Origin: Nocardioides sp. S5
GTDB lineage: Bacteria; Actinomycetota; Actinomycetes; Propionibacteriales; Nocardioidaceae
Direction: 5' to 3'
Assembly: GCF_017310035.1 (NCBI RefSeq)
Contig: NZ_CP022296.1
Coordinates: 4,464,001 to 4,528,000, forward strand
DNA length: 64,000 bases
A program made the position numbers and the translations under genes. The notes beneath the pieces are model-generated. The model did not search any database, was not told where the DNA came from, and saw only the letters and a list, made by a program, of their open reading frames with translations. This document shows positions 1-64,000 of this stretch, piece by piece. Position 1 is the first letter of the stretch, and the number at the start of each line of letters is the position of its first letter.

Positions 1-22
1 GGCGCTCGAGGGTGAGGCTCAC
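1..22 (-). CDS. Start of a downstream gene of the iron-import operon (partial)
   Basis: Only the first seven codons lie in the window. A GTG start overlaps the TGA stop of the FecCD permease gene (GTGA) and reads M-S-L-T-L-E-R before the window ends. In siderophore ABC operons the gene following a FecCD permease is usually the second FecCD permease or the FecE-type ATPase, and the four-base overlap indicates translational coupling. The product cannot be decided from seven residues. Confidence 0.5.
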
Positions 23-1053
23 AGGGCCCTCCCGGTGCGGCGGACGAGGGCGATGAAGACGGGTACGCCGACGGCCGCGGCCATGATCCCGACCTGCACC
101 TCCGACGGAGGCAGCACGACGCGACCGACGGTGTCGGCGACGACCACGAGGGCCGCGCCGGCCAGCATGGAGAAGGGCAGCACGCGCACGTGGTCGGGAC
201 CGACGAGGCTGCGCACGACGTGCGGGACGACGAGGCCGACGAAGGCGATGGGGCCCGCGAGCGCGGTTGCGGTGCCGGCGAGCAGGACGACGGCGAGGCC
301 GACGACGATGCGGTCACGGGTCGTGCGGCGGCCCAGCCCGCGGGCGAGGTCCTCGCCGAGCGCGAGGGTGTTGAGCAGGCGGGCGCCGGCGAGCGCGAGC
401 ACCGCGCCGAGGAGGAGGAACGGGAGGCCGGTCAGCAACACGTCGAGGCCGCGGCCCCCGATGGTGCCGACCTGCCAGAAGCGGAAGGACTCCATCGTCT
501 TGCGGTCCGCGAGGAGCAGGCCGGTGGTCCAGCTGCTCAGCCCCGCGGTGAGCGCGGCGCCGGTGATCGCGAGCTTCATCGGGGTCGCGCCGTCACGCCC
601 GATGGAGGCGATCGCGTGCACCACGAAGGCGGCGACGGCGGCACCCACGAAGGCCACCGGCAGCAGCTCGGCCAGGCCGCTCGTGCCGGTGAGCGTGAGG
701 GCCACGACCATCGCGAAGGTGGCGCCGGCGTTGACGCCGAGGATGCCGGGGTCGGCCAGCGGGTTGCGGGTCAGGCCCTGCATGAGCGCGCCCGCCAGCC
801 CGAGGGCGGCGCCGACGGCCAGACCCAGGAGGGTGCGGTCCAGGCGTGCCTGCACGACCGGGTGGAGCGGGTGGCTGCCGTCCCAGACCGCGTCCAGCGG
901 CACCGCCCGCGCCCCCACGAGGAGCGACAGCACCGCGGCGCCCACCAGCGCCGCGACCGCGATCGCGACGCTGGCGGGCAGTGCGGGGCGCCGCCGCCGG
1001 TCTCCCCCCAGAGGACCGGCGGCGACATCCCGCGCCAGGGGAAGGGTGCTCAC
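19..1053 (-). CDS. FecCD-family siderophore-iron ABC transporter permease
   Basis: This 344-residue polytopic inner-membrane protein is a permease half of an iron-siderophore importer. After a basic cytoplasmic start it has about nine to ten hydrophobic segments. The FecCD/BtuC signature G-L-T-R-N-P-L-A-D-P-G-I-L-G sits near residues 93-106, and the coupling-helix region for the ATPase lies near residues 225-260. Length and layout fit the family (about 330-350 aa). The GTG start abuts the TGA of the binding-protein gene with no spacer, so both are in one transcript under the iron box at 2118-2136. The siderophore type cannot be told from sequence alone. Confidence 0.93.
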   Translation of the reverse strand: MSTLPLARDVAAGPLGGDRRRRPALPASVAIAVAALVGAAVLSLLVGARAVPLDAVWDGSHPLHPVVQARLDRTLLGLAVGAALGLAGALMQGLTRNPLADPGILGVNAGATFAMVVALTLTGTSGLAELLPVAFVGAAVAAFVVHAIASIGRDGATPMKLAITGAALTAGLSSWTTGLLLADRKTMESFRFWQVGTIGGRGLDVLLTGLPFLLLGAVLALAGARLLNTLALGEDLARGLGRRTTRDRIVVGLAVVLLAGTATALAGPIAFVGLVVPHVVRSLVGPDHVRVLPFSMLAGAALVVVADTVGRVVLPPSEVQVGIMAAAVGVPVFIALVRRTGRAL

Positions 1054-2091
1054 TCAGGCGCCCTCGATGGCCTCGACGACGTGGGGCACGAAGTCGCTGA
1101 TGATGACCGGGATCGACAGGGGCGTCGGGTTGGTCGACGCCATCGCCGTCGCCTTGTCGGCCTCGGCGTAGAAGCGGCCCTCGGCGATCGCCGGGATCGC
1201 ACCCACGAGGCGGTCCTTCTCGATCTCCGCCACGTCGTCCTGCGACTCGACCCACGTGATGAAGACGTCCGAGCCCAGCTCGCTGGCCTGCTCGGCGGAG
1301 ACCGTGCCGTAGAACTCGCCCGGCTTGATCGCGTCTGCGACCGCGGGGGCGTCGACCATGCCGAGGTCACGCATGAAGGACACGCGCGGGTCGGCCGGGG
1401 CGTAGATGCCGACCGTGGAGAGGTCGGCGGGAGTCAGGTAGCCGTAGATCAGCTCGGCGCCGTCGAGCTCGGGGTTGGCGGCGCTCGCCTCCTCGATGGT
1501 GGCCTCGGTCTCGGCAGTCACCTCCTCGGCGAGCGCGGTGCGGCCCAGCGCCTGGCCGATCATCTCGAGCGAGGTCTGCCAGTTGGTCGTCCACGGCGCC
1601 TCGGGGTAGGCCACGACCGGCGCGATCTTGGAGAGCTTGGCGTACTCCGCCTCGGTGATGCCGGAGTTGGTCGCCAGGATCAGGTCGGGCGCGAGCTCGG
1701 CGATCTCGTCGATCGGGGCGCCGTCGGCGTCGTCGTACCTCACCGGCGCCTCGGCGCCGGCCTCCTCGAGCGCGGCGTCGAACCACGACGTCGAGCCGGC
1801 CTCGTTGCCGCCCCAGGTGATCTTGGTGGCACCGACCGGCACGACGCCGAGGGCGACCGCGCTGTCCTGGTCGGTCCAGCCGAGGGTGGCCACGCGGGTG
1901 GGCTCGGCCTCGATCGTCGTCTCGCCGAGCGCGTGCTCGATGGTCACCGGGAAGGCGTCGGGGTCGACGCTCGTCGTCGTGGTCGGGTCGGCCGCGTCGG
2001 CGGCGGCGTCGGTGGGTCCGGTGCTGCAGCCGGTGAGGGCCGCGACCAGGAGGGTCGCGGCGGCCAGCGGCGCGGCGAGGGTTCGCTTCAT
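1054..2091 (-). CDS. Iron-siderophore ABC transporter substrate-binding lipoprotein
   Basis: The 345-residue protein is the extracytoplasmic receptor of the importer encoded downstream. It has a lipoprotein signal peptide (M-K-R start, hydrophobic core, lipobox L-T-G-C with Cys22) followed by a Thr/Asp-rich linker and a two-lobed FecB/FepB-type domain (helical-backbone class III fold). The start at 2091 was chosen because GGAG lies six bases upstream and the signal peptide begins there; the same frame stays open to 2205, but that extension carries no signal-like sequence. The leader contains an IdeR/DtxR-like iron box, so expression is expected to rise under iron limitation. It is the first gene of the operon. 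Confidence 0.94.
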   Translation of the reverse strand: MKRTLAAPLAAATLLVAALTGCSTGPTDAAADAADPTTTTSVDPDAFPVTIEHALGETTIEAEPTRVATLGWTDQDSAVALGVVPVGATKITWGGNEAGSTSWFDAALEEAGAEAPVRYDDADGAPIDEIAELAPDLILATNSGITEAEYAKLSKIAPVVAYPEAPWTTNWQTSLEMIGQALGRTALAEEVTAETEATIEEASAANPELDGAELIYGYLTPADLSTVGIYAPADPRVSFMRDLGMVDAPAVADAIKPGEFYGTVSAEQASELGSDVFITWVESQDDVAEIEKDRLVGAIPAIAEGRFYAEADKATAMASTNPTPLSIPVIISDFVPHVVEAIEGA

Positions 2092-2117
2092 CAGTTGCTC
2101 CGTGCAGTGAGGGTGAC

Positions 2118-2136
2118 CTAAGTAAGGACAGCCTAA
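2118..2136 (-). promoter_or_regulatory. Iron box (IdeR/DtxR-type operator)
   Basis: The 19 bases between CTAAG and CCTAA match about 14 of 19 positions of the DtxR/IdeR consensus (TWAGGTWAGSCTWACCTWA). The site lies 27-45 bp upstream of the binding-protein start, a position where Fe(II)-bound regulator would block transcription. Consensus match and gene context agree; binding is inferred. Confidence 0.75.
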
Positions 2137-2196
2137 CCACATCTCGTGGCAATTAGGCAACGCGGGTGTGCCGTAATCGCCGGTGGACGCGCCGCG

Positions 2197-2286
2197 GTAG
2201 TCCACCGGACATGGCTGTCGAGCCCTGGTAGTCCACCGGGGAACGGCTGGGGGCGCGCCCAGACGACCGTTTCCCGGTGGACTACC
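2197..2286. repeat. Cluster of GGTAGTCCACCGG short repeats
   Basis: Three copies of a short dispersed motif lie in this gap: 2197-2209 (short), 2227-2249 (longer, ending GGGGAACGGCTG) and an inverted copy at 2267-2286. The inverted copy is the exact reverse complement of 46129-46148. The direct and inverted copies can pair into a hairpin in the space between the iron operon and dcd. No gene is visible here. Confidence 0.75.
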
Positions 2287-2318
2287 CCGAGGTTGGGAGG
2301 AGGGAGACGGCGTACGCC

Positions 2319-2894
2319 TCAGACGGACGTGCGGTGGAAGTTCTGGAAGGAGCGGCTCGGGGTCGGGCCGCGCTGGCCCTGGTAGCGCGAGCCGTACTTC
2401 TCCGAACCGTAGGGGTGCTCGCTCGGCGAGGAGAGCCGGAAGAAGCAGAACTGCCCGATCTTCATCCCGGGGTAGAGCTTGATGGGCAGCGTCGCGACGT
2501 TGGCGAGCTCGAGCGTCACGTGGCCGGAGAACCCCGGGTCCACGAACCCCGCGGTCGCGTGGGTGAGCAGCCCGAGCCGGCCCAGCGAGGACTTCCCCTC
2601 GACCCGCGCGGCGATGTCGGCGGGCAGCGACACGACCTCGTACGTCGACCCGAGGACGAACTCGCCCGGGTGCAGGATGAACGGCTCGTCGCCCTCCGGC
2701 TCGACCTCGCGGGTCAGCTCGGACTGGTCGGCGGCGGGGTCGATGTGGGGGTAGCGGTGGTTCTCGAAGACGCGGAAGAACCGGTCGAGGCGTACATCGA
2801 CGCTGGAGGGCTGCAGCATCGCGAGGTCCCAGGGATCCAGCGCGATCCGGCCGGCGTCGATCTCTGCGGTGATGTCGCGGTCGGAGAGCAGCAC
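2319..2894 (-). CDS. dcd: dCTP deaminase, probably bifunctional (dUMP-forming)
   Basis: This 191-residue trimeric cytosolic enzyme deaminates dCTP on the route to dTTP. It shows K-S-S-L-G-R-L (101-107), then [14 protein letters not shown] with the catalytic Glu in T-L-E-L (Glu129), and the C-terminal triphosphate lid [12 protein letters not shown]. The sequence is very close in pattern to the Mycobacterium tuberculosis enzyme, which also hydrolyses the triphosphate to give dUMP; the shared Ala115/Glu129 arrangement suggests the same, but this is inferred. The GTG start is preceded by TAGGGT at 2902-2907, 7 nt away, suggesting a leaderless mRNA. Confidence 0.96.
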
Positions 2895-2901
2895 GCGGCC
2901 G

Positions 2902-2907
2902 ACCCTA
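2902..2907 (-). promoter_or_regulatory. -10 hexamer TAGGGT of dcd (leaderless)
   Basis: TAGGGT lies 7 nt before the dcd GTG, placing the expected transcription start at or next to the start codon. No Shine-Dalgarno sequence is present. Confidence 0.55.
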
Positions 2908-2950
2908 GCCCTCGTTCGGCCGCGCGGGGAGGGCTGATCACAATGGTGCG

Positions 2951-3712
2951 GTGAGCTTCCACCGCTACGTCGCCCTGGGCGACTCCTTCACCGAGGGCGT
3001 CGGCGACCCCGACCCCACGCGCCCCAACGGCCTGCGCGGCTGGGCCGACCGCGTCGCCGAGGTCCTCGCCGGGCAGACCGACGACTTCGGCTACGCCAAC
3101 CTCGCCGTGCGCGGGCGCAAGCTCGGCCCGATCGTCGCCGAGCAGCTCGACGCCGCGATCGCCCTCGAGCCGGACCTGGTGACCATCCACGGCGGCGGCA
3201 ACGACGTGCTGCGCCCCCGCGTCGACATCGACGCCCTCGCCCGGACGTACGACGACGCCATCGCGCGCTTGTCCGCCACCGGGGCACGCGTGGTCATGTT
3301 CACCATCTTCGACCCGGGCGGGCGCGGGATCTACGGCCCCGTGCGCGGACGGATGGCGATCTTCAACGAGTGGGTGCGCGAGATCGCCGACCGGCACGGC
3401 GCCACCGTCGTCGACATGTGGCGCATGCGCGACATCGAGATCGCCGGCGTGATGGACACCGACCGGATGCACCTCAACCACCACGGGCACACCCACATGG
3501 CCCACGCCGTCCTCGAGGCCATCGGCGTCGAGCACGGGCTCGAGCCCGTCACCGTCGGACCGCTTCCCGTCCTCGGGCGGCGCCAGCAGTGGCGCGCCAA
3601 CGCGCAGTGGACCCGCGAGTTCCTCGTGCCGTGGGTGCACCGCCGGGTGACCGGCCGGTCCTCGGGCGACACCGTCTCCGCGAAGCATCCCCACCTGTCG
3701 AGGCTGACGTAG
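2951..3712 (+). CDS. SGNH/GDSL-family hydrolase
   Basis: The 253-residue protein has the SGNH esterase fold blocks: block [10 protein letters not shown] with nucleophile Ser12, block III G-G-G-N-D (81-85), and block V D-x-x-H near Asp171/His174. No signal peptide or membrane segment is visible, so it is probably a cytosolic acyl-esterase or lipase-like enzyme of unknown substrate. About 50 C-terminal residues after the catalytic domain are rich in Arg/Trp. The GTG start lies 57 bp from the divergent dcd start; CACAAT six bases upstream could serve as a -10 of a leaderless transcript. Confidence 0.9.
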
Positions 3713-3754
3713 CCCGGCTCGGGTAGCATCTGGCCCGCTGTCCTCGGACGGCAT

Positions 3755-3830
3755 GCGGATGTAGCTCAGCTGGTAGAGCGCGACCTTCCCAAGGTCGATG
3801 TCGCGAGTTCGAATCTCGTCATCCGCTCCA
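3755..3830 (+). tRNA. tRNA-Gly (anticodon CCC)
   Basis: A full cloverleaf can be drawn. The acceptor stem GCGGATG pairs with CATCCGC, the D-arm contains AGCTGGTAGAGC, and the anticodon stem CGACC/GGTCG holds loop TTCCCAA (anticodon CCC, reading GGG). The T-arm GCGAG/CTCGT holds TTCGAAT, and CCA is encoded at 3828-3830. Confidence 0.97.
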
Positions 3831-3876
3831 GTCCTTCCTCTTTCCCTCGTCGGGCGTCATGCCCTCGCTCGTTGCG

Positions 3877-3957
3877 TTCCCCGGGTACCCGGGGAATCTG
3901 GAGCCTCACCCCCGAAACTTCGCACCGGAACCTCAACTTTCCCCGGGTACCCGGGGA
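3877..3957. repeat. Two near-identical perfect palindromes downstream of tRNA-Gly
   Basis: A 20-bp perfect palindrome centred on CCCGGGTACCCGGG (3877-3896) is followed by an 18-bp copy (3940-3957). Both could form very stable hairpins. They lie between the tRNA and the peptidase gene and may end the tRNA transcript, although no U-tract follows. The rest of 3831-4048 holds no recognisable gene. Confidence 0.8.
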
Positions 3958-4048
3958 TCGCGACATGGGACAGATGGGGAACTTGCGCCTTCTGGGGCCA
4001 GAGAGGACAGTGGGTCGTCCGCGTTCTCGGATCGAAGGTCCTTCCCCC

Positions 4049-5302
4049 ATGCCTGATCTCATGCCTGATCTCCCCCGCCCCCTCCCTCGTTTCCTCGCCC
4101 GCGTCCTGGCCCACCGCATCGCCACCGACGACGTACGCCGTCCGCTCTGGCGCCACCCCGTCGCGATCGCGACGGCCGCGCTCGCGCTCACCCTCGGCGC
4201 CGTCCCCCTCCTGCCCGACGACGACTCGGGCCGCGACGGGATCGCCCCGAGCGCCGAGACCACCCAGGCACCCCGAGCCGTCGGCCGCGGCGAGCTGACG
4301 CCGGAGATGCGCCGTGAGATCGACCGCGTCCTGGCCGAGGGCACCGCGCTCGACCGCGCGCGGGGGCGTACGGCGCTGGCGCGCGCGTCCGTGCGGTGCG
4401 CCACCTTCGAGGGCCAGCGCTACTGCCTCGGCTTCGGCTGGACCAACCAGAGCCGCGCGGCCCTCGCCGCCCGCCTCGAGACGCAGCCACGGGCCCGCCG
4501 TGCCGAGCGCACCGGCGGCCTGGACGCCGACGGCCTGCTGAGCCGCGCCAGCACGCGTACGTCGAGCGCGCGCACCGAGGTCGAGCGCACCGAGCTGACG
4601 ATGGCGGCCCGCTCCGTCGGCAAGGTCTGGCTGCTGCGTCACGAGATCCAGGGCGTCGAGCTCCCGGCCGACTTCGCGGCGAAGTATCCCGAGCTCGCGG
4701 CCACCGCCAGCGCCCGGGGCGGCTTCGGCGGGAAGTACCCCGAGAAGTACGCGATCATGGACGAGTCGCAGGTGCAGTCGCAGAACACGACCTACTGGTG
4801 CGGCCCGGCCGCGATGCAGGCCATCGGCTGGGGCAACGACCAGAAGCGCAAGAACCAGACCTACTGGGCGCGCCGCCTCGGCACCACCACCGCCGGCACG
4901 GCCATCACCGACATGGTGCGCGTGGTCAACAACAAGACGTCGTACGACGACGAGGCGCACGCCGGCCCCTACGTCACGCTCGACATCAGCGACTTCACCT
5001 TCAAGCAGTGGTACCGCCTGATGATGCGCCACGTCCACGACTACCAGGCCCCCGTCGTGCTGCACCCGGTGCTGCGGAAGCAGTACTACCCCTACCTCGA
5101 CGACGACGCGTCCGGGCACTTCCAGGTCGGCCGCGGCTTCGACCAGAACGCGGGGGGCAACCGCAAGATCGGCTACTTCGAGCCGTGGGACCAGTCGCGC
5201 TTCGACCCCAGCGAGCCGGCCATCGGCCGCGTCCAGTGGCGCAACGCCTACAAGTCCTACCGGGCCAACCTGGACCACTTCCAGCACAACGTCGGCGTCT
5301 GA
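4049..5302 (+). CDS. C39-like (papain-fold) cysteine peptidase, membrane-anchored or secreted
   Basis: The 417-residue protein has an N-terminal basic stretch and one hydrophobic segment (about 38-54), a long Arg-rich helical region, and a C-terminal peptidase C39-like domain. In that domain Y-W-C-G-P-A-A-M-Q supplies nucleophile Cys251, and G-H-F-Q-V-G supplies His357 with a following Asp/Asn-rich strand. It is probably exported, with the domain outside the cell. It lacks the ABC parts of bacteriocin-processing C39 proteins, so substrate and role are unknown. The ATG at 4049 is preferred because the open frame upstream crosses the palindromic repeats; a second in-frame ATG lies at 4061. The next gene starts one base after the stop. 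Confidence 0.8.
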   Translation: MPDLMPDLPRPLPRFLARVLAHRIATDDVRRPLWRHPVAIATAALALTLGAVPLLPDDDSGRDGIAPSAETTQAPRAVGRGELTPEMRREIDRVLAEGTALDRARGRTALARASVRCATFEGQRYCLGFGWTNQSRAALAARLETQPRARRAERTGGLDADGLLSRASTRTSSARTEVERTELTMAARSVGKVWLLRHEIQGVELPADFAAKYPELAATASARGGFGGKYPEKYAIMDESQVQSQNTTYWCGPAAMQAIGWGNDQKRKNQTYWARRLGTTTAGTAITDMVRVVNNKTSYDDEAHAGPYVTLDISDFTFKQWYRLMMRHVHDYQAPVVLHPVLRKQYYPYLDDDASGHFQVGRGFDQNAGGNRKIGYFEPWDQSRFDPSEPAIGRVQWRNAYKSYRANLDHFQHNVGV

Positions 5303-5303
5303 C

Positions 5304-6416
5304 GTGACAGTCCGTACGACGATCGCGCTGGCGCTGCTCGTCGCCCTCTCCGGGTGCGGCACCGACGCGCCGGCCGGCGGCCCCGCGCCCGCGCCCGCGG
5401 ACCCGACCGGCAGCACGAGCGCAGCCCCGAGCAAGGCGCCCGCAGCGCCCACCGGCGGCACCGTGGACGAGCCCACGCCAGTCGAGCCGACCCAGGGCCT
5501 GCTCGACTGGCGCGACACCGGCGTCCCGACCGACACTCGCTACGTCAGGGGCACGGAGTGGGAGGCCCTCGCCGGCGCCGGCGACACGCAGGTCGAGCTC
5601 ACCCGGGACGGCGCCGCCGTCACGGTCCGCGCCGGCGGCGGTCGCACGGTCTCCGAGGTGTTGATGAGCGCCGACTGGGCGGTCGTGGTCAAGCAGGACC
5701 GGGCCGAGTCCGCCCCCAGCGAGGTGGTCGCCGTCGACCTCGCCACCGGCGAGCAGCGCGACGTGGTCAGCCCACCCGCGGCGAGCGGCGGCTCGTGGGC
5801 ACTCACCGGCGGCGACCTCTACTACCCGACGTACGTCGACGACGCCTACTGCCTGGCGACCGGCGCCCTGGCTGACGGCAACGGTGAGGACGGCTGGTGC
5901 GCGCCCGCCCGGTCCGGCTTCTCCGGGCTCACCGCCAGCGCCCAGGGCGTCGGCATCCTGACCTTCGACGACGCCCGCCCGGTCGCGTGCCGCACGGTCA
6001 ACCTGCTCGACGGCAGCGGCCTCCCGCAGCCGGTCGAGGGCGCGACGGACTGCACCGCCTGGGACGTCGCGGCGACCGCCGACGGGGCGCTGTGGTCGGA
6101 GGTGCCGCGACCGCGCCGGCAGGAGGAGGCGCGGTTCCTCGCCTCGGCGGACGACACCTACTTCGACCTCGGCCCCGGCACCACCGGCACCGCCGTCCCG
6201 TGCGGCGACTCGGTCTTCTTCGTCCGCGACCCGCAGGGTGACGACGAGCCGGCCCGGTTGATGCGGTGGACGCCGGAGCGCACGCTCGAGGTCGCCTACG
6301 AGTCCGCCTCCGTCGGCAACGCCTTCCTCGGCGAGCCCGTCTGCGGCGGTGACGTCCTCACCCTCACGTCCTTCGGCGAGCAGGGCGACGAGCACGTGTG
6401 GGCAGGCGTCGCCTAA
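5304..6416 (+). CDS. Lipoprotein with beta-propeller-like repeats
   Basis: The 370-residue protein has a lipoprotein signal (lipobox L-S-G-C, Cys18), a Pro/Ala/Thr-rich spacer to about residue 60, and then repeated short beta-strand units with Cys pairs. One strand reads E-V-V-A-V-D-L-A-T-G-E-Q, typical of PQQ/YncE-type propeller blades. No catalytic motif is visible. It begins one base after the peptidase stop, so the two are translated from one mRNA; the lipoprotein may be a partner or inhibitor of the peptidase, which is inference from order only. Confidence 0.75.
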   Translation: MTVRTTIALALLVALSGCGTDAPAGGPAPAPADPTGSTSAAPSKAPAAPTGGTVDEPTPVEPTQGLLDWRDTGVPTDTRYVRGTEWEALAGAGDTQVELTRDGAAVTVRAGGGRTVSEVLMSADWAVVVKQDRAESAPSEVVAVDLATGEQRDVVSPPAASGGSWALTGGDLYYPTYVDDAYCLATGALADGNGEDGWCAPARSGFSGLTASAQGVGILTFDDARPVACRTVNLLDGSGLPQPVEGATDCTAWDVAATADGALWSEVPRPRRQEEARFLASADDTYFDLGPGTTGTAVPCGDSVFFVRDPQGDDEPARLMRWTPERTLEVAYESASVGNAFLGEPVCGGDVLTLTSFGEQGDEHVWAGVA

Positions 6417-6419
6417 CGT
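6414..6419 (+). promoter_or_regulatory. -10 hexamer TAACGT of the DUF2461 gene
   Basis: TAACGT ends 7 nt before the GTG at 6427. Its TAA is also the stop codon of the preceding lipoprotein gene. Spacing suggests a leaderless transcript. Confidence 0.45.
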
Positions 6420-6426
6420 TCCGGAC

Positions 6427-7059
6427 GTGAGCTTCACCGGATTCCCCGTCGCCGCGCTCGACTTCTACGACGACCTCGAGATGGACAACACCAAGTCCTT
6501 CTGGGAGACCCACAGGGCCGTCTGGAAGGAGTCCGTCGAAGCGCCGATGAAGGCGCTCGTGGCAGAGCTCGAGCCGGAGTTCGGCCCGGCCAAGGTGTTC
6601 CGCCCCTACCGCGACGTCCGCTTCGCCAAGGACAAGACGCCCTACAAGACCCACCAGGGCGCGTACGTCGCCGCGGCCCCGTCGACCGGGTGGTACGTCG
6701 AGATCTCCGCGCGCGGCACCCGCGTCGGCGCCGGGTTCTACGACGCCGACGGCCCGCGGCTGGCGGCGATCCGCGAGGCGATGGCCGACGAGAAGTCCGG
6801 CAAGGCGCTCGAGCAACTCCTCAAACGCCTGGAGAAGGAGGGCTTCGAGCTCGGCGGCGAGCGCCTCAAGACCTCGCCGCGCGGCTGGTCCGCCGACCAC
6901 CCGCGGATCGAGCTGCTGCGCTGCAAGCAGCTGATCGCCAACAAGTCCTACGGCTTCGAGACCGACGCCATCGACGCCGGCCTCCTCGACCGGGTCCGCG
7001 CGGACTGGAAGGCCCTGCGCCCGCTCGTCAGCTGGCTGCGCGCGGTCGACCCGGGCTAG
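6427..7059 (+). CDS. DUF2461 / TIGR02453 family protein
   Basis: The 210-residue soluble protein carries the family hallmarks: an N-terminal F-Y-D-D-L-E-x-x-N-x-K-x-F-W segment, then F-R-P-Y-R-D-V-R-F-A-K-D-K-T-P-Y-K-T-H-Q-G, and a Gly-rich W-Y-V-E-I-S strand. The biochemical function of the family is unknown. The GTG at 6427 is chosen because conserved sequence starts immediately after it and a -10-like hexamer sits at leaderless distance; the frame is open further upstream but overlaps the lipoprotein gene. Confidence 0.9.
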   Translation: MSFTGFPVAALDFYDDLEMDNTKSFWETHRAVWKESVEAPMKALVAELEPEFGPAKVFRPYRDVRFAKDKTPYKTHQGAYVAAAPSTGWYVEISARGTRVGAGFYDADGPRLAAIREAMADEKSGKALEQLLKRLEKEGFELGGERLKTSPRGWSADHPRIELLRCKQLIANKSYGFETDAIDAGLLDRVRADWKALRPLVSWLRAVDPG

Positions 7060-7132
7060 CCGGCAGCCAGAGTTCGGCTCGACGTCCCGCGGCGTTCACG
7101 CCCCCGACGCCGTACGCCGCCACGCTGGCGCC

Positions 7133-7669
7133 ATGGCCAAGAGACTGCTCCTGCTCCACATCGGCCCGACCCCCGTCGACGTGACCGCGATGACCGGCGC
7201 GCTGGCCCTGGGCCGGATCGTGGTCCCCGACGTCGACGCCGAGGTCCTCACCCACGCCGGCCTCGAGGTCCGTCGCACCCACAAGGCCGCCGGCCTGAAG
7301 CGCAAGCACGTCGAGGGGGCGTGGGCGAAGGTCTGCCGCAGGGCCCACAAGAGCGGGTCCGACTGCTTCGTCAGCGTGCCCGACATCTTCGACGCGACCC
7401 CGGAGCAGGCAGCTCTCGCGCTCGACGGCCTCGCCGGCTTCCGCGTCGTGCTCGTGGTCACCAGCGGCTTCGCAGCAGCGCCGCCGACCGCGTGGACGTC
7501 GCTGGTGAAGGAGGGGCGTACGCACGTGCTGCCGTCCCACCTCGGCGACGACCAGCTCGCTGCCCAGGTCGCGCGGATCGCGCTCATCGAGGAGGAGGCG
7601 CGCCTGGACCGACGGCTCTCGAAGATCACCAGGCGGCGCCGCCTGGTGAACCGGAGGCTGGCCGCCTGA
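7133..7669 (+). CDS. Conserved-looking hypothetical protein
   Basis: I do not recognise this 178-residue product. It begins with a beta-strand/loop L-L-L-L-H-I-G-P-T, reminiscent of the nucleotide-binding start of sulfotransferase-like proteins but without their full motif. It has a central V-V-L-V-V-T-S-G-F segment and ends with a very basic helix (R-R-R-R-L-V-N-R-R-L). Codon use matches the neighbours, so it is probably a real gene. A dispersed palindromic repeat starts directly after the stop. Confidence 0.6.
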   Translation: MAKRLLLLHIGPTPVDVTAMTGALALGRIVVPDVDAEVLTHAGLEVRRTHKAAGLKRKHVEGAWAKVCRRAHKSGSDCFVSVPDIFDATPEQAALALDGLAGFRVVLVVTSGFAAAPPTAWTSLVKEGRTHVLPSHLGDDQLAAQVARIALIEEEARLDRRLSKITRRRRLVNRRLAA

Positions 7670-7671
7670 GC

Positions 7672-7706
7672 TTCGAGGCTCGCCGCGCTCGCACCTCAGC
7701 CACCGA
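7672..7706. repeat. Dispersed repeat, TTCGAGGCTCGC class, copy 1
   Basis: The 35-bp sequence running from TTCGAGGCTCGC through CTCGCACCTCA to CCACCGA recurs in inverted orientation at 21347-21381 with about three differences. It lies between convergent genes. Confidence 0.7.
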
Positions 7707-7714
7707 GAACGCGA

Positions 7715-8173
7715 TCAGTGGGGCTGCCAGGCGTCCTCGTCCTGCGTGAGCGCGGCGACCTCCTGCGGCAGGGTGCCGTCGGCGAGGTCCTGGATGGAGA
7801 CCTGCTCGAAGACCATGCGCAGCGAGTGGCGCGCCGCGATCCAGACGTGCTGGAGCACCTGGGCCGAGTCGTCGTACTCCACCGCCTCGGGACGCAGGCC
7901 GTAGACGGAGACGAGCGGGCCGTCGACCGCACGGATGACGTCGGCCACGGTGATCGTCGCCGGCTTGCGCGCGAAGCGCCACCCGCCCGACTGACCGCGC
8001 TGGGACACCACGATGTCGGCGCGTCGGAGGTCGGCGAGGATCGCCTGGAGGAAGCCGTGCGGGATGCTCTGGGCCTTGCCCAGCTGCTCGGCGCTGACGG
8101 CCGTGCCGTCGGTGCGCACCGCGATCTCGATCAGGGCCCGGAGGGCGTAGTCGGCTTTGGCGGAGACGCGCAT
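7715..8173 (-). CDS. Rrf2-family transcriptional regulator without Fe-S cysteines
   Basis: The 152-residue protein has the Rrf2 winged helix-turn-helix at residues 1-60 (start M-R-V-S-A-K-A-D-Y-A-L-R-A-L) and the wing motif Q-R-G-x-S-G-G-W-R-F-A-R. Unlike IscR, NsrR and RsrR it contains no cysteine at all, so it cannot bind an Fe-S cluster and more resembles the CymR branch, which senses cysteine metabolism through a protein partner. It lies 107 bp downstream of a TauE/SafE permease gene on the same strand, consistent with control of sulfur metabolism (inference). Confidence 0.88.
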   Translation of the reverse strand: MRVSAKADYALRALIEIAVRTDGTAVSAEQLGKAQSIPHGFLQAILADLRRADIVVSQRGQSGGWRFARKPATITVADVIRAVDGPLVSVYGLRPEAVEYDDSAQVLQHVWIAARHSLRMVFEQVSIQDLADGTLPQEVAALTQDEDAWQPH

Positions 8174-8280
8174 GCGTCCAGTTTGTCAGAAAAGTCGAGA
8201 CACTCTCGGGTTGGGCCACGGCACCGTGACAGCCGTACGCCGCCCCGGCGCGCGGGACGGCGTACGACAGGTACGAGCCC

Positions 8281-9177
8281 TCAGACGGGCTGCAGCTCAA
8301 CCTCGTCGCGCGCGGCGGCGCGGGAGAGGCGCTCCTGCTTCACGGCCCACACGATCGCGCTGACCCACAGGACGAAGACGACCGCAGCCGTCACGGCGAC
8401 GCCGACCCCGGGCACGCCGACGGCCTCGAGGAGGGTCTTGGAGTTGGTCAGGATGATCAGCCCGCCTGCGGCGGTCCCGAGCACGCGTGCGGCGAGGTGG
8501 CGCACCAGCCAGGCGGCGATCGGCGCGGCGATCACGCCGCCGACGAGCAGCGCGCCGGCGTAGCCCCAGTTGATGCCCGCCGAGCCGAGGCCGAAGAGGA
8601 AGCCGAGCGAGGCACCGACCGCGACGACGAACTCCGAGGTGTCGATCGAGCCGACGACCTTGCGCGGCTCGAGACGGCCGCTGGAGAGCAGCGACGTGGT
8701 GCCGACCGGACCCCAGCCACCGCCGCCGACGGCGTCGAGCGTGCCGGCGACGAGGCCCATCGGGGCCAGGAAGGCGACCGACGGCCGACCCTTGAAGGTG
8801 GGGCGTGCGCCGCCCAGGCGCAGGAAGCGGTAGACGACGTAGAAGCCCAGGCTCAGCAGGATGACCGCGACGACCGGCTTCGCGACCGCCGCGTCCATGT
8901 TGGACAGCAGGGTCGCGCCGAGGAAGGCGCCGACGAAGCCGGGCACCGCGAGGATCGAGACCGTGCGCCAGTCGACGTTGCCGAACTTGTGGTGCGAGGC
9001 ACCGGAGACCAGCGACGTGCCGAGCTCGGAGAAGTGGACCGCCGCCGAGGCGGCGGCGGGGGCGACACCGGCGGCGAGCAGGAGCGTCGAGGACGTCACG
9101 CCGTAGGCCATGCCGAGTGATCCGTCGATCAGCTGGGCGAGCAGGCCCACGAAGCCGAGAACGATGAGCTTGCGCAC
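8281..9177 (-). CDS. TauE/SafE-family (TSUP) sulfite/organosulfonate exporter
   Basis: The 298-residue protein has about eight membrane spans arranged as two homologous halves. G-x-x-G-x-x-Y-G-V-T-S-S near the N-terminus and G-T-L-D-A-V-G-G-G-G-W-G-P at the start of the second half are typical of the TSUP family, whose members export sulfite, sulfoacetate or related anions. The GTG start is preceded by AAAGGAG with good spacing. The Rrf2-type regulator gene follows on the same strand, so sulfur-responsive regulation is likely but not shown. The substrate is uncertain. Confidence 0.9.
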   Translation of the reverse strand: MRKLIVLGFVGLLAQLIDGSLGMAYGVTSSTLLLAAGVAPAAASAAVHFSELGTSLVSGASHHKFGNVDWRTVSILAVPGFVGAFLGATLLSNMDAAVAKPVVAVILLSLGFYVVYRFLRLGGARPTFKGRPSVAFLAPMGLVAGTLDAVGGGGWGPVGTTSLLSSGRLEPRKVVGSIDTSEFVVAVGASLGFLFGLGSAGINWGYAGALLVGGVIAAPIAAWLVRHLAARVLGTAAGGLIILTNSKTLLEAVGVPGVGVAVTAAVVFVLWVSAIVWAVKQERLSRAAARDEVELQPV

Positions 9178-9434
9178 GGGCGAGCTCCTTTCATGTGTAC
9201 TGAGTCGAGTGAATGACGTTTGTCGGGTGAAAGACTAGACATACATAGCGGAATCAGCAACGCCGAGGTCCCGTCGGCGCGTCGGGATGCCCGTGTGACG
9301 AGGCAGATCCGGCGTTCGTGTTGCGTGACGCCCTCCGGCGAGGCATCATTTTGTTACCGGCGAGTAGCACGTGCCCACACAGCACGGCTCGCCCCCGAGA
9401 TCCGCACCCGCACGCGACCTGACAGGTGGAAGCC

Positions 9435-11309
9435 GTGAGCCACTACAAGACCAACCTCCGCGACATCGAGTTCAACCTCTTCGAGGTCCTCGGCCGGGAC
9501 GAGGTGCTCGGCACCGGACCCTTCGGTGACGTCGACGGCGAGAGCGCCCGCGAGATCCTCCGAGAGGTCGAGCGCCTCTCCCGCGAGGACATCGCCGCCT
9601 CCTACGAGGACAGCGACCGCAACCCGCCCGTCTTCGACCCGAGCACGCACACCGCGCCGGTGAGCGAGTCGTTCAAGGCCTCCTACCAGGCCTGGATGGA
9701 CTCGGAGTTCTGGCGCCTCCAGGTCTTCGAGGAGATGGGCGGCACCCCCGCCCCCTCGTCGCTGATCTGGGCGATCGGCGAGATGGTGCTCGGCGCCAAC
9801 GCCCCGGTGTGGATGTACGCCGCCGGTCCCGCCTTCTCCAACCTCTTCCACCGCAACGGCAACGAGCGCGACAAGGCCGTCGCCCAGCACATGGTCGACC
9901 GCCAGTGGGGCTGCACGATGGTCCTCACCGAGCCCGACGCCGGCTCCGACGTGGGCGCCGGCCGCGCCAAGGCCGTCGCCAACGACGACGGCTCGTGGAA
10001 CATCACGGGCGTCAAGCGCTTCATCACCAGCGCCACCCACGACATGAGCGAGAACATCATGCACCTCGTCCTCGCGCGCCCCGAGGGCGTCGAGGGCGTG
10101 GGCGGCCCGGGCACCAAGGGCCTCTCGCTCTTCTGGATGCCCGAGCACCACTTCGACCCCGAGACCGGCGAGCTGACCGGCGAGCGCAACGGCGTCTACG
10201 TCACCAACGTCGAGCACAAGATGGGCATCAAGGTCTCCAACACCTGCGAGGTCACCTTCGGCGACCCGCAGGTCGGCGGCGGCGAGCCCGCGAAGGGCTG
10301 GCTGCTCGGCGAGGTCCACGACGGCATCGCCCAGATGTTCCAGGTCATCGAGAACGCCCGCATGATGGTCGGCACCAAGGCCATCGCCACGTTGTCGACC
10401 GGTTACCTCAACGCGCTCGACTACGCCAAGGAGCGCGTCCAGGGCGCCGACCTCACCCAGGCGGCCGACAAGACCGCCCCACGCGTGACGATCACCCACC
10501 ACCCCGACGTACGCCGCTCGCTGATGACGCAGAAGTCGTTCGCCGAGGCCATGCGTGCGCTGGTGCTCTACACCGCCACGTGGCAGGACCAGGTCATGGT
10601 CGCCGAGCACGAGGGCACCGCCGACTCCGACGAGGCCCGCCTCGCCGCCGCCGTCAACGACCTGCTGCTCCCGATCGTCAAGGGCTACGGCTCGGAGCGC
10701 TCCTGGGTGCTGCTCGGCACCGAGTCGCTCCAGACCTTCGGCGGCTCCGGCTTCCTGCAGGAGTACCCGATCGAGCAGTACGTCCGCGACGCCAAGATCG
10801 ACACCCTCTACGAGGGCACGACCGCGATCCAGGGCCAGGACTTCTTCTTCCGCAAGATCGTCAAGGACCAGGGCCGCGCGCTGGGCCACCTGGCCAAGGA
10901 GATCGAGGGCTTCATCGCCTCCGAGGCCGGCAACGGTCGCCTCAAGAACGAGCGGGCCCTGCTCGCCACCGCGCTCGAGGACGCCAACGCCATCGTCGGC
11001 CACATGATCAACGACCTCATGTCCTCGCAGGAGGACGTGCGGAACATCTACAAGGTCGGGCTCAACACCTCGCGCCTGCTGATGGTCCTCGGCGACGTCG
11101 TCTGCGGCTGGCTGCTGCTGCGCCAGGCCGAGGTCGCGCTGGACAAGCTGTCCGGCGAGGTGTCGGCCAAGGACAAGGCGTTCTACGAGGGCAAGATCCA
11201 CGCGGCGCAGTTCTTCGCGCAGACCAACCTGCCGAAGATCCGCGCCGAGCGCGCCATCGCCGAGGCCACCACCCTCGACCTGATGGACCTCGACGAGTCG
11301 TCCTTCTGA
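9435..11309 (+). CDS. Large acyl-CoA dehydrogenase
   Basis: The 624-residue flavoprotein belongs to the long acyl-CoA dehydrogenase class (FadE5/AcdA-like, about 600 aa), which oxidises acyl-CoA to trans-2-enoyl-CoA in beta-oxidation. It shows an N-terminal extension ([17 protein letters not shown]), the FAD-site strand [14 protein letters not shown], and the C-terminal [10 protein letters not shown] segment that contacts FAD/acyl-CoA. The GTG at 9435 is favoured over an in-frame GTG at 9426 by conserved sequence and by the purine-rich GGTGGAAG upstream. It is monocistronic here. The IS110 element begins about 50 bp after the stop. Confidence 0.93.
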
Positions 11310-11323
11310 TCTCCGCACCTTCG

Positions 11324-11359
11324 CCGGTCGAGTAGCCGGCGAGCGCCAGCGAGCAGGCG
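11324..11359. repeat. Left half of a dispersed inverted repeat, split by the IS110 element
   Basis: The 36 bp starting CCGGTCGAGTAGCC and ending GAGCAGGCG correspond to the reverse complement of 12718-12754. The natural continuation, TATCGAGACC, is found only at 12686, on the far side of the insertion sequence. This defines the IS insertion point. Confidence 0.7.
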
Positions 11360-11375
11360 ACGGTCCTATGCCGCG

Positions 11376-12458
11376 TCAAGTGGTCATGAGGTCTGTTCGG
11401 AGGGCTCTGTAGACGCTGCGGGCGAGGTGGCGTTTGAGGCAGCGGATGATCTCGGGGGTGGATAGTCCTTCGGCGCGCCGTCGCTCGACGTAGGCGCGGG
11501 TTTCCTCGTGGCGGCCCATCCGTCCGACGGTGATCATGTAGAGCGCGGAGTTGGCTTGGCGGTCGCCCCCGGGATTGAGTCGGTGGCGGCGGGTCTTGCC
11601 GGAAGAGGCGGGAAGCGGAGCAACCCCGACGAGCTTGGCGAAGCTGGCTTCGGACCGCATCCGGTCGATGTTCTCGCCAGTGCTGATCGCCAACTGGGCG
11701 GCGGTCTGGACTCCGACCTGGGCCATGGCAAGCAAGGACGGGCAGGCCTGTTGCACGAGGGTCGCCAGGTGCTTGTCGGCCTCAGCGATCTCGCCGTCGA
11801 GGTAGGCGATGCGTCGCGCCAGCGCTCGTAGTGCATGGCGCACCGCGTGGTCGGGATCAGCGACCCGGCTCGGGTCGGGGCGCATGGCCAGGACTTTGGC
11901 TACCCGCTTCTTCCCGCTCAGCCCGATCAGGTCGTCGTGAAGGCGCCCGGATGCAGCGGTGATCAGGTCACGCAGCTGGCTGTACGCGGCGGTGCGGTTC
12001 TTGACCGCCGCATCGCGGGGGACCTTGATCACGCGGATCGCCTCCACGATCCCGGTCTTGACCTTCGGCCGACCGCTCGCGCGCCCGGCCAGGACCTGCT
12101 CGGCTGCCGAGTAGGCGTCGAGCGGGTCGGACTTGCCGTGTCTGACCCGGGTGGCCCTTTCCGGCCGGTTGACCTCGAACACCTCGAACGCACCCGCCCC
12201 GTGAGTGAGCAGGTGGCGGGTCAGCCCCGCACCGTAGGAACCGGTCGACTCCACTCCGACCGCGAGGACCGGACCGTAGGTCGCGGCCCACGACACCAGT
12301 TCGCCAAAGCCAGCCCTGGTCGCGGGGAACTCACGATCTGCCAGCCGGCCGAAACGAGCGTCGATCACGGCCGCGACATGGACCAGTTGGTGGGTGTCAA
12401 CACCCACCACCACGCCGGCCCCATCAAGAACTTGTTCTTCAACAGACACATCACTCAT
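11376..12458 (-). CDS. IS110-family transposase (DEDD plus Tnp20 domains)
   Basis: The 360-residue recombinase has an N-terminal RuvC-like DEDD domain: G-V-D-T-H-Q with Asp21, then G-V-E-S-T-G-S-Y-G, then G-K-S-D-P-L-D-A. A coiled helical region follows, then the C-terminal Tnp20 domain, with V-G-V-A-P-L-P-A-S-S-G-K supplying the candidate catalytic serine and L-N-P-G-G-D-R-Q-A-N after it. The reading frame is intact and of normal length, so the element may be active. In this family the enzyme works with a bridge RNA from the element end; the candidate region is upstream at 12459-12685. Confidence 0.95.
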   Translation of the reverse strand: MSDVSVEEQVLDGAGVVVGVDTHQLVHVAAVIDARFGRLADREFPATRAGFGELVSWAATYGPVLAVGVESTGSYGAGLTRHLLTHGAGAFEVFEVNRPERATRVRHGKSDPLDAYSAAEQVLAGRASGRPKVKTGIVEAIRVIKVPRDAAVKNRTAAYSQLRDLITAASGRLHDDLIGLSGKKRVAKVLAMRPDPSRVADPDHAVRHALRALARRIAYLDGEIAEADKHLATLVQQACPSLLAMAQVGVQTAAQLAISTGENIDRMRSEASFAKLVGVAPLPASSGKTRRHRLNPGGDRQANSALYMITVGRMGRHEETRAYVERRRAEGLSTPEIIRCLKRHLARSVYRALRTDLMTT

Positions 12459-12685
12459 GCTGGAAATGTCTCCTTCACCATCGTGTGAAAGATGACCTTC
12501 CAGGTCGGGCGGACAGTACAGCGACGGGAACTTCTTCAGGGTCCTATGAGGTCACGCCCGCCCGGCCTGGCCACCAGAACAGACAAGCCCTGCCGGGGCC
12601 GACACGTCGCACTTCAAGGCAGCCACACCAAGCAGCGCCAGTATCGAGATAGGTCAGACCCCGACCGGGTAACCCATCCTCCCTG
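12459..12685 (-). ncRNA. Candidate bridge-RNA region of the IS110 element
   Basis: The 227-bp non-coding 5' end is the place and size where IS110-group elements encode their bridge RNA. Read on the minus strand, the first internal 9-mer (12649-12641) is identical to nine bases of the flanking target at 12693-12685. Further along, a second 9-mer (12548-12540) is identical to the opposite end of the element (11370-11362). That order, target guide then donor guide, is the order of the two loops in the described IS621 bridge RNA. Short stems such as GCCC/GGGC and GGTC/GACC are visible. The guide assignment is my inference. Confidence 0.5.
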
Positions 12686-12754
12686 TATCGAGACCTCTTG
12701 TTCCACGGGTCTCGATACGCCTTGCTCGTTCCTCGCGCGGCTACTCGACCACCG
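12686..12754. repeat. Dispersed palindrome (GGTCTCGATACGCC class)
   Basis: TATCGAGACC (12686-12695) pairs with GGTCTCGATA (12708-12717) around a 12-nt loop. The right arm continues through CGCCTTGCTCG to CTACTCGACCACCG, matching in reverse complement the left arm at 11324-11359. Such long dispersed inverted repeats are, to my recollection, common between genes of Nocardioides. From here to 12874 no further gene is seen. Confidence 0.75.
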
Positions 12755-12874
12755 AGAGCTGGGCTGCTCACTCGGCTGCTCAGCCAGCGGTTGGCCGCCG
12801 GCATGACAGGTGTCACGCCGAGGTCGTGACCTCTGCCCCCTGTCCGCCGGGACCGGGGCGGCGAGGCTGGAGGC

Positions 12875-13786
12875 GTGACCGACACCCACGCACCCGCCAT
12901 CCGCACCTCGGGGCTCCGCAAGACCTTCCGCGCCCCCGACGGCGGCACCGTCCTCGCGGTCGACGGCGTCGACCTGGTCGTCGAGCCCGGTGAGATCGTC
13001 GCCTTCCTCGGCCCCAACGGAGCCGGGAAGACCACGACCGTCGACATGCTGCTCGGGCTCACCCGGCCCGACGCGGGCACCGTCGAGGTCTTCGGAGGCC
13101 CGCCCCGCCGCGCGGTCACGCAGGGCCGCGTCTCGGCCGTGATGCAGACCGGCGGTCTGCTGCCGGACTTCACCGTCGAGGAGACGGTGCGGGCGATCGC
13201 CGCGACCCACGGCCGCAGCGACCGGGTGGGCACCGTCATCGAGCGCGCCGGCCTGGCCGAGATCGCCGACCGCCGCGTGCAGGCCTGCTCGGGCGGTGAG
13301 CAGCAGCGCCTCAAGTTCGCCCTGGCCCTCGTGCCGGACCCGGACCTGCTCGTCCTCGACGAGCCGACCGCAGGGATGGACGTCGCCACCCGCCAGCACT
13401 TCTGGGACACCATGCGCGCCGACGCCGCGCTGGGGCGCACCATCGTCTTCGCCACCCACTACCTCGCCGAGGCCGACGCGTTCGCCGAGCGCACCGTGCT
13501 GATCGCTCGCGGCCGGATCGTCGCCGACGGCCCCACGGCGGACGTGCGCGCAGCCTTCGGCGGACGGAGCGTGTCGTTCCGGCCGCCGGACGACGTCGTA
13601 CGCCCCGACGGCCTCGACCCCGCGTGGCTGGCCCGGGTCGAGCAGGCCCTCGCCCCGCTCGGTGTGTCCGGGATCGAGGTGTCGAGCGCCAGCCTCGAGT
13701 CGGCGTTCCTCGCCCTCACCGGCGACGTGCCCGAGGCCGCGCCCGACGCCGCCACAGCCGCCGAGCTGACCGGAGCGACCCGATGA
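12875..13786 (+). CDS. ABC transporter ATP-binding protein (DrrA/ABC-2 type)
   Basis: The 303-residue ATPase has Walker A G-P-N-G-A-G-K-T-T (46-54), signature S-G-G-E-Q (139-143), Walker B L-L-V-L-D-E-P (158-164) and the switch His in A-T-H-Y-L. The C-terminal extension is typical of the daunorubicin/antibiotic-export class (DrrA). It energises the permease encoded by the next gene, with which it shares an ATGA overlap. It is the first gene of a four-gene, fully overlapping operon that ends in its own two-component system, an arrangement common for drug- or cell-envelope-responsive exporters. Confidence 0.93.
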   Translation: MTDTHAPAIRTSGLRKTFRAPDGGTVLAVDGVDLVVEPGEIVAFLGPNGAGKTTTVDMLLGLTRPDAGTVEVFGGPPRRAVTQGRVSAVMQTGGLLPDFTVEETVRAIAATHGRSDRVGTVIERAGLAEIADRRVQACSGGEQQRLKFALALVPDPDLLVLDEPTAGMDVATRQHFWDTMRADAALGRTIVFATHYLAEADAFAERTVLIARGRIVADGPTADVRAAFGGRSVSFRPPDDVVRPDGLDPAWLARVEQALAPLGVSGIEVSSASLESAFLALTGDVPEAAPDAATAAELTGATR

Positions 13787-14568
13787 GCGCCACGAGCACG
13801 ATCCCGGCCGCCGCCCGCGCACCACGCCCGGCCCTGGCGACGTACGCCGCCCTCGACCTCAGGCGACAGCTGCGCGACCGGGTGGGGATGTTCTTCATCG
13901 TCGCCCTGCCGTCGTTCATGTACGTCGTCTTCGGCCTCGGCTCCGACGAGCGCGTCGGCAGTGGCAACGTGGCGATGTACGTCATGACCTCGATGGCGAC
14001 GTACGCCGCCGTGACGGCCACCACGACCGTCGCGGGCGGGGCGACCATCGAGCAGACGATGGGCTGGGGACGCCAGCTGGCGCTGACCCCGCTGCGGCCG
14101 CTGGCACTCGTCGGGATCAAGGCGGGCGTCGCGATGGCCGTGGCCGCCGTCGCGGTCGGGCTGGTCTTCGCGATCGGCGCGCTCACCGGCGCCAGCGGCT
14201 CGGCCGACGACTGGATCCTGTCCGGGCTGCTGATCTGGCTGGGGTCGGCGATGTTCGCGGTCTACGGCCTGGCGGTCTGCCTCGTCTTCCGCGGCCCCAA
14301 CACCCCGGGCATCGCATCGGGACTCATCGTGGTGATGGCCTTCCTCGGCAACCTCTTCACCCCGATGGACGGGCTCATGCTCGACGTAGGGCGCCTGACG
14401 CCGATGTACGGCTTCGCGGCGCTGGCGCACTACCCGCAGACCGACGGGTGGCTCCCCAACGGGGAGCACGACCCGCTGTGGCTTCCGGTCGCTAACGTGC
14501 TCGTGTGGACGGTGATCTTCTGCCTGATGGCGCTCTGGGGCGTGCGCCGCAACCGGGCGCGCACGTGA
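13783..14568 (+). CDS. ABC-2 type transporter permease
   Basis: The 261-residue protein has six predicted membrane spans after an Ala/Pro-rich cytoplasmic start, matching ABC-2 permeases that work as dimers with a DrrA-type ATPase. The start at 13783 overlaps the ATPase stop (ATGA); the frame is open further upstream but lies inside the ATPase gene. The exported compound is unknown. Confidence 0.9.
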   Translation: MSATSTIPAAARAPRPALATYAALDLRRQLRDRVGMFFIVALPSFMYVVFGLGSDERVGSGNVAMYVMTSMATYAAVTATTTVAGGATIEQTMGWGRQLALTPLRPLALVGIKAGVAMAVAAVAVGLVFAIGALTGASGSADDWILSGLLIWLGSAMFAVYGLAVCLVFRGPNTPGIASGLIVVMAFLGNLFTPMDGLMLDVGRLTPMYGFAALAHYPQTDGWLPNGEHDPLWLPVANVLVWTVIFCLMALWGVRRNRART

Positions 14569-15623
14569 CGAGCGCGTGCGACGCCGATCCGCTGCCCGAC
14601 AACCCGTGGGAGAAGTGGGGCTGGGCCTTCGCCTCGATCTGGCTGGTCTTCCTCGCCTTCCCCGTCATCGGCGTCGCGGAGTCCGAGGTGCCTGTCGTGG
14701 CCAAGGTCGCGGCGTGGCTGTGCATCCTCGGCTTCGCCGTCGCCAACGTCCACGGCTACTCCCGGCGCGGCAACACCTGGCTGGCGCTGGCCCTCATGCT
14801 CGTCCTCGGCCTGGCGACGGCACCGGTGATCGGGATCGGCGTCATCTCCTTCACCCCCTACCTCGCCATCCTGTCGGCGCTCGAGCTGCCCGCCCCGGCG
14901 TGGAAGTGGGCGGTCGGCTTCTGGGCGGTCGTGCCGCTGCTGTCGCTGCTGGGCATCGACGGCTTCCCGACCTACTTCTTCCTCATGCTCTGGCCGATCA
15001 TGGTCGGCGGGGTGATGCTGCGGATCTTCGGCGAGCGCGAGCAGCTCGCCTACGCCGCCCGCGGCGAGCACGCCCTCGTCGCCGAGCGCGAGCGGGTCGC
15101 GCGGGACGTGCACGACGTGCTCGGGCACTCCCTCACCGCCCTCTCGGTCAAGGCCGAGCTCGCCGCCCGCCTGATCGACCTCGACCCCGCCCGCGCGAAG
15201 GACGAGCTGGAGTCCATCCAGGCCACCGCGCGCCAGGCGCTCGCCGAGGTGCGCGCCACGGTCGGCGGGCTGCGCGCCGGCAACCTCGAGGCCGAGCTCG
15301 CCGCGGCTCCCCTCGTCCTCGCCGACGCCGGCATCGCGACGCAGGTGGACGGGAGCGTCGCCGACACCGACCCGCGCCACCGGGCGCTGCTGGCCTGGGT
15401 GCTGCGCGAGTCGGTGACCAACGTCGTACGCCACGCACGCGCCGGCTCGGTGGTGATCGAGCTCGGCCCCCGCGGCATCTGCGTCACCGACGACGGCGCC
15501 GGGTGCAGCGGCAGCGAGGGCAACGGGCTGCGGGGCATGCGCGAGCGCGTGTCGGGCGTCGGCGGCACGCTGGCGATCTCGCCCGCGTCCCCGGGCACCC
15601 GGGTGGAGGTGGCGCTGCCGTGA
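14565..15623 (+). CDS. Sensor histidine kinase (DesK/LiaS-like, HisKA_3)
   Basis: The 352-residue membrane kinase has about five hydrophobic segments within residues 20-155, little extracytoplasmic sequence, then the HisKA_3 dimerisation box R-D-V-H-D-V-L-G-H-S-L-T with phospho-acceptor His183, and a HATPase domain ending G-N-G-L-R-G-M-R-E-R. The almost purely membrane-embedded input domain suggests it senses the membrane itself or the transporter, as in intramembrane-sensing kinases. The GTG start overlaps the permease stop (GTGA), and its own stop overlaps the response regulator start. Confidence 0.92.
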   Translation: MTSACDADPLPDNPWEKWGWAFASIWLVFLAFPVIGVAESEVPVVAKVAAWLCILGFAVANVHGYSRRGNTWLALALMLVLGLATAPVIGIGVISFTPYLAILSALELPAPAWKWAVGFWAVVPLLSLLGIDGFPTYFFLMLWPIMVGGVMLRIFGEREQLAYAARGEHALVAERERVARDVHDVLGHSLTALSVKAELAARLIDLDPARAKDELESIQATARQALAEVRATVGGLRAGNLEAELAAAPLVLADAGIATQVDGSVADTDPRHRALLAWVLRESVTNVVRHARAGSVVIELGPRGICVTDDGAGCSGSEGNGLRGMRERVSGVGGTLAISPASPGTRVEVALP

Positions 15624-16225
15624 TCCGGCTCCTGCTCGCCGACGACCAGGCGCTGGTGCGTGGTGCGCTCGCCGCGCTGCTCGACCTCGAGGCCGACCTC
15701 GAGGTGGTGGCGCAGGTCGGCCGCGGCGACGAGGTCGTGGAGGCCGCGCGCGCCTCCGGCGCCGAGGTCTGCCTGCTCGACATCGAGATGCCGGGGCTCA
15801 CCGGCATCGACGCCGCCGCCGCCGTGCGCCGCGAGCTGCCGGGCGTGCGCTCGCTCGTGGTGACCACCTTCGGTCGGCCCGGCTACGTGCGCCGCGCCAT
15901 CGAGGCCGGCGCCTCGGGGTTCGTCGTCAAGGACACCCCCGCGCGCCAGCTCGCCGACGCCGTGCGCCGCGTCCACGCCGGGCTGCGGGTCATCGACCCC
16001 GACCTCGCCGCCGAGTCGCTGATCGACGGCCCGAGCCCGCTGACGGGGCGCGAGCGCGAGCTGCTGACGTACGCCCTCGACGGGTCACCGGTCGCCGCGA
16101 TCGCCGCCCGCGTGCACCTCTCGGAGGGCACGGTGCGCAACCACCTGTCGGCCGCGATCGGCAAGACGGGTGCCACGACACGCAGCGAGGCGGCGCGGAT
16201 CGCGCAGGACCGCGGCTGGCTGTAG
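15620..16225 (+). CDS. NarL/FixJ-family response regulator
   Basis: The 201-residue regulator has a receiver domain with D-D-Q (8-10), phospho-acceptor Asp54 in C-L-L-D-I-E-M-P-G and Lys in V-V-K-D-T-P. The LuxR-type helix-turn-helix lies at about 139-182 (L-T-G-R-E-R-E-L-L through S-E-G-T-V-R-N-H-L). It is the cognate partner of the overlapping kinase gene (GTGA junction) and most likely controls the transporter operon it belongs to. Confidence 0.94.
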   Translation: MIRLLLADDQALVRGALAALLDLEADLEVVAQVGRGDEVVEAARASGAEVCLLDIEMPGLTGIDAAAAVRRELPGVRSLVVTTFGRPGYVRRAIEAGASGFVVKDTPARQLADAVRRVHAGLRVIDPDLAAESLIDGPSPLTGRERELLTYALDGSPVAAIAARVHLSEGTVRNHLSAAIGKTGATTRSEAARIAQDRGWL

Positions 16226-16254
16226 CCGTCACCCGCTTCTGCCACACTCACGCC

Positions 16255-16482
16255 ATGGCGTACGGCAGTGGTCCCGCTTCGGTGCTCTCGGTGGTGGCCT
16301 TCGGGTGCGCCGCAGCGGCCGTCCTGGGCTTCGGCCCGATGCTCGCGATCGTCGCGATGCTGTGCGCGGTGGTCGCGATGGCCCGCGGCGAGGGACTGGC
16401 CGGGGCGGCGGTGCTGGTGGCGCTCGTCGTGCTGGTGCTGTCGTTCGTGCTGCCGACCGGGAGCGCGCTCGACCGGCTGTGA
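16255..16482 (+). CDS. Small two-span membrane protein
   Basis: The 75-residue product is almost entirely hydrophobic, with two or three membrane segments separated by the short polar stretch A-R-G-E-G. I cannot name a family. CACACT six bases before the ATG could be a leaderless -10. Its codon pattern matches neighbouring genes. Confidence 0.6.
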   Translation: MAYGSGPASVLSVVAFGCAAAAVLGFGPMLAIVAMLCAVVAMARGEGLAGAAVLVALVVLVLSFVLPTGSALDRL

Positions 16483-16528
16483 CGCCCGAGGGGTGCCGGG
16501 ACGTGTCGCCGGCACCCGACGCGGGACG

Positions 16529-16741
16529 TCAGACGTCGCGGCGCTCCTCGACGTGGGTGGTCTTCGAGCGCTGGTTGTTCATGACGAGGCCGAGCACGAG
16601 GGCCAGGACGCCCGCGATGACCAGGATCCAGCCGACCGTGGTCGGCTCGACGACCTCCTGCAGGGAGTCGGGGAACTCCTTGATGGCGAAGAGGAGGATC
16701 AGGCCGATGACGAGCAGCAGGATGCCGATGCCGATACCCAT
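16529..16741 (-). CDS. DUF6458-like small membrane protein
   Basis: The 70-residue protein has two membrane helices (about 4-22 and 37-55) joined by a loop (E-F-P-D-S-L-Q-E-V-V-E-P-T-T-V-G-W) and a charged tail with the basic/acidic motif T-H-V-E-E-R-R. The G-I-G-I-G-x-x-L-L start and hairpin layout resemble the DUF6458 family of actinobacteria, of unknown function. Assignment is from memory of the pattern. Confidence 0.7.
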   Translation of the reverse strand: MGIGIGILLLVIGLILLFAIKEFPDSLQEVVEPTTVGWILVIAGVLALVLGLVMNNQRSKTTHVEERRDV

Positions 16742-16877
16742 GATGACTCCTTTGACGTGGCGCGGTCGGTCTCGGGGCCGACCGTCCCCGGAAGCCTAGG
16801 ACCTGCCAGGACCCGGACCCGCGCACCTCACACCCGTGGGGGTGTCCGACGCTCTCCACGGTGTCGGCGGATGCGCC

Positions 16878-16883
16878 TAGGCT
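16878..16883 (+). promoter_or_regulatory. -10 hexamer TAGGCT (leaderless)
   Basis: TAGGCT ends 7 nt before the ATG at 16891, with no ribosome-binding site between. Confidence 0.55.
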
Positions 16884-16890
16884 CGGGGCC

Positions 16891-17703
16891 ATGACGGACC
16901 AGGACCGCCTCACCGCCCTCATCGCCGTGTGGTGGGAGGCGACCGACTCCTTCACCCACCTGCTCGAGCACGTCGGCGACGACCAGTGGACGACCCCCAC
17001 CGACCTCCCGGGGTGGGACGTGCACGCGATCGCCGCGCACACCGCGCACCTCGAGGCGCTCCTCGCCGGGCGTCCCCACGACGACGTCGAGGTCGGCGAG
17101 GCGCCGCACGTGCGGGGCATGATGGGGCAGTTCACCGAGCAGGGCGTCCTCGCCCGCCGCGCCCACCCGGCCGACGACCTCATCACCGAGATCCGCGAGT
17201 CCGCGACCGCGCGCCACACGCAGCTGCTGGCCGACCCGCCGACCGACGCCTCGGCGCCGGCCCCGGGGGCCTTCGGCGCGATCGGGTGGACGACGGGCCT
17301 GCTGCTGCGCAACCGCCCGCTCGACGTCTGGATGCACGAGCAGGACGTCCGCCGCGCCCTCGACCTGCCCGGCAACCTCGACTCGGCGCCCGCGCGGCAC
17401 GCGGCCGACTACCTGATGGAGAGCCTGCCCTTCATGGTCGCCAAGCGGGCCGGTGCGCCGGTCGGCAGCGTCGTGCGCCTCGAGGTGGACGGTCACGAAC
17501 CCGTGACCGCCGAGGTCGGCGACGACGGCCGGGGACGGCCCGGGACGGCCGCCGACGCCCCGACCACCACCTTGGCCATGGACCGCGAGACCTTCGTCCT
17601 GCTCGCCGGCGGACGCCGCGCCGCCGCGCCCGGCAGTGTCGGGGTCTCGGGCGACACCGCGCTGGGCGAGCGGGTCCTCGCCTCCATGGCCGTCACCCCG
17701 TGA
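16891..17703 (+). CDS. Mycothiol-dependent maleylpyruvate-isomerase-family protein (DinB fold)
   Basis: The 270-residue protein belongs to the actinobacterial DinB-like family of metal- and mycothiol-dependent enzymes. The N-terminal four-helix bundle contains P-G-W-D-V-H-A-I-A-A-H-T-A-H-L-E and W-M-H-E-Q-D-V-R-R-A-L, which supply the metal-binding histidines. A C-terminal MDMPI-type alpha/beta domain follows (G-S-V-V-R-L-E-V-D-G). The real substrate is unknown; isomerisation of maleylpyruvate is proven for only some members. The start at 16891 fits the leaderless promoter and the family N-terminus. Confidence 0.88.
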   Translation: MTDQDRLTALIAVWWEATDSFTHLLEHVGDDQWTTPTDLPGWDVHAIAAHTAHLEALLAGRPHDDVEVGEAPHVRGMMGQFTEQGVLARRAHPADDLITEIRESATARHTQLLADPPTDASAPAPGAFGAIGWTTGLLLRNRPLDVWMHEQDVRRALDLPGNLDSAPARHAADYLMESLPFMVAKRAGAPVGSVVRLEVDGHEPVTAEVGDDGRGRPGTAADAPTTTLAMDRETFVLLAGGRRAAAPGSVGVSGDTALGERVLASMAVTP

Positions 17704-17753
17704 CGAGGGGCGACCGCCGACGTCGGTGACCGGTGGCCGCACGCCGGTCGGCG

Positions 17754-19244
17754 CTAGGAGCGGTCCTGCACCCGCACCAGCCCGGAGAGCGTGCCGAGCC
17801 ACGCGGTGCCGTCGGGACCGAGGGCGACCTCGGAGTGGTGGCTGCCGGCGAGCAGGCCGGTGCCGGTCCGCACGCCCCACATGCTTCGTCCGGACTGCAG
17901 GTCGAGCGCGGTCAGGTGCCACGCGCTCACCCCTGTCAGCGACGGCCGCTTGGTCCAGGCGTAGGCCAGGCCGTTCGGGCGGCTCACCGTCACGCCCGAG
18001 CTCGGGGAGACCGCGTCGCTGGTCCACCGCACGACGCACCCGTCGTCGACGAGGTCGACGCGTGCCACGCCCGGGTGGCTGGTGAAGCCGAGCAGCGTGC
18101 TGCGCGGGGAGGAGTAGCCGTCGTTGTTGACGACCACGACCCCACGCCCGAGGGGGGCCAGAGGGCTGGCGGTGGCGCTGTCGCCCTCCTCGAAGACGGA
18201 CTGGCGGCACAGGTGGCGACCGTCGTCGCGGGCCACGAACAGCACGCCGAGGCGTGAGTCGGCGCGGTCGGTGATCGCCACGACGCCGCCGTCGAGCAGC
18301 ACCGGCGGCGAGCCGCTCGAGCCGTCGTACTCGCTGCGCCACACGGTCTGGGGGGTGCCGTCCGCCCCGGCCACGAGGCGGTGCAGTGCGGCGTCGGTGA
18401 CGACGTAGGCGCCGGACTCGTCGGTCGCGAGCTGACGGTCCACGTCCTCACCGAGGTCCAACACCCGCACCTGTCCGGTGTCCGCGGCGATGGTGCCGAC
18501 CAGGCCCTTCCTCGACGCCCACCAGATCGTGCCCGTCCAGTCGGGCGCGAGCGCGACGAGGCAGTCGCCGAAGGGGACGTAGGGCTTGAGGTCGGTCGTC
18601 GACACCGTCGACAGGTCGGGCTCGTCCTCCGCCGACCGCGTGCCGACGACCAGCACCCGGCGGTCGCGGGTCGCGACCACGACGCGGTCGCCCGCGTCGA
18701 GGTAGGACGGGTCGTCGTCGCACGCCGCGTCCTCTGGCAGCCCGCGGGTGGCCACCGGTCGCATGGTGTCGGGATCGACGAGGCGCAGGCTCGGACCGGA
18801 GCGCTCGGTGCACCGCGCGAGCAGGAGGCCCGTCGAGGTGGGCTCGAGGCGCGCACAGTGCTGGAGACCGAACCACGCGGTCTCGACCTCGGGCTGGAGG
18901 CCGAGGGGTCCGGGGCGGGACGACCCGGCGACCGCCAGGTGGGGGTTCTGCGGCAGCTCGCCGGGGACCGGCTGCGCGGTCGCCGGGCGTCCGACGTACG
19001 ACGGACCGGCCCAGGCGCCTGGCGCGGGCGGGATCGGCAGCCACCCGTCGGGGACCGCGATCGCGACGCCGACGAGCAGGGCCACCGCCGCGGCCGAGAT
19101 GCCGGCGACCCGGCGGCTGACGCGGGCGCGGTCCTGCACCCACCAGCGCACGCGCGGCACGCAGAGGAGGACCGCGGCGACGACGGGCACGACAGGTCCC
19201 CACCCCAGCCAGAGCAGCAGGAGCGCACCGACCAGCCAGACCAC
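17754..19244 (-). CDS. Membrane-anchored beta-propeller protein of unknown function
   Basis: The 496-residue protein begins with two to three hydrophobic segments (about 1-28 and 48-66). A large outer domain follows with repeated strands of the type V-V-A-T-R-D-R-R-V-L-V-V-G, D-T-G-Q-V-R-V-L-D-L-G and L-D-L-Q-S-G-R-S-M-W-G, typical of PQQ/WD-like propeller blades. Five or six Cys in the propeller could form disulfides. No enzyme motif is seen. TAGAGT lies 6 nt before the GTG start. It is convergent with the mycothiol-dependent enzyme gene. Confidence 0.75.
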   Translation of the reverse strand: MVWLVGALLLLWLGWGPVVPVVAAVLLCVPRVRWWVQDRARVSRRVAGISAAAVALLVGVAIAVPDGWLPIPPAPGAWAGPSYVGRPATAQPVPGELPQNPHLAVAGSSRPGPLGLQPEVETAWFGLQHCARLEPTSTGLLLARCTERSGPSLRLVDPDTMRPVATRGLPEDAACDDDPSYLDAGDRVVVATRDRRVLVVGTRSAEDEPDLSTVSTTDLKPYVPFGDCLVALAPDWTGTIWWASRKGLVGTIAADTGQVRVLDLGEDVDRQLATDESGAYVVTDAALHRLVAGADGTPQTVWRSEYDGSSGSPPVLLDGGVVAITDRADSRLGVLFVARDDGRHLCRQSVFEEGDSATASPLAPLGRGVVVVNNDGYSSPRSTLLGFTSHPGVARVDLVDDGCVVRWTSDAVSPSSGVTVSRPNGLAYAWTKRPSLTGVSAWHLTALDLQSGRSMWGVRTGTGLLAGSHHSEVALGPDGTAWLGTLSGLVRVQDRS

Positions 19245-19250
19245 CGGGCG

Positions 19251-19256
19251 ACTCTA
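19251..19256 (-). promoter_or_regulatory. -10 hexamer TAGAGT (leaderless)
   Basis: TAGAGT ends 6 nt before the GTG start of the propeller protein at 19244. Confidence 0.5.
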
Positions 19257-19344
19257 GGTGAGCGACCCGAGGTCTCCGGGGAGGCGCAGCGCGGCGTACG
19301 CCGATGCGTGGGTCACACGTCGGGCCGATGGCCGGGGCGACGCC

Positions 19345-19590
19345 TCAGTCGACGGCGGCGCGCGGGCGTGGCGCGGTGAGCGTGAGGTCGGCGAAGGCCC
19401 CGGCGCCGTGACGGAGGAACACGCGCGAGCGGCGCGGCAGCGGGACCCGCAGCGGCACGGGCTCGTGCACCGGGACCGCCTCGGCGACCGGCTCCGGCTG
19501 GGACCGGGCCACCAGCGACCCGGTGAACATGTCGAGTGACTTGATGCGTCCCGAGAGGTCTTCCACGTGGCGATCGCGCTCGCGCTTCAT
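19345..19590 (-). CDS. Small hypothetical protein
   Basis: The 81-residue product starts with a charged helix (M-K-R-E-R-D-R-H-V-E-D-L-S-G-R-I-K), continues through a Pro/Val-rich middle and ends with a basic tail. The main support is an excellent ribosome-binding site, AAGGAG seven bases before the ATG. No family is recognised and no membrane segment is visible. Confidence 0.55.
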   Translation of the reverse strand: MKRERDRHVEDLSGRIKSLDMFTGSLVARSQPEPVAEAVPVHEPVPLRVPLPRRSRVFLRHGAGAFADLTLTAPRPRAAVD

Positions 19591-20091
19591 CAGCTGGCTC
19601 CTTCTGCCCCACCCGGCTGGTCCCCCACGGACCGCCTGGTGGGACCAAGGCTAGGAGCGTTCGGGGACGCCGTTCACGACTAGGAGGAGCCTTGGCGAAG
19701 TCTTCGAGAGACGGTCCAGACAGGTCCGGGATCGTGTCAAGAGATCGGGTCCTGGACCACGACCTGACCCTGACCGTCGACGAGCACCACGGACCGGACG
19801 GCGGCCCCCCAGCCGCCGCCCGGTCGCGAGTCAGCGTCCGGGCGGGCTCCCCGTGGTCGCCCGGTCCCCCGCGGCGCGAGGCCTCGGCAGGACCGGCTGT
19901 GCGGCCTCGGCTCGTCCGTCGTACGCCGTCTCCCCCACAGCACCGATGCGAATCATCGGACCGCTCCCCTGGTCGTGCTCATCTCGATGCCCATCTCTCC
20001 CCGTGCTTCCCTGATGTCTACAAGGATGCTCCCGGGGCGCTCCTGATACATCCGTGCCAGCACGAAGGTCCAGACCACCGGGGGACGGGGG
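19591..20091. other. Intergenic stretch of 501 bp, no convincing gene
   Basis: The interval holds the leader of the 81-residue gene, including an imperfect palindrome at 19619-19646 (GGTCCC-CCA with TGG-TGGGACC) that could be an operator or hairpin. A purine-rich AGGAGGAGCC stands before a TTG at 19692, but the frame behind it runs antisense into the desaturase gene and looks non-coding. Codon-position GC bias is weak across the rest. I see nothing else. Confidence 0.5.
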
Positions 20092-21324
20092 TCAGGCGGC
20101 CGCGCGGGCCTCACTCTCGAGCTTGCGGCCCAGCAGGCGGCGCGTACGCCGGTCACCGGTGGCCATCTTGTAGAGGATGCCGAGCTGCTGCGGGGCGTTC
20201 TTGGCGTTCGTCGTCTTGAGCCAGCCGTTGGGCAGCGAGAGCCGCACGACCTTGTGCCAGGCCGAGTAGACCTGCTGCGGCATAGGACGCGCGCAGTAGG
20301 TGAGCTCGTACTTGTCGAACAGCGCCTGCACCTTCGGGGCGATCTCGGCGTAGCGGTTGGACGGCAGGTCCGGGAAGAGGTGGTGCTCGATCTGGTGCGA
20401 CAGGTTGCCGGTCATGATGTGCAGGGCCTTCGACCCGGAGATGTTGGCGCTGCCCAGCATCTGGCGGACGTACCACTCACCCTTGGTCTCGCCGTCGATC
20501 GAGCGCTTCTCGAAGGTCTCGACACCCTCGGGGAAGTGGCCGCAGAGGATGACCGAGTTGGACCACAGGTTGCGCACGATGTTGGCGGTGAAGTTGGCCG
20601 CGAGCGTCGGCAGGAAGGAGCCGGTCGGGATCGACAGGACCGGGTGGACGACGTAGTCCTTGGTGGCCTGCTTGCGGATCTTGCCCAGCACCTGCTTGGC
20701 ACGACGGCGGAAGTCGGGGTCCTTGGTCTGCTTCTTGGCGATGACCGAGCCGAGCTCGAGGTCGTAGGCCGCGATGCCGTACTCGAAGAAGACCGCGTTG
20801 ATGAAGCAGAACACCGGCTGGGCGAGCGAGGCCGGCGTCCACGGCTGGTCCTCGTCCACGCGCATGATGCCGTAGCCGAGGTCGTTGTCCTTGCCGATGA
20901 CGTTGGTGTAGGTGTGGTGCAGCTCGTTGTGGCTGTGCTTCCACTGCTCGGCCGGCGAGGCCATGTCCCACTCCCACGTGCTGGAGTGGATCTTCGGGTC
21001 GCGCATCCAGTCCCACTGGCCGTGGAGGATGTTGTGGCCGATCTCCATGTTGTCCAGGATCTTCGAGACGCTCAGACCGAGGGTGCCGAGGACCCAGGCC
21101 GGCGGGAACGCGCTGAACAGCAGCACCGCGCGCGAGCCGAGCTCGATCTTGCGCTGGGTGTCGATGACCCGGCGGATGTACGCCGCGTCGGCGGCACCGC
21201 GGCTGTCGAGGACGTCCTGGCGGATGGCGTCGAGCTCGATGCCGATCTGCTCGATGTCGGCCTCGGTGAGGTGGGCGATCGGGTTGTCCTGTCCGAGGAC
21301 GGACTTCTTCTGGATCGTGGTCAT
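20092..21324 (-). CDS. Membrane fatty-acyl desaturase (DesA3-like)
   Basis: The 410-residue di-iron desaturase has the three histidine clusters of the acyl-CoA/acyl-lipid class: H-N-I-L-H (97-101), H-S-H-N-E-L-H-H (130-137) and H-Q-I-E-H-H (310-315). Hydrophobic segments lie near 65-90 and 160-195. It most resembles the mycobacterial stearoyl-CoA delta-9 desaturase DesA3, which works with a dedicated reductase; here the reductase gene lies 84 bp upstream on the same strand. The ATG at 21324 is chosen because conserved sequence starts there. A dispersed repeat (21347-21381) fills part of the gap between the two genes. Confidence 0.93.
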   Translation of the reverse strand: MTTIQKKSVLGQDNPIAHLTEADIEQIGIELDAIRQDVLDSRGAADAAYIRRVIDTQRKIELGSRAVLLFSAFPPAWVLGTLGLSVSKILDNMEIGHNILHGQWDWMRDPKIHSSTWEWDMASPAEQWKHSHNELHHTYTNVIGKDNDLGYGIMRVDEDQPWTPASLAQPVFCFINAVFFEYGIAAYDLELGSVIAKKQTKDPDFRRRAKQVLGKIRKQATKDYVVHPVLSIPTGSFLPTLAANFTANIVRNLWSNSVILCGHFPEGVETFEKRSIDGETKGEWYVRQMLGSANISGSKALHIMTGNLSHQIEHHLFPDLPSNRYAEIAPKVQALFDKYELTYCARPMPQQVYSAWHKVVRLSLPNGWLKTTNAKNAPQQLGILYKMATGDRRTRRLLGRKLESEARAAA

Positions 21325-21346
21325 GTCGGGGGTGTCCTTCCGTGGA

Positions 21347-21381
21347 TCGGTGGTTGAGGTGCGAGCGGAGCGAGCCTCGAA
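21347..21381. repeat. Dispersed repeat, TTCGAGGCTCGC class, copy 2 (inverted)
   Basis: Its reverse complement reads TTCGAGGCTCGC through CTCGCACCTCA to CCACCGA, matching 7672-7706 with about three substitutions. It sits inside the reductase-desaturase operon, in the 84-bp gap between the genes. Confidence 0.7.
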
Positions 21382-21407
21382 ACCACGCGGTGCGGGGGTG
21401 GGGTCGG

Positions 21408-22538
21408 TCAGTGGTCGATGTGGCAGGGGCCGGCGGCGGCGTTGATGCAGGTCTGCACCTTGATGTCGCCGGTCTCGCCGGGCACGGCGGTGGTGATCGC
21501 GCCGTTGCGCAGGTCGCGGACGCTGCCCTCGCGCAGGGGGATGACGCAGCCCATGCAGATGCCCATCCGGCAGCCGCTCGGCATGAGCATCCCGGCCTCC
21601 TCCGCGGCGTCGAGGATCGGCGTCGCGCCGTCGAGGTCGAGGGTGGTGCCGGAGGCGAAGGTGACGGTGCCGCCGTCGCCGGGCTCGACGCGGGCGGTGC
21701 GGAACTGCTCGGTGGTCAGGGTGAGGCCGGCGGCCTCGTGGTGGGCGCCGAGGGCGTCGAGCAGTCCGGCGGGGCCGCACGCGAGCGTCGTGCGCTCGGC
21801 GAGGTCGGGCACCAGGGCGGCGAGGTCGTCGACGTCGAGCACGCCGTGCTCGTCGTCGTACCTCGCGACGAGACGGATCGCGCCGGCGGCGTCGAGCGCC
21901 TCGAGGTCGCGGATGAAGATCGAGTGGGGGTGGCTCGGCGCGACGTGCACGACCACGATGTCGTGCTCGGCACTGCGGGCCGGGCGCAGCACGCCCTCGT
22001 CGGTGCTGGGGAAGAGGTTGCGCAGCATCCCGATGACGGGCGTGATGCCCGACCCCGCGGTCACCATCAGGAACTTGCCGCCCTCGGGGGGCAGCACGAA
22101 CTCGCCGGCGGCCTGCTCGAGGTGGACGAGCGTGCCGGGCCGGGCCTGGTGGACGAGGTGGTTGCTGACGAGGCCGTCCGGCACCGCCTTGACGGTGATG
22201 GAGATGCGGCCGTCGGGGCGCGGGCCGTGGGTGAGCGAGTAGGCCCGCCACTGGCGTACGCCGTCGATGTCGATGCCGATGCGGAGGTACTGGCCGGGCA
22301 CGTGGCCGGCCCAGTCGGCGCCGGGGCGGATCACGATCGTGGCCGCGTCGGCGGTCTCGGGCTCGACGGACTCGATGCGGCCGCGGAGGTCGGCACCCGG
22401 GCGCAGCGGCGCGAACAGGTCCATGAAGTCGGCGGGCAGGTAGGGCGTGGTGGCGGCCTCGGCGACGCGAACGAGGCGGTCGCCGACCGTCTTCGTCAGT
22501 CGCCGTCCGCGCACCGGGGGCTCGAGAGTCGTGCTCAT
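21408..22538 (-). CDS. Ferredoxin reductase with C-terminal [2Fe-2S] domain, partner of the desaturase
   Basis: The 376-residue electron-transfer protein has an FAD-binding beta-barrel (R-A-Y-S-L-T near residue 135), an NAD(P)-binding domain (T-A-G-S-G-I-T-P-V-I-G-M-L-R) and a plant-type ferredoxin domain with ligands C323-x4-C328-x2-C331-x32-C364. It would pass electrons from NAD(P)H to the di-iron desaturase encoded next, like the mycobacterial Rv3230c-DesA3 pair. The start at 22538 is the last ATG before conserved sequence. It diverges from a PucR-type regulator gene, and the 103-bp space between holds a palindromic operator candidate. Confidence 0.92.
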   Translation of the reverse strand: MSTTLEPPVRGRRLTKTVGDRLVRVAEAATTPYLPADFMDLFAPLRPGADLRGRIESVEPETADAATIVIRPGADWAGHVPGQYLRIGIDIDGVRQWRAYSLTHGPRPDGRISITVKAVPDGLVSNHLVHQARPGTLVHLEQAAGEFVLPPEGGKFLMVTAGSGITPVIGMLRNLFPSTDEGVLRPARSAEHDIVVVHVAPSHPHSIFIRDLEALDAAGAIRLVARYDDEHGVLDVDDLAALVPDLAERTTLACGPAGLLDALGAHHEAAGLTLTTEQFRTARVEPGDGGTVTFASGTTLDLDGATPILDAAEEAGMLMPSGCRMGICMGCVIPLREGSVRDLRNGAITTAVPGETGDIKVQTCINAAAGPCHIDH

Positions 22539-22597
22539 GTCATCAAATGTCGCTGATCCCGGCCGCGACTTCCTGCCTCGGGCACGTGAATCGGGGC

Positions 22598-22622
22598 TAG
22601 ACTCTTGTTCTCTGCGAACAAG
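22598..22622 (+). promoter_or_regulatory. -10 hexamer and adjacent perfect inverted repeat (operator candidate)
   Basis: TAGACT (22598-22603) is followed at once by CTTGTTC-TCTGC-GAACAAG (22604-22622), a 7-bp perfect inverted repeat with a 5-bp spacer covering the expected transcription start. It lies between the divergent reductase and regulator genes, so the regulator probably binds here and controls itself and the desaturase system. Binding is inference. Confidence 0.6.
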
Positions 22623-22641
22623 AATGACCTCAGGAGTCCCG

Positions 22642-23823
22642 ATGGCATCACGCTCTGTGCGCCCGGCCACACAAATGCACACCGTCGTCGGCCTCGACCC
22701 CCAGGTCGCCGACGCCCTGCGCTCGCGACTGGCCGAGGTCGCGGACCGCGCCGTGCTGACCATCATCGACGAGGTGCCGAGCTATGCCGGGTCGCTGAGC
22801 GGCCGGATGGGCGAGGTGATCCGCAACGCCGTCCAGCTCGCCCTCGGGGGCTTCCTCACCCTGGCGACCCGCCAGGACGCCGACGCCCCGAAGGCGCCGG
22901 CGATCGAGGGCGCCTACCAGCTCGGGCGCGGCGAGGCGCGCAGCGGGCGTACGGTCGAGGCGCTGCTCGCGGCCTACCGCGTCGGGGCGCGGGTGTCGTG
23001 GCGCGACATGGCGGACGCTGCCGTGGCCGCGGGCATCGACCCCGGCCAGCTCGCCCGCTTCGCCGAGCTGGTCTTCGCCTACATCGACGAGCTCTCCGCC
23101 GCCTCCGTCGCCGGGCACACCGACGAGCTGGAGAGCAGCGGGCGCGTGCGCCAGCGCAACCTCGAGCGCCTGGCCCGGGCGCTGCTCACGGGCGCTCCGG
23201 CCGACGCCGTCAACGCCGCCGCCGAGCGCGCCGACTGGGAGCCGCCGGCCACCCTGACCGCCGTCGTGCTGCCGGAGTCGCAGGTCTCGGCCGCGCTGAC
23301 CGCCCTCGACTCCCGCACCCTCCAGCCCACCGACGACGTGCCGGGCCCGCCCGAGGGTCACGCCTCGCTCCTGGTCCCCGGCACCGGGTCGGCCGGTGCG
23401 CGGCCCGCGCTCCTGCGCGCCCTGCAGGGCACCGACGCGGTCGTCGGTCCGGGCGCCCCCTGGCTCGAGGCCGCCGCGTCCCACCGCCGGGCACTGCGGT
23501 GCGCGGCGCTGGGCCTGGAGGGACTGGTCGACGCCGACGAGCACCTCGCCGCGCTCCTGCTCGGCGCCGACCCCGAGGCCCGTGCCGACCTGCGCGCGCG
23601 GGTCCTCGCGCCGCTCGCCGACCTGCGGCCCTCGACGGCCGAGAAGCTCACCGACACGCTCCGCAGCTGGCTGCTCCACCACGGGCGCCGCGACGCCGTG
23701 GCCGAGGAGCTCTTCGTCCACGCCCAGACCGTCCGCTACCGCGTGGGGCAGCTGCGGGAGGTGTACGGCGACCGGCTCGAGGACCCGGCCTTCGTGCTCG
23801 ACGCGACGCTGGCGCTGGCCTGA
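22642..23823 (+). CDS. PucR/CdaR-type transcriptional regulator
   Basis: The 393-residue protein has an N-terminal helical RsbR/PucR-like sensory region (about 15-175), a middle GGDEF-like degenerate domain, and a C-terminal PucR helix-turn-helix (D-T-L-R-S-W-L-L-H-H-G-R-R through Q-T-V-R-Y-R-V-G-Q-L-R). The ATG at 22642 has AGGAG six bases upstream. It is divergent from the desaturase-reductase operon; regulators of this type next to desaturase genes are common in actinobacteria, so control of membrane-lipid unsaturation is a reasonable inference. Confidence 0.88.
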   Translation: MASRSVRPATQMHTVVGLDPQVADALRSRLAEVADRAVLTIIDEVPSYAGSLSGRMGEVIRNAVQLALGGFLTLATRQDADAPKAPAIEGAYQLGRGEARSGRTVEALLAAYRVGARVSWRDMADAAVAAGIDPGQLARFAELVFAYIDELSAASVAGHTDELESSGRVRQRNLERLARALLTGAPADAVNAAAERADWEPPATLTAVVLPESQVSAALTALDSRTLQPTDDVPGPPEGHASLLVPGTGSAGARPALLRALQGTDAVVGPGAPWLEAAASHRRALRCAALGLEGLVDADEHLAALLLGADPEARADLRARVLAPLADLRPSTAEKLTDTLRSWLLHHGRRDAVAEELFVHAQTVRYRVGQLREVYGDRLEDPAFVLDATLALA

Positions 23824-23876
23824 GCCGGACCCCTCAGTCCCGCGCTTGCCGACCGCCACGCCCATGCAACGCCGGG

Positions 23877-25388
23877 TTACAGCGGGGTCGGGCCCGACAC
23901 CTCGCGCTCGTACGCCGGCTCGCCCGCCACCCAGGTCACGACGACCCGGTCGGCGAAGGTCCGCAGCCGCGCGGCGTGGTTCTCGTCGGAGTCGCCGTCG
24001 AGCGGGTCGGCGTCGAGCAGCACCAGGTCGGCCGGGTGGCCGGGCGCCACTGTGCCCCAGCCGTCGGTGGAGGCGGCGAGCGCCTCGCGGGCGGTGATCG
24101 CCTGCTCGGGGTGCCAGGGCTCGCGCTCGTCGGCGGAGCGGTGGATGGCGGCGGCGATGGCCAGCCACGGGTCGAGCGGCGAGACCGGGGCGTCGGAGCC
24201 GAGCACCACGTCGACGCCGTCGTCGAACATCCAGCGCAGCGGGAAGCACCGCTCCGCTCGACCGCGCCACAGCCGCTCGGCGACGTCACGGTCGTCGAGG
24301 AGGTGGGCGGGCTGCACGCTGGCGCGCACCCCCAGCGCGGCCATGCGGCGTACGTCGTCGCGGGTGGTGAGCTGGACGTGCTCGATGCCGCCGCGGGCAC
24401 CGGTCTCCTCGAACGCCGCAAGGGCATCGGCCACGGCGCGGTCGCCGATGGCGTGCACCGCGACGTCGAGCCCGCCGGCCGCGGCGCGGGCGAGCAGGGC
24501 GCGCAGCTCCTCGGGGGTCTGGTTGGGCTGGCCCTCCTCGGCGCCGGGCACGGCCTTCTCGGCGTAGGGCTCGCAGCACCAGGCGGAGCGGGTGTTGAGC
24601 GAGCCGTCGCTGATGATCTTCAGCGGCCCCATGGTCAGCCGCGGGTCGCCGTCGAGCGGGTCGCCCGAGCGCAGCCCGCGCGACAGCACGTCGTCGAGGC
24701 CGTCGGCGTAGCAGGCGTGGCGGATCCGGATCAGGTCCGCACCCTCGGACCAGCGCTCGACCCAGTCTGCGACCCCGCCGCTGAACTCGAGGTCCACCAG
24801 GCCCACCACGCCCTGCGCGGCGGCGGCCTCCATCGAGCGGCGGTAGGCCTCCGGTCCGGTGCCGTCGGTGCCGAGAACCGTGGCGAGCCGGCCGTAGGCC
24901 ATGAACCACTCGGCCTCGCTCACCACGCTGTCGCGGGTGGGCAGGGCGAGCATGTGCAGCGCGGTCGTGTTGAGCCAGCCGTGGTGGCCGTCGCCGGCGA
25001 TCAGCACGATCGGCTGGTCGGTGTCGACGGCGTCGAGGTCGGACACCGCCGGGTTGTCGGGCCAGGCCGTGGGCCGGTGCCCCCAGCCGATCACGGGCAG
25101 GTCGGGCCACTGCTCGAGGCGTTCGCGCACCAGCGCCACCGCCTCCGCGCTCGAGCGCGCCGGAGCGAGGTCGAGCCGCGCCGAGGCGAGGGTCCACTGG
25201 CCGAGGTGCACGTGCTGGTCCCACAGCCCGGGCGCCAGCCAGCGCCCGCGCCCGTCGTACGTCCAGCCCCCGAGGTCGGCCAGCCCGGGGCCGACCTCGA
25301 CCACGCGCCCACCGTCCAGGCGTACGTCGACGGGGTCGGGGGAGGCGGGCTCGGTGACCGCGACGAGGCGGACGTTGCGGATCAGCAT
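23877..25388 (-). CDS. Amidohydrolase (YtcJ-like, Amidohydro_3)
   Basis: The 503-residue metal-dependent hydrolase shows the amidohydrolase start W-D-Q-H-V-H-L-G (His59, His61), downstream metal His in A-V-H-A-I-G-D-R-A and I-E-H-V-Q-L, and the late catalytic Asp in L-G-S-D-A-P-V-S-P. Length and layout match the YtcJ family, whose substrates are mostly undefined. The ATG at 25388 is chosen because the beta-sandwich start I-R-N-V-R-L-V-A begins there and TACCGT lies 7 nt upstream. The gene is divergent from the anchored-protein pair. Confidence 0.9.
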   Translation of the reverse strand: MLIRNVRLVAVTEPASPDPVDVRLDGGRVVEVGPGLADLGGWTYDGRGRWLAPGLWDQHVHLGQWTLASARLDLAPARSSAEAVALVRERLEQWPDLPVIGWGHRPTAWPDNPAVSDLDAVDTDQPIVLIAGDGHHGWLNTTALHMLALPTRDSVVSEAEWFMAYGRLATVLGTDGTGPEAYRRSMEAAAAQGVVGLVDLEFSGGVADWVERWSEGADLIRIRHACYADGLDDVLSRGLRSGDPLDGDPRLTMGPLKIISDGSLNTRSAWCCEPYAEKAVPGAEEGQPNQTPEELRALLARAAAGGLDVAVHAIGDRAVADALAAFEETGARGGIEHVQLTTRDDVRRMAALGVRASVQPAHLLDDRDVAERLWRGRAERCFPLRWMFDDGVDVVLGSDAPVSPLDPWLAIAAAIHRSADEREPWHPEQAITAREALAASTDGWGTVAPGHPADLVLLDADPLDGDSDENHAARLRTFADRVVVTWVAGEPAYEREVSGPTPL

Positions 25389-25395
25389 GGGCACC

Positions 25396-25401
25396 ACGGT
25401 A
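25396..25401 (-). promoter_or_regulatory. -10 hexamer TACCGT (leaderless)
   Basis: TACCGT ends 7 nt before the ATG of the amidohydrolase. Confidence 0.45.
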
Positions 25402-25448
25402 GGAGGCCCCGGGCCACCGTGCGGACCGCCCCTCCCACGGCGGACGGC

Positions 25449-25454
25449 TAGATT
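25449..25454 (+). promoter_or_regulatory. -10 hexamer TAGATT (leaderless)
   Basis: TAGATT ends 6 nt before the ATG at 25461. No ribosome-binding site lies between. Confidence 0.55.
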
Positions 25455-25460
25455 GGTCGT

Positions 25461-26120
25461 ATGAAGTGGCGGGGGCCTGCGGTGCTGGTCGCGCTCCTGG
25501 CGGTCGGCGCCGGGAGCGGCTTCGCCGCGTCCGCACAGACCCGCGACACCACGATCGGCACCGGCGTCGCCGCCCCGGTGCCCGCGGCACGCCCCGAGCT
25601 GCCGATCGAGGCCCCGCGGCCGTTCGAGCAGGACCCCGACGACCCCGCGCTGGAGCCCGGCATCGCGATGGAGCAGGCCAGGCTGGGCAGCGGGAAGTTC
25701 GAGATCACCTTCCCCGCGCCGAAGGGCTGGAGCACCAACGCCAACGCCACCAACGAGTGGAAGTGGAAGAAGCCCGGCACGTCCAACAACACCTACGTGA
25801 TGCGCATCGAGCAGATCAACAGCCAGGACATCACCATCGAGGACGCCATCGACATCCGCATCGAGCGGCTGCTCGACGAGCAGGAGGACGTGTCGATCCG
25901 CGAGCGCGGCGCGAACTCGCTGGAGTACACCTACCGCAGCAACGAGGGCAACAAGCGCCACAGCTTCATGCGGTGGCTCGACCTCGACCGCAGCGGGCAG
26001 GCCGACGTGGAGATCGTGGTGCACGGCCGTGAGAGCGACGTCGAGGGCACCAGCGACCTGATCCAGCGCGTGGCCGAGGGCATGCGCGGCGCCACCGCCG
26101 AGGCGATCGAGCTGCCCTGA
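25461..26120 (+). CDS. Membrane-anchored extracytoplasmic protein, paralogue 1
   Basis: The 219-residue product has one N-terminal hydrophobic segment (about 6-25), an acidic Pro-rich linker (E-Q-D-P-D-D-P-A-L-E-P-G) and an outer alpha/beta domain beginning G-S-G-K-F-E-I-T-F-P-A-P-K-G-W. It is clearly related to the next gene (shared pattern G-S-G-x-F-x-x-x-x-P-x-P-x-G-W, N-E-W-x-W, and a C-terminal R-V-A-x-G). The fold resembles lipoprotein LpqN/DUF-type sensor domains; function unknown. Its stop overlaps the next start (TGATG). Confidence 0.75.
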   Translation: MKWRGPAVLVALLAVGAGSGFAASAQTRDTTIGTGVAAPVPAARPELPIEAPRPFEQDPDDPALEPGIAMEQARLGSGKFEITFPAPKGWSTNANATNEWKWKKPGTSNNTYVMRIEQINSQDITIEDAIDIRIERLLDEQEDVSIRERGANSLEYTYRSNEGNKRHSFMRWLDLDRSGQADVEIVVHGRESDVEGTSDLIQRVAEGMRGATAEAIELP

Positions 26121-26764
26121 TGGACGGTCTCGCGACGCGGCGTGGTGCCGCCCTCCTCGCCCTGCTGCTGGCGCTGGGCGTGGTCGGCGGCTTCGGCGCC
26201 TCCTGGGCGCTCGGCGAGCTCCCGCGCGGCGACGGTGCGCCCGCACCGGTCGTGGCCGCGTCACCGAGCCTGCCGGTGGACCCCGTGCCCGATCTGCTGC
26301 GCGACCCGGAGTACCCGCCCCTCGAGCCGGGCACCCCGCTGGTCCCCGGTGAGGTCGGGAGCGGCGGGTTCCGGATGGTCCTGCCGGTGCCCCGGGGCTG
26401 GACCTTCTCGGAGAACTCCCTCAACGAGTGGCAGTGGCGCCCCCCGGACCAGCCGTCGTTCGGCCAGGTGATGCGCGTCGAGCAGGTGCTGAGCAACCGG
26501 CGCTCGATCAGCTGGACGCTGGACCGCCGCATCGACGAGCTCAACGAGGACGAGCAGAACGTCACGATCCTCGAGCGGACCGACCGCAGCCTGCACTTCA
26601 CCTTCGTCACCAGCAACCACCTGCGCCACGGCTTCCTCACCTGGCTCGACGTCACCGGCTCCGACGACGCGCAGGTCGAGATCGCCGTCACCGGGCGCGC
26701 CCGGGACGCGGACGGCATGGCCGACCTGATCAGCCGCGTCGCGGCCGGCGTCTCGCTGGGCTGA
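26120..26764 (+). CDS. Membrane-anchored extracytoplasmic protein, paralogue 2
   Basis: The 214-residue product repeats the architecture of the preceding gene: one N-terminal membrane segment (about 10-30), a linker D-P-E-Y-P-P-L-E-P-G-T-P, and a domain starting G-S-G-G-F-R-M-V-L-P-V-P-R-G-W. It starts at the last base of the upstream stop codon. The convergent Ser/Thr kinase gene lies 2 bp away, and the outer domain of that kinase begins with a similar strand (T-L-S-V-T-V-P-E-S-W). The three may have arisen from one sensor module. Confidence 0.75.
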   Translation: MDGLATRRGAALLALLLALGVVGGFGASWALGELPRGDGAPAPVVAASPSLPVDPVPDLLRDPEYPPLEPGTPLVPGEVGSGGFRMVLPVPRGWTFSENSLNEWQWRPPDQPSFGQVMRVEQVLSNRRSISWTLDRRIDELNEDEQNVTILERTDRSLHFTFVTSNHLRHGFLTWLDVTGSDDAQVEIAVTGRARDADGMADLISRVAAGVSLG

Positions 26765-26766
26765 GC

Positions 26767-28218
26767 TCAGATCCCCGACGTCGCCACCGAGTCGAGGACC
26801 CGGTTGGCGGTGGGCCGGTCGTCGCTGCGGACCTGCACCCAGAGCAGCTGGCTGGCGTTGACCTGCACCACGCGCTCGACCATGTAGTCGGCGCCCGGGC
26901 ACCCGCTGAAGACCATCGTCATCGAGGAGTCGCTGTTGCGCTCGTCGCGGATGAGCCCGCCGGGCGCGTCGACGCACTCCGCGTGCTGCGGCACGCGCGA
27001 GGGCAGCTTGTCGGAGGAGAGGATGCCGACGAAGACTCCCGGGGCGGCCCCCTCCTCGGTGTTCCAGCCCTCCCGGCTGCCGGCCGCGAGGGACGGCTGC
27101 GACTGCTCGCCCTCGACCGGCACCCACTGCTCGGGGTCGACCTGCGCCGTCCACGACTCGGGGACGGTGACGGAGAGGGTGCCGGTGTCGTCGGCGACGG
27201 TGCGGGTGGCGGTGCTGGCGCGCTCGAGCGACCAGCCCGCCCCGGCACCGAGCAGGAGCACCAGGGCTGCCGCGACGAGCCCCGGCCAGCGGCGGCGCGC
27301 GGAGGACGTGGAGCCGGCCGGGACCGGGTCGGCGGCACCGGTCCCGGGCTCGGTGCGGGTGAGGTCGGGATCGGTGGGGACCCACGCCTGCGGGGACGCG
27401 TCGAGCTCCGCGCCCATCGCGTCGACCAGCGCAGCGGTGAAGGAGGCGACGTCGTCGAAGCGGTCCTCGCGGTCCTTGGCCAGCGCGCGCAGCACGACAG
27501 CCTCGGCGTCGGGGTTGCCGATCCCCATCGGGGGCGGCGGAGCGGGGTCCTCGGCCGCGGAGAGGCTGGAGTGGGCGAACGGCTGGCGTCCGGCGAGGAG
27601 GTAGTGGGCCAGCGCGGCGAGCGAGAACTGGTCGGCCCGGGCGTCGAGGCCCTCGCCGCGCGCCTGCTCCGGCGCGACGTACGTCGGCGTGCCCCCGACC
27701 ATGGTCAGGCGCGAGGACATGTCCATCGCCTTGCCGAGGCCGAGGTCGCCGAGCATCGCGACGACCTTCTCACCGGAGGCGGTGCCGACGGTGCGGAAGA
27801 GCACGTTGGCGGGCTTCACGTCGCGGTGCAGCACTCCGCGCTCGTGCAGGGCCGTGAGGCCCTTGCCGACCTGGTCGACGACCGTCAGCGCCTGCGCCGG
27901 GCTCAGCCTGCCGAGCTCGAGCCGGTCGGCCAGCGTGCCCTGGTCGGCGTACGCCATGACGAGGAAGGGGCGCTCGTCGTCGAGCTCGCCGGCGTCGTAG
28001 ACGCTCACGACGTGCGGCGACTCCACCTTGCGCAGGAAGCGGCCCTCCTCGACGAAGCGCTGCCGGATGTGCAGGTCCCCGGTCCAGTTGTCGGCCAGCA
28101 CCTTGATGGCCACCGGCGAGTCGAGGTGCTCGTCGTGGGCCAGCCAGACGGTCGCGAACGCCCCGGACCCGATGCGGCGGCGCACCGGGTAACGACCGAG
28201 ACGAGAGGGAGCGGACAC
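26767..28218 (-). CDS. Transmembrane Ser/Thr protein kinase (PknB-like)
   Basis: The 483-residue receptor kinase has a Gly-loop G-S-G-A-F-A-T-V (17-24), Lys39 in A-I-K-V, catalytic loop H-R-D-V-K-P-A-N (131-138), and D-L-G (158-160) where most kinases have D-F-G. The P+1 region follows (G-T-P-T-Y-V-A-P-E). A linker leads to one membrane helix (about 308-330) and an outer domain with two Cys. It is divergent from an ECF sigma factor gene with only 20 bp between start codons, so both promoters overlap. Phosphorylation-dependent control of that sigma factor is a plausible inference. Confidence 0.93.
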   Translation of the reverse strand: MSAPSRLGRYPVRRRIGSGAFATVWLAHDEHLDSPVAIKVLADNWTGDLHIRQRFVEEGRFLRKVESPHVVSVYDAGELDDERPFLVMAYADQGTLADRLELGRLSPAQALTVVDQVGKGLTALHERGVLHRDVKPANVLFRTVGTASGEKVVAMLGDLGLGKAMDMSSRLTMVGGTPTYVAPEQARGEGLDARADQFSLAALAHYLLAGRQPFAHSSLSAAEDPAPPPPMGIGNPDAEAVVLRALAKDREDRFDDVASFTAALVDAMGAELDASPQAWVPTDPDLTRTEPGTGAADPVPAGSTSSARRRWPGLVAAALVLLLGAGAGWSLERASTATRTVADDTGTLSVTVPESWTAQVDPEQWVPVEGEQSQPSLAAGSREGWNTEEGAAPGVFVGILSSDKLPSRVPQHAECVDAPGGLIRDERNSDSSMTMVFSGCPGADYMVERVVQVNASQLLWVQVRSDDRPTANRVLDSVATSGI

Positions 28219-28223
28219 GTGGG

Positions 28224-28230
28224 CATTATC
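28224..28230. promoter_or_regulatory. Shared -10 region of the divergent kinase and sigma-factor genes
   Basis: CATTATC contains GATAAT on the minus strand, 6 nt before the kinase GTG, and CATTAT on the plus strand, 9 nt before the sigma-factor GTG. The two promoters would use nearly the same bases, so transcription in the two directions should be mutually exclusive. Confidence 0.5.
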
Positions 28231-28238
28231 GTGCAGGG

Positions 28239-28817
28239 GTGAGCTATTCGGGGGACCCGGGCGACGCGCTGACGCCGGACGACATCGACGACCTGGCGCG
28301 TCAGGCGCGCGACGGGGACCGTGACGCGCTCGAGATGCTGCTCGGCGCGGTGCGTCCGCGGGTGCTCAACATCTGCCGCGGGGTGCTGCCCTTCTCCGGC
28401 GACTCCGAGGACGCGTGCCAGGAGGCGATGCTCAACGTCGCGACCCGGATCGACACCTGGGGCGGTCGCGGACGCTTCACCACGTGGCTGCACATCGTGG
28501 CGGTCAACAGCGCCCGCACGACCTACCGCCGGCTGAAGAACCTCGCCACGCCCACCGACTTCGAGGACGGCGCCCACGACCGGCCCGACCCGCGCACCAC
28601 CAGCGTCATCGCCGGCACCCGCCTCGACCTGCTCGACGCGATGGAGACGATCGAGGTCGACCACCCGCAGTACGTCGAGCCGCTGCTGCTGCGCGACGTC
28701 TACGGCCTGCCCTACGACGAGATCGCCGCGCTCGTCGACGCCCCGCTCGGCACCGTGAAGGCCCAGATCCACCACGGCCGCAAGCTCGCCCGGCCGCTGC
28801 TCCGGGGCGAGAGGTGA
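28239..28817 (+). CDS. ECF-type RNA polymerase sigma factor
   Basis: The 192-residue protein has sigma region 2 (about 17-95, with D-S-E-D-A-C-Q-E-A-M and F-T-T-W-L-H-I-V-A-V-N) and region 4 (about 125-190, with L-L-L-R-D-V-Y-G-L-P-Y-D-E-I-A and G-T-V-K-A-Q-I-H-H-G-R). No anti-sigma gene lies next to it. Instead the divergent neighbour is a membrane Ser/Thr kinase, a linkage known from kinase-associated ECF groups. Its stop overlaps the GTG start of the M1 lipoprotein peptidase (GTGA). Confidence 0.92.
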   Translation: MSYSGDPGDALTPDDIDDLARQARDGDRDALEMLLGAVRPRVLNICRGVLPFSGDSEDACQEAMLNVATRIDTWGGRGRFTTWLHIVAVNSARTTYRRLKNLATPTDFEDGAHDRPDPRTTSVIAGTRLDLLDAMETIEVDHPQYVEPLLLRDVYGLPYDEIAALVDAPLGTVKAQIHHGRKLARPLLRGER

Positions 28818-30322
28818 GCCTCACCGCTCGCACCGGAGTCGCCTTCGTCCTGTCCCTCACGGTCCTCACCGGCTGCTCCGACGACGTCGCGGCCCCGGAC
28901 GTCCTCACCGCGCCGACGCCCCCGGCAGCGGCGCCGGCCTTCGACGGCGTGGCCAGGGCGTCGGCGCCCCCGGTCGCGGAGCCCGTCGAACAGGACCTCG
29001 ACCTCGCCGTGTCCGAGCCGCGCGAGGACAGCGTCTACCCCGACGTCGGCGACCCGCGGGTCGACGCCCTGCACTACGACCTCGACCTCACGTGGGAGCC
29101 GGGGCGCGAGCGGCTCACCGGGCGGGCGGTCGTCACCTTCCGCGCCGCCCGCACCGCCCCGCGCTTCCAGCTCGACCTCGGCGCACCGCTGGCGGTCGAG
29201 GAGCTGACGCTGGACGGCGAGGCGGTCCGCTTCACCCGCCGAGGCAAGGACCTGCTGGTGCAGGCCCCGATCACCGCCGACGACCGCCACGAGCTCGCCG
29301 TCGACTACTCCGGCACCCCCGAGCCCGCCCCCGCGCCCACCACGCGCAGCGACTTCTCCACCACTGGCTTCACCGTCACCGACACCGGCGAGGTGTGGAC
29401 CATGCAGGAGCCCTACGGCGCCTACACGTGGTACCCCGTCAACGACCAGCCGTCCGACAAGGCGCTCTACGACGTGACCGTCCACGCCCCGGCCCCGTGG
29501 ACCGGGATCTCTAACGGCGCGCTCACCGAGCTGACCACCGACGAGGACGGCACCACCACGTCGTGGCAGCTCGTCGAGCCGGCGTCGTCGTACCTCATCA
29601 CCCTCGCGATCGGTGACTACGCCCACGCCGCCAACACGACCGAGGACGGCTTGCGCGTCGACTACTGGACCCCGCGCGGGATGGTGCGCCGGCTCGAGGG
29701 GGTCCAGAGCGCAGCGGCCACCGTCGCCTGGGTCGAGGACCGCCTCGGCGACTACCCCTTCGACACCCTCGGCCTCGTCGTCACGGCCTCGCAGAGCGCG
29801 ATGGAGACCCAGACGATGGTCACCCTCGGCGACAACGACTACGTCCTGTCCCCGCAGGTCGTCGCCCACGAGCTCGTGCACCAGTGGTACGGCGACCAGG
29901 TCTCGCCGTCCGACTGGCGCGACGTGTGGCTCAACGAGGGCATGACGATGCTGCTGCAGTGGACCTACGAGGACGAGCACGACATGCGCCCGCTGCGCGA
30001 CACGCTGGGCGCGGCGCGCGCCATCGACCAGCAGCTGCGCGACGACTACGGCCCGCCCGGGGCGTACGACCCGCGCCAGTTCGGCGGCTCGAACATCTAC
30101 TACACGCCGGCGCTGATGTGGAACGAGCTGCGCGTGGAGCTCGGCGACGACGAGTTCTACCGTGTCGCGCGCTCGTGGCTCGCTGCGCACGACAACACGT
30201 CGGTCTCGCGCGAGCAGGCCTACGACCACTGGGAGGCCGAGACCGGACTGGAGCTGTCGGACTTCTTCGACGCCTGGATCGTCGGTCGCACCACCCCCGG
30301 GTCGGGCGTGCCCACCGCCTGA
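28814..30322 (+). CDS. M1-family zinc metallopeptidase, lipoprotein
   Basis: The 502-residue protein has a lipoprotein signal (L-T-G-C, Cys21), a Pro/Ala-rich spacer, the M1 N-terminal beta-saddle (R-L-T-G-R-A-V-V-T-F), and the gluzincin active site H-E-L-V-H (His352, Glu353, His356) with Glu375 in N-E-G-M as third zinc ligand. The substrate motif G-A-M-E-N is replaced by S-A-M-E-T. It should be an aminopeptidase-like enzyme on the outer face of the membrane. Its GTG start overlaps the ECF sigma factor stop, so it is co-translated with the regulator and is a likely part of the same envelope response. Confidence 0.9.
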   Translation: MSLTARTGVAFVLSLTVLTGCSDDVAAPDVLTAPTPPAAAPAFDGVARASAPPVAEPVEQDLDLAVSEPREDSVYPDVGDPRVDALHYDLDLTWEPGRERLTGRAVVTFRAARTAPRFQLDLGAPLAVEELTLDGEAVRFTRRGKDLLVQAPITADDRHELAVDYSGTPEPAPAPTTRSDFSTTGFTVTDTGEVWTMQEPYGAYTWYPVNDQPSDKALYDVTVHAPAPWTGISNGALTELTTDEDGTTTSWQLVEPASSYLITLAIGDYAHAANTTEDGLRVDYWTPRGMVRRLEGVQSAAATVAWVEDRLGDYPFDTLGLVVTASQSAMETQTMVTLGDNDYVLSPQVVAHELVHQWYGDQVSPSDWRDVWLNEGMTMLLQWTYEDEHDMRPLRDTLGAARAIDQQLRDDYGPPGAYDPRQFGGSNIYYTPALMWNELRVELGDDEFYRVARSWLAAHDNTSVSREQAYDHWEAETGLELSDFFDAWIVGRTTPGSGVPTA

Positions 30323-30338
30323 CGTCACCGGGCGCGCG

Positions 30339-30344
30339 TACCCT
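30339..30344 (+). promoter_or_regulatory. -10 hexamer TACCCT (leaderless)
   Basis: TACCCT ends 6 nt before the ATG at 30351. Confidence 0.4.
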
Positions 30345-30350
30345 CCCGGC

Positions 30351-31823
30351 ATGAGACGCCTCTCCGCCCACGACCTCATCGACCTCGTCCTCGACGAGGG
30401 CTCGTGGACCTCGTGGGACACCGCCCCCGTGCGCGACGGCGTCGGTGAGGCGTACGCCGCCGAGCTGGCCGCGGCGGGCGAGAAGTCCGGCGTCGACGAG
30501 TCGGTGCTCACCGGCGAGGCACGGCTGCGCGGACGCCGGATCGGCGTGCTGGTGGGCGAGTTCGGCTTCCTGGCCGGCTCCATCGGCCGCGCCGCCGCGG
30601 ACCGGATCGTCGCCGGCATCGAGCGCGCGACCCGCGAGGGCCTGCCCCTGGTGGCGGCGCCCGTCAGCGGCGGCACCCGGATGCAGGAGGGCACGCCGGC
30701 CTTCGTGCAGATGGTGCGGATCTCCGCCGCGATCGCCGCCCACCGCGGCGCCGGGCTGCCCTACCTCGTCTACCTGCGCCACCCCACCACCGGAGGCGTG
30801 ATGGCGTCGTGGGGCTCGCTCGGCCACGTCACCGTCGCCGAGCCGGGTGCGCTGGTCGGGTTCCTCGGCCCCCGGGTCTACGAGGCGCTCTACGACAAGC
30901 CGTTCCCCGAGGGCGTGCAGACCTCGGAGAACCTCTACGCCCACGGCATCGTCGACGCGGTGCTGCCGCCCGACGAGATCGCCGACATCCTCGACCGCGC
31001 GCTGACGATCCTGATGGCCGCGCGCGAGGGCGTCGCGCCGGTGCCCGACCCGGGCCAGGAGGACGTCCCCGACGTCGACGCCTGGGACTGCGTGACCCGG
31101 TCACGGAGGCCGGACCGGCCCGGCGTACGCCGTCTGCTGCGCTACGCCGCCAGCGACGTCGTGCCGCTCAACGGCACCGGTCAGGGCGAGCGCGACCCGG
31201 GGCTGCTGATCGCGCTGGCCCGCTTCGGCGAGGCGCCGTGCGTCTTCCTCGGCCAGGACCGGCGCGGGCAGACGACCGACCACCCGATGGGGCCCGAGGC
31301 GCTCCGTGAGGCCCGACGCGGGATGCGGCTGGCCTCCGAGCTCGGGCTGCCGCTCGTGACGGTCATCGACACCCAGGGCGCCGCCCTCTCGGCGGACGCC
31401 GAGAACGGCGGGCTGGCCGGCGAGATCGCGCGGTCGCTGGCCGACCTCGTCACCCTGGACGCCCCGACGCTGTGCCTGATGCTGGGCGAGGGCAACGGTG
31501 GCGGCGCGCTCGCGCTCCTGCCCGCCGACCGGGTCGTGGCCGCGCAGCACGCCTGGCTCTCGCCGCTCCCCCCGGAGGGCGCGTCGGCGATCGTGCACCG
31601 CGACCTCGAGCACGCCGCGGAGATGGCCCGCTCCCAGCAGGTGCGCGCGCTCGACCTCCACCGCCGCGGGGTCGTCGACCGGATCGTCGCGGAGAAGCCC
31701 GACGCCGCCGACGAGCCGGAGGAGTTCTGCCGGCGGGTCGGTGCCGTGCTCGAGCACGAGCTCAGCGCGCTGCTCGCCGCCGGGCCGGGGTCGCCGGAGA
31801 GGCGGGCGCGGCGCTACGTGTGA
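30351..31823 (+). CDS. Single-chain acyl-CoA carboxylase carboxyltransferase
   Basis: The 490-residue protein contains both crotonase-fold carboxyltransferase halves in one chain. The beta-like N-half carries G-V-L-V-G-E-F-G-F-L-A-G-S and S-G-G-T-R-M-Q-E-G-T. The alpha-like C-half carries D-T-Q-G-A and L-M-L-G-E-G-N-G-G-G-A-L-A. No zinc-finger Cys cluster of E. coli AccD is present. It would transfer carboxyl from carboxybiotin to acetyl-CoA or another acyl-CoA, but no biotin carboxylase or carrier gene is in the window, so partner and substrate are unknown. Confidence 0.85.
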   Translation: MRRLSAHDLIDLVLDEGSWTSWDTAPVRDGVGEAYAAELAAAGEKSGVDESVLTGEARLRGRRIGVLVGEFGFLAGSIGRAAADRIVAGIERATREGLPLVAAPVSGGTRMQEGTPAFVQMVRISAAIAAHRGAGLPYLVYLRHPTTGGVMASWGSLGHVTVAEPGALVGFLGPRVYEALYDKPFPEGVQTSENLYAHGIVDAVLPPDEIADILDRALTILMAAREGVAPVPDPGQEDVPDVDAWDCVTRSRRPDRPGVRRLLRYAASDVVPLNGTGQGERDPGLLIALARFGEAPCVFLGQDRRGQTTDHPMGPEALREARRGMRLASELGLPLVTVIDTQGAALSADAENGGLAGEIARSLADLVTLDAPTLCLMLGEGNGGGALALLPADRVVAAQHAWLSPLPPEGASAIVHRDLEHAAEMARSQQVRALDLHRRGVVDRIVAEKPDAADEPEEFCRRVGAVLEHELSALLAAGPGSPERRARRYV

Positions 31824-31879
31824 GCGCCGGTCGGGTCGTGACATCCCCTGCGTGCCACGACCCGGCCGGTGCGTCTGCG

Positions 31880-32398
31880 TCAGAGCCCGAACAGTGAGCA
31901 GACGGCCTCGGTCCCGCCCGCGGTCCACTCGTCGAGCCTCGGGCCCGCCTCGCGGTGGAAGAGCCCCTCGACGTCGAGGTCCTCGACGTACATCCCGGTC
32001 GTGTGCAGCACGACTCCCGCGCCCGGCATCGTCACCGTGCGGTAGTTGCCGCGGCTGGTGAACGTGCGCGCCACGAAGTCGAAGGTGACGATGCGGGTGC
32101 CCTGGAACTCGTAGCGCTCGCCCGTGGCGAAGTTCTCGAAGGTCCCCGTGTAGTTGACGTTCCGCGACTCCCGCACGACGGTGCCGTCGCGGTCCTCGAA
32201 GACGTGGACGTTGCGGACGAGGTCGAAACCGAGCCCGATCTCGGCGCCGTCGTCGCACACCGCGACGATCTCGTCGGTCGTGGGCCACGACAGCGAGCTG
32301 CGGGTGTTGTCGGCGGCCGAGGCCGGTCCGGCCAGGGCTGCGGTCGCAGCCAGGGCGATGGCAGGTACGGCGGTGAGTCGTGCGAGTCGTGCGGTCAT
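31880..32398 (-). CDS. Small secreted protein of unknown function
   Basis: The 172-residue product has a clear Sec signal peptide (basic M-T-A-R-L-A-R-L, Ala-rich core, cleavage near G-P-A-S-A-A). A compact beta-rich domain follows with two Cys (V-C-D-D and V-C-S-L) at its two ends, able to form a disulfide. The ATG at 32398 has AAGGAG at good distance; a GTG three codons earlier is less likely. It is convergent with the carboxyltransferase gene. No family recognised. Confidence 0.75.
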   Translation of the reverse strand: MTARLARLTAVPAIALAATAALAGPASAADNTRSSLSWPTTDEIVAVCDDGAEIGLGFDLVRNVHVFEDRDGTVVRESRNVNYTGTFENFATGERYEFQGTRIVTFDFVARTFTSRGNYRTVTMPGAGVVLHTTGMYVEDLDVEGLFHREAGPRLDEWTAGGTEAVCSLFGL

Positions 32399-32581
32399 GT
32401 GGATCACTCCTTGTCAGAGGTACGAGCGGTGCGGTGCCCCGGAGGCGCCGGTCGCCTCGGTGCACCGAGCCTCACGGGAGGCGGTCGCGTCCCGGTCGCA
32501 GTCCGGTCGCACCCCTCGACCCCGGGTCGCAGCCCGGTCGCACCGCCGCGCCGGCGGTCCGTCGTACGCCCTGTGCGGCCC

Positions 32582-35500
32582 TCAGGCGCAGGTGGGGGCG
32601 ACGGGTTCGCCCGGCAGGATGACCGCGGACTCGGCGGCCGTCAGGGTCGTGTTCGCCGACCGGCAGCCTGCCTCCACCCACGCCTGCGGGTCGATGTCGA
32701 CCTCGTGGTCGGCGCCGAACTCGCCGTAGACGCGCAGGCGGTCGTCGTCGAAGACGAGGAAGCCCCAGCCGAGCTCGTCGAGCACCGGCTTGCCGTAGGG
32801 ACGCCAGGTGGAGGTGTCGTAGAGCGTGACGTCGCCGTCCGACCCCATCACCGCCAGCACGTGGCCGTCCGGGCTCAGCTGGAGGTCGAAGACCCAGCTC
32901 GCGGTCACGAGCCGGTCCGGCGCGACGGCCTCCAGGGTCGAGGAGTCGAGGAACCTCAGGTGCCCGCTCGCCGAGCCGACGGCGAGCGTGCCGGCGTCGC
33001 CGTCGAAGGCCAGCCGGCTCAGCGCGACGGACTCGGGCAGCTCACGGCGCACCAGCTCCTCCCCGGTCTCCGGCGCGACGACGACCACGCTCTCGCCGCG
33101 ACCGAGCGCCATCAGGGACCCGTCGGGCGCGACCGCGGCCTGCGGACCGCCGGGGAACCACGACGTGTCCGCGGCGGCCTCCACCGTCCACACGACCTCG
33201 CCCGAGGCGATGTCGTAGAGGGCCCACCCGCCGCTGCCGTTGACCAGCACGCGCGAGCCGTCGGGCGTGACGGCGAGGCCCGAGGCCTCCCACGGGGTCC
33301 GGATCGTCCGGACGACGCGGCCGTCGGTGGTGTCGACCACGGCCACGCGCCCGCGGTCGGTGACGGGCTCGAAGTCGTCGGTGAACTCGACGACGGCGAC
33401 CACGCCGAGCCGTCCGTCCGGGGTGATCGCGGCATGCGCCGGCTGGCACAGGCAGGAGCGGACCGGCTGCAGCTCGCCGAACCGGTCCTCCCCGGTCGCG
33501 AGGTCCACCACGCTGAGCGTGTTGAGCTCGGTGTCGTAGTAGTTGACCACGACCGCGACGCCCGACGCCCCCGCGCCGGCGTCCGCCACGATGTCGTGCG
33601 GCAGCCGGCGGAGCACCCCGCGGGTGCCGGTCAGGTCGAAGGCGACGGCGTTGCCGTCGCGTCCCGCCGTCCAGATGAGGTCGCGGTCGGGGCCGGTGAG
33701 CTCCATCTGGAGGAGCGCACCGCTGTGCCCCGACATCGTCCGTGCGAGCGCACCGGCCTCCAGGTCGTGGATCTCGAGCTCCTCGTCGCGGGCCACGGCG
33801 ACCTCGCGACCACCCGGAAGGAAGATCGCGGCGCGGACGTAGCCGGCGACCCGCCACGGACTGCCGACCGGTTGCCAGCGCGCGTCGCGGACCTGCAGCA
33901 GCGACGTCTCGGCGCCGGACGCGGTGGTGGTCACCTCGATCGTCATGACGCGGCGGCCGTCCGGGGTGGCGCCGACGACGGACCCCTTCCTGCGCTGCGT
34001 ACGTCCCGTCCAAGCGTCCACCACGAGGGAGTGGGCCGGCTCGTCGGCGAAGGCCACCCGCCCGTCACCGAGGGCGAAGCTGTACGGGCTGTGGGCCCGC
34101 AGGGGGTGCGAGCGGACGACGTCGCCCGTCGTCGCGTCCACGACGAAGACGTGGGTCGAGGAGGACACGACCAGGTCGCGGCCGCGCAGGTGCAGCGACT
34201 CGTCGAGCCACGGCGAGGTGTCTGGCTCCGCCGTCCTGAGGTCCGCTGCCGTGACCCGGCGCAGGACCCTGCCCGTGCGCGCGTCGAGGATCGCCACCGC
34301 GGGTTCGGTGACGAACATCGGGACCGCCACCCATGCGCCGCGCGGATCGGCGACGGGGTCCCCCCACTGCCCCTCCCCGCCCGGGGTCCGCGCCGTCCAC
34401 AGCACCTCCGCGGAGAGGGTGTCGACGGCGCGGAGGACGCTGGTGTTGTCCGCGAGGTAGACCGTCGTGCCGTCGGCCGAGGAGGCGATGCGCAGGAACC
34501 GGTCCTCGATGCGCAGGCGGGTGTAGGCGTGCTGGTTGCGGGTCAGCAGCGTCAGCAGCGCGCCGTAGGTCTCCGGGCTCCGGTCGCGGCGGGTCGCCTC
34601 GACCGCGCCCAGGAGCGCGAGGGCGGGCCGGTCCTCGTTGAGGGCGTCGGCAGCGAGTCGCTTGGCGTCCGCGGCGAGCGCCGAGGCGCGGGCCGCGTCC
34701 GCCGAGTCCTCGGCCTGGGTGCGGGCCGCGAGGGCCACGGCGCCGGCGAGCAGGGCGAGCACCAGGAACACGGCGGTCCCGACGAGCAGCCACCGCAACC
34801 GCCGGTTCTGCCGGGTCGTGGCAGCCGCCCGCAGCCGCGCCGCGTGCTCCTCGGCCTCGAGCGCGAGCCGACCCTCCTCCAGGAAATCGGCCTCCACGTG
34901 GGTGAGCTCGTCCGGCCGGGCGGCTGCCACCTCCAGCCCCGACTGGAGCCGCGTGCCGCGCCACAGACCGGTGGGTTCGCGACCTTCCGCGTCCCACTCG
35001 GAGGCGGCGAGCGCGAGCCGGCGCTGGACCGCGCGGCCGGCCGCGTCGTCGGTCAGCCAGCCGCGCAGCCGGGGCCACTCGCGGAAGAGCGCCTCGTGCG
35101 CGACCTCAACGTGCCCGTCGCCCACCGTGAGCAGCCTCGTCCCGGCGAGCCGGTCCACCACGCGTCGCAGTCCCGGCTGGGCGAGCGCGTCGACCTCCGC
35201 CATCGGCACGCGGCGGCGTACGACGCCGGCGCCCTCTCCCGGTCCGGAGAGCCGCAGCAGCAGCAGGCGCACGCCGGTCTGCTCGGCGTCGTCGAGCCCG
35301 GCCCAGACGTCCTCGGCGAGGGTGGCGATGGCGCCGCGCAGCCCTCCCGTGGTGACGTAGCCGGCGAACGTCAGGCGGTCGCCCTCGCGCTGCGCCCACA
35401 CCTGGGTCAGCGCCACCGAGAGCAGCGGCAGCAGGCCGGGCTCGTCGCCGGCGTCGCTGACGAGGGTGTCGGCGAGCCCCTCCTCGAGGTGGAGCGCGGC

Positions 35501-37510
35501 GCGCGCCGCGGGACGGGTGATCGCGCGGCGCACCTCGGCGCTCGTCGGTGAGCCCACGAGCACGGTGCCGTCGGCGAGCATCGCGGCGAGGCCGGCGTGC
35601 TCGGCGGCGTCGCCGACGTAGTCCGCCCGCAGCGCCACGACCACCGACGTGGTCGAGCGAGGGTCCGAGACGAGCTCGGTCAGCGTGTCCAGGAACGCGT
35701 CGCGCTCGCCCTCGTCACCGCACGCGGTCCACACCTCCTCCATCTGGTCGACGACGACCAGGGTGCGAGGCGGCTCGTCGTCGGCCTGCAGCATCCGGGC
35801 CAGCACGTCACCCACGTCGCCGCCCTGGGTGCCCAGGGCCGCCCGGGCGAGCTCCCGCATCGGGTGCCGTCCCGGACGCAGGACGACCTGCCGCCACGCC
35901 GAGCTGCCCGGGAGGGCGTCGGCGGCGAGCGCCGCCAGCACGCCGGCCCGGAGGGCGGACGACTTGCCGGACCCCGATGCGCCCACCAGCGCCAGGACCC
36001 GGGTCGAGGCGAGGCGGCTCAGCAGCTCGGCGACCAGGTGCTCACGCCCTGCGAACCACGGCGCGTCGCCCACGTCGTACGCCGCCAGACCCCGCCAGGG
36101 GCACACGCCCGGCTCGGTCGCCCGGTCCGCCTCGGACTCGGCGAGCCGGACGATGCTGTCGCTCACGTCCGCGCGCGCGGCGACCAGCCGGGCGCTCGTC
36201 TGCTCGACGACACCGACGGCCGCGTCGAGGCGCCGCGTGGCCGCCTCCCGGGTGAGGCGCACCGCCTCGCTGTGCACGCGCCCGGGCCACGCGGGGCCGC
36301 TGCGGGCCACCTGCTGCGCCAGGTCGTCGACCTCGTCCGGCGCTGCGTACGCCGCGACCAGCCGACGCACGTCCTCGGCGTCGAGCGGTGCGAGGTCCAG
36401 CACGGTCTCACCGTCGAGCGGCTCCGTGCCCGGCCGGGCGAGCCGCAGGAGCATCGCGCCCGGCTCGCGAGCGGCGTACGCGTGCTCGACGACGCGGAGC
36501 CAGGGTCCCGACGGCGGTGCCGGGTCGTCGACGAGCAGCACCGGGTGACCGGCGCCCGCCACCTCCACGGCCAGCGCGGACGCCAGGGCGGACGCGCCCG
36601 CCCCGACGGGGCCCCGCACGAGGGCGGCGGTGGCCGACCCGGCGAGGGTCCGCTCCCAGAGCCCGCGGAGCACGCCGAGGTCGTCGTCGCGGCCGACGAG
36701 GTCGGAGGAGGAGCGGCGCAGCTCGTCGGGGAGCTGCACCCGGGCCCGGGGCGGGTGCAGGCCGGGGTCCTGGGCGAGCACCCTGGCGTGCAGGCTCCGC
36801 AGCTCCGGACCGGGGTCGACGCCGAGCTCCTCCGCGAGCAGCGCGCGGGCCCGGTCGAAGGCGTCGAGGGCGTCGCCCTGCCGACCGGCGCGATAGCTGG
36901 CGAGCATCAGCAGCTCCCAGAGGCGCTCGCGCAGGGGGTGCTCGGTCACCAGGCGCTCGAGGTCGGCGACCGCGGTGGACTCCTGGCCGAGGGCGAGCAG
37001 GGCCTCGAGGCGGCACTCCTGCGCCAGGAGCCGGAGCTCCCCGAGCCGCCGAGCCTCCGCGGGGCCGAAGGCCGTGTCCTCGCAGCCGGCGTAGGCCGGA
37101 CCCCGCCAGAGGGCCAGGCCGTCCTCGGCGGCGTCGAGCGCCGCCTGCCAGCGCTGGCCGTCGACCGCCCGGCGGGCCAGGTCGGTCAGCTGCACGAAGC
37201 GGCCGGCGTCCGTGTCGCGCTCGGTGGCCGCGAGCCGGTAACCGGCGCCCGCGGTCACCAGCAGGCGCGGCTCACCGTCGCGGTCGGGCTCGAGTGTGTT
37301 CCGCAGCCGCAGGACGTAGGTCTGGAGCGACTTGGCCGCGGTGCGTGGCGGGTCGTGGGGCCAGAGCGAGTCGATGAGGTCCGCGGAGGGCACCACGCGG
37401 CCGACGGACGCGACCAGGTGCATCAGCAGGATGCGCTCCTTGAGGCCGCGCACCTCGAGGTCCATCCCACCGGCGACGGCACGCAGGGGGCCGAGGACCT
37501 GGAAGTCCAT
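32582..37510 (-). CDS. SARP-type regulator fused to nSTAND NTPase and WD40-like propeller
   Basis: This 1642-residue regulator has, in order: an OmpR-like DNA-binding domain (1-95), a bacterial transcriptional activation (BTAD) domain (about 100-245), a degenerate NTPase-like segment (G-P-V-G-A-G-A-S at 300-307, lacking the P-loop Lys), and an nSTAND1 NTPase. The last has entry motif P-W-R-G-L-A-A-Y, Walker A G-A-S-G-S-G-K-S-S (510-518) and Walker B near 583-592. A membrane helix (906-928) and a propeller-like C-terminus (about 1000-1642) complete it. Such proteins couple ligand sensing to gene activation. The ATG at 37510 follows TATCGT by 6 nt (leaderless). Targets are unknown. Confidence 0.9.
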   Translation of the reverse strand: MDFQVLGPLRAVAGGMDLEVRGLKERILLMHLVASVGRVVPSADLIDSLWPHDPPRTAAKSLQTYVLRLRNTLEPDRDGEPRLLVTAGAGYRLAATERDTDAGRFVQLTDLARRAVDGQRWQAALDAAEDGLALWRGPAYAGCEDTAFGPAEARRLGELRLLAQECRLEALLALGQESTAVADLERLVTEHPLRERLWELLMLASYRAGRQGDALDAFDRARALLAEELGVDPGPELRSLHARVLAQDPGLHPPRARVQLPDELRRSSSDLVGRDDDLGVLRGLWERTLAGSATAALVRGPVGAGASALASALAVEVAGAGHPVLLVDDPAPPSGPWLRVVEHAYAAREPGAMLLRLARPGTEPLDGETVLDLAPLDAEDVRRLVAAYAAPDEVDDLAQQVARSGPAWPGRVHSEAVRLTREAATRRLDAAVGVVEQTSARLVAARADVSDSIVRLAESEADRATEPGVCPWRGLAAYDVGDAPWFAGREHLVAELLSRLASTRVLALVGASGSGKSSALRAGVLAALAADALPGSSAWRQVVLRPGRHPMRELARAALGTQGGDVGDVLARMLQADDEPPRTLVVVDQMEEVWTACGDEGERDAFLDTLTELVSDPRSTTSVVVALRADYVGDAAEHAGLAAMLADGTVLVGSPTSAEVRRAITRPAARAALHLEEGLADTLVSDAGDEPGLLPLLSVALTQVWAQREGDRLTFAGYVTTGGLRGAIATLAEDVWAGLDDAEQTGVRLLLLRLSGPGEGAGVVRRRVPMAEVDALAQPGLRRVVDRLAGTRLLTVGDGHVEVAHEALFREWPRLRGWLTDDAAGRAVQRRLALAASEWDAEGREPTGLWRGTRLQSGLEVAAARPDELTHVEADFLEEGRLALEAEEHAARLRAAATTRQNRRLRWLLVGTAVFLVLALLAGAVALAARTQAEDSADAARASALAADAKRLAADALNEDRPALALLGAVEATRRDRSPETYGALLTLLTRNQHAYTRLRIEDRFLRIASSADGTTVYLADNTSVLRAVDTLSAEVLWTARTPGGEGQWGDPVADPRGAWVAVPMFVTEPAVAILDARTGRVLRRVTAADLRTAEPDTSPWLDESLHLRGRDLVVSSSTHVFVVDATTGDVVRSHPLRAHSPYSFALGDGRVAFADEPAHSLVVDAWTGRTQRRKGSVVGATPDGRRVMTIEVTTTASGAETSLLQVRDARWQPVGSPWRVAGYVRAAIFLPGGREVAVARDEELEIHDLEAGALARTMSGHSGALLQMELTGPDRDLIWTAGRDGNAVAFDLTGTRGVLRRLPHDIVADAGAGASGVAVVVNYYDTELNTLSVVDLATGEDRFGELQPVRSCLCQPAHAAITPDGRLGVVAVVEFTDDFEPVTDRGRVAVVDTTDGRVVRTIRTPWEASGLAVTPDGSRVLVNGSGGWALYDIASGEVVWTVEAAADTSWFPGGPQAAVAPDGSLMALGRGESVVVVAPETGEELVRRELPESVALSRLAFDGDAGTLAVGSASGHLRFLDSSTLEAVAPDRLVTASWVFDLQLSPDGHVLAVMGSDGDVTLYDTSTWRPYGKPVLDELGWGFLVFDDDRLRVYGEFGADHEVDIDPQAWVEAGCRSANTTLTAAESAVILPGEPVAPTCA

Positions 37511-37516
37511 GGCCCG

Positions 37517-37522
37517 ACGATA
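37517..37522 (-). promoter_or_regulatory. -10 hexamer TATCGT (leaderless)
   Basis: TATCGT ends 6 nt before the ATG of the SARP-nSTAND gene. Confidence 0.5.
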
Positions 37523-37671
37523 GGCGTGCGACGGCACGGCGGTCCTCGTTTCCCGGCAGACATCTGGGGCTCGAGCAGACCGTGACCGGGTCGCGCGCCG
37601 GTCGCAGTGCGGTCGCACCGCGCCTCACCGGCGCACGGGCGGTGGGTGAGGCAGGTTCTGGGCGTGGTGAC

Positions 37672-37763
37672 GTCAAGCGGTCGTTGCAACTTTGGTCATG
37701 CTGCTTGTTGCTCGAGTAGTTGATTGAGGGCCTGTGCTGGCGTGCGCATCTCGAGGGTGGGAC
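37672..37763 (-). mobile_element. Remnant of an IS30-like insertion sequence (3' end only)
   Basis: Minus-strand codons from about 37763 to the TGA near 37699 read R-P-T-L-E-M-R-T-P-A-Q-A-L-N-Q-L-L-E-Q, the usual C-terminal tail of IS30-family transposases. They are followed by a TTGCAACGACCGC stretch like an IS terminus. Upstream the frame is cut by a stop and continues into a broken reductase gene. Only about 90 bp of the element survive. Confidence 0.6.
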
Positions 37764-38243
37764 GTCACCTGCGCGTGCCGCGGCGAGTCCGGCACGGTGC
37801 CCGACGGGGCGACCCACCTGCGCTGGGACCGTTCCGAGCCCGCACCCGCGGCGCTGGCCGAGGGCGCGTGGGACGTCCTCGACCTCGTGGAGCGGCGTAC
37901 GACCGGGGCGTACGACGCCGTGGGGACCCCGGTGCCGCTCGGCGAGCTGCTGGCCCACACCGCCGCCGGCGTCGGGGCGGACTACCCGCGGCTCACCTGG
38001 GTCGAGGCGGACTTCCTCGATGAGCACGGCGTGGCCCACTGGGCCGGCGAGGGGTCGCTCCCGCTGTGGCTGCCGCGCCCGGAGTACGACGGCATGCTGG
38101 CGCACGACCCAGGCCCGGCCGTCGCCGCCGGGCTGCGGCTGCGCCCGCTGGCCGAGACCGCGTCGGGGTGCCTCGACTCCCCGGTCTTCGCGCTGTCGCC
38201 TGAGCGGGAGGCCGAGGTGCTGGAGGCCTGGCACGCCCGCTGA
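37734..38243 (+). pseudogene. Broken NAD-dependent epimerase/reductase gene
   Basis: The open frame of 169 codons looks like the two ends of a roughly 330-residue SDR-type reductase joined together. It starts inside the Rossmann region (G-W-D-V-T-C-A-C-R-G-E-S-G), having lost the Gly-rich nucleotide loop to the IS30-like scar. It then jumps at W-D-V-L-D-L/V-E-R-R-T-T-G-A-Y-D-A-V-G straight to the C-terminal third (L-P-L-W-L-P-R-P-E-Y and L-R-P-L-A-E-T). The missing middle holds the catalytic Tyr/Lys. It is almost certainly non-functional, though the frame remains open. Confidence 0.7.
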
Positions 38244-38261
38244 CGCGCGCGTACGTCCGGC

Positions 38262-38321
38262 ATCTGGGGACGTTCTTGTAGGGGCGGAGCACGATCCTCC
38301 TACCGGAACGTCCCCAGGTAC
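38262..38321. repeat. Long hairpin (TCTGGGGACGTTC class), copy 1
   Basis: ATCTGGGGACGTTC and GAACGTCCCCAGGT pair across about 30 nt that themselves hold TGTAGG/CCTACC. The structure lies between the broken reductase and the convergent E2 gene and probably acts as a two-way terminator. A related hairpin is at 59511-59577. Confidence 0.75.
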
Positions 38322-38325
38322 CGAC

Positions 38326-39879
38326 TCAGAAGAGGAGCGCGGTCCCCGGGTCGGCGAGGATCCCGGCGACGTCGGCGAGGAACCGCGAGCCCTTCTCCCC
38401 GTCGATGTGGCGGTGGTCGAAGGACAGCGCCAGCGTGGTGACGTCGCGGACCACGATCTCGCCGGTGACCTCGTCGACCCACGGCCGCTTGTTGACCGCG
38501 CCGAAGCACAGGATCGCGGACTCGCCTGGGTTGATGATCGGGGTGCCGGCGTCGACGCCGAAGACGCCGACGTTGGTGATCGTGAAGGTGCCGCCGGCCA
38601 TCTCGGCCGGCTGCGTCTTCCCCTCGCGAGCGGTGGCGGTGAGCTCGCCCAGCGCCGCGGCGAGCTCCGTCATCGACAGCGAGTCGGCGTCCTTGACGTT
38701 GGGCACGACGAGCCCGCGCGGGGTCGCTGCCGCGATGCCGAGGTTGACGTAGTGCTTGTAGACGACCTCCTGCGCGGCCTCGTCCCACCAGGAGTTGATC
38801 TCCGGGGTGCGCTTCATCGCCAGGATGACCGCGCGCGAGAGCACGAGCAGCGGGCTGATCCGGACGTCCTGGAGGTCGCGCCGCGCCTTGAGCCGCTCGA
38901 CGAGCTGCATCGTGGCGGTGACGTCGACGGTGATCCACTCGGTGACGTGCGGGCTGGTGAAGGCCGACTGGCTCATCGCCGTCGCCATCATCTTGCGCAC
39001 GCCCTTGATCGGCTCGCGGGTCTCGCGCTCCCCGACGTCATGCGAAGGCGTACGCATGGGTGCGGGTCCGGATGACGCAGCGGCGGGAGCCGAGCCGGAG
39101 GCCGCACCGTGGACGTCGTCGCGGGTGATCGACCCCGACGGCCCGGAGCCGGTGAGGGTGGACAGGTCGACGCCGAGGTCCTTGGCGAGCTTGCGCACCG
39201 GCGGCTTCGCCAGGGCGCGTACGTCGCTGGGCTCGCGCTGGGCCGCAGCCGGGACGAGCGCCTCGGCGGGCGCGGATGCGGGGGCCGGGCGCTGGTCGAC
39301 GGCCGGCACCGGCGACTCGTCGGCAGGGAGCACGTCCTGCGACTGCGCGCCGCCGGGCGAGAACGCCCCCTGCACCTGCATCTGCGTCTGCGCACCGGCG
39401 TCGGTGCTCGGCGAGGCCGAGCCGCGTCGTGCTCGGCGCATCGGGCCGCGCTCGGCCTTGATCCGGCCGACGAGCGACGCGCCCTCCATCGAGCCGGAGG
39501 CCGCCGGGTTGGACAGGTCCATCTCCGTCAGGTCGGTCTGGGCGGCCTCGGCCGCACCGGCCTTCTCGGCCATGCCGAGGTAGGGGTCGGACTCGGTCTG
39601 CTCGGTTGTGGCCGCGGCCGGGGCTTCAGGCGCGGGAGCCTCACCCTCGGCGCCGACAGAGATGATCGGCGTGCCGACGGGGACGGTCTCGCCCTCGTCG
39701 ACCAGCAGCGCCAGGACGGTGCCCTCGAAGGGCGACGGCAGCTCGACGAGCGACTTGGCGGTCTCGATCTCGACGATCACGTCGTTGATCTCGATGGTGT
39801 CGCCGACCTTGACCTTCCAGGCCACGATCTCGGCCTCGGTGAGACCTTCGCCGACGTCGGGGAGGAGGAATTCGGACAT
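38326..39879 (-). CDS. bkdC: 2-oxoacid dehydrogenase E2 (lipoyl acyltransferase)
   Basis: The 517-residue E2 core protein has one lipoyl domain (lipoyl Lys42 in E-T-A-K-S), a long Ala/Pro/Ser/Gln-rich linker (about 80-215), and a peripheral subunit-binding domain (about 223-260, with V-R-K-L-A-K-D-L-G-V-D-L and G-x-I-T-R-D-D-V). The catalytic acyltransferase domain ends with D-H-R-H-I-D-G (488-494; catalytic His). It accepts the acyl group from E1 and passes it to CoA. The linker is longer than in E. coli. E3 (lipoamide dehydrogenase) is not in the window. The branched-chain assignment rests on the separate E1-alpha/E1-beta layout. Confidence 0.92.
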   Translation of the reverse strand: MSEFLLPDVGEGLTEAEIVAWKVKVGDTIEINDVIVEIETAKSLVELPSPFEGTVLALLVDEGETVPVGTPIISVGAEGEAPAPEAPAAATTEQTESDPYLGMAEKAGAAEAAQTDLTEMDLSNPAASGSMEGASLVGRIKAERGPMRRARRGSASPSTDAGAQTQMQVQGAFSPGGAQSQDVLPADESPVPAVDQRPAPASAPAEALVPAAAQREPSDVRALAKPPVRKLAKDLGVDLSTLTGSGPSGSITRDDVHGAASGSAPAAASSGPAPMRTPSHDVGERETREPIKGVRKMMATAMSQSAFTSPHVTEWITVDVTATMQLVERLKARRDLQDVRISPLLVLSRAVILAMKRTPEINSWWDEAAQEVVYKHYVNLGIAAATPRGLVVPNVKDADSLSMTELAAALGELTATAREGKTQPAEMAGGTFTITNVGVFGVDAGTPIINPGESAILCFGAVNKRPWVDEVTGEIVVRDVTTLALSFDHRHIDGEKGSRFLADVAGILADPGTALLF

Positions 39880-39890
39880 GGCAGTTCCTC

Positions 39891-40877
39891 TCAGAAGGCG
39901 AAGGTGCGGTCGACGGCGTCGAGCACGCGGTCGAGGTCGGGGAGGTACTCCTCCTCGATCCGCGACGGCGGGTAGGGCATGTCGAACGCGCCGACGCGCA
40001 GCACGGGCGCCTCGAGGGAGTAGAAGCACTGCTCGGTGATCCGAGCCGCCACCTCCGCTCCCATGCCGAGGTTGACGTGCGCCTCGTGGGTGATCACGCA
40101 GCGACCGGTGCGGCGTACGGACTCGAAGACCGGCCCCATGTCGAGCGGCGAGAGCGTGCGCAGGTCGATGACCTCGAGGCTGCGGCCCTCGGACTCGGCG
40201 GCCTCCGCGCACTTCAGCGCGGTCTTCACCGTCGGGCCGTAGGCCAGGACGGTCGCGTCGGTGCCGGAGCGCACGACGCGCGAGGTGAAGAGCGGCTCGG
40301 GCGTCGCGGAGTCGTCGAGCTCGGCCTTGTCGGCGTGGTACTGGCGCTTGGGCTCGAGGAAGATGACCGGGTCGTCGTGGGCGATGGCCTGCTGGATCAT
40401 CCAGTAGCCGTCGACCGGGTTGGAGCAGGCGACCACCTTGAGGCCGGGGGTGTGCGCGAACTGCGCCTCCGGGCTCTCCGAGTGGTGCTCGACCGCACCG
40501 ATGCCGCCGCCGAAGGGGATGCGGATGACGATCGGCATCTTCACCTTGCCCTGCGAGCGGTAGGTGTACTTCGCGACCTGGCACACGATCTGGTCGTAGG
40601 CGGGGTAGACGAAGCCGTCGAACTGGATCTCGATGACCGGGCGGTAGCCGCGCAGCGCCATGCCGACCGCGGTGCCGACGATGCCGGACTCCGCGAGGGG
40701 TGAGTCGATGACGCGGTCCTCGCCGAAGTCCTTCTGCAGGCCGTCGGTGATGCGGAAGACGCCGCCGAGCTTGCCGACGTCCTCACCCATGAGCAGGACC
40801 TTGTCGTCGGCCTCCATGGCCTTGCGCAGGCCCATGTTGAGGCCCTTGGCGAGGGTGATCTTCTGGTTGGCACTCAT
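39891..40877 (-). CDS. bkdB: 2-oxoacid dehydrogenase E1 beta subunit
   Basis: The 328-residue subunit pairs with E1-alpha to form the thiamine-diphosphate-dependent decarboxylase. It shows L-M-G-E-D-V-G-K-L-G-G-V-F near the N-terminus, the TPP-contact region R-I-P-F-G-G-G-I-G-A-V-E-H-H-S-E-S-P-E-A, and the C-terminal R-V-G-A-F-D-M-P-Y-P motif. The ATG at 40877 lies one base after the E1-alpha stop, and the E2 start follows its own stop after 11 bp, so the three genes are one operon. Confidence 0.94.
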   Translation of the reverse strand: MSANQKITLAKGLNMGLRKAMEADDKVLLMGEDVGKLGGVFRITDGLQKDFGEDRVIDSPLAESGIVGTAVGMALRGYRPVIEIQFDGFVYPAYDQIVCQVAKYTYRSQGKVKMPIVIRIPFGGGIGAVEHHSESPEAQFAHTPGLKVVACSNPVDGYWMIQQAIAHDDPVIFLEPKRQYHADKAELDDSATPEPLFTSRVVRSGTDATVLAYGPTVKTALKCAEAAESEGRSLEVIDLRTLSPLDMGPVFESVRRTGRCVITHEAHVNLGMGAEVAARITEQCFYSLEAPVLRVGAFDMPYPPSRIEEEYLPDLDRVLDAVDRTFAF

Positions 40878-40878
40878 C

Positions 40879-42033
40879 TCAGTGGCTCCCCTCGAACGAC
40901 GCGAGGTAGGCGGCGAACCCGTCGCGCTGCTCACGGATCTCGTCGGTCATCTCGCTGAAGACGTAGCCGAACTGGTCCATCGGCTTGGGGTCGGGCAGCG
41001 CCTTGCACCCCTCACGGAGGTGGTGACCCATCTCCTTGGCCTCGGCGTCGAGGTCGTCGAAGAACTCCTGGTCGACCAGGCCGTTGCGGCGGAGGTAGAC
41101 CTTGAGCCGCTCGATCGGGTCCTTGAGCTTCCAGTGCTCGAGCTCGTCGTTGAGGCGGTAGCGCGTCGGGTCGTCGGTCGTGGTGTGCGCACCCATGCGG
41201 TAGGTGTAGGCCTCGACGAACGACGGGCCGTTGCCGTCGCGGGCGCGCTGCAGCGCGGCCTTCGTGACGGCGTACGTCGCCAGCACGTCGTTGCCGTCGA
41301 CGCGGATGCCCGGGAACCCGAAGCCCAGCGCGCGCTGGTAGAGCGGGATGCGGGTCTGGCGCTCGATCGGCTCGGAGATGGCCCACTGGTTGTTCTGGCA
41401 GAAGAACACGACGGGGGCGTTGTAGGAGGCGGCGAAGATGAACGCCTCGTTGACGTCGCCCTGCGAGGACGCGCCGTCGCCGAAGTGGGCGATGACGGCC
41501 GAGTCGCGGTCGGGGTCGCCGGTGCCGACGACGCCGTCACGCTGCATGCCCATGGCGTAGCCGGTGGCGTGCAGGGTCTGGGCGCCGATGACGATCGTGT
41601 AGAGACCGAAGTTGTTCTCGTTGGGGTCCCAGCCGCCCTGGTCGACGCCGCGGAACAGGCCGAGCAGCCGCAGCGGGTCGACGCCCTTGCAGTAGGCGAC
41701 GCCGTGCTCGCGGTAGGTCGGGAAGACGTAGTCCTGGGGGCGCAGCGCGCGGCCGGCGCCGATCTGCGCGGCCTCCTGGCCGAGCAGCTGGGCCCAGATG
41801 CCGAGCTCGCCGTGGCGCTGGAGGGCGGTGGCCTCGACGTCGATGCGCCGCGTCAGGACCATGTCGCGGTAGAGACCGCGCAGCTCCTCGGCGGAGAAGT
41901 CGTGGTCGAACTCGGGGTGGTGGACGCGCTCACCCTCGGGCGTCAGAAGCTGGACGAGGTCGGGGCCACCATCGGTCTGGGAGGGTCCGAAGACCTCCGC
42001 AAGGTCGGGGCCGAAACTCACCGGGTCGGGCAA
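40879..42033 (-). CDS. bkdA: 2-oxoacid dehydrogenase E1 alpha subunit
   Basis: The 384-residue subunit carries the thiamine-diphosphate motif G-D-G-A-S-S-Q-G-D-V-N-E-A (ending in the usual N-N-Q-W-A-I-S) and the phosphorylation-loop-like Y-R-M-G-A-H-T-T. It is the first gene of the E1/E2 operon. The TTG at 42033 is chosen because GAAGGAG lies six bases upstream; another in-frame TTG at 42048 precedes that site. The closest textbook comparison is mycobacterial BkdA (branched-chain 2-oxoacids), but a pyruvate role cannot be excluded. Confidence 0.9.
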   Translation of the reverse strand: MPDPVSFGPDLAEVFGPSQTDGGPDLVQLLTPEGERVHHPEFDHDFSAEELRGLYRDMVLTRRIDVEATALQRHGELGIWAQLLGQEAAQIGAGRALRPQDYVFPTYREHGVAYCKGVDPLRLLGLFRGVDQGGWDPNENNFGLYTIVIGAQTLHATGYAMGMQRDGVVGTGDPDRDSAVIAHFGDGASSQGDVNEAFIFAASYNAPVVFFCQNNQWAISEPIERQTRIPLYQRALGFGFPGIRVDGNDVLATYAVTKAALQRARDGNGPSFVEAYTYRMGAHTTTDDPTRYRLNDELEHWKLKDPIERLKVYLRRNGLVDQEFFDDLDAEAKEMGHHLREGCKALPDPKPMDQFGYVFSEMTDEIREQRDGFAAYLASFEGSH

Positions 42034-42510
42034 CGGGCTCTCCTTCAACAGCTAGCGACGTTCCCGGGATCACCGGACGCCGACGGCTTTCAGCGTGGTC
42101 GTCGGCGTGTGTGACCCCGACCACATGATGTCGCCAAACGTATCGGCCGAGGCCTGCCAGCACCAATCTGCCGGGGTCCGGCACCCCTGCCGCCCCCTAC
42201 GTCCCCCGCCCTCGTCGCGACTCAGGTTGGTCCGGACGTGGATGAGCCGGCGCCGACGGACTCGTGGGTGACCCGTCGACGCCGGCCCGCCTCCATTGGG
42301 GGTTGGAGGCTCGGGCAGGCCGAAGCACTGCCCGGTGAGGGAGGTGGTCGTCCGGCTCCCGGCCACGGACCGGAGTCGAGCCGGACCTCGGGGGTCTGGC
42401 GCGACGCCGGGGCGCAGCGCTGCGGAGCTGGTGGTCGACGCGCCTCCGACAGGTCGTCGGTACGCCAGCGCCCCCGCAGGACGGACCCGCGGGGACGGAC
42501 GGCGTAGGCG
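42034..42510. other. Intergenic stretch of 477 bp with a duplicated two-hairpin element
   Basis: No convincing gene is present. The region holds the leader of the E1/E2 operon and, at 42229-42315, a two-hairpin element that recurs at 43643-43726. Further on (about 42360-42430), scattered words such as TCGAGCCGGAC and GCGCAGCGCTG also occur in the 3' end of the 374-residue secreted-protein gene (43800-43860). The stretch may therefore be a decayed duplicate of that gene end. Confidence 0.5.
42229..42315 (-). terminator. Two-hairpin element, copy 1
   Basis: CCGGCGCCGACGG (42247-42259) pairs with CCGTCGACGCCGG (42273-42285), and CCTCCA pairs with TGGAGG at 42290-42309. The copy at 43643-43726 keeps the loop GTGGGTGAC but changes the stem with compensating bases, so the structure is conserved. 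It lies downstream of minus-strand secreted-protein genes and is probably a terminator. Confidence 0.6.
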
Positions 42511-42645
42511 TCAGGAGGAGGAGTGGCGCGGGGCCGAGTCGCGCACCACCTCGTCAGGCGTGGCGGACGAGCCGCTGGGTTGTCCCACCGTGAGTCCACC
42601 CACGGTGAGGGCGATGGCGATCACCGCCAACAATGCGCGTCGCAT
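42511..42645 (-). CDS. 44-residue putative exported or membrane peptide
   Basis: The short frame begins M-R-R-A-L-L-A-V-I-A-I-A-L-T-V-G-G-L-T and ends with a polar Ser-rich tail. It has an excellent GAGGAG ribosome-binding site. Its leader shares GGCAATCAGAGGA with the leader of the upstream Tat-secreted protein gene (43352-43375), so the two look like products of duplication or a common expression signal. It could be a lone signal-peptide-bearing peptide or the remnant of a longer secreted protein. Confidence 0.5.
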   Translation of the reverse strand: MRRALLAVIAIALTVGGLTVGQPSGSSATPDEVVRDSAPRHSSS

Positions 42646-42748
42646 GGCAGCTCCTCTGATTGCCTTGCACGTACGGGAAGTCGCGCCGTCGGGGTCCGCG
42701 CGCTCGCGCGTGCGAGCCGGCAACCCCGTCTTGGGCGGGAAGTCTTCG

Positions 42749-43351
42749 TCAGTCGCCGTTGCAGTTTGCGGGGGGAATGGCTTCGGCGGGGGTGGCCGCC
42801 GTACCGTCGCTCAGCACGGCACAGGTCGCCGCGTCGAGAATCTGCCAGGTGATGGTCGCCGCGAAGTCGTCCGAAGACCCGGTGTCCGGGGACTGGATCC
42901 AGTACGTCGCGCTGGTGGTACCGGCCGGCACAAGGACGGAACCTCCCGTGACACCAGTGCCTCCACAAGGACCGCTGTAGGAGACCTTGGTGCAGTTGTT
43001 GTGGTTCGGCACCGAGTGGCTGGGGGTGGCGTAGATCCCCATGACGCCCGACTCGATTCCAACACCGGGACCGGTGGGAGCGGGCCGTTCGTTCCTCGTG
43101 TACATGCTCGTGATCTGGAACACGTAGTCGGCAGTGCCCGGGTTGCTCAGCGTGAGCGGGACCTGCAGTGTGAACTTGCCCCCACAGCCCTTCTGCGTGG
43201 CTCCGGTGTTGCCGCAGGCACCGCCAAAGTTGATGCCGGGCGGCGGCGGCTCATGCGACGTGGCGAACGCCGGGATGGGCGCTGCGACTGCGATGACGGG
43301 CACGGTCCAGGCAGCGCCTCGGACGACTGTGCGACGGGTGTAGTTGGCCAT
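42749..43351 (-). CDS. Tat-secreted protein of unknown function
   Basis: The 200-residue product begins with a twin-arginine signal (Y-T-R-R-T-V-V-R-G-A-A-W, hydrophobic core, cleavage near A-F-A). A beta-sandwich-like domain with six or more Cys follows (C-G-N-T-G, G-C-G-G-K-F-T-L, N-N-C-T-K, G-P-C-G-G, A-T-C-A-V, N-C-N-G-D). The strand pattern V-P-L-T-L-S-N-P-G-T-A-D-Y-V-F resembles surface-protein Ig-like domains. The ATG at 43351 has AGAGGAACC upstream. No sortase motif is present. No family recognised. Confidence 0.75.
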   Translation of the reverse strand: MANYTRRTVVRGAAWTVPVIAVAAPIPAFATSHEPPPPGINFGGACGNTGATQKGCGGKFTLQVPLTLSNPGTADYVFQITSMYTRNERPAPTGPGVGIESGVMGIYATPSHSVPNHNNCTKVSYSGPCGGTGVTGGSVLVPAGTTSATYWIQSPDTGSSDDFAATITWQILDAATCAVLSDGTAATPAEAIPPANCNGD

Positions 43352-43760
43352 GATGGTTCCTCTGATTGCCGCGGGGGTCGGCGCCCCAATACCGCCGACC
43401 GCATCTGCCGTCGCCCCCAAGACGGACGGCTCTGCAATCACAAGACTGGGGCCCCCGACGCCCCAGACATAGGGCCTACGACGAGGCGCTGGGCGATCTC
43501 CGACGGGCCTTGAGCGAACCTCGATGTATTCATGAGGAAGTCGGTCAAAGGCTTAGACCAGCGCGCCCCGACGAGGCATCGTCGACGAGCTGCCGAGGGC
43601 GTGGAAACCCCCATGGAATGGGCCGATCGGCGTACGACGACGGGTCCGGACGGCGTACGAACCGGCGCCGACAGGCCCGTGGGTGACCTGTCGACGCCGG
43701 CTCTCTCCATGGGGTGGAGGCTCGGGAGCGCAGACGGCTACCCGGAGACCGGGCGATGCT
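43352..43760. other. Intergenic stretch of 409 bp between two secreted-protein genes
   Basis: It holds the leader of the Tat protein gene, including GGCAATCAGAGGA shared with the 44-residue peptide leader. At 43643-43726 it carries copy 2 of the two-hairpin element that follows the upstream secreted-protein gene. GC content drops somewhat around 43500-43560. No gene seen. Confidence 0.5.
43643..43726 (-). terminator. Two-hairpin element, copy 2
   Basis: CCGGCGCCGACAGG (43662-43675) pairs with CCTGTCGACGCCGG (43687-43700), followed by CTCCA/TGGAG around GGGG. It begins about 35 bp after the stop of the 374-residue secreted-protein gene on the same strand, the place of a terminator. Confidence 0.65.
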
Positions 43761-44885
43761 TCACGAGCGCCCGCCCTGCATCAGGGAGGGGACCGTGACG
43801 GGTCCGGCGCAGCGCTGAGGCACGCGGGTCCGGTCGAGCCGGACGGAGCCGGCCTTCAGGGTCACCGGCGCGAGCGCACGCCCCCGGGTGACGAAGCGCT
43901 TGCTGCCCAGCGACGGCACAGCGATGCGGTGCACCTTGGCGCCTACACGGAGCTTGTAGACCACGGTCTCGCCCGAGCGGTTGGCGAGCTGGGCCCTGAC
44001 CTTGCCGCGGCACCTGGCGCGCACCGAGCCCGCCGGCGAGCCGAACGCCTGCGCGGGGAGCACCTCGGGCGTGCAGGAGCGGACCGCGGTCGTCACGACC
44101 GGGTCGGCACCGCTGGCGAGGTCGACGGCGACGCTGTTGGCGTACGTCGCGCACGCCGCCGGCGCACCACCGGCGAGGGCGAGATCGTAGGTCCACGACC
44201 GCACCAGGCCGGGCGCCCAGGCCAGTGCGGGGTCGAGGACGACCCGCTGTCCGGGGACGGCGTGGTCGCCGACGACGGCCACGGTCCGGTCGGGCTCGAC
44301 GACGACGAGCTCCGCCGGGGCGGTGCCGGTCGAGTGGGCGTCCGGTCCCCACGACGCGGTCGCGGAGACCGAACCGGACGCGGCCGGGGCGGAGGTGAAG
44401 GCGCAGGTCCAGGCGAGCACGAGCGAGCCGGCGGCTGGGACGACGGCGTCGTCCCCACCCGCGACGGTGCACGCGGCGCCACCGCCGAGGTCGGTGGCCA
44501 CGGCGACGTCGGCGACCACGCTGTCGTCCGCGTCGGGGTTCGTGACGCTCACGTCGCCGGCGAGCGCCCAGCCGGAGTCGGTGACGCCACCCGCACGGGC
44601 CGTGGCGGTCCAGCGGAACGTCGCGCGCCCGGTGTCGTCGACGGAGCGCGCGACGGCGTCGACCGACTGGTCGATCGTCCAGCCGTGCGAGCGCACGAGC
44701 GAGCCGGCCGCGGTCACGGCCACCCCCAGAGGGGCGTCGTCGGCGGCGCTCGCGGGGACGGCCGTTGCCTGGAGGACCAGTGCCGGCAGGGCCAGGACGG
44801 ACACGGCGTCGCGGGCGCGCCGGGCCGCTGCGCCGGCCCTCGCCGTACGCACGTCCGACGGACGCCTGCTGCGTGCTGCTCCCAC
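43761..44885 (-). CDS. Secreted protein with Ig-like/DUF11-type repeats
   Basis: The 374-residue product has a long basic N-region, a hydrophobic segment (V-S-V-L-A-L-P-A-L-V-L-Q-A-T-A-V) and a probable signal cleavage near V-P-A-S-A-A. Beta-sandwich modules follow (W-T-A-T-A-R-A-G-G-V-T-D-S-G-W-A-L-A-G-D-V-S-V-T-N-P), typical of cell-surface collagen-binding-like or DUF11 proteins. Cys pairs occur in G-A-A-C-T-V, A-W-T-C-A-F, A-A-C-A-T-Y and S-C-T-P-E. No cell-wall anchor motif is visible. The GTG start has AGGGGATGG upstream. A strong hairpin (GACCTCCG/CGGAGGTC) lies in its leader near 44908-44926. Confidence 0.65.
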   Translation of the reverse strand: MGAARSRRPSDVRTARAGAAARRARDAVSVLALPALVLQATAVPASAADDAPLGVAVTAAGSLVRSHGWTIDQSVDAVARSVDDTGRATFRWTATARAGGVTDSGWALAGDVSVTNPDADDSVVADVAVATDLGGGAACTVAGGDDAVVPAAGSLVLAWTCAFTSAPAASGSVSATASWGPDAHSTGTAPAELVVVEPDRTVAVVGDHAVPGQRVVLDPALAWAPGLVRSWTYDLALAGGAPAACATYANSVAVDLASGADPVVTTAVRSCTPEVLPAQAFGSPAGSVRARCRGKVRAQLANRSGETVVYKLRVGAKVHRIAVPSLGSKRFVTRGRALAPVTLKAGSVRLDRTRVPQRCAGPVTVPSLMQGGRS

Positions 44886-45113
44886 TGTCCATCCCCTGAC
44901 GAGCGACCTCCGCGACGGAGGTCAGTCGGTGCTGCCCACCCCGGACGGGCAGCCGATGGCACAACCGTGCCGCCTCGACACGCCCACACCACGGTGCTTC
45001 GACGAAGCGGTGGACTACCTGAGGGCTGGCTTGACCGAAACTCGGCCAACCACAGGGAAAACCCCGGAATCAGGCGTCACACCTGCCCCGGGTGTCCCAG
45101 TGGCGTACGTCTG

Positions 45114-46103
45114 TCAGCCGCGGCCGTGCGGGGTCAGCCAGACGGCGGGATCGGGGCCGGCCGGCACGATCTGCGTCGGGTTGATGTCGGTGTGCACGAC
45201 GTAGTAGTGCTGCTTGATCTGGTCGAAGTCGACCTCGTCGCCGAACCCCGGGGTCTGGAAGAGGTCGCGGGCGTAGCCCCAGAGGTTCGGCATCTCGGTG
45301 AGCTTGTTGCGGTTGCACTTGAAGTGGCCGTGGTAGACCGCGTCGAAGCGCGCCAGCGTCGTGAAGAGGCGTACGTCGGCCTCGGTGATCGCCTCACCCA
45401 TCAGGTAGCGGCGGTCGGCCAGGCGCTCCTCGAGCCAGTCCATCGCGGTCCACAGCCGCGCGTAGGCGTCGTCGTACGTCTCCTGCGAGCCGGCGAAGCC
45501 GCAGCGGTAGACGCCGTTGTTGACCTCGGTGAAGACCCGCTTCATCACCGACTCCATCTCCTCGCGGACGTCGGCCGGCCACAGGTCCGGGGCGTCGGGA
45601 CGGTGGTGCTCGCGCCACTCGAAGAACAGGTCGTGGGTGATCTGCGGGAAGTCGTTGGTGACGACCTTGCCGGAATCGACGTCGACGATCGCCGGCACGG
45701 TGATGCCGCGCGGGTAGTCGGCCTCGCGGGCGAAGTAGGCCTCCTGCAGGCGCTCGATGCCCAGCACCGGGTCGCGACCGCCCTCGTCGAGGTCGAAGGT
45801 CCAGCTGCGGGCGTCGTGCACCGGGCCGGGGGCGCCCCAGGAGATGACGTCATCGAGCCCGAGGAGCGAGCGCACGATGATCGACCGGTGCGCCCACGGG
45901 CACGCCCGCGCGGCGACGAGGCGGTAGCGACCGGGCGCGGCCTCCCATGTCGCCACGTCGCGGGGGCTGTCCTTCGAGCCGCTGGGGAACTGCTCGTCCA
46001 GCGGATCGGCCGACGACCCGCCGGCCAGCACCCGGTCCGGGAGGTAGGTCATGTCGCGCTCGAAGGGCTCGCCCTGCTTGGTGTAGGTCGCCGTGTCGTT
46101 CAC
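45114..46103 (-). CDS. Glutathionyl-hydroquinone-reductase-like GST (Xi class)
   Basis: The 329-residue thiol transferase has the Xi-class signature A-C-P-W-A-H-R (Cys68 as catalytic thiol), the thioredoxin-like domain ending V-P-A-I-V-D, and an all-helical domain with the quinone-site Tyr-rich segments (V-Y-R-C-G-F-A and H-Y-Y-V-V-H-T-D-I-N-P). In E. coli (YqjG) such enzymes reduce glutathionyl-hydroquinones. Actinobacteria mostly use mycothiol, so the thiol partner here may be mycothiol (inference). The gene is followed upstream by short repeats and the IS30 element. Confidence 0.92.
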   Translation of the reverse strand: MNDTATYTKQGEPFERDMTYLPDRVLAGGSSADPLDEQFPSGSKDSPRDVATWEAAPGRYRLVAARACPWAHRSIIVRSLLGLDDVISWGAPGPVHDARSWTFDLDEGGRDPVLGIERLQEAYFAREADYPRGITVPAIVDVDSGKVVTNDFPQITHDLFFEWREHHRPDAPDLWPADVREEMESVMKRVFTEVNNGVYRCGFAGSQETYDDAYARLWTAMDWLEERLADRRYLMGEAITEADVRLFTTLARFDAVYHGHFKCNRNKLTEMPNLWGYARDLFQTPGFGDEVDFDQIKQHYYVVHTDINPTQIVPAGPDPAVWLTPHGRG

Positions 46104-46128
46104 GCTTCAACCTTACTGACCCCTCCCC

Positions 46129-46185
46129 GGTAGTCCACCGGGAAACGGCTGCCGCCTCCCCGGTAGTCCACTGGGAAGTGGCTGA
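46129..46185. repeat. GGTAGTCCACCGG short repeats, second site
   Basis: Two tandem copies: 46129-46151 (identical, in reverse complement over 20 bp, to 2267-2286) and 46162-46185 with a few changes (GGTAGTCCACTGGGAAGTGG). They stand between the GST gene and the IS30 element. Confidence 0.75.
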
Positions 46186-46201
46186 CAGACGGACGGCGAA
46201 A

Positions 46202-47395
46202 TCAACCTGCTAGCGCAACACCGTCTGGATCTGTTGGTTTCGACAGTAGGGCGGTGAGGGCTTCGGTGGGGGTGTCCCAGTCCAGACGTTTGCGTGGTCG
46301 GTCGTTGAGCTCGTTCGCGACGTAGGCCAAGTAGTCGGGGTGGTATCCGGACAGATCGGTGCCCTTGGGGAAGTACTGGCGCAGGAGCCCGTTGGTGTTC
46401 TCGTTCAGGCCGCGCTGCCAGGGTGAAGCGGGGTCGCAGAAGTAGATCTTCACGTCGGTGGCCAAGGTGATCTGGGCGTGGTTGGCCATCTCGATGCCCT
46501 GGTCCCAGGTGACGCTGCCCCGAAGCCGATCGGGGAGCTGGGCGAGGGTCTGGATCATCGCTTCTTGGACCTCGATTGCACCGTGGCGTTCGGGCAGGTG
46601 CAACAGCATCAGGAAGCCCGTGGTCCGCTCGACCAGGGTGCCGATCGCGGACTTGTTCTCCTTGCCGGTGATCAGGTCGCCCTCCCAGTGTCCGGGCACG
46701 GCCCGGTCCTCGACCTCGGCGGGACGCTCGCTGATGTTGACCATGTCCTTGATCCGGCCGCGGCGTGCCTCGCCACTGCGGCGGGGTCTGCGGATGGCGC
46801 GCCCGGTGCGTAGACACACCGCCAACTCACGCTTGAGAGCGCCGCGGCCCTGGACGTAGATCGACTGGTAGATCGTCTCGTGTGACACCCACATCTCCGG
46901 CTGGTCGGGGAACTTCTTACGCAGCCGCCGGGCGATCTGCTCGGGACTGTGCTTGCGGGCCAGTCTGGACTGCACCTCCCGACGCAGTCGCTCGTTGAGC
47001 GTCAGCTTCGCCGGGCGGCCCTTGCCGCGAGCCCGACGCTCCGCACCGACCTGTGCCAGGTGCGGGGAGTAGTTCCACGGCGTGGAGCGTCGTCTGCCAT
47101 CGCGGGCCGGGCGGCCGTAGTTTTGGTTGCACAGGTTCTTCGCGATCTCGCGGCTGATCGTCGAGGGCGACCGGCTCAAGGATCGCGCGATCTCGCGGAT
47201 CGACTCCTCACGCTCCATCGCGGCATGGATCCACTCACGCTCGAGCATCGACAAGCGTCGGTACGTGGCCGGCCTGCGGCTGGGTAACTGCTTCACACCG
47301 CCAGCCTCACGAAACCACCGGCGTGCCGTCGTGACCGGCACACCGACACGTGAGGCAGCCTCTCCACCGAGCAGCCCGCCGCGATGCACTCCCAC
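46202..47395 (-). CDS. IS30-family transposase, N-terminus altered by frameshift
   Basis: The 397-residue reading has a helix-turn-helix for end binding (S-I-R-E-I-A-R-S-L-S-R-S-P-S-T-I-S-R-E-I) and a DDE catalytic domain (W-E-G-D-L-I-T-G, then T-W-D-Q-G-I-E-M, then L-N-E-N-T-N-G-L-L-R-Q-Y-F-P). The natural start appears to be the ATG at 47427, behind GAGGAGG, reading M-A-Y-L-M-A-A-R-R-G-L-W-E-C. That frame is lost near 47361-47375 by what looks like a one-base deletion. The remaining frame can only start at the GTG at 47395. The stop codon lies about 5 bp outside the left inverted repeat. Confidence 0.88.
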   Translation of the reverse strand: MGVHRGGLLGGEAASRVGVPVTTARRWFREAGGVKQLPSRRPATYRRLSMLEREWIHAAMEREESIREIARSLSRSPSTISREIAKNLCNQNYGRPARDGRRRSTPWNYSPHLAQVGAERRARGKGRPAKLTLNERLRREVQSRLARKHSPEQIARRLRKKFPDQPEMWVSHETIYQSIYVQGRGALKRELAVCLRTGRAIRRPRRSGEARRGRIKDMVNISERPAEVEDRAVPGHWEGDLITGKENKSAIGTLVERTTGFLMLLHLPERHGAIEVQEAMIQTLAQLPDRLRGSVTWDQGIEMANHAQITLATDVKIYFCDPASPWQRGLNENTNGLLRQYFPKGTDLSGYHPDYLAYVANELNDRPRKRLDWDTPTEALTALLSKPTDPDGVALAG

Positions 47396-47459
47396 AACCC
47401 TCGACGTGCCGCCATCAAGTAAGCCATCACAACCTCCTCATGAGAGGTGTTGCGTTAGC
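46209..47459 (-). mobile_element. IS30-family insertion sequence, 1.25 kb
   Basis: Terminal inverted repeats GCTAGCGCAACACC (46209-46222) and GGTGTTGCGTTAGC (47446-47459) match at 13 of 14 positions and enclose the transposase gene. No clear target duplication is seen. It separates the GST gene from the ArsR/MFS pair. Confidence 0.85.
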
Positions 47460-47519
47460 CCCTTGAACTCGAGGACCCCGAACCGACCAGAACCCGATGG
47501 ACCACCTACCGCAAAGAAG

Positions 47520-47531
47520 TGTTTGCAAACA
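47520..47531. promoter_or_regulatory. Palindromic operator candidate of the ArsR-type regulator
   Basis: TGTTTGCAAACA is a perfect 12-bp palindrome 27 bp before the regulator ATG, with TTAGGCT between them as a possible -10. ArsR-family proteins bind such palindromes and repress their own operon. Confidence 0.6.
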
Positions 47532-47557
47532 ACTCTTGGCAGTCTTAGGCTGCCATC

Positions 47558-48121
47558 ATGCCCTCCGCCATCACCCCGGACATCGCCGGACTCCGCGCCC
47601 TGAGCCACCCCGTCCGCCTGCGGATGCTCGGCCTGCTCCGTTCCGACGGCCCTGCAACGGCGACCGTGCTCGCCGGCCGCCTGGGGCTCAACACCGGCGC
47701 GACGTCGTACCACCTGCGCCAGCTGGCCCAGCACGGCTTCATCGAGGAGGACACCCAGCGGGGCAACGCCCGCGACCGCTGGTGGCGCGCGACGCACGAG
47801 GCGACGCACACCTCGTTCAGCGGGGAGGACATCACCGACGACGTCGAGGCCTACCTCGCGACCGTGGCGATGATCTACGGCGAGCGGCTGCGCACGGTCG
47901 TCTCCGAGCTGCGGTTCTACCCCGAGGAGTGGCAGGGCGTGAGCACGCTCAGCGACTGGCACTTCGCCCTCACGCCCACGCGCGCGAAGGCACTGGTCGA
48001 GGCCCTCACCTCCGCGGTCGAGGAGGTCGAGGACAGCACCGAGGAGGGGGCTGCCCCCTTCGTGGTCAACCTCAACGCCTACCTCGAGCCCGGTCGGCTC
48101 GACCTCCGGGAGCCGGAGTGA
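47558..48121 (+). CDS. ArsR-family winged-helix regulator
   Basis: The 187-residue protein has a winged helix-turn-helix at about 10-85 (L-S-H-P-V-R-L-R-M-L-G-L-L, T-G-A-T-S-Y-H-L-R-Q-L, R-D-R-W-W-R-A). A C-terminal helical domain follows without the metal-binding Cys cluster of ArsR/SmtB, so it more likely senses a small organic compound. The stop overlaps the start of the MFS transporter gene (GTGA), which it probably represses through the palindrome at 47520-47531. Confidence 0.9.
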   Translation: MPSAITPDIAGLRALSHPVRLRMLGLLRSDGPATATVLAGRLGLNTGATSYHLRQLAQHGFIEEDTQRGNARDRWWRATHEATHTSFSGEDITDDVEAYLATVAMIYGERLRTVVSELRFYPEEWQGVSTLSDWHFALTPTRAKALVEALTSAVEEVEDSTEEGAAPFVVNLNAYLEPGRLDLREPE

Positions 48122-49380
48122 GCGTCCCGGGAACCACGCGCACGCCGCTGGTCGGTGGCCTCGTCGCCGAGGGCGTCTCCTACGTCGGCACCCGGATCTC
48201 GATGATCGCGATCCCGTGGTTCGTCCTGCCCACCACCGGTTCGGCGACACAGACCGGCCTCGTCGCGGCCGTCGAGATCACCCCGCTCGTGCTCTTCAAG
48301 GCGCTCGGCGGTCCCCTCCTCGACCGGGTGGGACCGCGCCGGGTGACGCTGGTGTGCGACCTGCTCTCGGCCCTCGTGGTCGCCTCGATCCCCCTGCTGC
48401 ACGGGCTCGGAATGCTGTCGTTCCCGACGCTGCTGGTCCTGGTGGCCGTGGCCGGCGCCCTGCGCGGTCCGGGCGACGCCGGCAAGGCGGCGATGACGCC
48501 CGAGCTCGCACGGGTCGCGGGGTGGTCGCTCGAGCGCGTCGCTGGGCTCGCCGCCGCGGTCGAGCGCACGTCGACGATGGCCGGGGCGGCGTTGGCCGGC
48601 ATCCTCGTCGCCACCGTCGGTGCGACCAACGCGCTCTACGTCGACGCCGCGTCGTTCGTCGTCGCGTTCGCGGTCTTCGCCGTCGCCACGACCGGCCTCG
48701 GCCGGCCGGTCCCTCCCGAGGTCGGCGCCCACGCGACGTCGTACGCCACCGAGCTGCGGCAGGGCTGGCAGTTCCTCCGCACCGAGCCCGTGCTGATCGC
48801 CCTGTGCGCCATGGTCGCGATGACCAACCTCGTCGACCAGGCGTACGCCGCGGTGCTGGCGCCGGTCTGGGCCAAGGAGTCCGGTGCGGGCGTGGCGGTG
48901 CTCGGCACGCTCTTCGCGGTGATGAGTGGCGCGTCGGTGCTCGGCGCGCTGGCTGCTGCCAGGTGGGGCGAGACGCTGCCGCGCTTCCGGACCTACGTCC
49001 TCGCCTTCCTCGTCGCGGGCGCCCCGCGCTACGTCGTGATGGCGCTGGATTCGCCGGTGTGGGCGGTGCTCGCCGTCACCGCCGTGGCCGGGTTCGCCGC
49101 GGGCTTCCTCAACCCGATCCTCGGCGCGGTGATCCTCGAGCGCATCCCGGCCCCGCTGCTGGGCCGGGTGTCCTCGCTCAACACGGCGATCTGCTGGTCG
49201 CTGATGCCGCTCGGCGGGATCCTGGGCGGCCTGGCCGTGGCCGGGCTCGGCGTGTCACCCGCGCTGCTGGTGGCAGGCGCCGTCTACCTCGCAACGACGA
49301 TGGCGCCGACGCGAGTGCCGAGCTTCCGGAGGATGGACCGGGCTCCGGCCGCCGCCCGACCCGTGTCGAGCGGTGCGTGA
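48118..49380 (+). CDS. MFS transporter (putative drug exporter)
   Basis: The 420-residue protein has twelve predicted membrane spans. The loop 2-3 motif is G-G-P-L-L-D-R-V-G-P-R-R, and a second-half repeat, A-R-W-G-E-T-L-P-R-F-R, is in the matching place. It resembles the enterobactin/macrolide exporter-like MFS branch that has an ArsR-type regulator next door. The GTG at 48118 overlaps the regulator stop. Substrate unknown. Confidence 0.9.
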   Translation: MSVPGTTRTPLVGGLVAEGVSYVGTRISMIAIPWFVLPTTGSATQTGLVAAVEITPLVLFKALGGPLLDRVGPRRVTLVCDLLSALVVASIPLLHGLGMLSFPTLLVLVAVAGALRGPGDAGKAAMTPELARVAGWSLERVAGLAAAVERTSTMAGAALAGILVATVGATNALYVDAASFVVAFAVFAVATTGLGRPVPPEVGAHATSYATELRQGWQFLRTEPVLIALCAMVAMTNLVDQAYAAVLAPVWAKESGAGVAVLGTLFAVMSGASVLGALAAARWGETLPRFRTYVLAFLVAGAPRYVVMALDSPVWAVLAVTAVAGFAAGFLNPILGAVILERIPAPLLGRVSSLNTAICWSLMPLGGILGGLAVAGLGVSPALLVAGAVYLATTMAPTRVPSFRRMDRAPAAARPVSSGA

Positions 49381-49399
49381 GGCAGCGTCCGACCGCGGG

Positions 49400-49493
49400 G
49401 TTGTCAGGCTCTCCTGATGGTTGTCGGCCCGTGCATGGCCTGACAACCTGAGGGATCCCCGGTCAGCCGGGGATCCCGAAGGAGTGACGCCGA
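49400..49493. repeat. Two-hairpin palindromic element, intergenic copy
   Basis: The first hairpin is formed by GTTGTCAGGC and GCCTGACAAC (49400-49447), the second by GGGATCCCCGG-TCAG-CCGGGGATCCC (49452-49477). The roughly 95-bp unit recurs at 56626-56720 inside pabB with about 80% identity and a perfectly conserved second hairpin. Here it lies between convergent MFS and aminotransferase genes. Confidence 0.85.
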
Positions 49494-49497
49494 CACC

Positions 49498-50568
49498 TCA
49501 GGGAGCGAAGCGCGCCGCCACCTCGACCACGCGGTCGAAGGCCTCGGCCTCGCCGATGCTGACGCGTACGCCGTCGCCGGCGAAGGGCCGCACCGAGATC
49601 CCGACCTCGCCGCAGGCCACCGCGAAGTCCGTCGCCCGGTGGCCGAGGGGGAACCACACGAAGTTGCCCTGCGCGTCGGGCAGCTCCCAGCCGACCTCGC
49701 GCAGCCGGCCGACCAGGTCGGCACGCCGGTCCACCAGCTCGGAGACCCGCTCGAAGAGCTCCTCGCGCGCCGCCAGGGAGGCGATCGCCGCCGCCTGGGC
49801 GACGTGGCTGACGCCGAAGGGCAGCGACACCGCCCGCAGCGCGGCGGCCAGCGGGGCGGGCGCGACGGCGTAGCCGACCCGGAAGCCCGCGAGGCCGTAG
49901 GCCTTGGAGAAGGTGCGGGTCAGCACGACGTTGTCGTGGCGGCGGTAGGTCGCGATGCCGTCGATGGCGTCGTCCATCCGCACGAACTCGAGGTAGGCCT
50001 CGTCGACCACCACGACCACGTGGGTCGGCACCTTGGCGATGAAGGCGTCGAGGTCGGACTGCGTGACGGCCGGTCCGGTGGGGTTGTTGGGCGTGCAGAC
50101 GATGACGACCTTGGTGCGGTCGGTGATCGCGGCCGCCATCGCGTCGAGGTCGTGGCGGCCGTCGGCGGTCACCGGCACCTGCACGCTCGTCGCACCGCCG
50201 GCGGTGACGGCGATGGGGTAGGCCTCGAAGGAGCGCCAGGCGTAGACGACCTCGTCGCCGGGCTCGCAGAAGGCGTTGACGAGCTGGTAGATCAGCGCGA
50301 CCGACCCGGTGGCCGCGGCGAGGTCCTCGACCGGCACGCCCATCGCCTCGCCGAGGGCGGAGTAGAGCGCGGTGCTGCCCATGTCGGGATAGCGGTTCAT
50401 CTGCGCCGAAGCCTCGTGCGCCGCCTCCAGCACGCCGGGCAGCGGCGGGTAGGGGTTCTCGTTCGACGACAGCTTGTAGGACGTCAGCCCGGGTCGGGCG
50501 ACGGGCGGCTTGCCGGCGACGTACGCAGGGATGGCGAGCACGTTGGGCCGGGGCTGGGGGGTGGTCAT
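49498..50568 (-). CDS. hisC: Histidinol-phosphate / aromatic aminotransferase (HisC family)
   Basis: The 356-residue PLP enzyme of fold type I shows S-S-N-E-N-P-Y at the N-terminus, the cofactor-binding C-T-P-N-N-P-T-G, D-E-A-Y-L-E-F, and the Schiff-base Lys in T-F-S-K-A-Y-G-L-A-G-F-R. It could be HisC proper or the aromatic aminotransferase Pat of actinobacteria, which are close relatives; no other his gene is nearby, which slightly favours Pat. The start is at 50568, and the VanZ-like gene ends 9 bp upstream on the same strand. Confidence 0.88.
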   Translation of the reverse strand: MTTPQPRPNVLAIPAYVAGKPPVARPGLTSYKLSSNENPYPPLPGVLEAAHEASAQMNRYPDMGSTALYSALGEAMGVPVEDLAAATGSVALIYQLVNAFCEPGDEVVYAWRSFEAYPIAVTAGGATSVQVPVTADGRHDLDAMAAAITDRTKVVIVCTPNNPTGPAVTQSDLDAFIAKVPTHVVVVVDEAYLEFVRMDDAIDGIATYRRHDNVVLTRTFSKAYGLAGFRVGYAVAPAPLAAALRAVSLPFGVSHVAQAAAIASLAAREELFERVSELVDRRADLVGRLREVGWELPDAQGNFVWFPLGHRATDFAVACGEVGISVRPFAGDGVRVSIGEAEAFDRVVEVAARFAP

Positions 50569-50577
50569 GGGGAGACC

Positions 50578-51135
50578 CTATTCAGCCGCGCGACGATCTC
50601 GCCACGGCCTCACGACCGGGAGCAGCACCACCCCGATCACGGCCCCGATCCCGGCACCGAGGACGTTGTCGACGAGGTCGGTGACGTCGCAGGCGCGGTC
50701 GATGCGGGCGAGCTGGAGCTGGGTGAGCTCGATGCCGAGGCTGTACGCCGCCAGCACGGCGAGGCCGATCGGTGCGAGCGCCAGCCCCGACCACCAGCGG
50801 CCGGCCGCCAGCACGAGGAACACCCCGGCCGGCACGAAGAGCAGCACGTTGAGGGTGCGCTGGTCGAGGCCCAGGACCTCGAAGGTGGTGCCCGACGGGC
50901 CGCCGTAGTCCCACGAGCACGACTCGCTGCGGGTCTCGGCGGGCACCACTCCGACGTCGGGCCGCGTGGGCACGAGGGTGACCAGCGCGATCGCGGTCAA
51001 CGACCACAGCAGCCCGGCGACGGCGGTCGAGGTGGCCGTCCCGAATCGCGCTCGCAGCGCCAGGGCCAGCAGCACGGCGAGGCCACCGGCGACGAGGGCG
51101 CCGAGCACCATCACGCCCGTGCCGCCGATCGTCAT
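50578..51135 (-). CDS. VanZ-like membrane protein
   Basis: The 185-residue protein has four to five membrane spans. The VanZ-family segment L-N-V-L-L-F-V-P-A-G-V-F-L is followed by S-L-G-I-E-L-T-Q-L and the conserved acidic stretch C-D-V-T-D-L-V-D-N-V-L-G. In vancomycin-resistant enterococci VanZ gives low-level teicoplanin resistance, but most actinobacterial homologues have no known role. It ends 9 bp before the aminotransferase start and may share its transcript. Confidence 0.85.
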   Translation of the reverse strand: MTIGGTGVMVLGALVAGGLAVLLALALRARFGTATSTAVAGLLWSLTAIALVTLVPTRPDVGVVPAETRSESCSWDYGGPSGTTFEVLGLDQRTLNVLLFVPAGVFLVLAAGRWWSGLALAPIGLAVLAAYSLGIELTQLQLARIDRACDVTDLVDNVLGAGIGAVIGVVLLPVVRPWRDRRAAE

Positions 51136-51222
51136 GCGGGGAGGCTAGCCGGACTCGGTGCCTCGGTCGCGTGGCCACTCGACCTCCCGACACACGCCGC
51201 GCGCGACTTCGTCGCTCCCGGC

Positions 51223-51228
51223 TAGTGT
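51223..51228 (+). promoter_or_regulatory. -10 hexamer TAGTGT (leaderless)
   Basis: TAGTGT ends 6 nt before the ATG at 51235. Confidence 0.5.
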
Positions 51229-51234
51229 CGTGAC

Positions 51235-51624
51235 ATGCGTTTCCTCACCTGGTTGCTCACCTACGCCGCGGGGCTCTCCGTCGCGGCGTGGCTGCTCGAC
51301 GGGATCTCGTTCGCCGGCGCCCGCTCCGGCCAGGCCGAGCTCCAGGACAAGGTCGTCCCGGTGCTGCTGGTGGCGCTGATCCTCGGACTGGTCTCGACCT
51401 TCATCGAGCCGGTGATCAAGCTCCTGTCGTTGCCCTTCATCATCCTGACGCTGGGCTTCCTGCTGCTGGTCATCAACGCGCTCATGCTGATGCTCACCGC
51501 GCGGCTGGCCGACGCCTTCGACATCGGCTTCACCGTCGACGGCTTCTGGACCGCCGTGGTCGGCTCGCTCGTCATCACCGTCGTCGGCTGGGGCGTCCGC
51601 ACCGCGCTGCCGTCGGGGGACTGA
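51235..51624 (+). CDS. Phage-holin-like (holin_4_2) membrane protein
   Basis: The 129-residue protein has four membrane spans with the family pattern W-L-L-D-G-I-S-F, N-A-L-M-L-M-L-T-A-R-L and a long amphipathic start. Despite the family name it is a normal chromosomal protein in actinobacteria, not evidence of a prophage. It is followed after 6 bp by a protein-tyrosine phosphatase gene and then a fructosamine-kinase-like gene, with which it forms a compact operon. Confidence 0.85.
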   Translation: MRFLTWLLTYAAGLSVAAWLLDGISFAGARSGQAELQDKVVPVLLVALILGLVSTFIEPVIKLLSLPFIILTLGFLLLVINALMLMLTARLADAFDIGFTVDGFWTAVVGSLVITVVGWGVRTALPSGD

Positions 51625-51630
51625 CCAGGC

Positions 51631-52140
51631 TTGCGGACCCTCCCTCCTCCCCGCACGCCGGGCAGCTACCGCATCGAGCTCGTGTGCCTCGGCAACATCT
51701 GCCGCTCCCCCACCGCCCACGTCGTGCTCGAGAGCCGCCTCGCCGACGCCGGCCTCGACGACCGCGTCGAGGTGACCTCGTCGGGCACCGGCGGCTGGCA
51801 CGTCGGCAACCCGATGGACGACCGCGCCGCCGCGACCCTCGACGCCGCGGGCTACGACCCGACCCGGCACCGGGCGCGGCAGTACGACGACACCCGCCCC
51901 GGGGCCTACGACGTGGTGCTGGTGATGGACGCGTCCAACCTCGCCGACGTGGGCGGGCGCGCCGACCGCGTCGGCCTGTTCCGCGACCTCGATCCGGTCG
52001 ATCCCGGGGCCGAGGTCCCGGACCCGTACTACGGTGGGGCCGACGGGTTCGAGGAGGTGCTGGCGATGGTCGAGCGCACGAGCGACGCGATCGTCGCCGC
52101 CCTCCAGCCGCTCCTGGCCGACCCGCAGGACCGGGCCTGA
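51631..52140 (+). CDS. Low-molecular-weight protein-tyrosine phosphatase
   Basis: The 169-residue phosphatase has the P-loop C-L-G-N-I-C-R-S-P (C-x5-R-S) near residue 19 and the general acid D-P-Y-Y near residue 130. The start is a TTG at 51631, giving a short Pro-rich extension before the first strand. Its stop codon overlaps the next start (TGATG). Homologues act on tyrosine-phosphorylated proteins or small phosphoesters; pairing with a fructosamine kinase may link it to sugar-amine repair, as in the known pairing of such phosphatases with fructosamine kinases. Confidence 0.9.
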   Translation: MRTLPPPRTPGSYRIELVCLGNICRSPTAHVVLESRLADAGLDDRVEVTSSGTGGWHVGNPMDDRAAATLDAAGYDPTRHRARQYDDTRPGAYDVVLVMDASNLADVGGRADRVGLFRDLDPVDPGAEVPDPYYGGADGFEEVLAMVERTSDAIVAALQPLLADPQDRA

Positions 52141-53003
52141 TGGCTCGACAGCCACTGGTCGCCCGGCGCGCCGAGGAGCTCCTCGGCTCGTCCGTCGTCG
52201 CGACCTCGCCCGTCGCCGGGGGCGACATCGCCACCGCCACCCGCCTGCGCCTCTCGAGCGGACAGACCGCGCTGATGAAGACGCTGCCGCACGCCCCCGA
52301 GGGCTTCTTCGAGGCCGAGGTGGCCGGCCTCGCCTGGCTCGACGAGGTCGAGGGCGGCGTGCCCGTCCCCGAGGTCCTCGCCGCCGCCAGCGACTGCGTG
52401 ATCCTGGCGTGGGTCGAGCCGGGCTCCAAGACGCCCGTCGAGGCGGCCGCCACCTTCGGCCAGCAGCTCGCCGCCACGCACGCCGCTGGCGCCGACGGGT
52501 GGGGCCTCGACCACGACGGCTTCATCGGGCGCCTGCCGCTGCCCAACCGGACCGCCGGCTCGTGGGCGGAGTTCTACGCCGTGCGGCGGGTCCTGCCCTA
52601 CCTCAAGCTCGCCCGCGACCGCGGCGCGATCGCCGACTCCGACGCCGCGGCGGTCGAGGCGGTCGTCGGCCGGCTCACCGACCTGCTGCCCGACGAGGCT
52701 CCCGCGCGCCTGCACGGCGACCTGTGGAACGGCAACTGCCTCTGGGGACAGGACGGCGTCATCCACGTGATCGATCCGGCGGCCTACGGCGGCCACCGCG
52801 AGGTCGATCTCGCGATGCTGCACCTCTTCGGCCTCACGCACCTGCCGCGGGTCGTGGCGGCGTACGACGAGGTGGCGCCGCTCGCCGAGGGCTGGGAGGA
52901 CCGGCTGGGGGTCCACCAGCTCTTCCCGCTGCTCGTGCACGCGTGCATGTTCGGTGGGGGCTACGGCGCCCGCGCCGGGACGATCGCCGCCCGCTACACC
53001 TGA
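52140..53003 (+). CDS. Fructosamine-kinase family protein
   Basis: The 287-residue protein has the aminoglycoside-phosphotransferase-like fold with L-M-K-T-L-P, the Brenner-type loop H-G-D-L-W-N-G-N (catalytic Asp) and the metal-binding I-D-P-A-A-Y-G-G-H-R-E-V-D-L-A-M. Family members phosphorylate ketosamines formed by protein glycation, or ribulosamines. The ATG overlaps the phosphatase stop, so the pair is translationally coupled. Confidence 0.9.
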   Translation: MARQPLVARRAEELLGSSVVATSPVAGGDIATATRLRLSSGQTALMKTLPHAPEGFFEAEVAGLAWLDEVEGGVPVPEVLAAASDCVILAWVEPGSKTPVEAAATFGQQLAATHAAGADGWGLDHDGFIGRLPLPNRTAGSWAEFYAVRRVLPYLKLARDRGAIADSDAAAVEAVVGRLTDLLPDEAPARLHGDLWNGNCLWGQDGVIHVIDPAAYGGHREVDLAMLHLFGLTHLPRVVAAYDEVAPLAEGWEDRLGVHQLFPLLVHACMFGGGYGARAGTIAARYT

Positions 53004-53055
53004 CCCACCCGTCCGGCTGGTCCGCGCCGTCGGTGGGGCAGGGCATCGTGGGTGG

Positions 53056-53676
53056 ATGACCGAGCACGAGGACGCCGCTGCGTGGGTGCCCTCCTCGCGC
53101 GAGCTCGCGGACCTCGAGTCGGCCGCGCAGGAGTGCCGGGGGTGCGAGCTGTGGCGCCCGGCGACCCAGGTGGTCTTCTCCAGCGGCGACCGCTCGGCCT
53201 GCGTCCTGCTCGTCGGCGAGCAGCCGGGCGACCAGGAGGACCGGCAGGGCGAACCCTTCGTCGGACCGGCGGGCAGGGTGCTCGACGAAGCGCTGGCGGA
53301 CGCAGGCATCGACCGGTCGGCGGCCTACCTCACCAACGCGGTCAAGCACTTCCGCTTCGAGCAGCGCGGCAAGCGGCGCATCCACCAGAAGCCCGACGTC
53401 CGCCACCTGACGGCGTGCCGACCCTGGCTGGAGGCCGAGATGGAAGCGGTGTCGCCCGACGTCGTGGTCGCCCTGGGCGCCACCGCGGCGCGGGCCGTGC
53501 TCGCGAGGACCGTGCGGATCGGGGAGGTGCGCGGGCGGCTGCTGGACGAGCCCGACCGGCCCGTGGTCGTCACGACCCACCCCTCGGCGGTGCTGAGGCT
53601 CCGCGGGCGCGAGGGCTACGCCGAGTCGTACGCCGAGCTGGTCGCCGACCTGCGCCTCGCAGCGCCGTACGCCTGA
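53056..53676 (+). CDS. udgX: UdgX-type uracil-DNA glycosylase
   Basis: The 206-residue Fe-S glycosylase has motif [10 protein letters not shown] (54-62), the UdgX-specific R-loop K-R-R-I-H (106-110) and motif B T-H-P-S (174-177). Cys27, Cys30, Cys49 and Cys121 are candidate iron-sulfur ligands. In the Mycobacterium smegmatis enzyme the matching His forms a covalent bond with the sugar left after uracil removal, so the protein stays attached to DNA; His110 here should do the same. The ATG at 53056 is chosen because the next upstream start would enter the preceding gene. Confidence 0.93.
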
Positions 53677-53737
53677 GCAGACGCCTCCGCGCTCGTTCTT
53701 CAGCCTCCGCTCAGGCACGGCTGGCATCCTTGCGGCT

Positions 53738-54433
53738 GTGACCGAGTCCAAGCCCCGCGTGCTGGTCGTCGACGACGACCGCGCCGTGCGTGACTCGCTG
53801 CGCCGCTCGCTGGAGTTCAACGGCTACGAGGTGGCGCTGGCCGCCGACGGCGCCGAGGGCCTGGTGGCGGTCGGCGCCCAGCACCCCGACGTGGTGGTCA
53901 TCGACGTGATGATGCCGCGCCTGGACGGCATCGAGACCACGCGGGCGCTGCGCGCCGCCGGCAACGACGTACCCGTCCTGGTGCTCACCGCCCGCGACGC
54001 GGTCGGTGACCGGGTGGAAGGCCTCGACGCCGGGGCCGACGACTACCTCACCAAGCCCTTCGCGCTCGAGGAGCTGCTGGCCCGGCTGCGCGCGCTGCTG
54101 CGCCGCGTCGTGCCCGACGACGACGCCGCGGGCGAGCTGCTGACCTTCGCCGACCTGACGATGGACGTGGCCAGTCGCGACGTGACCCGCAACGGTCGCG
54201 CGATCGAGCTGACCCGCACGGAGTTCACGCTGCTCGAGATGTTCCTGCGGCGGCCGCGCCGGGTGCTCGACCGGTCGTTCATCCTCGAGGAGGTCTGGGG
54301 CTACGACTTCCCGACCAGCGCCAACTCCCTCGAGGTGTACGTCGGCTACCTCCGCCGCAAGACCGAGGCGGCGGGCGAGCAGCGGCTGATCCAGACGGTG
54401 CGCGGCGTCGGCTACGTGCTGAAGGAATCATGA
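53738..54433 (+). CDS. OmpR-family response regulator (MprA-like)
   Basis: The 231-residue regulator has a receiver domain (D-D-D near 12-14, phospho-acceptor Asp56 in V-I-D-V-M-M-P-R-L, Lys in T-K-P-F-A) and a winged-helix C-terminal domain ([12 protein letters not shown] through T-V-R-G-V-G-Y-V-L). The sequence pattern is that of the MprA branch, which in mycobacteria governs envelope-stress and persistence genes. The stop overlaps the start of its sensor kinase gene (ATGA). Confidence 0.93.
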
Positions 54434-55824
54434 GCGGCAGCACGCCGTGGCCCGACGGCCGCTGGCACTACCGCAGGTCGCTGGCCTCGCGGGTCGCGGT
54501 CATCACCACGGTGGCGCTCGGTGTCTCGATCGCCGTGATGGCCCTCACCGCCTTCGTCGTGATGCGCCAGCAGCTGATGAGCTCGCTCGACCAGTCGCTG
54601 CTCAACCGCGCCCACAAGGCCACCGCGTTCACCACGCTGTCGGAGATCACCGCCCGCGGTGCCCCGGCCTGGATGCTGGGCGCGGCCGACGTGCGGATCA
54701 TCTTCATCAGCGCCGAGGGCCGGGCCGTGACCGGCGACGACGTGCCGGACTTCACCCTCGGCCAGCCGGAGTACGACGTCGCGACCGGCCAGCGCGAGTC
54801 GGCGGTGCGCACCATCGTGACCCGCGAGGGGGAGCGGTTCCGGGTCGCGACCGTGCAGCACAACAGCGGCCACGCCCTCATCCTGGCCCAGCCGCTGGCG
54901 CCCAACGACCGCACGCTCGAGAAGCTCGGCGGCGTCCTCTTCGTCTTCGGCGCGCTCGGCGTCCTCGCCGCGCTGCTGGCCGGCTGGCTCGTCGCGCGCA
55001 GCGGCCTGCGCCCGGTGCGGCGCCTGACCTCCTCGGTCGAGCACATCGCCGTCACCGAGGACCTGACCCCGCTGCGGGTCGAGGGTGACGACGAGGTCGC
55101 CCGCCTGGCCACGGCGTTCAACCAGATGCTGCTCGCGCTCGGCGCCTCCCGCGACCGCCAGCGGCGGCTGGTCGCAGACGCCAGTCACGAGCTGCGTACG
55201 CCCCTCACCTCGCTGCGCACCAACCTCGACCTGCTCCGCCAGGCCGAGGGCAACGGGGCCTTCCCGCCCGAGGCGCGCCTGGAGCTGCTCGACGACGTGC
55301 GCGGGCAGATCGAGGAGCTCAGCGCGCTGGTCGGCGACCTGGTCGAGCTGGCGCGCGACGAGCCCACGACCCACGTGGTCGCCGAGGTGGACCTCGCCGA
55401 GGCCGTCGAGCGTGCCGTCACCCGCGTACGCCGTCGCGCCCACGGCGTGTCCTTCGATGTCGACCTCGACCCGTGGGCCGTCGTCGGCGACGCCAGCAGC
55501 CTCGAGCGCGCGGTGACCAACCTGCTCGACAACGCCGCCAAGTGGAGCCCCGCCGACGGCACGGTCACCGTGCGGCTGACCGACGGCGTGCTGACCGTCG
55601 ACGACGAGGGCACCGGGATCGCCGAGGCCGACCGGCCGCACGTCTTCGAGCGGTTCTACCGCGCCGAGGAGTCGCGCGCGATGCCCGGCTCCGGACTTGG
55701 CCTGGCCATCGTGCGGCAGGTCGTCGACCGCCACGGCGGCCGTATCGAGGCGTCCGAGTCGCCGGTCGGCGGGGCTCGCTTCACGCTGTGGCTGCCGGGC
55801 GTGCCCGCTGTAGCGCCGGGTTAG
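54430..55824 (+). CDS. Sensor histidine kinase (MprB-like)
   Basis: The 464-residue kinase has two membrane helices (about 20-45 and 168-190) enclosing an outer sensor domain. A HAMP segment is followed by the H-box [10 protein letters not shown] (His253), the N-box L-L-D-N-A-A-K-W and the G-boxes D-E-G-T-G-I and G-S-G-L-G-L-A. It phosphorylates the overlapping OmpR-type regulator. Its TAG stop overlaps the stop of the convergent pabB gene by a few bases. Confidence 0.93.
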
Positions 55825-57095
55825 TCGAAGACGCGCAGCAGCCGCTCGGCCTTCCACTGCGCCTCGGCCCACTCCCCCGCCACGTCGGAGCGAACCGTGA
55901 TCCCGCCGCCCGTGCCGAGCGACCAGGTGCCGCTCCCGTCGGTCACCAGGGAGCGGATGACGACGCCCAGGTCGGCCGGGCCGTCGCCGCTGATCCAGCC
56001 GAACGCGCCGGCGTACACCCCGCGCGGGGTCGCCTCCACCTCCTCGATCACCTGCATGGTGCGCAGCTTCGGCGCCCCCGTCATCGAGCCGGCGGGGAAG
56101 AGCGCGCGCAGCGCACCGATGGTCGTGACGTCGTCGCGCAGCCGGCCGCGGACGGTGGAGACGAGCTGGTGCACCGACTCGTAGCTCTCGACCTGCATCA
56201 GCGCGGGGACCTCGACCGAGCCGACCTCGCAGACCAGCGACAGGTCGTTGCGGAGCAGGTCGACGATCATCAGGTTCTCGGCGCGCGTCTTGGGGTCCGT
56301 GGCCAGCCGGGCCCGGTGCGCCTCGTCCTCGGCCGGCGTCGCGCCGCGCGGCGTGGTGCCCTTGATCGGCTTGGTCTCCAGGTGCCGGTCGGGAGTGATC
56401 AGCGCGTACCTCTCCGGCGAGCTCGACAGCAGCCACCCGCGCGCGCCGTCGACGTCGTGCTGGAGGAAGCCGGAGTACGGCGCCGGGTTGAGCTCGCGGA
56501 GGCGGAGGTACGCCGTGAGAGGGTCGAGGTCGGCGCGGCGGGTGAGCCGGTGGGTGAGGTTGACCTCGTAGGAGTTGCCGGCGCGCAGGTGCTCCTGGAC
56601 GGTGGCGAAGGCGTCGGCGTACTGGGTTGTCGGCCCTTCCCTGACGTTGTCAGGGCTTGCAGAGGCTGACAACGTGAGGGATCCCCGGTCAGCCGGGGAT
56701 CCCGAGAGGGCGGCGCCGACCCCGTGCTCGAACACCCGCACCGCCCGCGGCCGCATCCAGACCGCGTCGGGCAGGAGCGGGTCGGGTGTGGCGGGCAGGT
56801 CGGGACGCGCGGCGTAGCCGAGGTAGCCGAACCACTGCTCACCGGCGCGGATCCGCTCCTCGAGCACCGCGAAGACGTCGTCGCCGACGACCGTCGACGT
56901 GCCGGCGGCGTGCTCGCGCACCTCGCGCCGGGCCGCCGACCACGACAGCGACACGTCGTCGTCCTCGAGCCAGCCGATGATGGAGCGCCGCCCCGACCAC
57001 TCGCGAGCACCGCCGCCGTCGAGCCAGAAGCAGCGCCGGTGCGCGGCCGCGACGTCGCGGAAGAAGGAGACCGGGTCGCTCGTCGGAGAGGTCAT
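55821..57095 (-). CDS. pabB: Aminodeoxychorismate synthase component I, with an in-frame palindromic element
   Basis: The 424-residue chorismate-binding subunit makes 4-amino-4-deoxychorismate for folate. It shows N-S-Y-E-V-N-L-T, P-I-K-G-T-T-P-R-G, the catalytic R-A-E-N-L-M-I-V-D-L-L-R-N-D, and G-S-M-T-G-A-P-K. Residues about 126-157 are encoded by a roughly 95-bp two-hairpin element that also occurs outside genes at 49400-49493. This Ser/Ala/Asp-rich insert falls between the N-terminal domain and the core, a place that can probably bear extra sequence. The ATG overlaps the pabA stop (ATGA). Confidence 0.9.
   Translation of the reverse strand: MTSPTSDPVSFFRDVAAAHRRCFWLDGGGAREWSGRRSIIGWLEDDDVSLSWSAARREVREHAAGTSTVVGDDVFAVLEERIRAGEQWFGYLGYAARPDLPATPDPLLPDAVWMRPRAVRVFEHGVGAALSGSPADRGSLTLSASASPDNVREGPTTQYADAFATVQEHLRAGNSYEVNLTHRLTRRADLDPLTAYLRLRELNPAPYSGFLQHDVDGARGWLLSSSPERYALITPDRHLETKPIKGTTPRGATPAEDEAHRARLATDPKTRAENLMIVDLLRNDLSLVCEVGSVEVPALMQVESYESVHQLVSTVRGRLRDDVTTIGALRALFPAGSMTGAPKLRTMQVIEEVEATPRGVYAGAFGWISGDGPADLGVVIRSLVTDGSGTWSLGTGGGITVRSDVAGEWAEAQWKAERLLRVFD
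56626..56720. repeat. Two-hairpin palindromic element inserted in pabB
   Basis: The first hairpin is GTTGTCGGCC/GGCTGACAAC enclosing CCCTGAC-GTT-GTCAGGG; the second is GGGATCCCCGG-TCAG-CCGGGGATCCC (56678-56703). The unit matches 49400-49493. It keeps the pabB frame open and adds about 32 residues. Confidence 0.85.
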
Positions 57096-57652
57096 GAGAG
57101 GAAGTTCCTGACGAGCTCGACACCGTGCTCGGACAGCACGGACTCGGGGTGGAACTGCACGCCCTCCAGCGGGAGCGTGCGGTGGCGCACCCCCATCACC
57201 ACGCCGTCCTCGCTCCACGCGGTCGCCACCAGCTCGGCGGGGACGTCGACGGCACCGAGGGAGTGGTAGCGCACCGCCGCGAAACCCTGCGGCACACCGG
57301 CGAAGACGCCCTCGCCGTCGTGGCGGATCGTCGCGACGTCGCCGTGGGCCGGCTCGAGCCGCGCCACCGTGCCGCCGTACGCCGTCACGAGACCCTGCAT
57401 GCCGAGGCAGACCCCCAGCACCGGGCGGGTGCCGGCGCGCAGCACCGCTCCCCCCACCGCGAAGTCCGCCGGCGAAGCCGGGTGCCCCGGACCGGGTGAG
57501 AGCACGACGTGGGAGTGGGCGAGGACGTCGTCGGGCGTGACCTCGTCGTGCTGCACGACCGTCGGCAGGACGCCGGTGACCCGGGCGAGGACATGCACCA
57601 GGTTCCAGGTGTAGGAGTCGTGGTGGTCGACCACGATCACGTCCGGCGTCAC
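57092..57652 (-). CDS. pabA: Glutamine amidotransferase subunit of aminodeoxychorismate/anthranilate synthase
   Basis: The 186-residue class-I amidotransferase supplies ammonia to the PabB subunit. It shows the start D-H-H-D-S-Y-T-W-N, oxyanion loop S-P-G-P-G-H-P, nucleophile Cys82 in G-V-C-L-G-M-Q, and catalytic His168/Glu170 in Q-F-H-P-E-S. Overlap with pabB (ATGA) makes the pair a tight two-gene unit. Component II proteins are often shared with tryptophan synthesis. The GTG at 57652 is 30 bp from the sulfatase stop on the same strand. Confidence 0.93.
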   Translation of the reverse strand: MTPDVIVVDHHDSYTWNLVHVLARVTGVLPTVVQHDEVTPDDVLAHSHVVLSPGPGHPASPADFAVGGAVLRAGTRPVLGVCLGMQGLVTAYGGTVARLEPAHGDVATIRHDGEGVFAGVPQGFAAVRYHSLGAVDVPAELVATAWSEDGVVMGVRHRTLPLEGVQFHPESVLSEHGVELVRNFLS

Positions 57653-57682
57653 GCGCCGAGGCTAGCCCCCGCGGGACACGGC

Positions 57683-59368
57683 TTAACGGCGCAGGGCGCG
57701 GCAGGCGTCCGGCACGGGCTGGCCGCCGGTCTCGGTGCAGCCGTCGAACGCCTTCAGCCGCGCCATCAGCTCCGCGACCTCGGCCTGCCGGCGCGGGCTG
57801 GTGAAGGCGTTGCGGCGCTCGTAACGGTCGCGGGCGTAGGAGTAGTACTCATAACCCCACCTCACCTTGTCCCGGCGGGGGTCGAGGTCGAAGCGCGCCA
57901 GCAGCGCGGAGCGGCTGCGCACGGCGGTGAAGGACGGGATCCGGTCGAGCTCGGTGCCGCTGAAGGCGGCGTCGGGGTCGGAGCCGGTCAGCGTCTGCTG
58001 GGTGTGCTCGAGGAAGGCGAAGCGGTGGCGCACCAGCCGCGGCTGCGACAGCGTCGGCACCAGTGAGACCCCGCTGCGCAGCGGCGCGGGCGCGAGGCCG
58101 GCGAGCTCCTCGAAGGTCGGCGCGAGGTCGATGTTGCTGGTGACCTCGCCGCGCTTGCCGGGCACGACGCCCGGGCCGGTGACGAGCAGCGGCACCCGGA
58201 CGTCGGTGTCGTACGGCGTCCCCTTGCCGCGGCCCATGCCCTGCTGGCCGAGGTGGAAGCCGTTGTCGGAGGTGAGCACGACGTAGGTGTTCGGGCCGAC
58301 CGAGCGCAGGATCCGGCTCACCAGCCGGTCGGCGGAGCGGACCATGCGTGCGCGGTCGCGCAGGTCGCGGACCGCGACGGGCGCCGGGAGCGTCCGGGTG
58401 GTGTTCCACGCGCGGGCTCGCTTGCCGTTGGCCAGGCGCGGCCGGTTGTCCTTGCGCGGGTCGCCGAAGCCGGGGAGGTCGGCGGTGGTGAGCTTGCGGC
58501 ACGCGACCCGGCCGCAGCTGCGCGGGCCGGAGCGGTCGCGGAACATCGGCGGGAAGAGCGGGTCGTCGGCGTAGTGGCCCTGCTGGTTGACCCTGTTGTG
58601 CGGGGCGTAGAGCGCGACCTCGAGGAAGTAGGGCGCGTCCGACGCCTCGCCGGAGCGGAGGAAGTCCATCGCCAGGTCGCCGATGACGGTGCCGGCGTAG
58701 GCGCGGTCCTTGGTGGCGGCACTCGCGCTCGCGGGCGGCGCCGGGTGCTGGGTGAGCTGCAGCCGCTGGCCGGCGAGCGAGGTGCTGGCGAAGTCCCAGC
58801 CGTCGTAGGCCGAGCCGAAGACGGTGTTGAAGGTCGACCAGCCCGGCACCACGGGCGGCAGCGCGCGGCCGGGCGACCACTCGTACTCGTTGAGGAACTT
58901 GCCGACGAAGCCCGTGGTGTAGCCGGCCTCCTGGAGGCGCACGTTGAAGGCGCGCTCGGGGTTGCCGTTGACGTCGTAGGCCGACCAGCCGCCCAGCGTC
59001 GAGGTGCCCTGGTTGGAGGTGTTGGTGCGGACGCCGGTCTGGTGGGGGTACTGCCCGGTGAAGAAGCTCGAGCGCGAGACGCAGCACAGCGAGTCGGTGA
59101 CGAAGGAGTGCGGGTAGCTCGCGCCCGCCTTGCGCATCCGCTGCGCCGACCGCATCGTCTGCACGAGGTCGGTGGAGAAGTCGTCGAGCATCACGACCAC
59201 GATGTTGGGGCGCCTGGCCTGGCTCGCGGCCGGCCTCAGGTCGACCGACGCGCCGCTCGTCGTCGACGGCGGCACCGGTCCGTCCACCATGCCCGTGCCG
59301 CCCGGCGCGCCGCACGCGACCAGCGCGAGCAGGCACAGGCCTGCCAGTGCTCCCTTGAAGTGCCTCAC
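57683..59368 (-). CDS. Sulfatase, lipoprotein (Cys-type, formylglycine-dependent)
   Basis: The 561-residue enzyme has a lipoprotein signal (L-V-A-C-G, Cys19) and a sulfatase domain. Metal-binding M-L-D-D (60-63) is followed by the active-site sequence C-V-S-R-S-S-F-F-T-G (Cys96 becomes formylglycine, with Ser98/Arg99 of the C-x-S-R code). Further motifs are V-G-K-F-L-N-E-Y and T-S-D-N-G-F-H-L-G-Q-Q. It should hydrolyse sulfate esters outside the membrane and needs a formylglycine-generating enzyme, not seen here. The GTG start is preceded by GGGGGAG. The natural substrate is unknown. Confidence 0.9.
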   Translation of the reverse strand: MRHFKGALAGLCLLALVACGAPGGTGMVDGPVPPSTTSGASVDLRPAASQARRPNIVVVMLDDFSTDLVQTMRSAQRMRKAGASYPHSFVTDSLCCVSRSSFFTGQYPHQTGVRTNTSNQGTSTLGGWSAYDVNGNPERAFNVRLQEAGYTTGFVGKFLNEYEWSPGRALPPVVPGWSTFNTVFGSAYDGWDFASTSLAGQRLQLTQHPAPPASASAATKDRAYAGTVIGDLAMDFLRSGEASDAPYFLEVALYAPHNRVNQQGHYADDPLFPPMFRDRSGPRSCGRVACRKLTTADLPGFGDPRKDNRPRLANGKRARAWNTTRTLPAPVAVRDLRDRARMVRSADRLVSRILRSVGPNTYVVLTSDNGFHLGQQGMGRGKGTPYDTDVRVPLLVTGPGVVPGKRGEVTSNIDLAPTFEELAGLAPAPLRSGVSLVPTLSQPRLVRHRFAFLEHTQQTLTGSDPDAAFSGTELDRIPSFTAVRSRSALLARFDLDPRRDKVRWGYEYYSYARDRYERRNAFTSPRRQAEVAELMARLKAFDGCTETGGQPVPDACRALRR

Positions 59369-59510
59369 GTCTCCCCCGTCGCGTACTGAGCCGGCCCCGC
59401 GGGAGCCGACTACCCAGAGTGACGTCGTGGGTCCCCGGTTGGTTGCCTCACACGCCGGACCAAAGTCTCTGCGACGCCCCGACTTCAGGTGGAGGGGGCG
59501 GCCCGAGCTC

Positions 59511-59577
59511 CGGTATCTGGGGATGTTCTGGTGGGTGGTTCGGCCAGCTCACCCCCCATTTCGTCCCCAGATACCCC
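59511..59577. repeat. Long hairpin (TCTGGGGACGTTC class), copy 2
   Basis: GGTATCTGGGGA (59512-59523) and TCCCCAGATACC (59564-59575) pair perfectly, enclosing TGGTGGGTGG and CACCCCCCA. It resembles 38262-38321. It lies between the sulfatase start and the stop of the PhzE-type gene, where it may end transcription of the latter. Confidence 0.75.
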
Positions 59578-59612
59578 GGGCGCGGGCTCGGCGAGTGGGG
59601 ACGAGGGCCCGG

Positions 59613-61526
59613 TCAGGTCAGGAGGTCGCGCACCGCGGCGTGCAGCAGGTCGTAGCCGTTCTCGGTGAGGATCGACTCGGCGTGGAACTGGATGCCGCGG
59701 AAGTGCGGGCCGACGACCGCGTGGATGTCGCCGGTGGCCTCGTCGGCCTCGACGCGTACGCCCTCGGGCAGGGACGCGCCGGTCGGCACCCGGCCGACGA
59801 AGGTGTTGTAGAACCCCACCCGCTCGGTGCGCCCGTCGAGGCGGACCGGCGACTGGGTGCCCTGGAAGACCACGTCCTTGTAGCCGAGGTCGAACCCGAG
59901 CCGCTCGCACAGCGTCTGGTGGCCCAGGCAGACCGCGAGGAACGGCTGCCCGGAGGCGAGCAGGTCGTCGACGGCACGGCGGAACGACGCGATCTTGGGG
60001 TGCTCGCCCTCGCGCGGGTCGCCCGGCCCGGGGCCGACGATCACCAGGTCGGCGCCGTCGAAGGCGCCGGCCGCGTAGTCCTCGTGGCGCACCACGCGCG
60101 AGGTCATGCCGAAGACACCGAGGACGTGGACGAGCATGTTCACGAAGTCGTCCTCGCCGTGGAGGATCACCGCGCTCTTCCCGGCCAGGCCCGGGTCGGC
60201 GGGCTCGCCGGCCTGGTCGGTCAGCCAGAACCGCGAGAGCCGCTGGTTGCGCGACCCCAGGGCCAGCACGACGTCCTCGTCGCGCGCCAGCTCGGCGATG
60301 TCGGTGCCGTCGGACGTCGCCCGCGGCGCCAGGCCGAAGGCGCTGAGGATGCCGCCCGCCTTGGCGCGGGTCTCGGCCACCTCGTAGGCGGCCTCGGAGT
60401 CGCGCACGAGCGTGGCGCCCGCCGTCACCTTGAGCTCCCCGGACGGCGAGACGTCCGCGGTGCGGATGAGGATCGGGCTGTCCATGGTGGGGGTGCCGTC
60501 GGGCCCCCGACCGAAGAGCGCGAGCGCAGCGCCGTAGTAGCCGCGACCCTCGGGCTCGTAGTCGGCGATCAGCCGGCAGGCGTTCTCGACGGGCGCACCG
60601 GTCACCGTGGCGGCGTACATCGTGTCGCGCAGGATCTCGCGGTGGTCTCGCTCGGAGCGGCCGGCGAGGAGGTACTCGGTGTGGATCAGGTGGGTCATCG
60701 GCTTGAGGAAGGGCCCGAGGACCTGTCCGCCCTCGTGGCAGATGTCGCACATCATCTTCAGCTCTTCGTCGACGACCATGAAGAGCTCGAAGACCTCCTT
60801 CTCGTCGGCGAGGAAGTCGAGCAGCCGGTCCTTGACCTCGCGCTCGTCGCCCTCGGGCGCGGCGACCCGGAAGGTCCCCGAGATCGGGTTCATCCGTACG
60901 TCGCCCTGCCGCACCGAGACGTGCCGCTCGGGGCTCGCGCCGATGAGGAACCGGTCGCCGGTGAAGAAGCAGAAGGTCCAGTAGGCGCCGCGCTCGCGCT
61001 CCATCAGCCGGCGCAGCACGGTGAGGGCGCGCGAGGCGTCCCAGTCGGCGACGACCGCGCGGTAGTGGCGCCCGATGACGAGGTTGGCGCCCTCGCCCTG
61101 TCCGATCTCGTCGCGGATGATCGCCTCGACGACCTCGCCGTAGTCGGCGTCGCTGGTGGTGAAGCCGCCGCGGTCGGCGAACTCGACCGGCACGTCGGGC
61201 AGCGCGGCCAGCAGGTCCTCGACCGCCACCTCGTGCTCGGCCTCGATGTCGACGACCGTCAGCGGGGCGCCGTCGTCGATGGCGGCGAAGCCGCGCTCGC
61301 GCACCTGGCGGAACGGCACCGCGACGAGGCGGTCGGCGCTGCGGCCGGGGTCCGGGACGCCCGTCTCGAGCGGGATGTCGAGCAGCGAGGCGACCTCGTG
61401 CGGCGTGCCGCCGATGAGCCCCGCGGTGGGCGCGGCCTTGCGCCGGATGACCGCCCACGCGCCGTACCCCTGGATCTGCTCCAGGAGGTCAGCCACGAGA
61501 GGCGAGCCGGGCGTGGTCTCGGTCAT
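59613..61526 (-). CDS. PhzE-type fused chorismate aminase / glutamine amidotransferase
   Basis: The 637-residue protein joins a TrpE-like chorismate domain to a TrpG-like amidotransferase domain. The first has P-I-S-G-T-F-R, F-M-V-V-D-E-E-L-K-M-M and T-V-T-G-A-P-V-E-N-A. The second has V-G-P-G-P-G-D-P-R-E-G, nucleophile Cys in A-V-C-L-G-H-Q, and F-H-A-E-S-I-L-T. Length and pattern match PhzE, which makes 2-amino-2-deoxyisochorismate for phenazines. No other phenazine gene is in the window, so it may serve another aminochorismate-derived product or tryptophan. TAGGGT lies 7 nt before the ATG (leaderless). Confidence 0.88.
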   Translation of the reverse strand: MTETTPGSPLVADLLEQIQGYGAWAVIRRKAAPTAGLIGGTPHEVASLLDIPLETGVPDPGRSADRLVAVPFRQVRERGFAAIDDGAPLTVVDIEAEHEVAVEDLLAALPDVPVEFADRGGFTTSDADYGEVVEAIIRDEIGQGEGANLVIGRHYRAVVADWDASRALTVLRRLMERERGAYWTFCFFTGDRFLIGASPERHVSVRQGDVRMNPISGTFRVAAPEGDEREVKDRLLDFLADEKEVFELFMVVDEELKMMCDICHEGGQVLGPFLKPMTHLIHTEYLLAGRSERDHREILRDTMYAATVTGAPVENACRLIADYEPEGRGYYGAALALFGRGPDGTPTMDSPILIRTADVSPSGELKVTAGATLVRDSEAAYEVAETRAKAGGILSAFGLAPRATSDGTDIAELARDEDVVLALGSRNQRLSRFWLTDQAGEPADPGLAGKSAVILHGEDDFVNMLVHVLGVFGMTSRVVRHEDYAAGAFDGADLVIVGPGPGDPREGEHPKIASFRRAVDDLLASGQPFLAVCLGHQTLCERLGFDLGYKDVVFQGTQSPVRLDGRTERVGFYNTFVGRVPTGASLPEGVRVEADEATGDIHAVVGPHFRGIQFHAESILTENGYDLLHAAVRDLLT

Positions 61527-61533
61527 GGGCGAA

Positions 61534-61539
61534 ACCCTA
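61534..61539 (-). promoter_or_regulatory. -10 hexamer TAGGGT (leaderless)
   Basis: TAGGGT ends 7 nt before the ATG of the PhzE-type gene at 61526. Confidence 0.5.
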
Positions 61540-61601
61540 CGGCGGGGCAAACCCGCCTCCGACGCCGTCCCAGTTCCAGGCTGTTCCTCGGTCGTCGCTG
61601 G

Positions 61602-62681
61602 TCAATCGAGCTGGGTGGCGATCCACTCCTGCAGCCCGGCGACCCCGTCGCGCAGGCTCCAGCGCGGCTCCCAGTCGAGGCGGCGCACCGTGTCCTCGAC
61701 CGTGCAGGACGCGTGCCGGACGTCGCCGTCGCGGTACTGGCCGGTGATGTGCGGCTCCGGCGCGGAGTGGTAGCGCGCGACCTCGCGGGCCAGGTCGCCG
61801 ATCGTCGTGCGGACGCCGCTGCCGATGTCGACGGTGCGCATGTGGTCGGCGGGCCGGCGGGAGATCGCCGCGACGAGCGCGCTGACGACGTCGTCGATGT
61901 AGACGAAGTCGCGGGTGATCTCGCCGTCCTCGTAGAGGGGGATCGACTGCCCCTCGCGCGCCAGGCGCGAGAAGAGCGACACGATCCCGGTGTAGGGGTT
62001 GGACAGCGACTGGCGCGGGCCGTAGACGTTCTGCAGGCGCAGCACCGACAGGCGGGTGTCGTGCGAGCCGGTCCACGCGGCCAGGATCTGCTCCTGGGCG
62101 AGCTTGGTGGCGCCGTAGACGTTGATCGGGTTCGGGTGGGTGCCGGCCACGGAGTTCGGCACGTGCGCCGCACCGTCGCCGTGGTCCCACGTCCCGGCCT
62201 CGAGCTGCGCGTGGGTGCGCAGGCCCGGCTGGAAGGTGGACCCGTCGGCGTTGCGCCACACGCCCTCGCCGTACACCGCGCGCGAGCTGGTCAGCACGAA
62301 GTGCCCGGGAACGTGGCCGGCGCGGGTGAGCGCGTCGAGGAGCTGGGTGGTGCCGACGACGTTGACCATGCCGTGGCGCGTGCTCTCCGACAGCGACTGG
62401 GCGGTGCCGGTCTCGGCGGCCAGGTGCACGACGGTGTCGGGACGCAGGTCCGCGACGACGGCGTCGAGGTCCTCGGCGCTCGTGACGTCGCCGATCCTCA
62501 GGTCGACGGAGTCGGGGAGGTCGGCCGGCGGCTGCGAGCCCGGGTGGACCTGCGGGTGCAGGTTGTCGAGGACGACCCACTGCTCGGCGGAGTCCGCGAG
62601 CTCGCGCGCCAGCGTCGTACCGATGAAGCCGGCGCCGCCGGTGACGAGGACGCGGCCGCCTGCCTGCGATGAAGAGGGCAT
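61602..62681 (-). CDS. NAD-dependent epimerase/dehydratase (extended SDR)
   Basis: The 359-residue enzyme has the nucleotide loop G-G-A-G-F-I-G (15-21), D-N-L-H after strand 2, S-S-R-A-V-Y-G, the catalytic Y-G-A-T-K and V-Y-G-P-R-Q. It belongs to the extended SDRs acting on nucleotide sugars; similarity in layout to dTDP-L-rhamnose 4-epimerase-like proteins is visible, but substrate is uncertain. The ATG at 62681 is preferred; an in-frame start seven codons earlier is possible. It is divergent from the EamA transporter gene. Confidence 0.9.
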   Translation of the reverse strand: MPSSSQAGGRVLVTGGAGFIGTTLARELADSAEQWVVLDNLHPQVHPGSQPPADLPDSVDLRIGDVTSAEDLDAVVADLRPDTVVHLAAETGTAQSLSESTRHGMVNVVGTTQLLDALTRAGHVPGHFVLTSSRAVYGEGVWRNADGSTFQPGLRTHAQLEAGTWDHGDGAAHVPNSVAGTHPNPINVYGATKLAQEQILAAWTGSHDTRLSVLRLQNVYGPRQSLSNPYTGIVSLFSRLAREGQSIPLYEDGEITRDFVYIDDVVSALVAAISRRPADHMRTVDIGSGVRTTIGDLAREVARYHSAPEPHITGQYRDGDVRHASCTVEDTVRRLDWEPRWSLRDGVAGLQEWIATQLD

Positions 62682-62752
62682 GGAGGCCAGCCTAGGAGCC
62701 ACGGGCCGAAACCCGGATGTCAGCGTGCGCGAGCGGTGACAGACTCCGCCGC

Positions 62753-63691
62753 ATGAGTCCGGTGTCGCACACGCGCGGACTCGTCGAGGTCGCCGTCGCG
62801 AGCGTGCTGTGGGGCACCGGCGGCCTCGCGGTCCAGCTGGTCCGTGAGGTCGAGCCGATGTCGCCGGTGACGATCAGCGCGTGGCGGATGGCGCTGGCCG
62901 CCGCGGTCCTGCTCGTCGCCCTCGTGCTCCTGCGTCGCGGTGGCGAGCTGGTCGACCTCGCCCGCACGCAACCGGCGCGACTGCTCGCAGTCGGCGTCGG
63001 GACCGCGGCCTACCAGGGCTTCTACTTCGTCTCCGTCACCCAGGTCGGGGTCGCGGTCTCGACCGTCGTCAGCCTCGGCCTGGCCCCGGTCCTGCTGACC
63101 GTGGCCGAGGCGGTGCGGCACCGTCGGGCCCCCGCGACCGGCCGGCTGGTCGTGCTGGCGGCGGCTCTCGTCGGGCTGCTGCTCGTCAGCGTCGCGGGCC
63201 ACGCGTCCTCGACCGGACCCGATCCCCTGGCAGGCGTGCTGCTCGCGGTCGCGTCCGGGACGACGTACGCCCTGACGACGGTCGCCGGCGGCTCCATCAG
63301 CCGTACGTCGTCACCGCTGGCGCTGACCACCGGCATGACGCTCGTCGGGGCCGCGGTCCTGCTGCCGTGCCTGGCGCTCGTCGACGGGCCGCGGACGACC
63401 GGGGACCCGGCAGCACTGGCGTGGCTGGCCTACCTCGGCGTGCTGACCATGGCGCTGGCCTACGTCCTGCTCTACTCCGGGCTGCGGGTCGTGGCGCCCA
63501 GCACCGCCGTGACCGCCAGCCTCGTCGAGCCCGTCACCGCCGCCGTGGTCGCGGCCGTCGTGCTCCAGGAGGCGCTCGGTCCGGCGGCCGTCGTCGGGAT
63601 CCTGCTCGTGCTCGGCGCGGTCGCCGGGCTGGGCCGTCCGAGCGCGGCCGCGGGCCCGGTGCTCCCCGAGCCACGGCCTACGGGTACTTGA
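62753..63691 (+). CDS. EamA-family (DMT) transporter
   Basis: The 312-residue protein has ten predicted membrane spans in two EamA repeats: first S-V-L-W-G-T-G-G-L-A, second G-V-L-L-A-V-A-S-G-T-T-Y-A-L. The E-P-V-T-A-A-V-V-A-A segment lies before the last helices, as in RhaT/YdcZ-type metabolite exporters. Substrate unknown. The ATG at 62753 starts just before the first helix; an upstream in-frame start is weaker. Its end overlaps the end of the convergent gene by 14 bp. Confidence 0.9.
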   Translation: MSPVSHTRGLVEVAVASVLWGTGGLAVQLVREVEPMSPVTISAWRMALAAAVLLVALVLLRRGGELVDLARTQPARLLAVGVGTAAYQGFYFVSVTQVGVAVSTVVSLGLAPVLLTVAEAVRHRRAPATGRLVVLAAALVGLLLVSVAGHASSTGPDPLAGVLLAVASGTTYALTTVAGGSISRTSSPLALTTGMTLVGAAVLLPCLALVDGPRTTGDPAALAWLAYLGVLTMALAYVLLYSGLRVVAPSTAVTASLVEPVTAAVVAAVVLQEALGPAAVVGILLVLGAVAGLGRPSAAAGPVLPEPRPTGT

Positions 63692-64000
63692 CCTCGACGG
63701 TCACCCAGTCGACCAGCATGCTGTGGCGGGTCCCGCCGGGCACCGCGTGCTGGGGCAGCACGTCCTTGTTGGACAGCCGCAGGTGGAAGGGGGCCGCGTT
63801 GCCCGGCACCCGGCGCGCGTCGGGGGTCGAGAGCAGCTCGTAGGCCCGGTTGCCCTGGGTGTCGTCGGCGCTGAAGAACACCGTGTCGCCGCCGATGGTG
63901 AAGTCGGCCGTGTAGTTCCACCAGGCGTGCCACGGCCGGGCGTCGGCCGCGAAGTGCTGGGTCACCGGCCAGAGCTCGGGCGCGCGGCCCGTGGCGGAGC
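63678..64000 (-). CDS. C-terminal part of an unknown protein (partial)
   Basis: The frame is open from the window edge to a stop at 63678, so at least 106 residues are present, without the start. The sequence is rich in Trp and beta-strand patterns (W-W-N-Y-T-A-D-F-T-I-G-G-D-T-V-F-F-S-A-D-D). It ends in a likely beta-sandwich (F-H-L-R-L-S-N-K-D-V-L and M-L-V-D-W-V-T-V-E-V-K-Y-P). I do not recognise the family. It overlaps the EamA gene tail-to-tail. Confidence 0.7.
   Translation of the reverse strand, partial: SATGRAPELWPVTQHFAADARPWHAWWNYTADFTIGGDTVFFSADDTQGNRAYELLSTPDARRVPGNAAPFHLRLSNKDVLPQHAVPGGTRHSMLVDWVTVEVKYP

Follow-up and report, generated by a model that had tools for sequence, protein, structure and literature searches.

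IS621, an IS110-group element of Escherichia coli, uses a bridge RNA, and the parts of the two IS621 papers drawn on here describe a junction promoter as well as a core given as a dinucleotide whose second base, T, is almost invariant (PMC11208160; PMC11208158). For the IS110-family element ISEc21, the seekRNA work places the two matches of IS110 members in the reverse of the IS1111 order and assigns ISPa11 to the IS1111 type, as far as the excerpted text goes (PMC11187229). ISPa11, ISPpu9 and ISPpu10 target REP sequences; the named elements of this group come from Pseudomonas and Sinorhizobium, and the abstract names no guide (PMC1525189). A limited search of the literature on IS110 with Nocardioides and on bridge recombinases, in abstracts and partial texts, returned no description of the element analysed here.

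The Nocardioides element resembles IS621, as the latter is presented in these excerpts, in its DEDD recombinase, its upstream non-coding end and a candidate RNA in which a target loop precedes a donor loop (PMC11208160; PMC11208158). Its predicted left guides likewise pair the bottom strand and its right guides the top strand, handshake bases adjoin the right guides, and the target lies in a dispersed repeat, as the REP target of IS621 does in E. coli. It departs from the described CT dinucleotide in that target and donor have a single C in common, preceded by A in the target (AC) and by T in the donor (TC), and its donor right guide seems by eye to carry a one-base bulge where IS621 has two flipped bases. 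Like ISPa11, ISPpu9 and ISPpu10 it inserts in dispersed extragenic repeats (PMC1525189, abstract), and its target differs from that reported for ISEc21 in the excerpts of PMC11187229.

The window, a 64,000-nucleotide stretch of the Nocardioides sp. S5 chromosome, holds an intact IS110-group element of 1326 bp on the minus strand at 11360-12685, one copy of the shared C counted. A first-pass annotation made from the letters alone had proposed an intact element with these bounds, and both proposals are borne out, the bounds by unoccupied sites and by the right ends of relatives. The transposase/recombinase is a 360-aa open reading frame (11376-12458, minus strand) matching PF01548 (3e-21, 76.3 bits, cut-off 29) and PF02371 (1.5e-15, 57.8 bits, cut-off 21.3). 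As in the IS110 group, a DEDD RuvC-like domain is joined to a C-terminal Tnp domain, and a non-coding stretch of about 227 nt separates the left end from the start codon of tnp; the right end downstream of the frame is very short. Among sequences of solved structures two match at E<=0.01, IS621 (8wt6, 27.6 bits) and the ISCro4 transposase (PDB 9t56, only 27.5 bits), so that similarity to the IS621 protein is weak. The catalytic residues are probably D21, E70, D111, D114 and S286: E70, in a weak alignment, and S286 align with E60 and S241 of IS621 if the residue numbers of the PDB chain run two higher (our own count), and D21, D111 and D114 are assigned from motif position only.

Seven copies of the element reside in its own genome (G000, 4.75 Mb, one contig), all inserted at one 12-bp word. 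Over the 1324 bp compared, six copies are identical and the seventh (L006) has five differences, every one in the open reading frame. The comparison of flanks that the first-pass annotation had proposed gives TCTCGATAC at the left junction and CATAGGACC-GT-C-GCC at the right junction of every copy. Six lie within a dispersed repeat, the right part of which is GGCTACTCGACC or a near variant, and L007 lies in an open frame without the repeat. That frame (285 codons, putatively a gene) reads through TDLDTPIRVE once the flanks are joined with one C. L003 and L005 have 60 nt of left flank in common, and independent insertions are therefore counted as at least six. The repeat as a whole, GGTCTCGATACGCC...GGCTACTCGACC, has partly inverted ends and is found at 12694-12760 of the window and elsewhere in the genome; an unoccupied target in the opposite orientation stands at 12710-12718, separated by 16 bp from the window copy's left target. 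Three further IS110-type transposases, with 29-31% identity, are encoded in the same genome at positions 1251630, 426698 and 515520 of contig C1 (L110-L112).

Host DNA supplies the left target, TCTCGATAC, at 12685-12693 on the minus strand, its last C (12685) being the putative crossover base; on the other side the same shared C (11359) is followed by the right target GCC (11358-11356). TCTCGATAC occurs 39 times in the genome, as seven left junctions, seven guides inside the elements and 25 unoccupied sites. GCC follows 13 of these 25 to give an exact TCTCGATACGCC, site 2761885 included (12 without it), and follows all seven occupied sites, which has a chance of 0.023 given 20 GCC among 32 sites. 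Because occupied and unoccupied sites read GCC and the genome holds no exact TCTCGATACGTCGC, the target is taken as TCTCGATAC followed by GCC, and GT is assigned to the element. The two bases outside the annotated end word, AC at 11360-11361 (GT in the transposase direction), thus belong to the element: unoccupied sites read TCTCGATACGCC, and relatives agree, with CATAGGAGC(A/G/T/C)TC or near variants at the same place in their right ends. By this comparison the full target reads TCTCGATACGCC, with a predicted crossover at the single shared C. The target core TCTCGATA of the first-pass annotation is better given as TCTCGATAC followed by GCC, with one shared C as the crossover. A target of TCTCGATAC followed by GTCGCC, read by a 7-nt right target guide GCGACGT, was rejected on the lack of any exact GTCGC site, on the GCC of the unoccupied sites and on the relatives, in which GT is part of the element; the misleading GCGACGT match is to the joint sequence, which the right guide and the handshake would pair together.

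The protein or more distant kin was found in 79 of 147 Nocardioides genomes, G000 included. Thirty loci, the window element's own copy included, were fetched; 26 were parsed, and 25 were used, the window element plus 24 relatives. The parser failed on L040, L054, L055 and L056, L032 was omitted with its left flank cut off, and L053 was kept although it derives from a truncated transposase match. A search for related loci in the genome-contig set found no relative. Right ends were located by motif and left ends by the donor right guide matching the DNA after the shared C; the target tests are therefore independent of the target guides, and the donor right-guide test is circular, since its match served to place the left end. 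Left ends are probably misplaced in L036, which is among the 25, and in three copies from G039 (L058, L060 and L063), which are outside the counts. The permutation tests ignore common ancestry, and targets are common to L045 and L049 and to L046 and L047. Over 3685 bp, L045 (G034) has the same sequence as a contig of Nocardioides daeguensis 2C1-5 (L167), and L048 (G045) carries its left end twice in tandem with N between, perhaps an assembly join.

Two 9-mers in the non-coding end were the core of the first-pass annotation: GTATCGAGA at 12641-12649, found again at 12685-12693, and GGTCCTATG at 12540-12548, found again at 11362-11370, with the target word first and the end word second in the transposase direction. 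Both identities and their order hold. The annotation took the words to be target and donor guides, a reading supported by relatives whose guides fit their own targets and by a conserved structured RNA; it named the left target and left donor guides and missed the right guides, the handshake bases and the junction promoter. Dinucleotide shuffling of the non-coding end (20,000 shuffles, either strand) gave the target word in 13 shuffles, the end word in 29 and both in none. This rarity alone lends the 9-mers modest support, and the real support comes from comparison with relatives, because the shuffle test ignores the reader's free choice of words. By the annotation's own criterion its reading would fail if related elements at other sites kept the 9-mers despite differing flanks and ends, or if no structured RNA were conserved. 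Among the parsed loci, either 9-mer occurs only in the non-coding end of the window element, and the relatives share a structured RNA in which changes compensate one another.

The left target guide, TCTCGATAC (12641-12649, minus strand), is assigned from identity and from the relatives. A putative right target guide, GCG, pairs the target bases C-G-C and is followed by the handshake ACG, which would pair donor T, G and C (12605-12610, minus strand; the pairing of the third handshake base is read from the sequence); three bases of this right guide are paired and the fourth is mismatched. When the 9-nt left target is compared with the whole zone from the left end to the donor guide, the best match per lineage averages 7.72 of 9 for an element's own target versus 6.14 for other elements' targets (p<=5e-5, n=25; 20,000 permutations, highest permutation mean 6.92). 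The match is complete in 11 of 25 lineages and reaches 8 in three, 7 in six, 6 in three and 5 in two, matches of 7, 6 and 5 of 9 being near the cross-pair background. Exact identity is at most 6/9 in L029, L031, L035, L042 and L053, and L029 and L031 match their targets better, by eye, when G-U is allowed. At its structural position the left guide shows a wider contrast, 7.05 versus 3.93, in the 19 of 25 lineages in which a fixed-place guide was found; L036, L037, L039 and L043 are in the wrong register and all counted. Close relatives, with proteins 68-94% identical, carry differing guides, each fitting its own element's target (TGGACTGAC in L048, CGGTATGAC in L051 and TGTCGAGAC in L046).

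The right target guide, scored over four positions with G-U as half, gives 2.84 for own targets versus 1.51 for others (p<=5e-5, n=19) and a weaker result without a fixed place (p=0.004, n=24). Its anchor is absent in L029, L030, L039, L041 and L044, L049 has too little right flank, and the anchors of L036, L037, L042 and L047 look misplaced and are still counted. Covariation across the 25 lineages thus supports guides that follow each element's own target and ends.

The region folded as a candidate bridge RNA spans 12488-12684 on the minus strand, which is also the strand of all arms given here. When the guides are kept unpaired, the predicted fold of the window RNA has two stem-loops, with the guides of each in an internal loop; fold energy alone is weak (z -1.09 for 185 nt, -1.95 for 197 nt). 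The target-binding-loop stem pairs a 5' arm at 12653-12669 with a 3' arm at 12588-12603, both identified by covariation. In the 12 of 25 lineages that were aligned, it comprises 21 pairs; 93.2% of cells are paired, and both sides have changed in 14 of the pairs. None of 500 shuffles reaches either figure, and slid controls are 33-53% paired. The donor-binding-loop stem joins 12551-12575 to 12491-12514. Its column-wise alignment gives a weak covariation term (-1.07) with ragged 3' arms, and an arm pairing test was used because of this weakness: arms set against their own partners average a duplex energy of -35.8 kcal/mol, versus -27.8 kcal/mol when set against the partners of other lineages (p<=5e-5, n=25). 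In the RNAalifold prediction the first five columns are paired with the donor right guide as well, which we read as donor DNA and guide, not as a stem. Rfam over 11300-12800 gave no match at E<=1. The layout is, by sequence, that of a bridge RNA, a target loop then a donor loop, both bearing a left and a right guide, the right donor guide being subject to the circular test.

The left donor guide CATAGGACC (12540-12548, minus strand) is identical to the right end of the element. Downstream of it lie the right donor guide CCCGTCGCTG (12528-12519), imperfect, by eye, by one mismatch and one bulge, and the putative handshake TA (12518-12517), which would pair the target A and T adjoining the shared C. 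The left donor guide matches its own right end at 7.12 versus 6.82 of 8 positions (p<=5e-5, n=25), a test that rests on few positions because the search motifs for donor guide and right end allow little variation. Guide and end read TAGGACC/TAGGACC in the window, TAGGGGC/TAGGGGC in G044 and TAGGAGC/TAGGAGC in many others; the fit is imperfect in one subgroup with ATAAGAGC versus ATAGGAGC and in another with TCAGGAGC versus CATAGGAGC.

Both handshakes covary with the partner DNA. The second base past the right target guide follows donor position 7 (p=5e-4, n=20), and the donor-loop handshake follows target positions 7-8 (p<=5e-5, n=25), with TC facing GA in 17 of 25 lineages, TG facing CA in two and TA facing TA in the window. 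The fit includes one G-U pair in each of L028 and L030 and is incomplete in L031, L036 and L053. Immediately ahead of the shared C, the target has A in 21/25 lineages and the donor has T in all 25, the donor T and C being constant by construction, as the search motifs require them; the shared C and donor T are seen directly in the window copies and in the G044 and G055 copies. An A that fits the donor T is carried by the target loop in 17 of the 20 lineages with an anchored right guide, and a T is carried by the donor loop in 23 of 25, fitting the target A in 21.

A promoter conserved across the lineages may form where the two ends meet. TTGACG, a -35-like box at 11374-11379 (minus strand), overlaps the transposase stop codon at the right end, and GAGGAT, a -10-like box at 12676-12681 (minus strand), lies in the left end; the 18-nt spacing between the two boxes arises only on circularisation. 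All 25 lineages have TTGAC within the terminal 40 nt of the right end, and 0/25 have it in each of four 40-nt control windows further upstream. A NANNNT box stands across the joint in 24 of 25, at a spacing of 17 nt (5 lineages) or 18 nt (19), and in only 0-8 of 25 when the left end is slid by 6-63 nt. L036, whose left end the placement rule probably misplaced, is the sole failure; in L033, L035 and L053 the -35 box is 3 nt nearer the joint and the -10 box 3 nt farther.

These features suggest a cycle in which excision would join the right end to the left end as CATAGGACCGTC directly abutting AGGGAGGATGGG, with the promoter arising across the joint of the circle. The transcript would fold into the target-binding and donor-binding loops. 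The left and right guides of the target loop would then pair opposite strands of genomic TCTCGATAC followed by GC, and the donor-loop guides would bind the joined ends, CATAGGACCGTC followed by AGGGAG. The transposase would exchange strands at the shared C, after which the handshake bases beside each right guide would pair the partner DNA. Transcription, RNA binding, circle formation and strand exchange are the inferred steps of this scheme.

The element is best read, with a probability of roughly 93%, as an IS110-group transposon of Nocardioides that works now or did so recently and would insert by bridge-RNA-guided recombination. One could instead suppose that the transposase protein itself recognises the dispersed repeat and that the 9-mers are leftover repeat DNA picked up by the element; six of seven copies do sit in the repeat, as do many of the 25 unoccupied TCTCGATAC sites. 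L007, outside the repeat, shares only the guided word with the other insertions, relatives with other targets (an IS3-type transposase gene, an HNH-type gene, other repeats) change the word at the same place in the RNA, and over 25 lineages the word follows the target, which makes recognition by protein very improbable. Even harder to credit is a spread of copies by recombination between repeats instead of transposition, in which case the common site would be uninformative on guiding. The 60-nt left flank common to L003 and L005 means that one of these may be a duplication, but outside the repeat the remaining flanks differ on either side, and L007 interrupts a frame that closes when its flanks are joined.

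A third account keeps guided insertion, with the two words as guides, and holds that the element is now immobile. It is unlikely, if less so than the other two: six of the seven copies, at differing sites, agree fully in open reading frame, ends and RNA region, which points to recent spread. Guided insertion by an element working now or recently thus remains the preferred reading, and on the sequence comparisons the element adds a clean example to a guide-RNA mechanism discovered recently and does not amount to a new mechanism.

Several relatives are inserted in genes that we take, from recognised motifs, to be HNH-type or transposase genes, Pfam domains being available also for L035 and L031. 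A relative in G039 has seven copies (L059, L061 and five others) that match over about 2.5 kb, element included; L059 and L061 are inserted at the HNH motif of an HNH-type gene, where PPEWCDAH^HL(D/E)PWAAGG reads through when the flanks are joined. L033 (G044), L035 (G065) and L038 (G061) are inserted at a conserved motif of IS3-type transposase genes, L035 at GDCFD^NSVAES in a gene with rve and HTH_21 domains and L033 and L038, by eye, at DSYD^NAMA. Their left guides partly spell the IS3 site (7, 6 and 7 of 9, respectively), and a right guide GCGTTG fits AACGC; in these three, one transposon seems to address the catalytic-region codons of another. L031 (G117) is inserted in an IS481-type transposase gene (rve, LZ_Tnp_IS481) adjoining NGKA, and joining its flanks did not restore the expected frame across the site.

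A more speculative reading, which we consider possible and rather doubtful, is that the Nocardioides clade represents a bridge-RNA variant with a core reduced to a single C and, beside it, a position turned into a handshake that fits the post-exchange partner; its guides would have been redirected repeatedly to conserved multi-copy words. These words comprise dispersed repeats, codons for the catalytic region of IS3-type transposases and, in repeated genes, the HNH motif. Against the shrunken core stands the reading that the shared C corresponds to IS621 position 8 and that the handshake is the ordinary one; the handshake spacing favours position 8, whereas guide length and top-strand cleavage favour position 9. 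If the variant is real, its one-C/handshake layout would favour the recombined state and so give direction to insertion.

The locus offers a readable natural bridge-RNA element in an actinobacterium, together with its guides, the two DNA partners, unoccupied sites and, within one genus, two dozen relatives that are addressed differently. Comparison by itself suffices to check the guide rules. A core rule different from that of IS621 may apply in the clade, a point relevant to builders of programmable recombinases.
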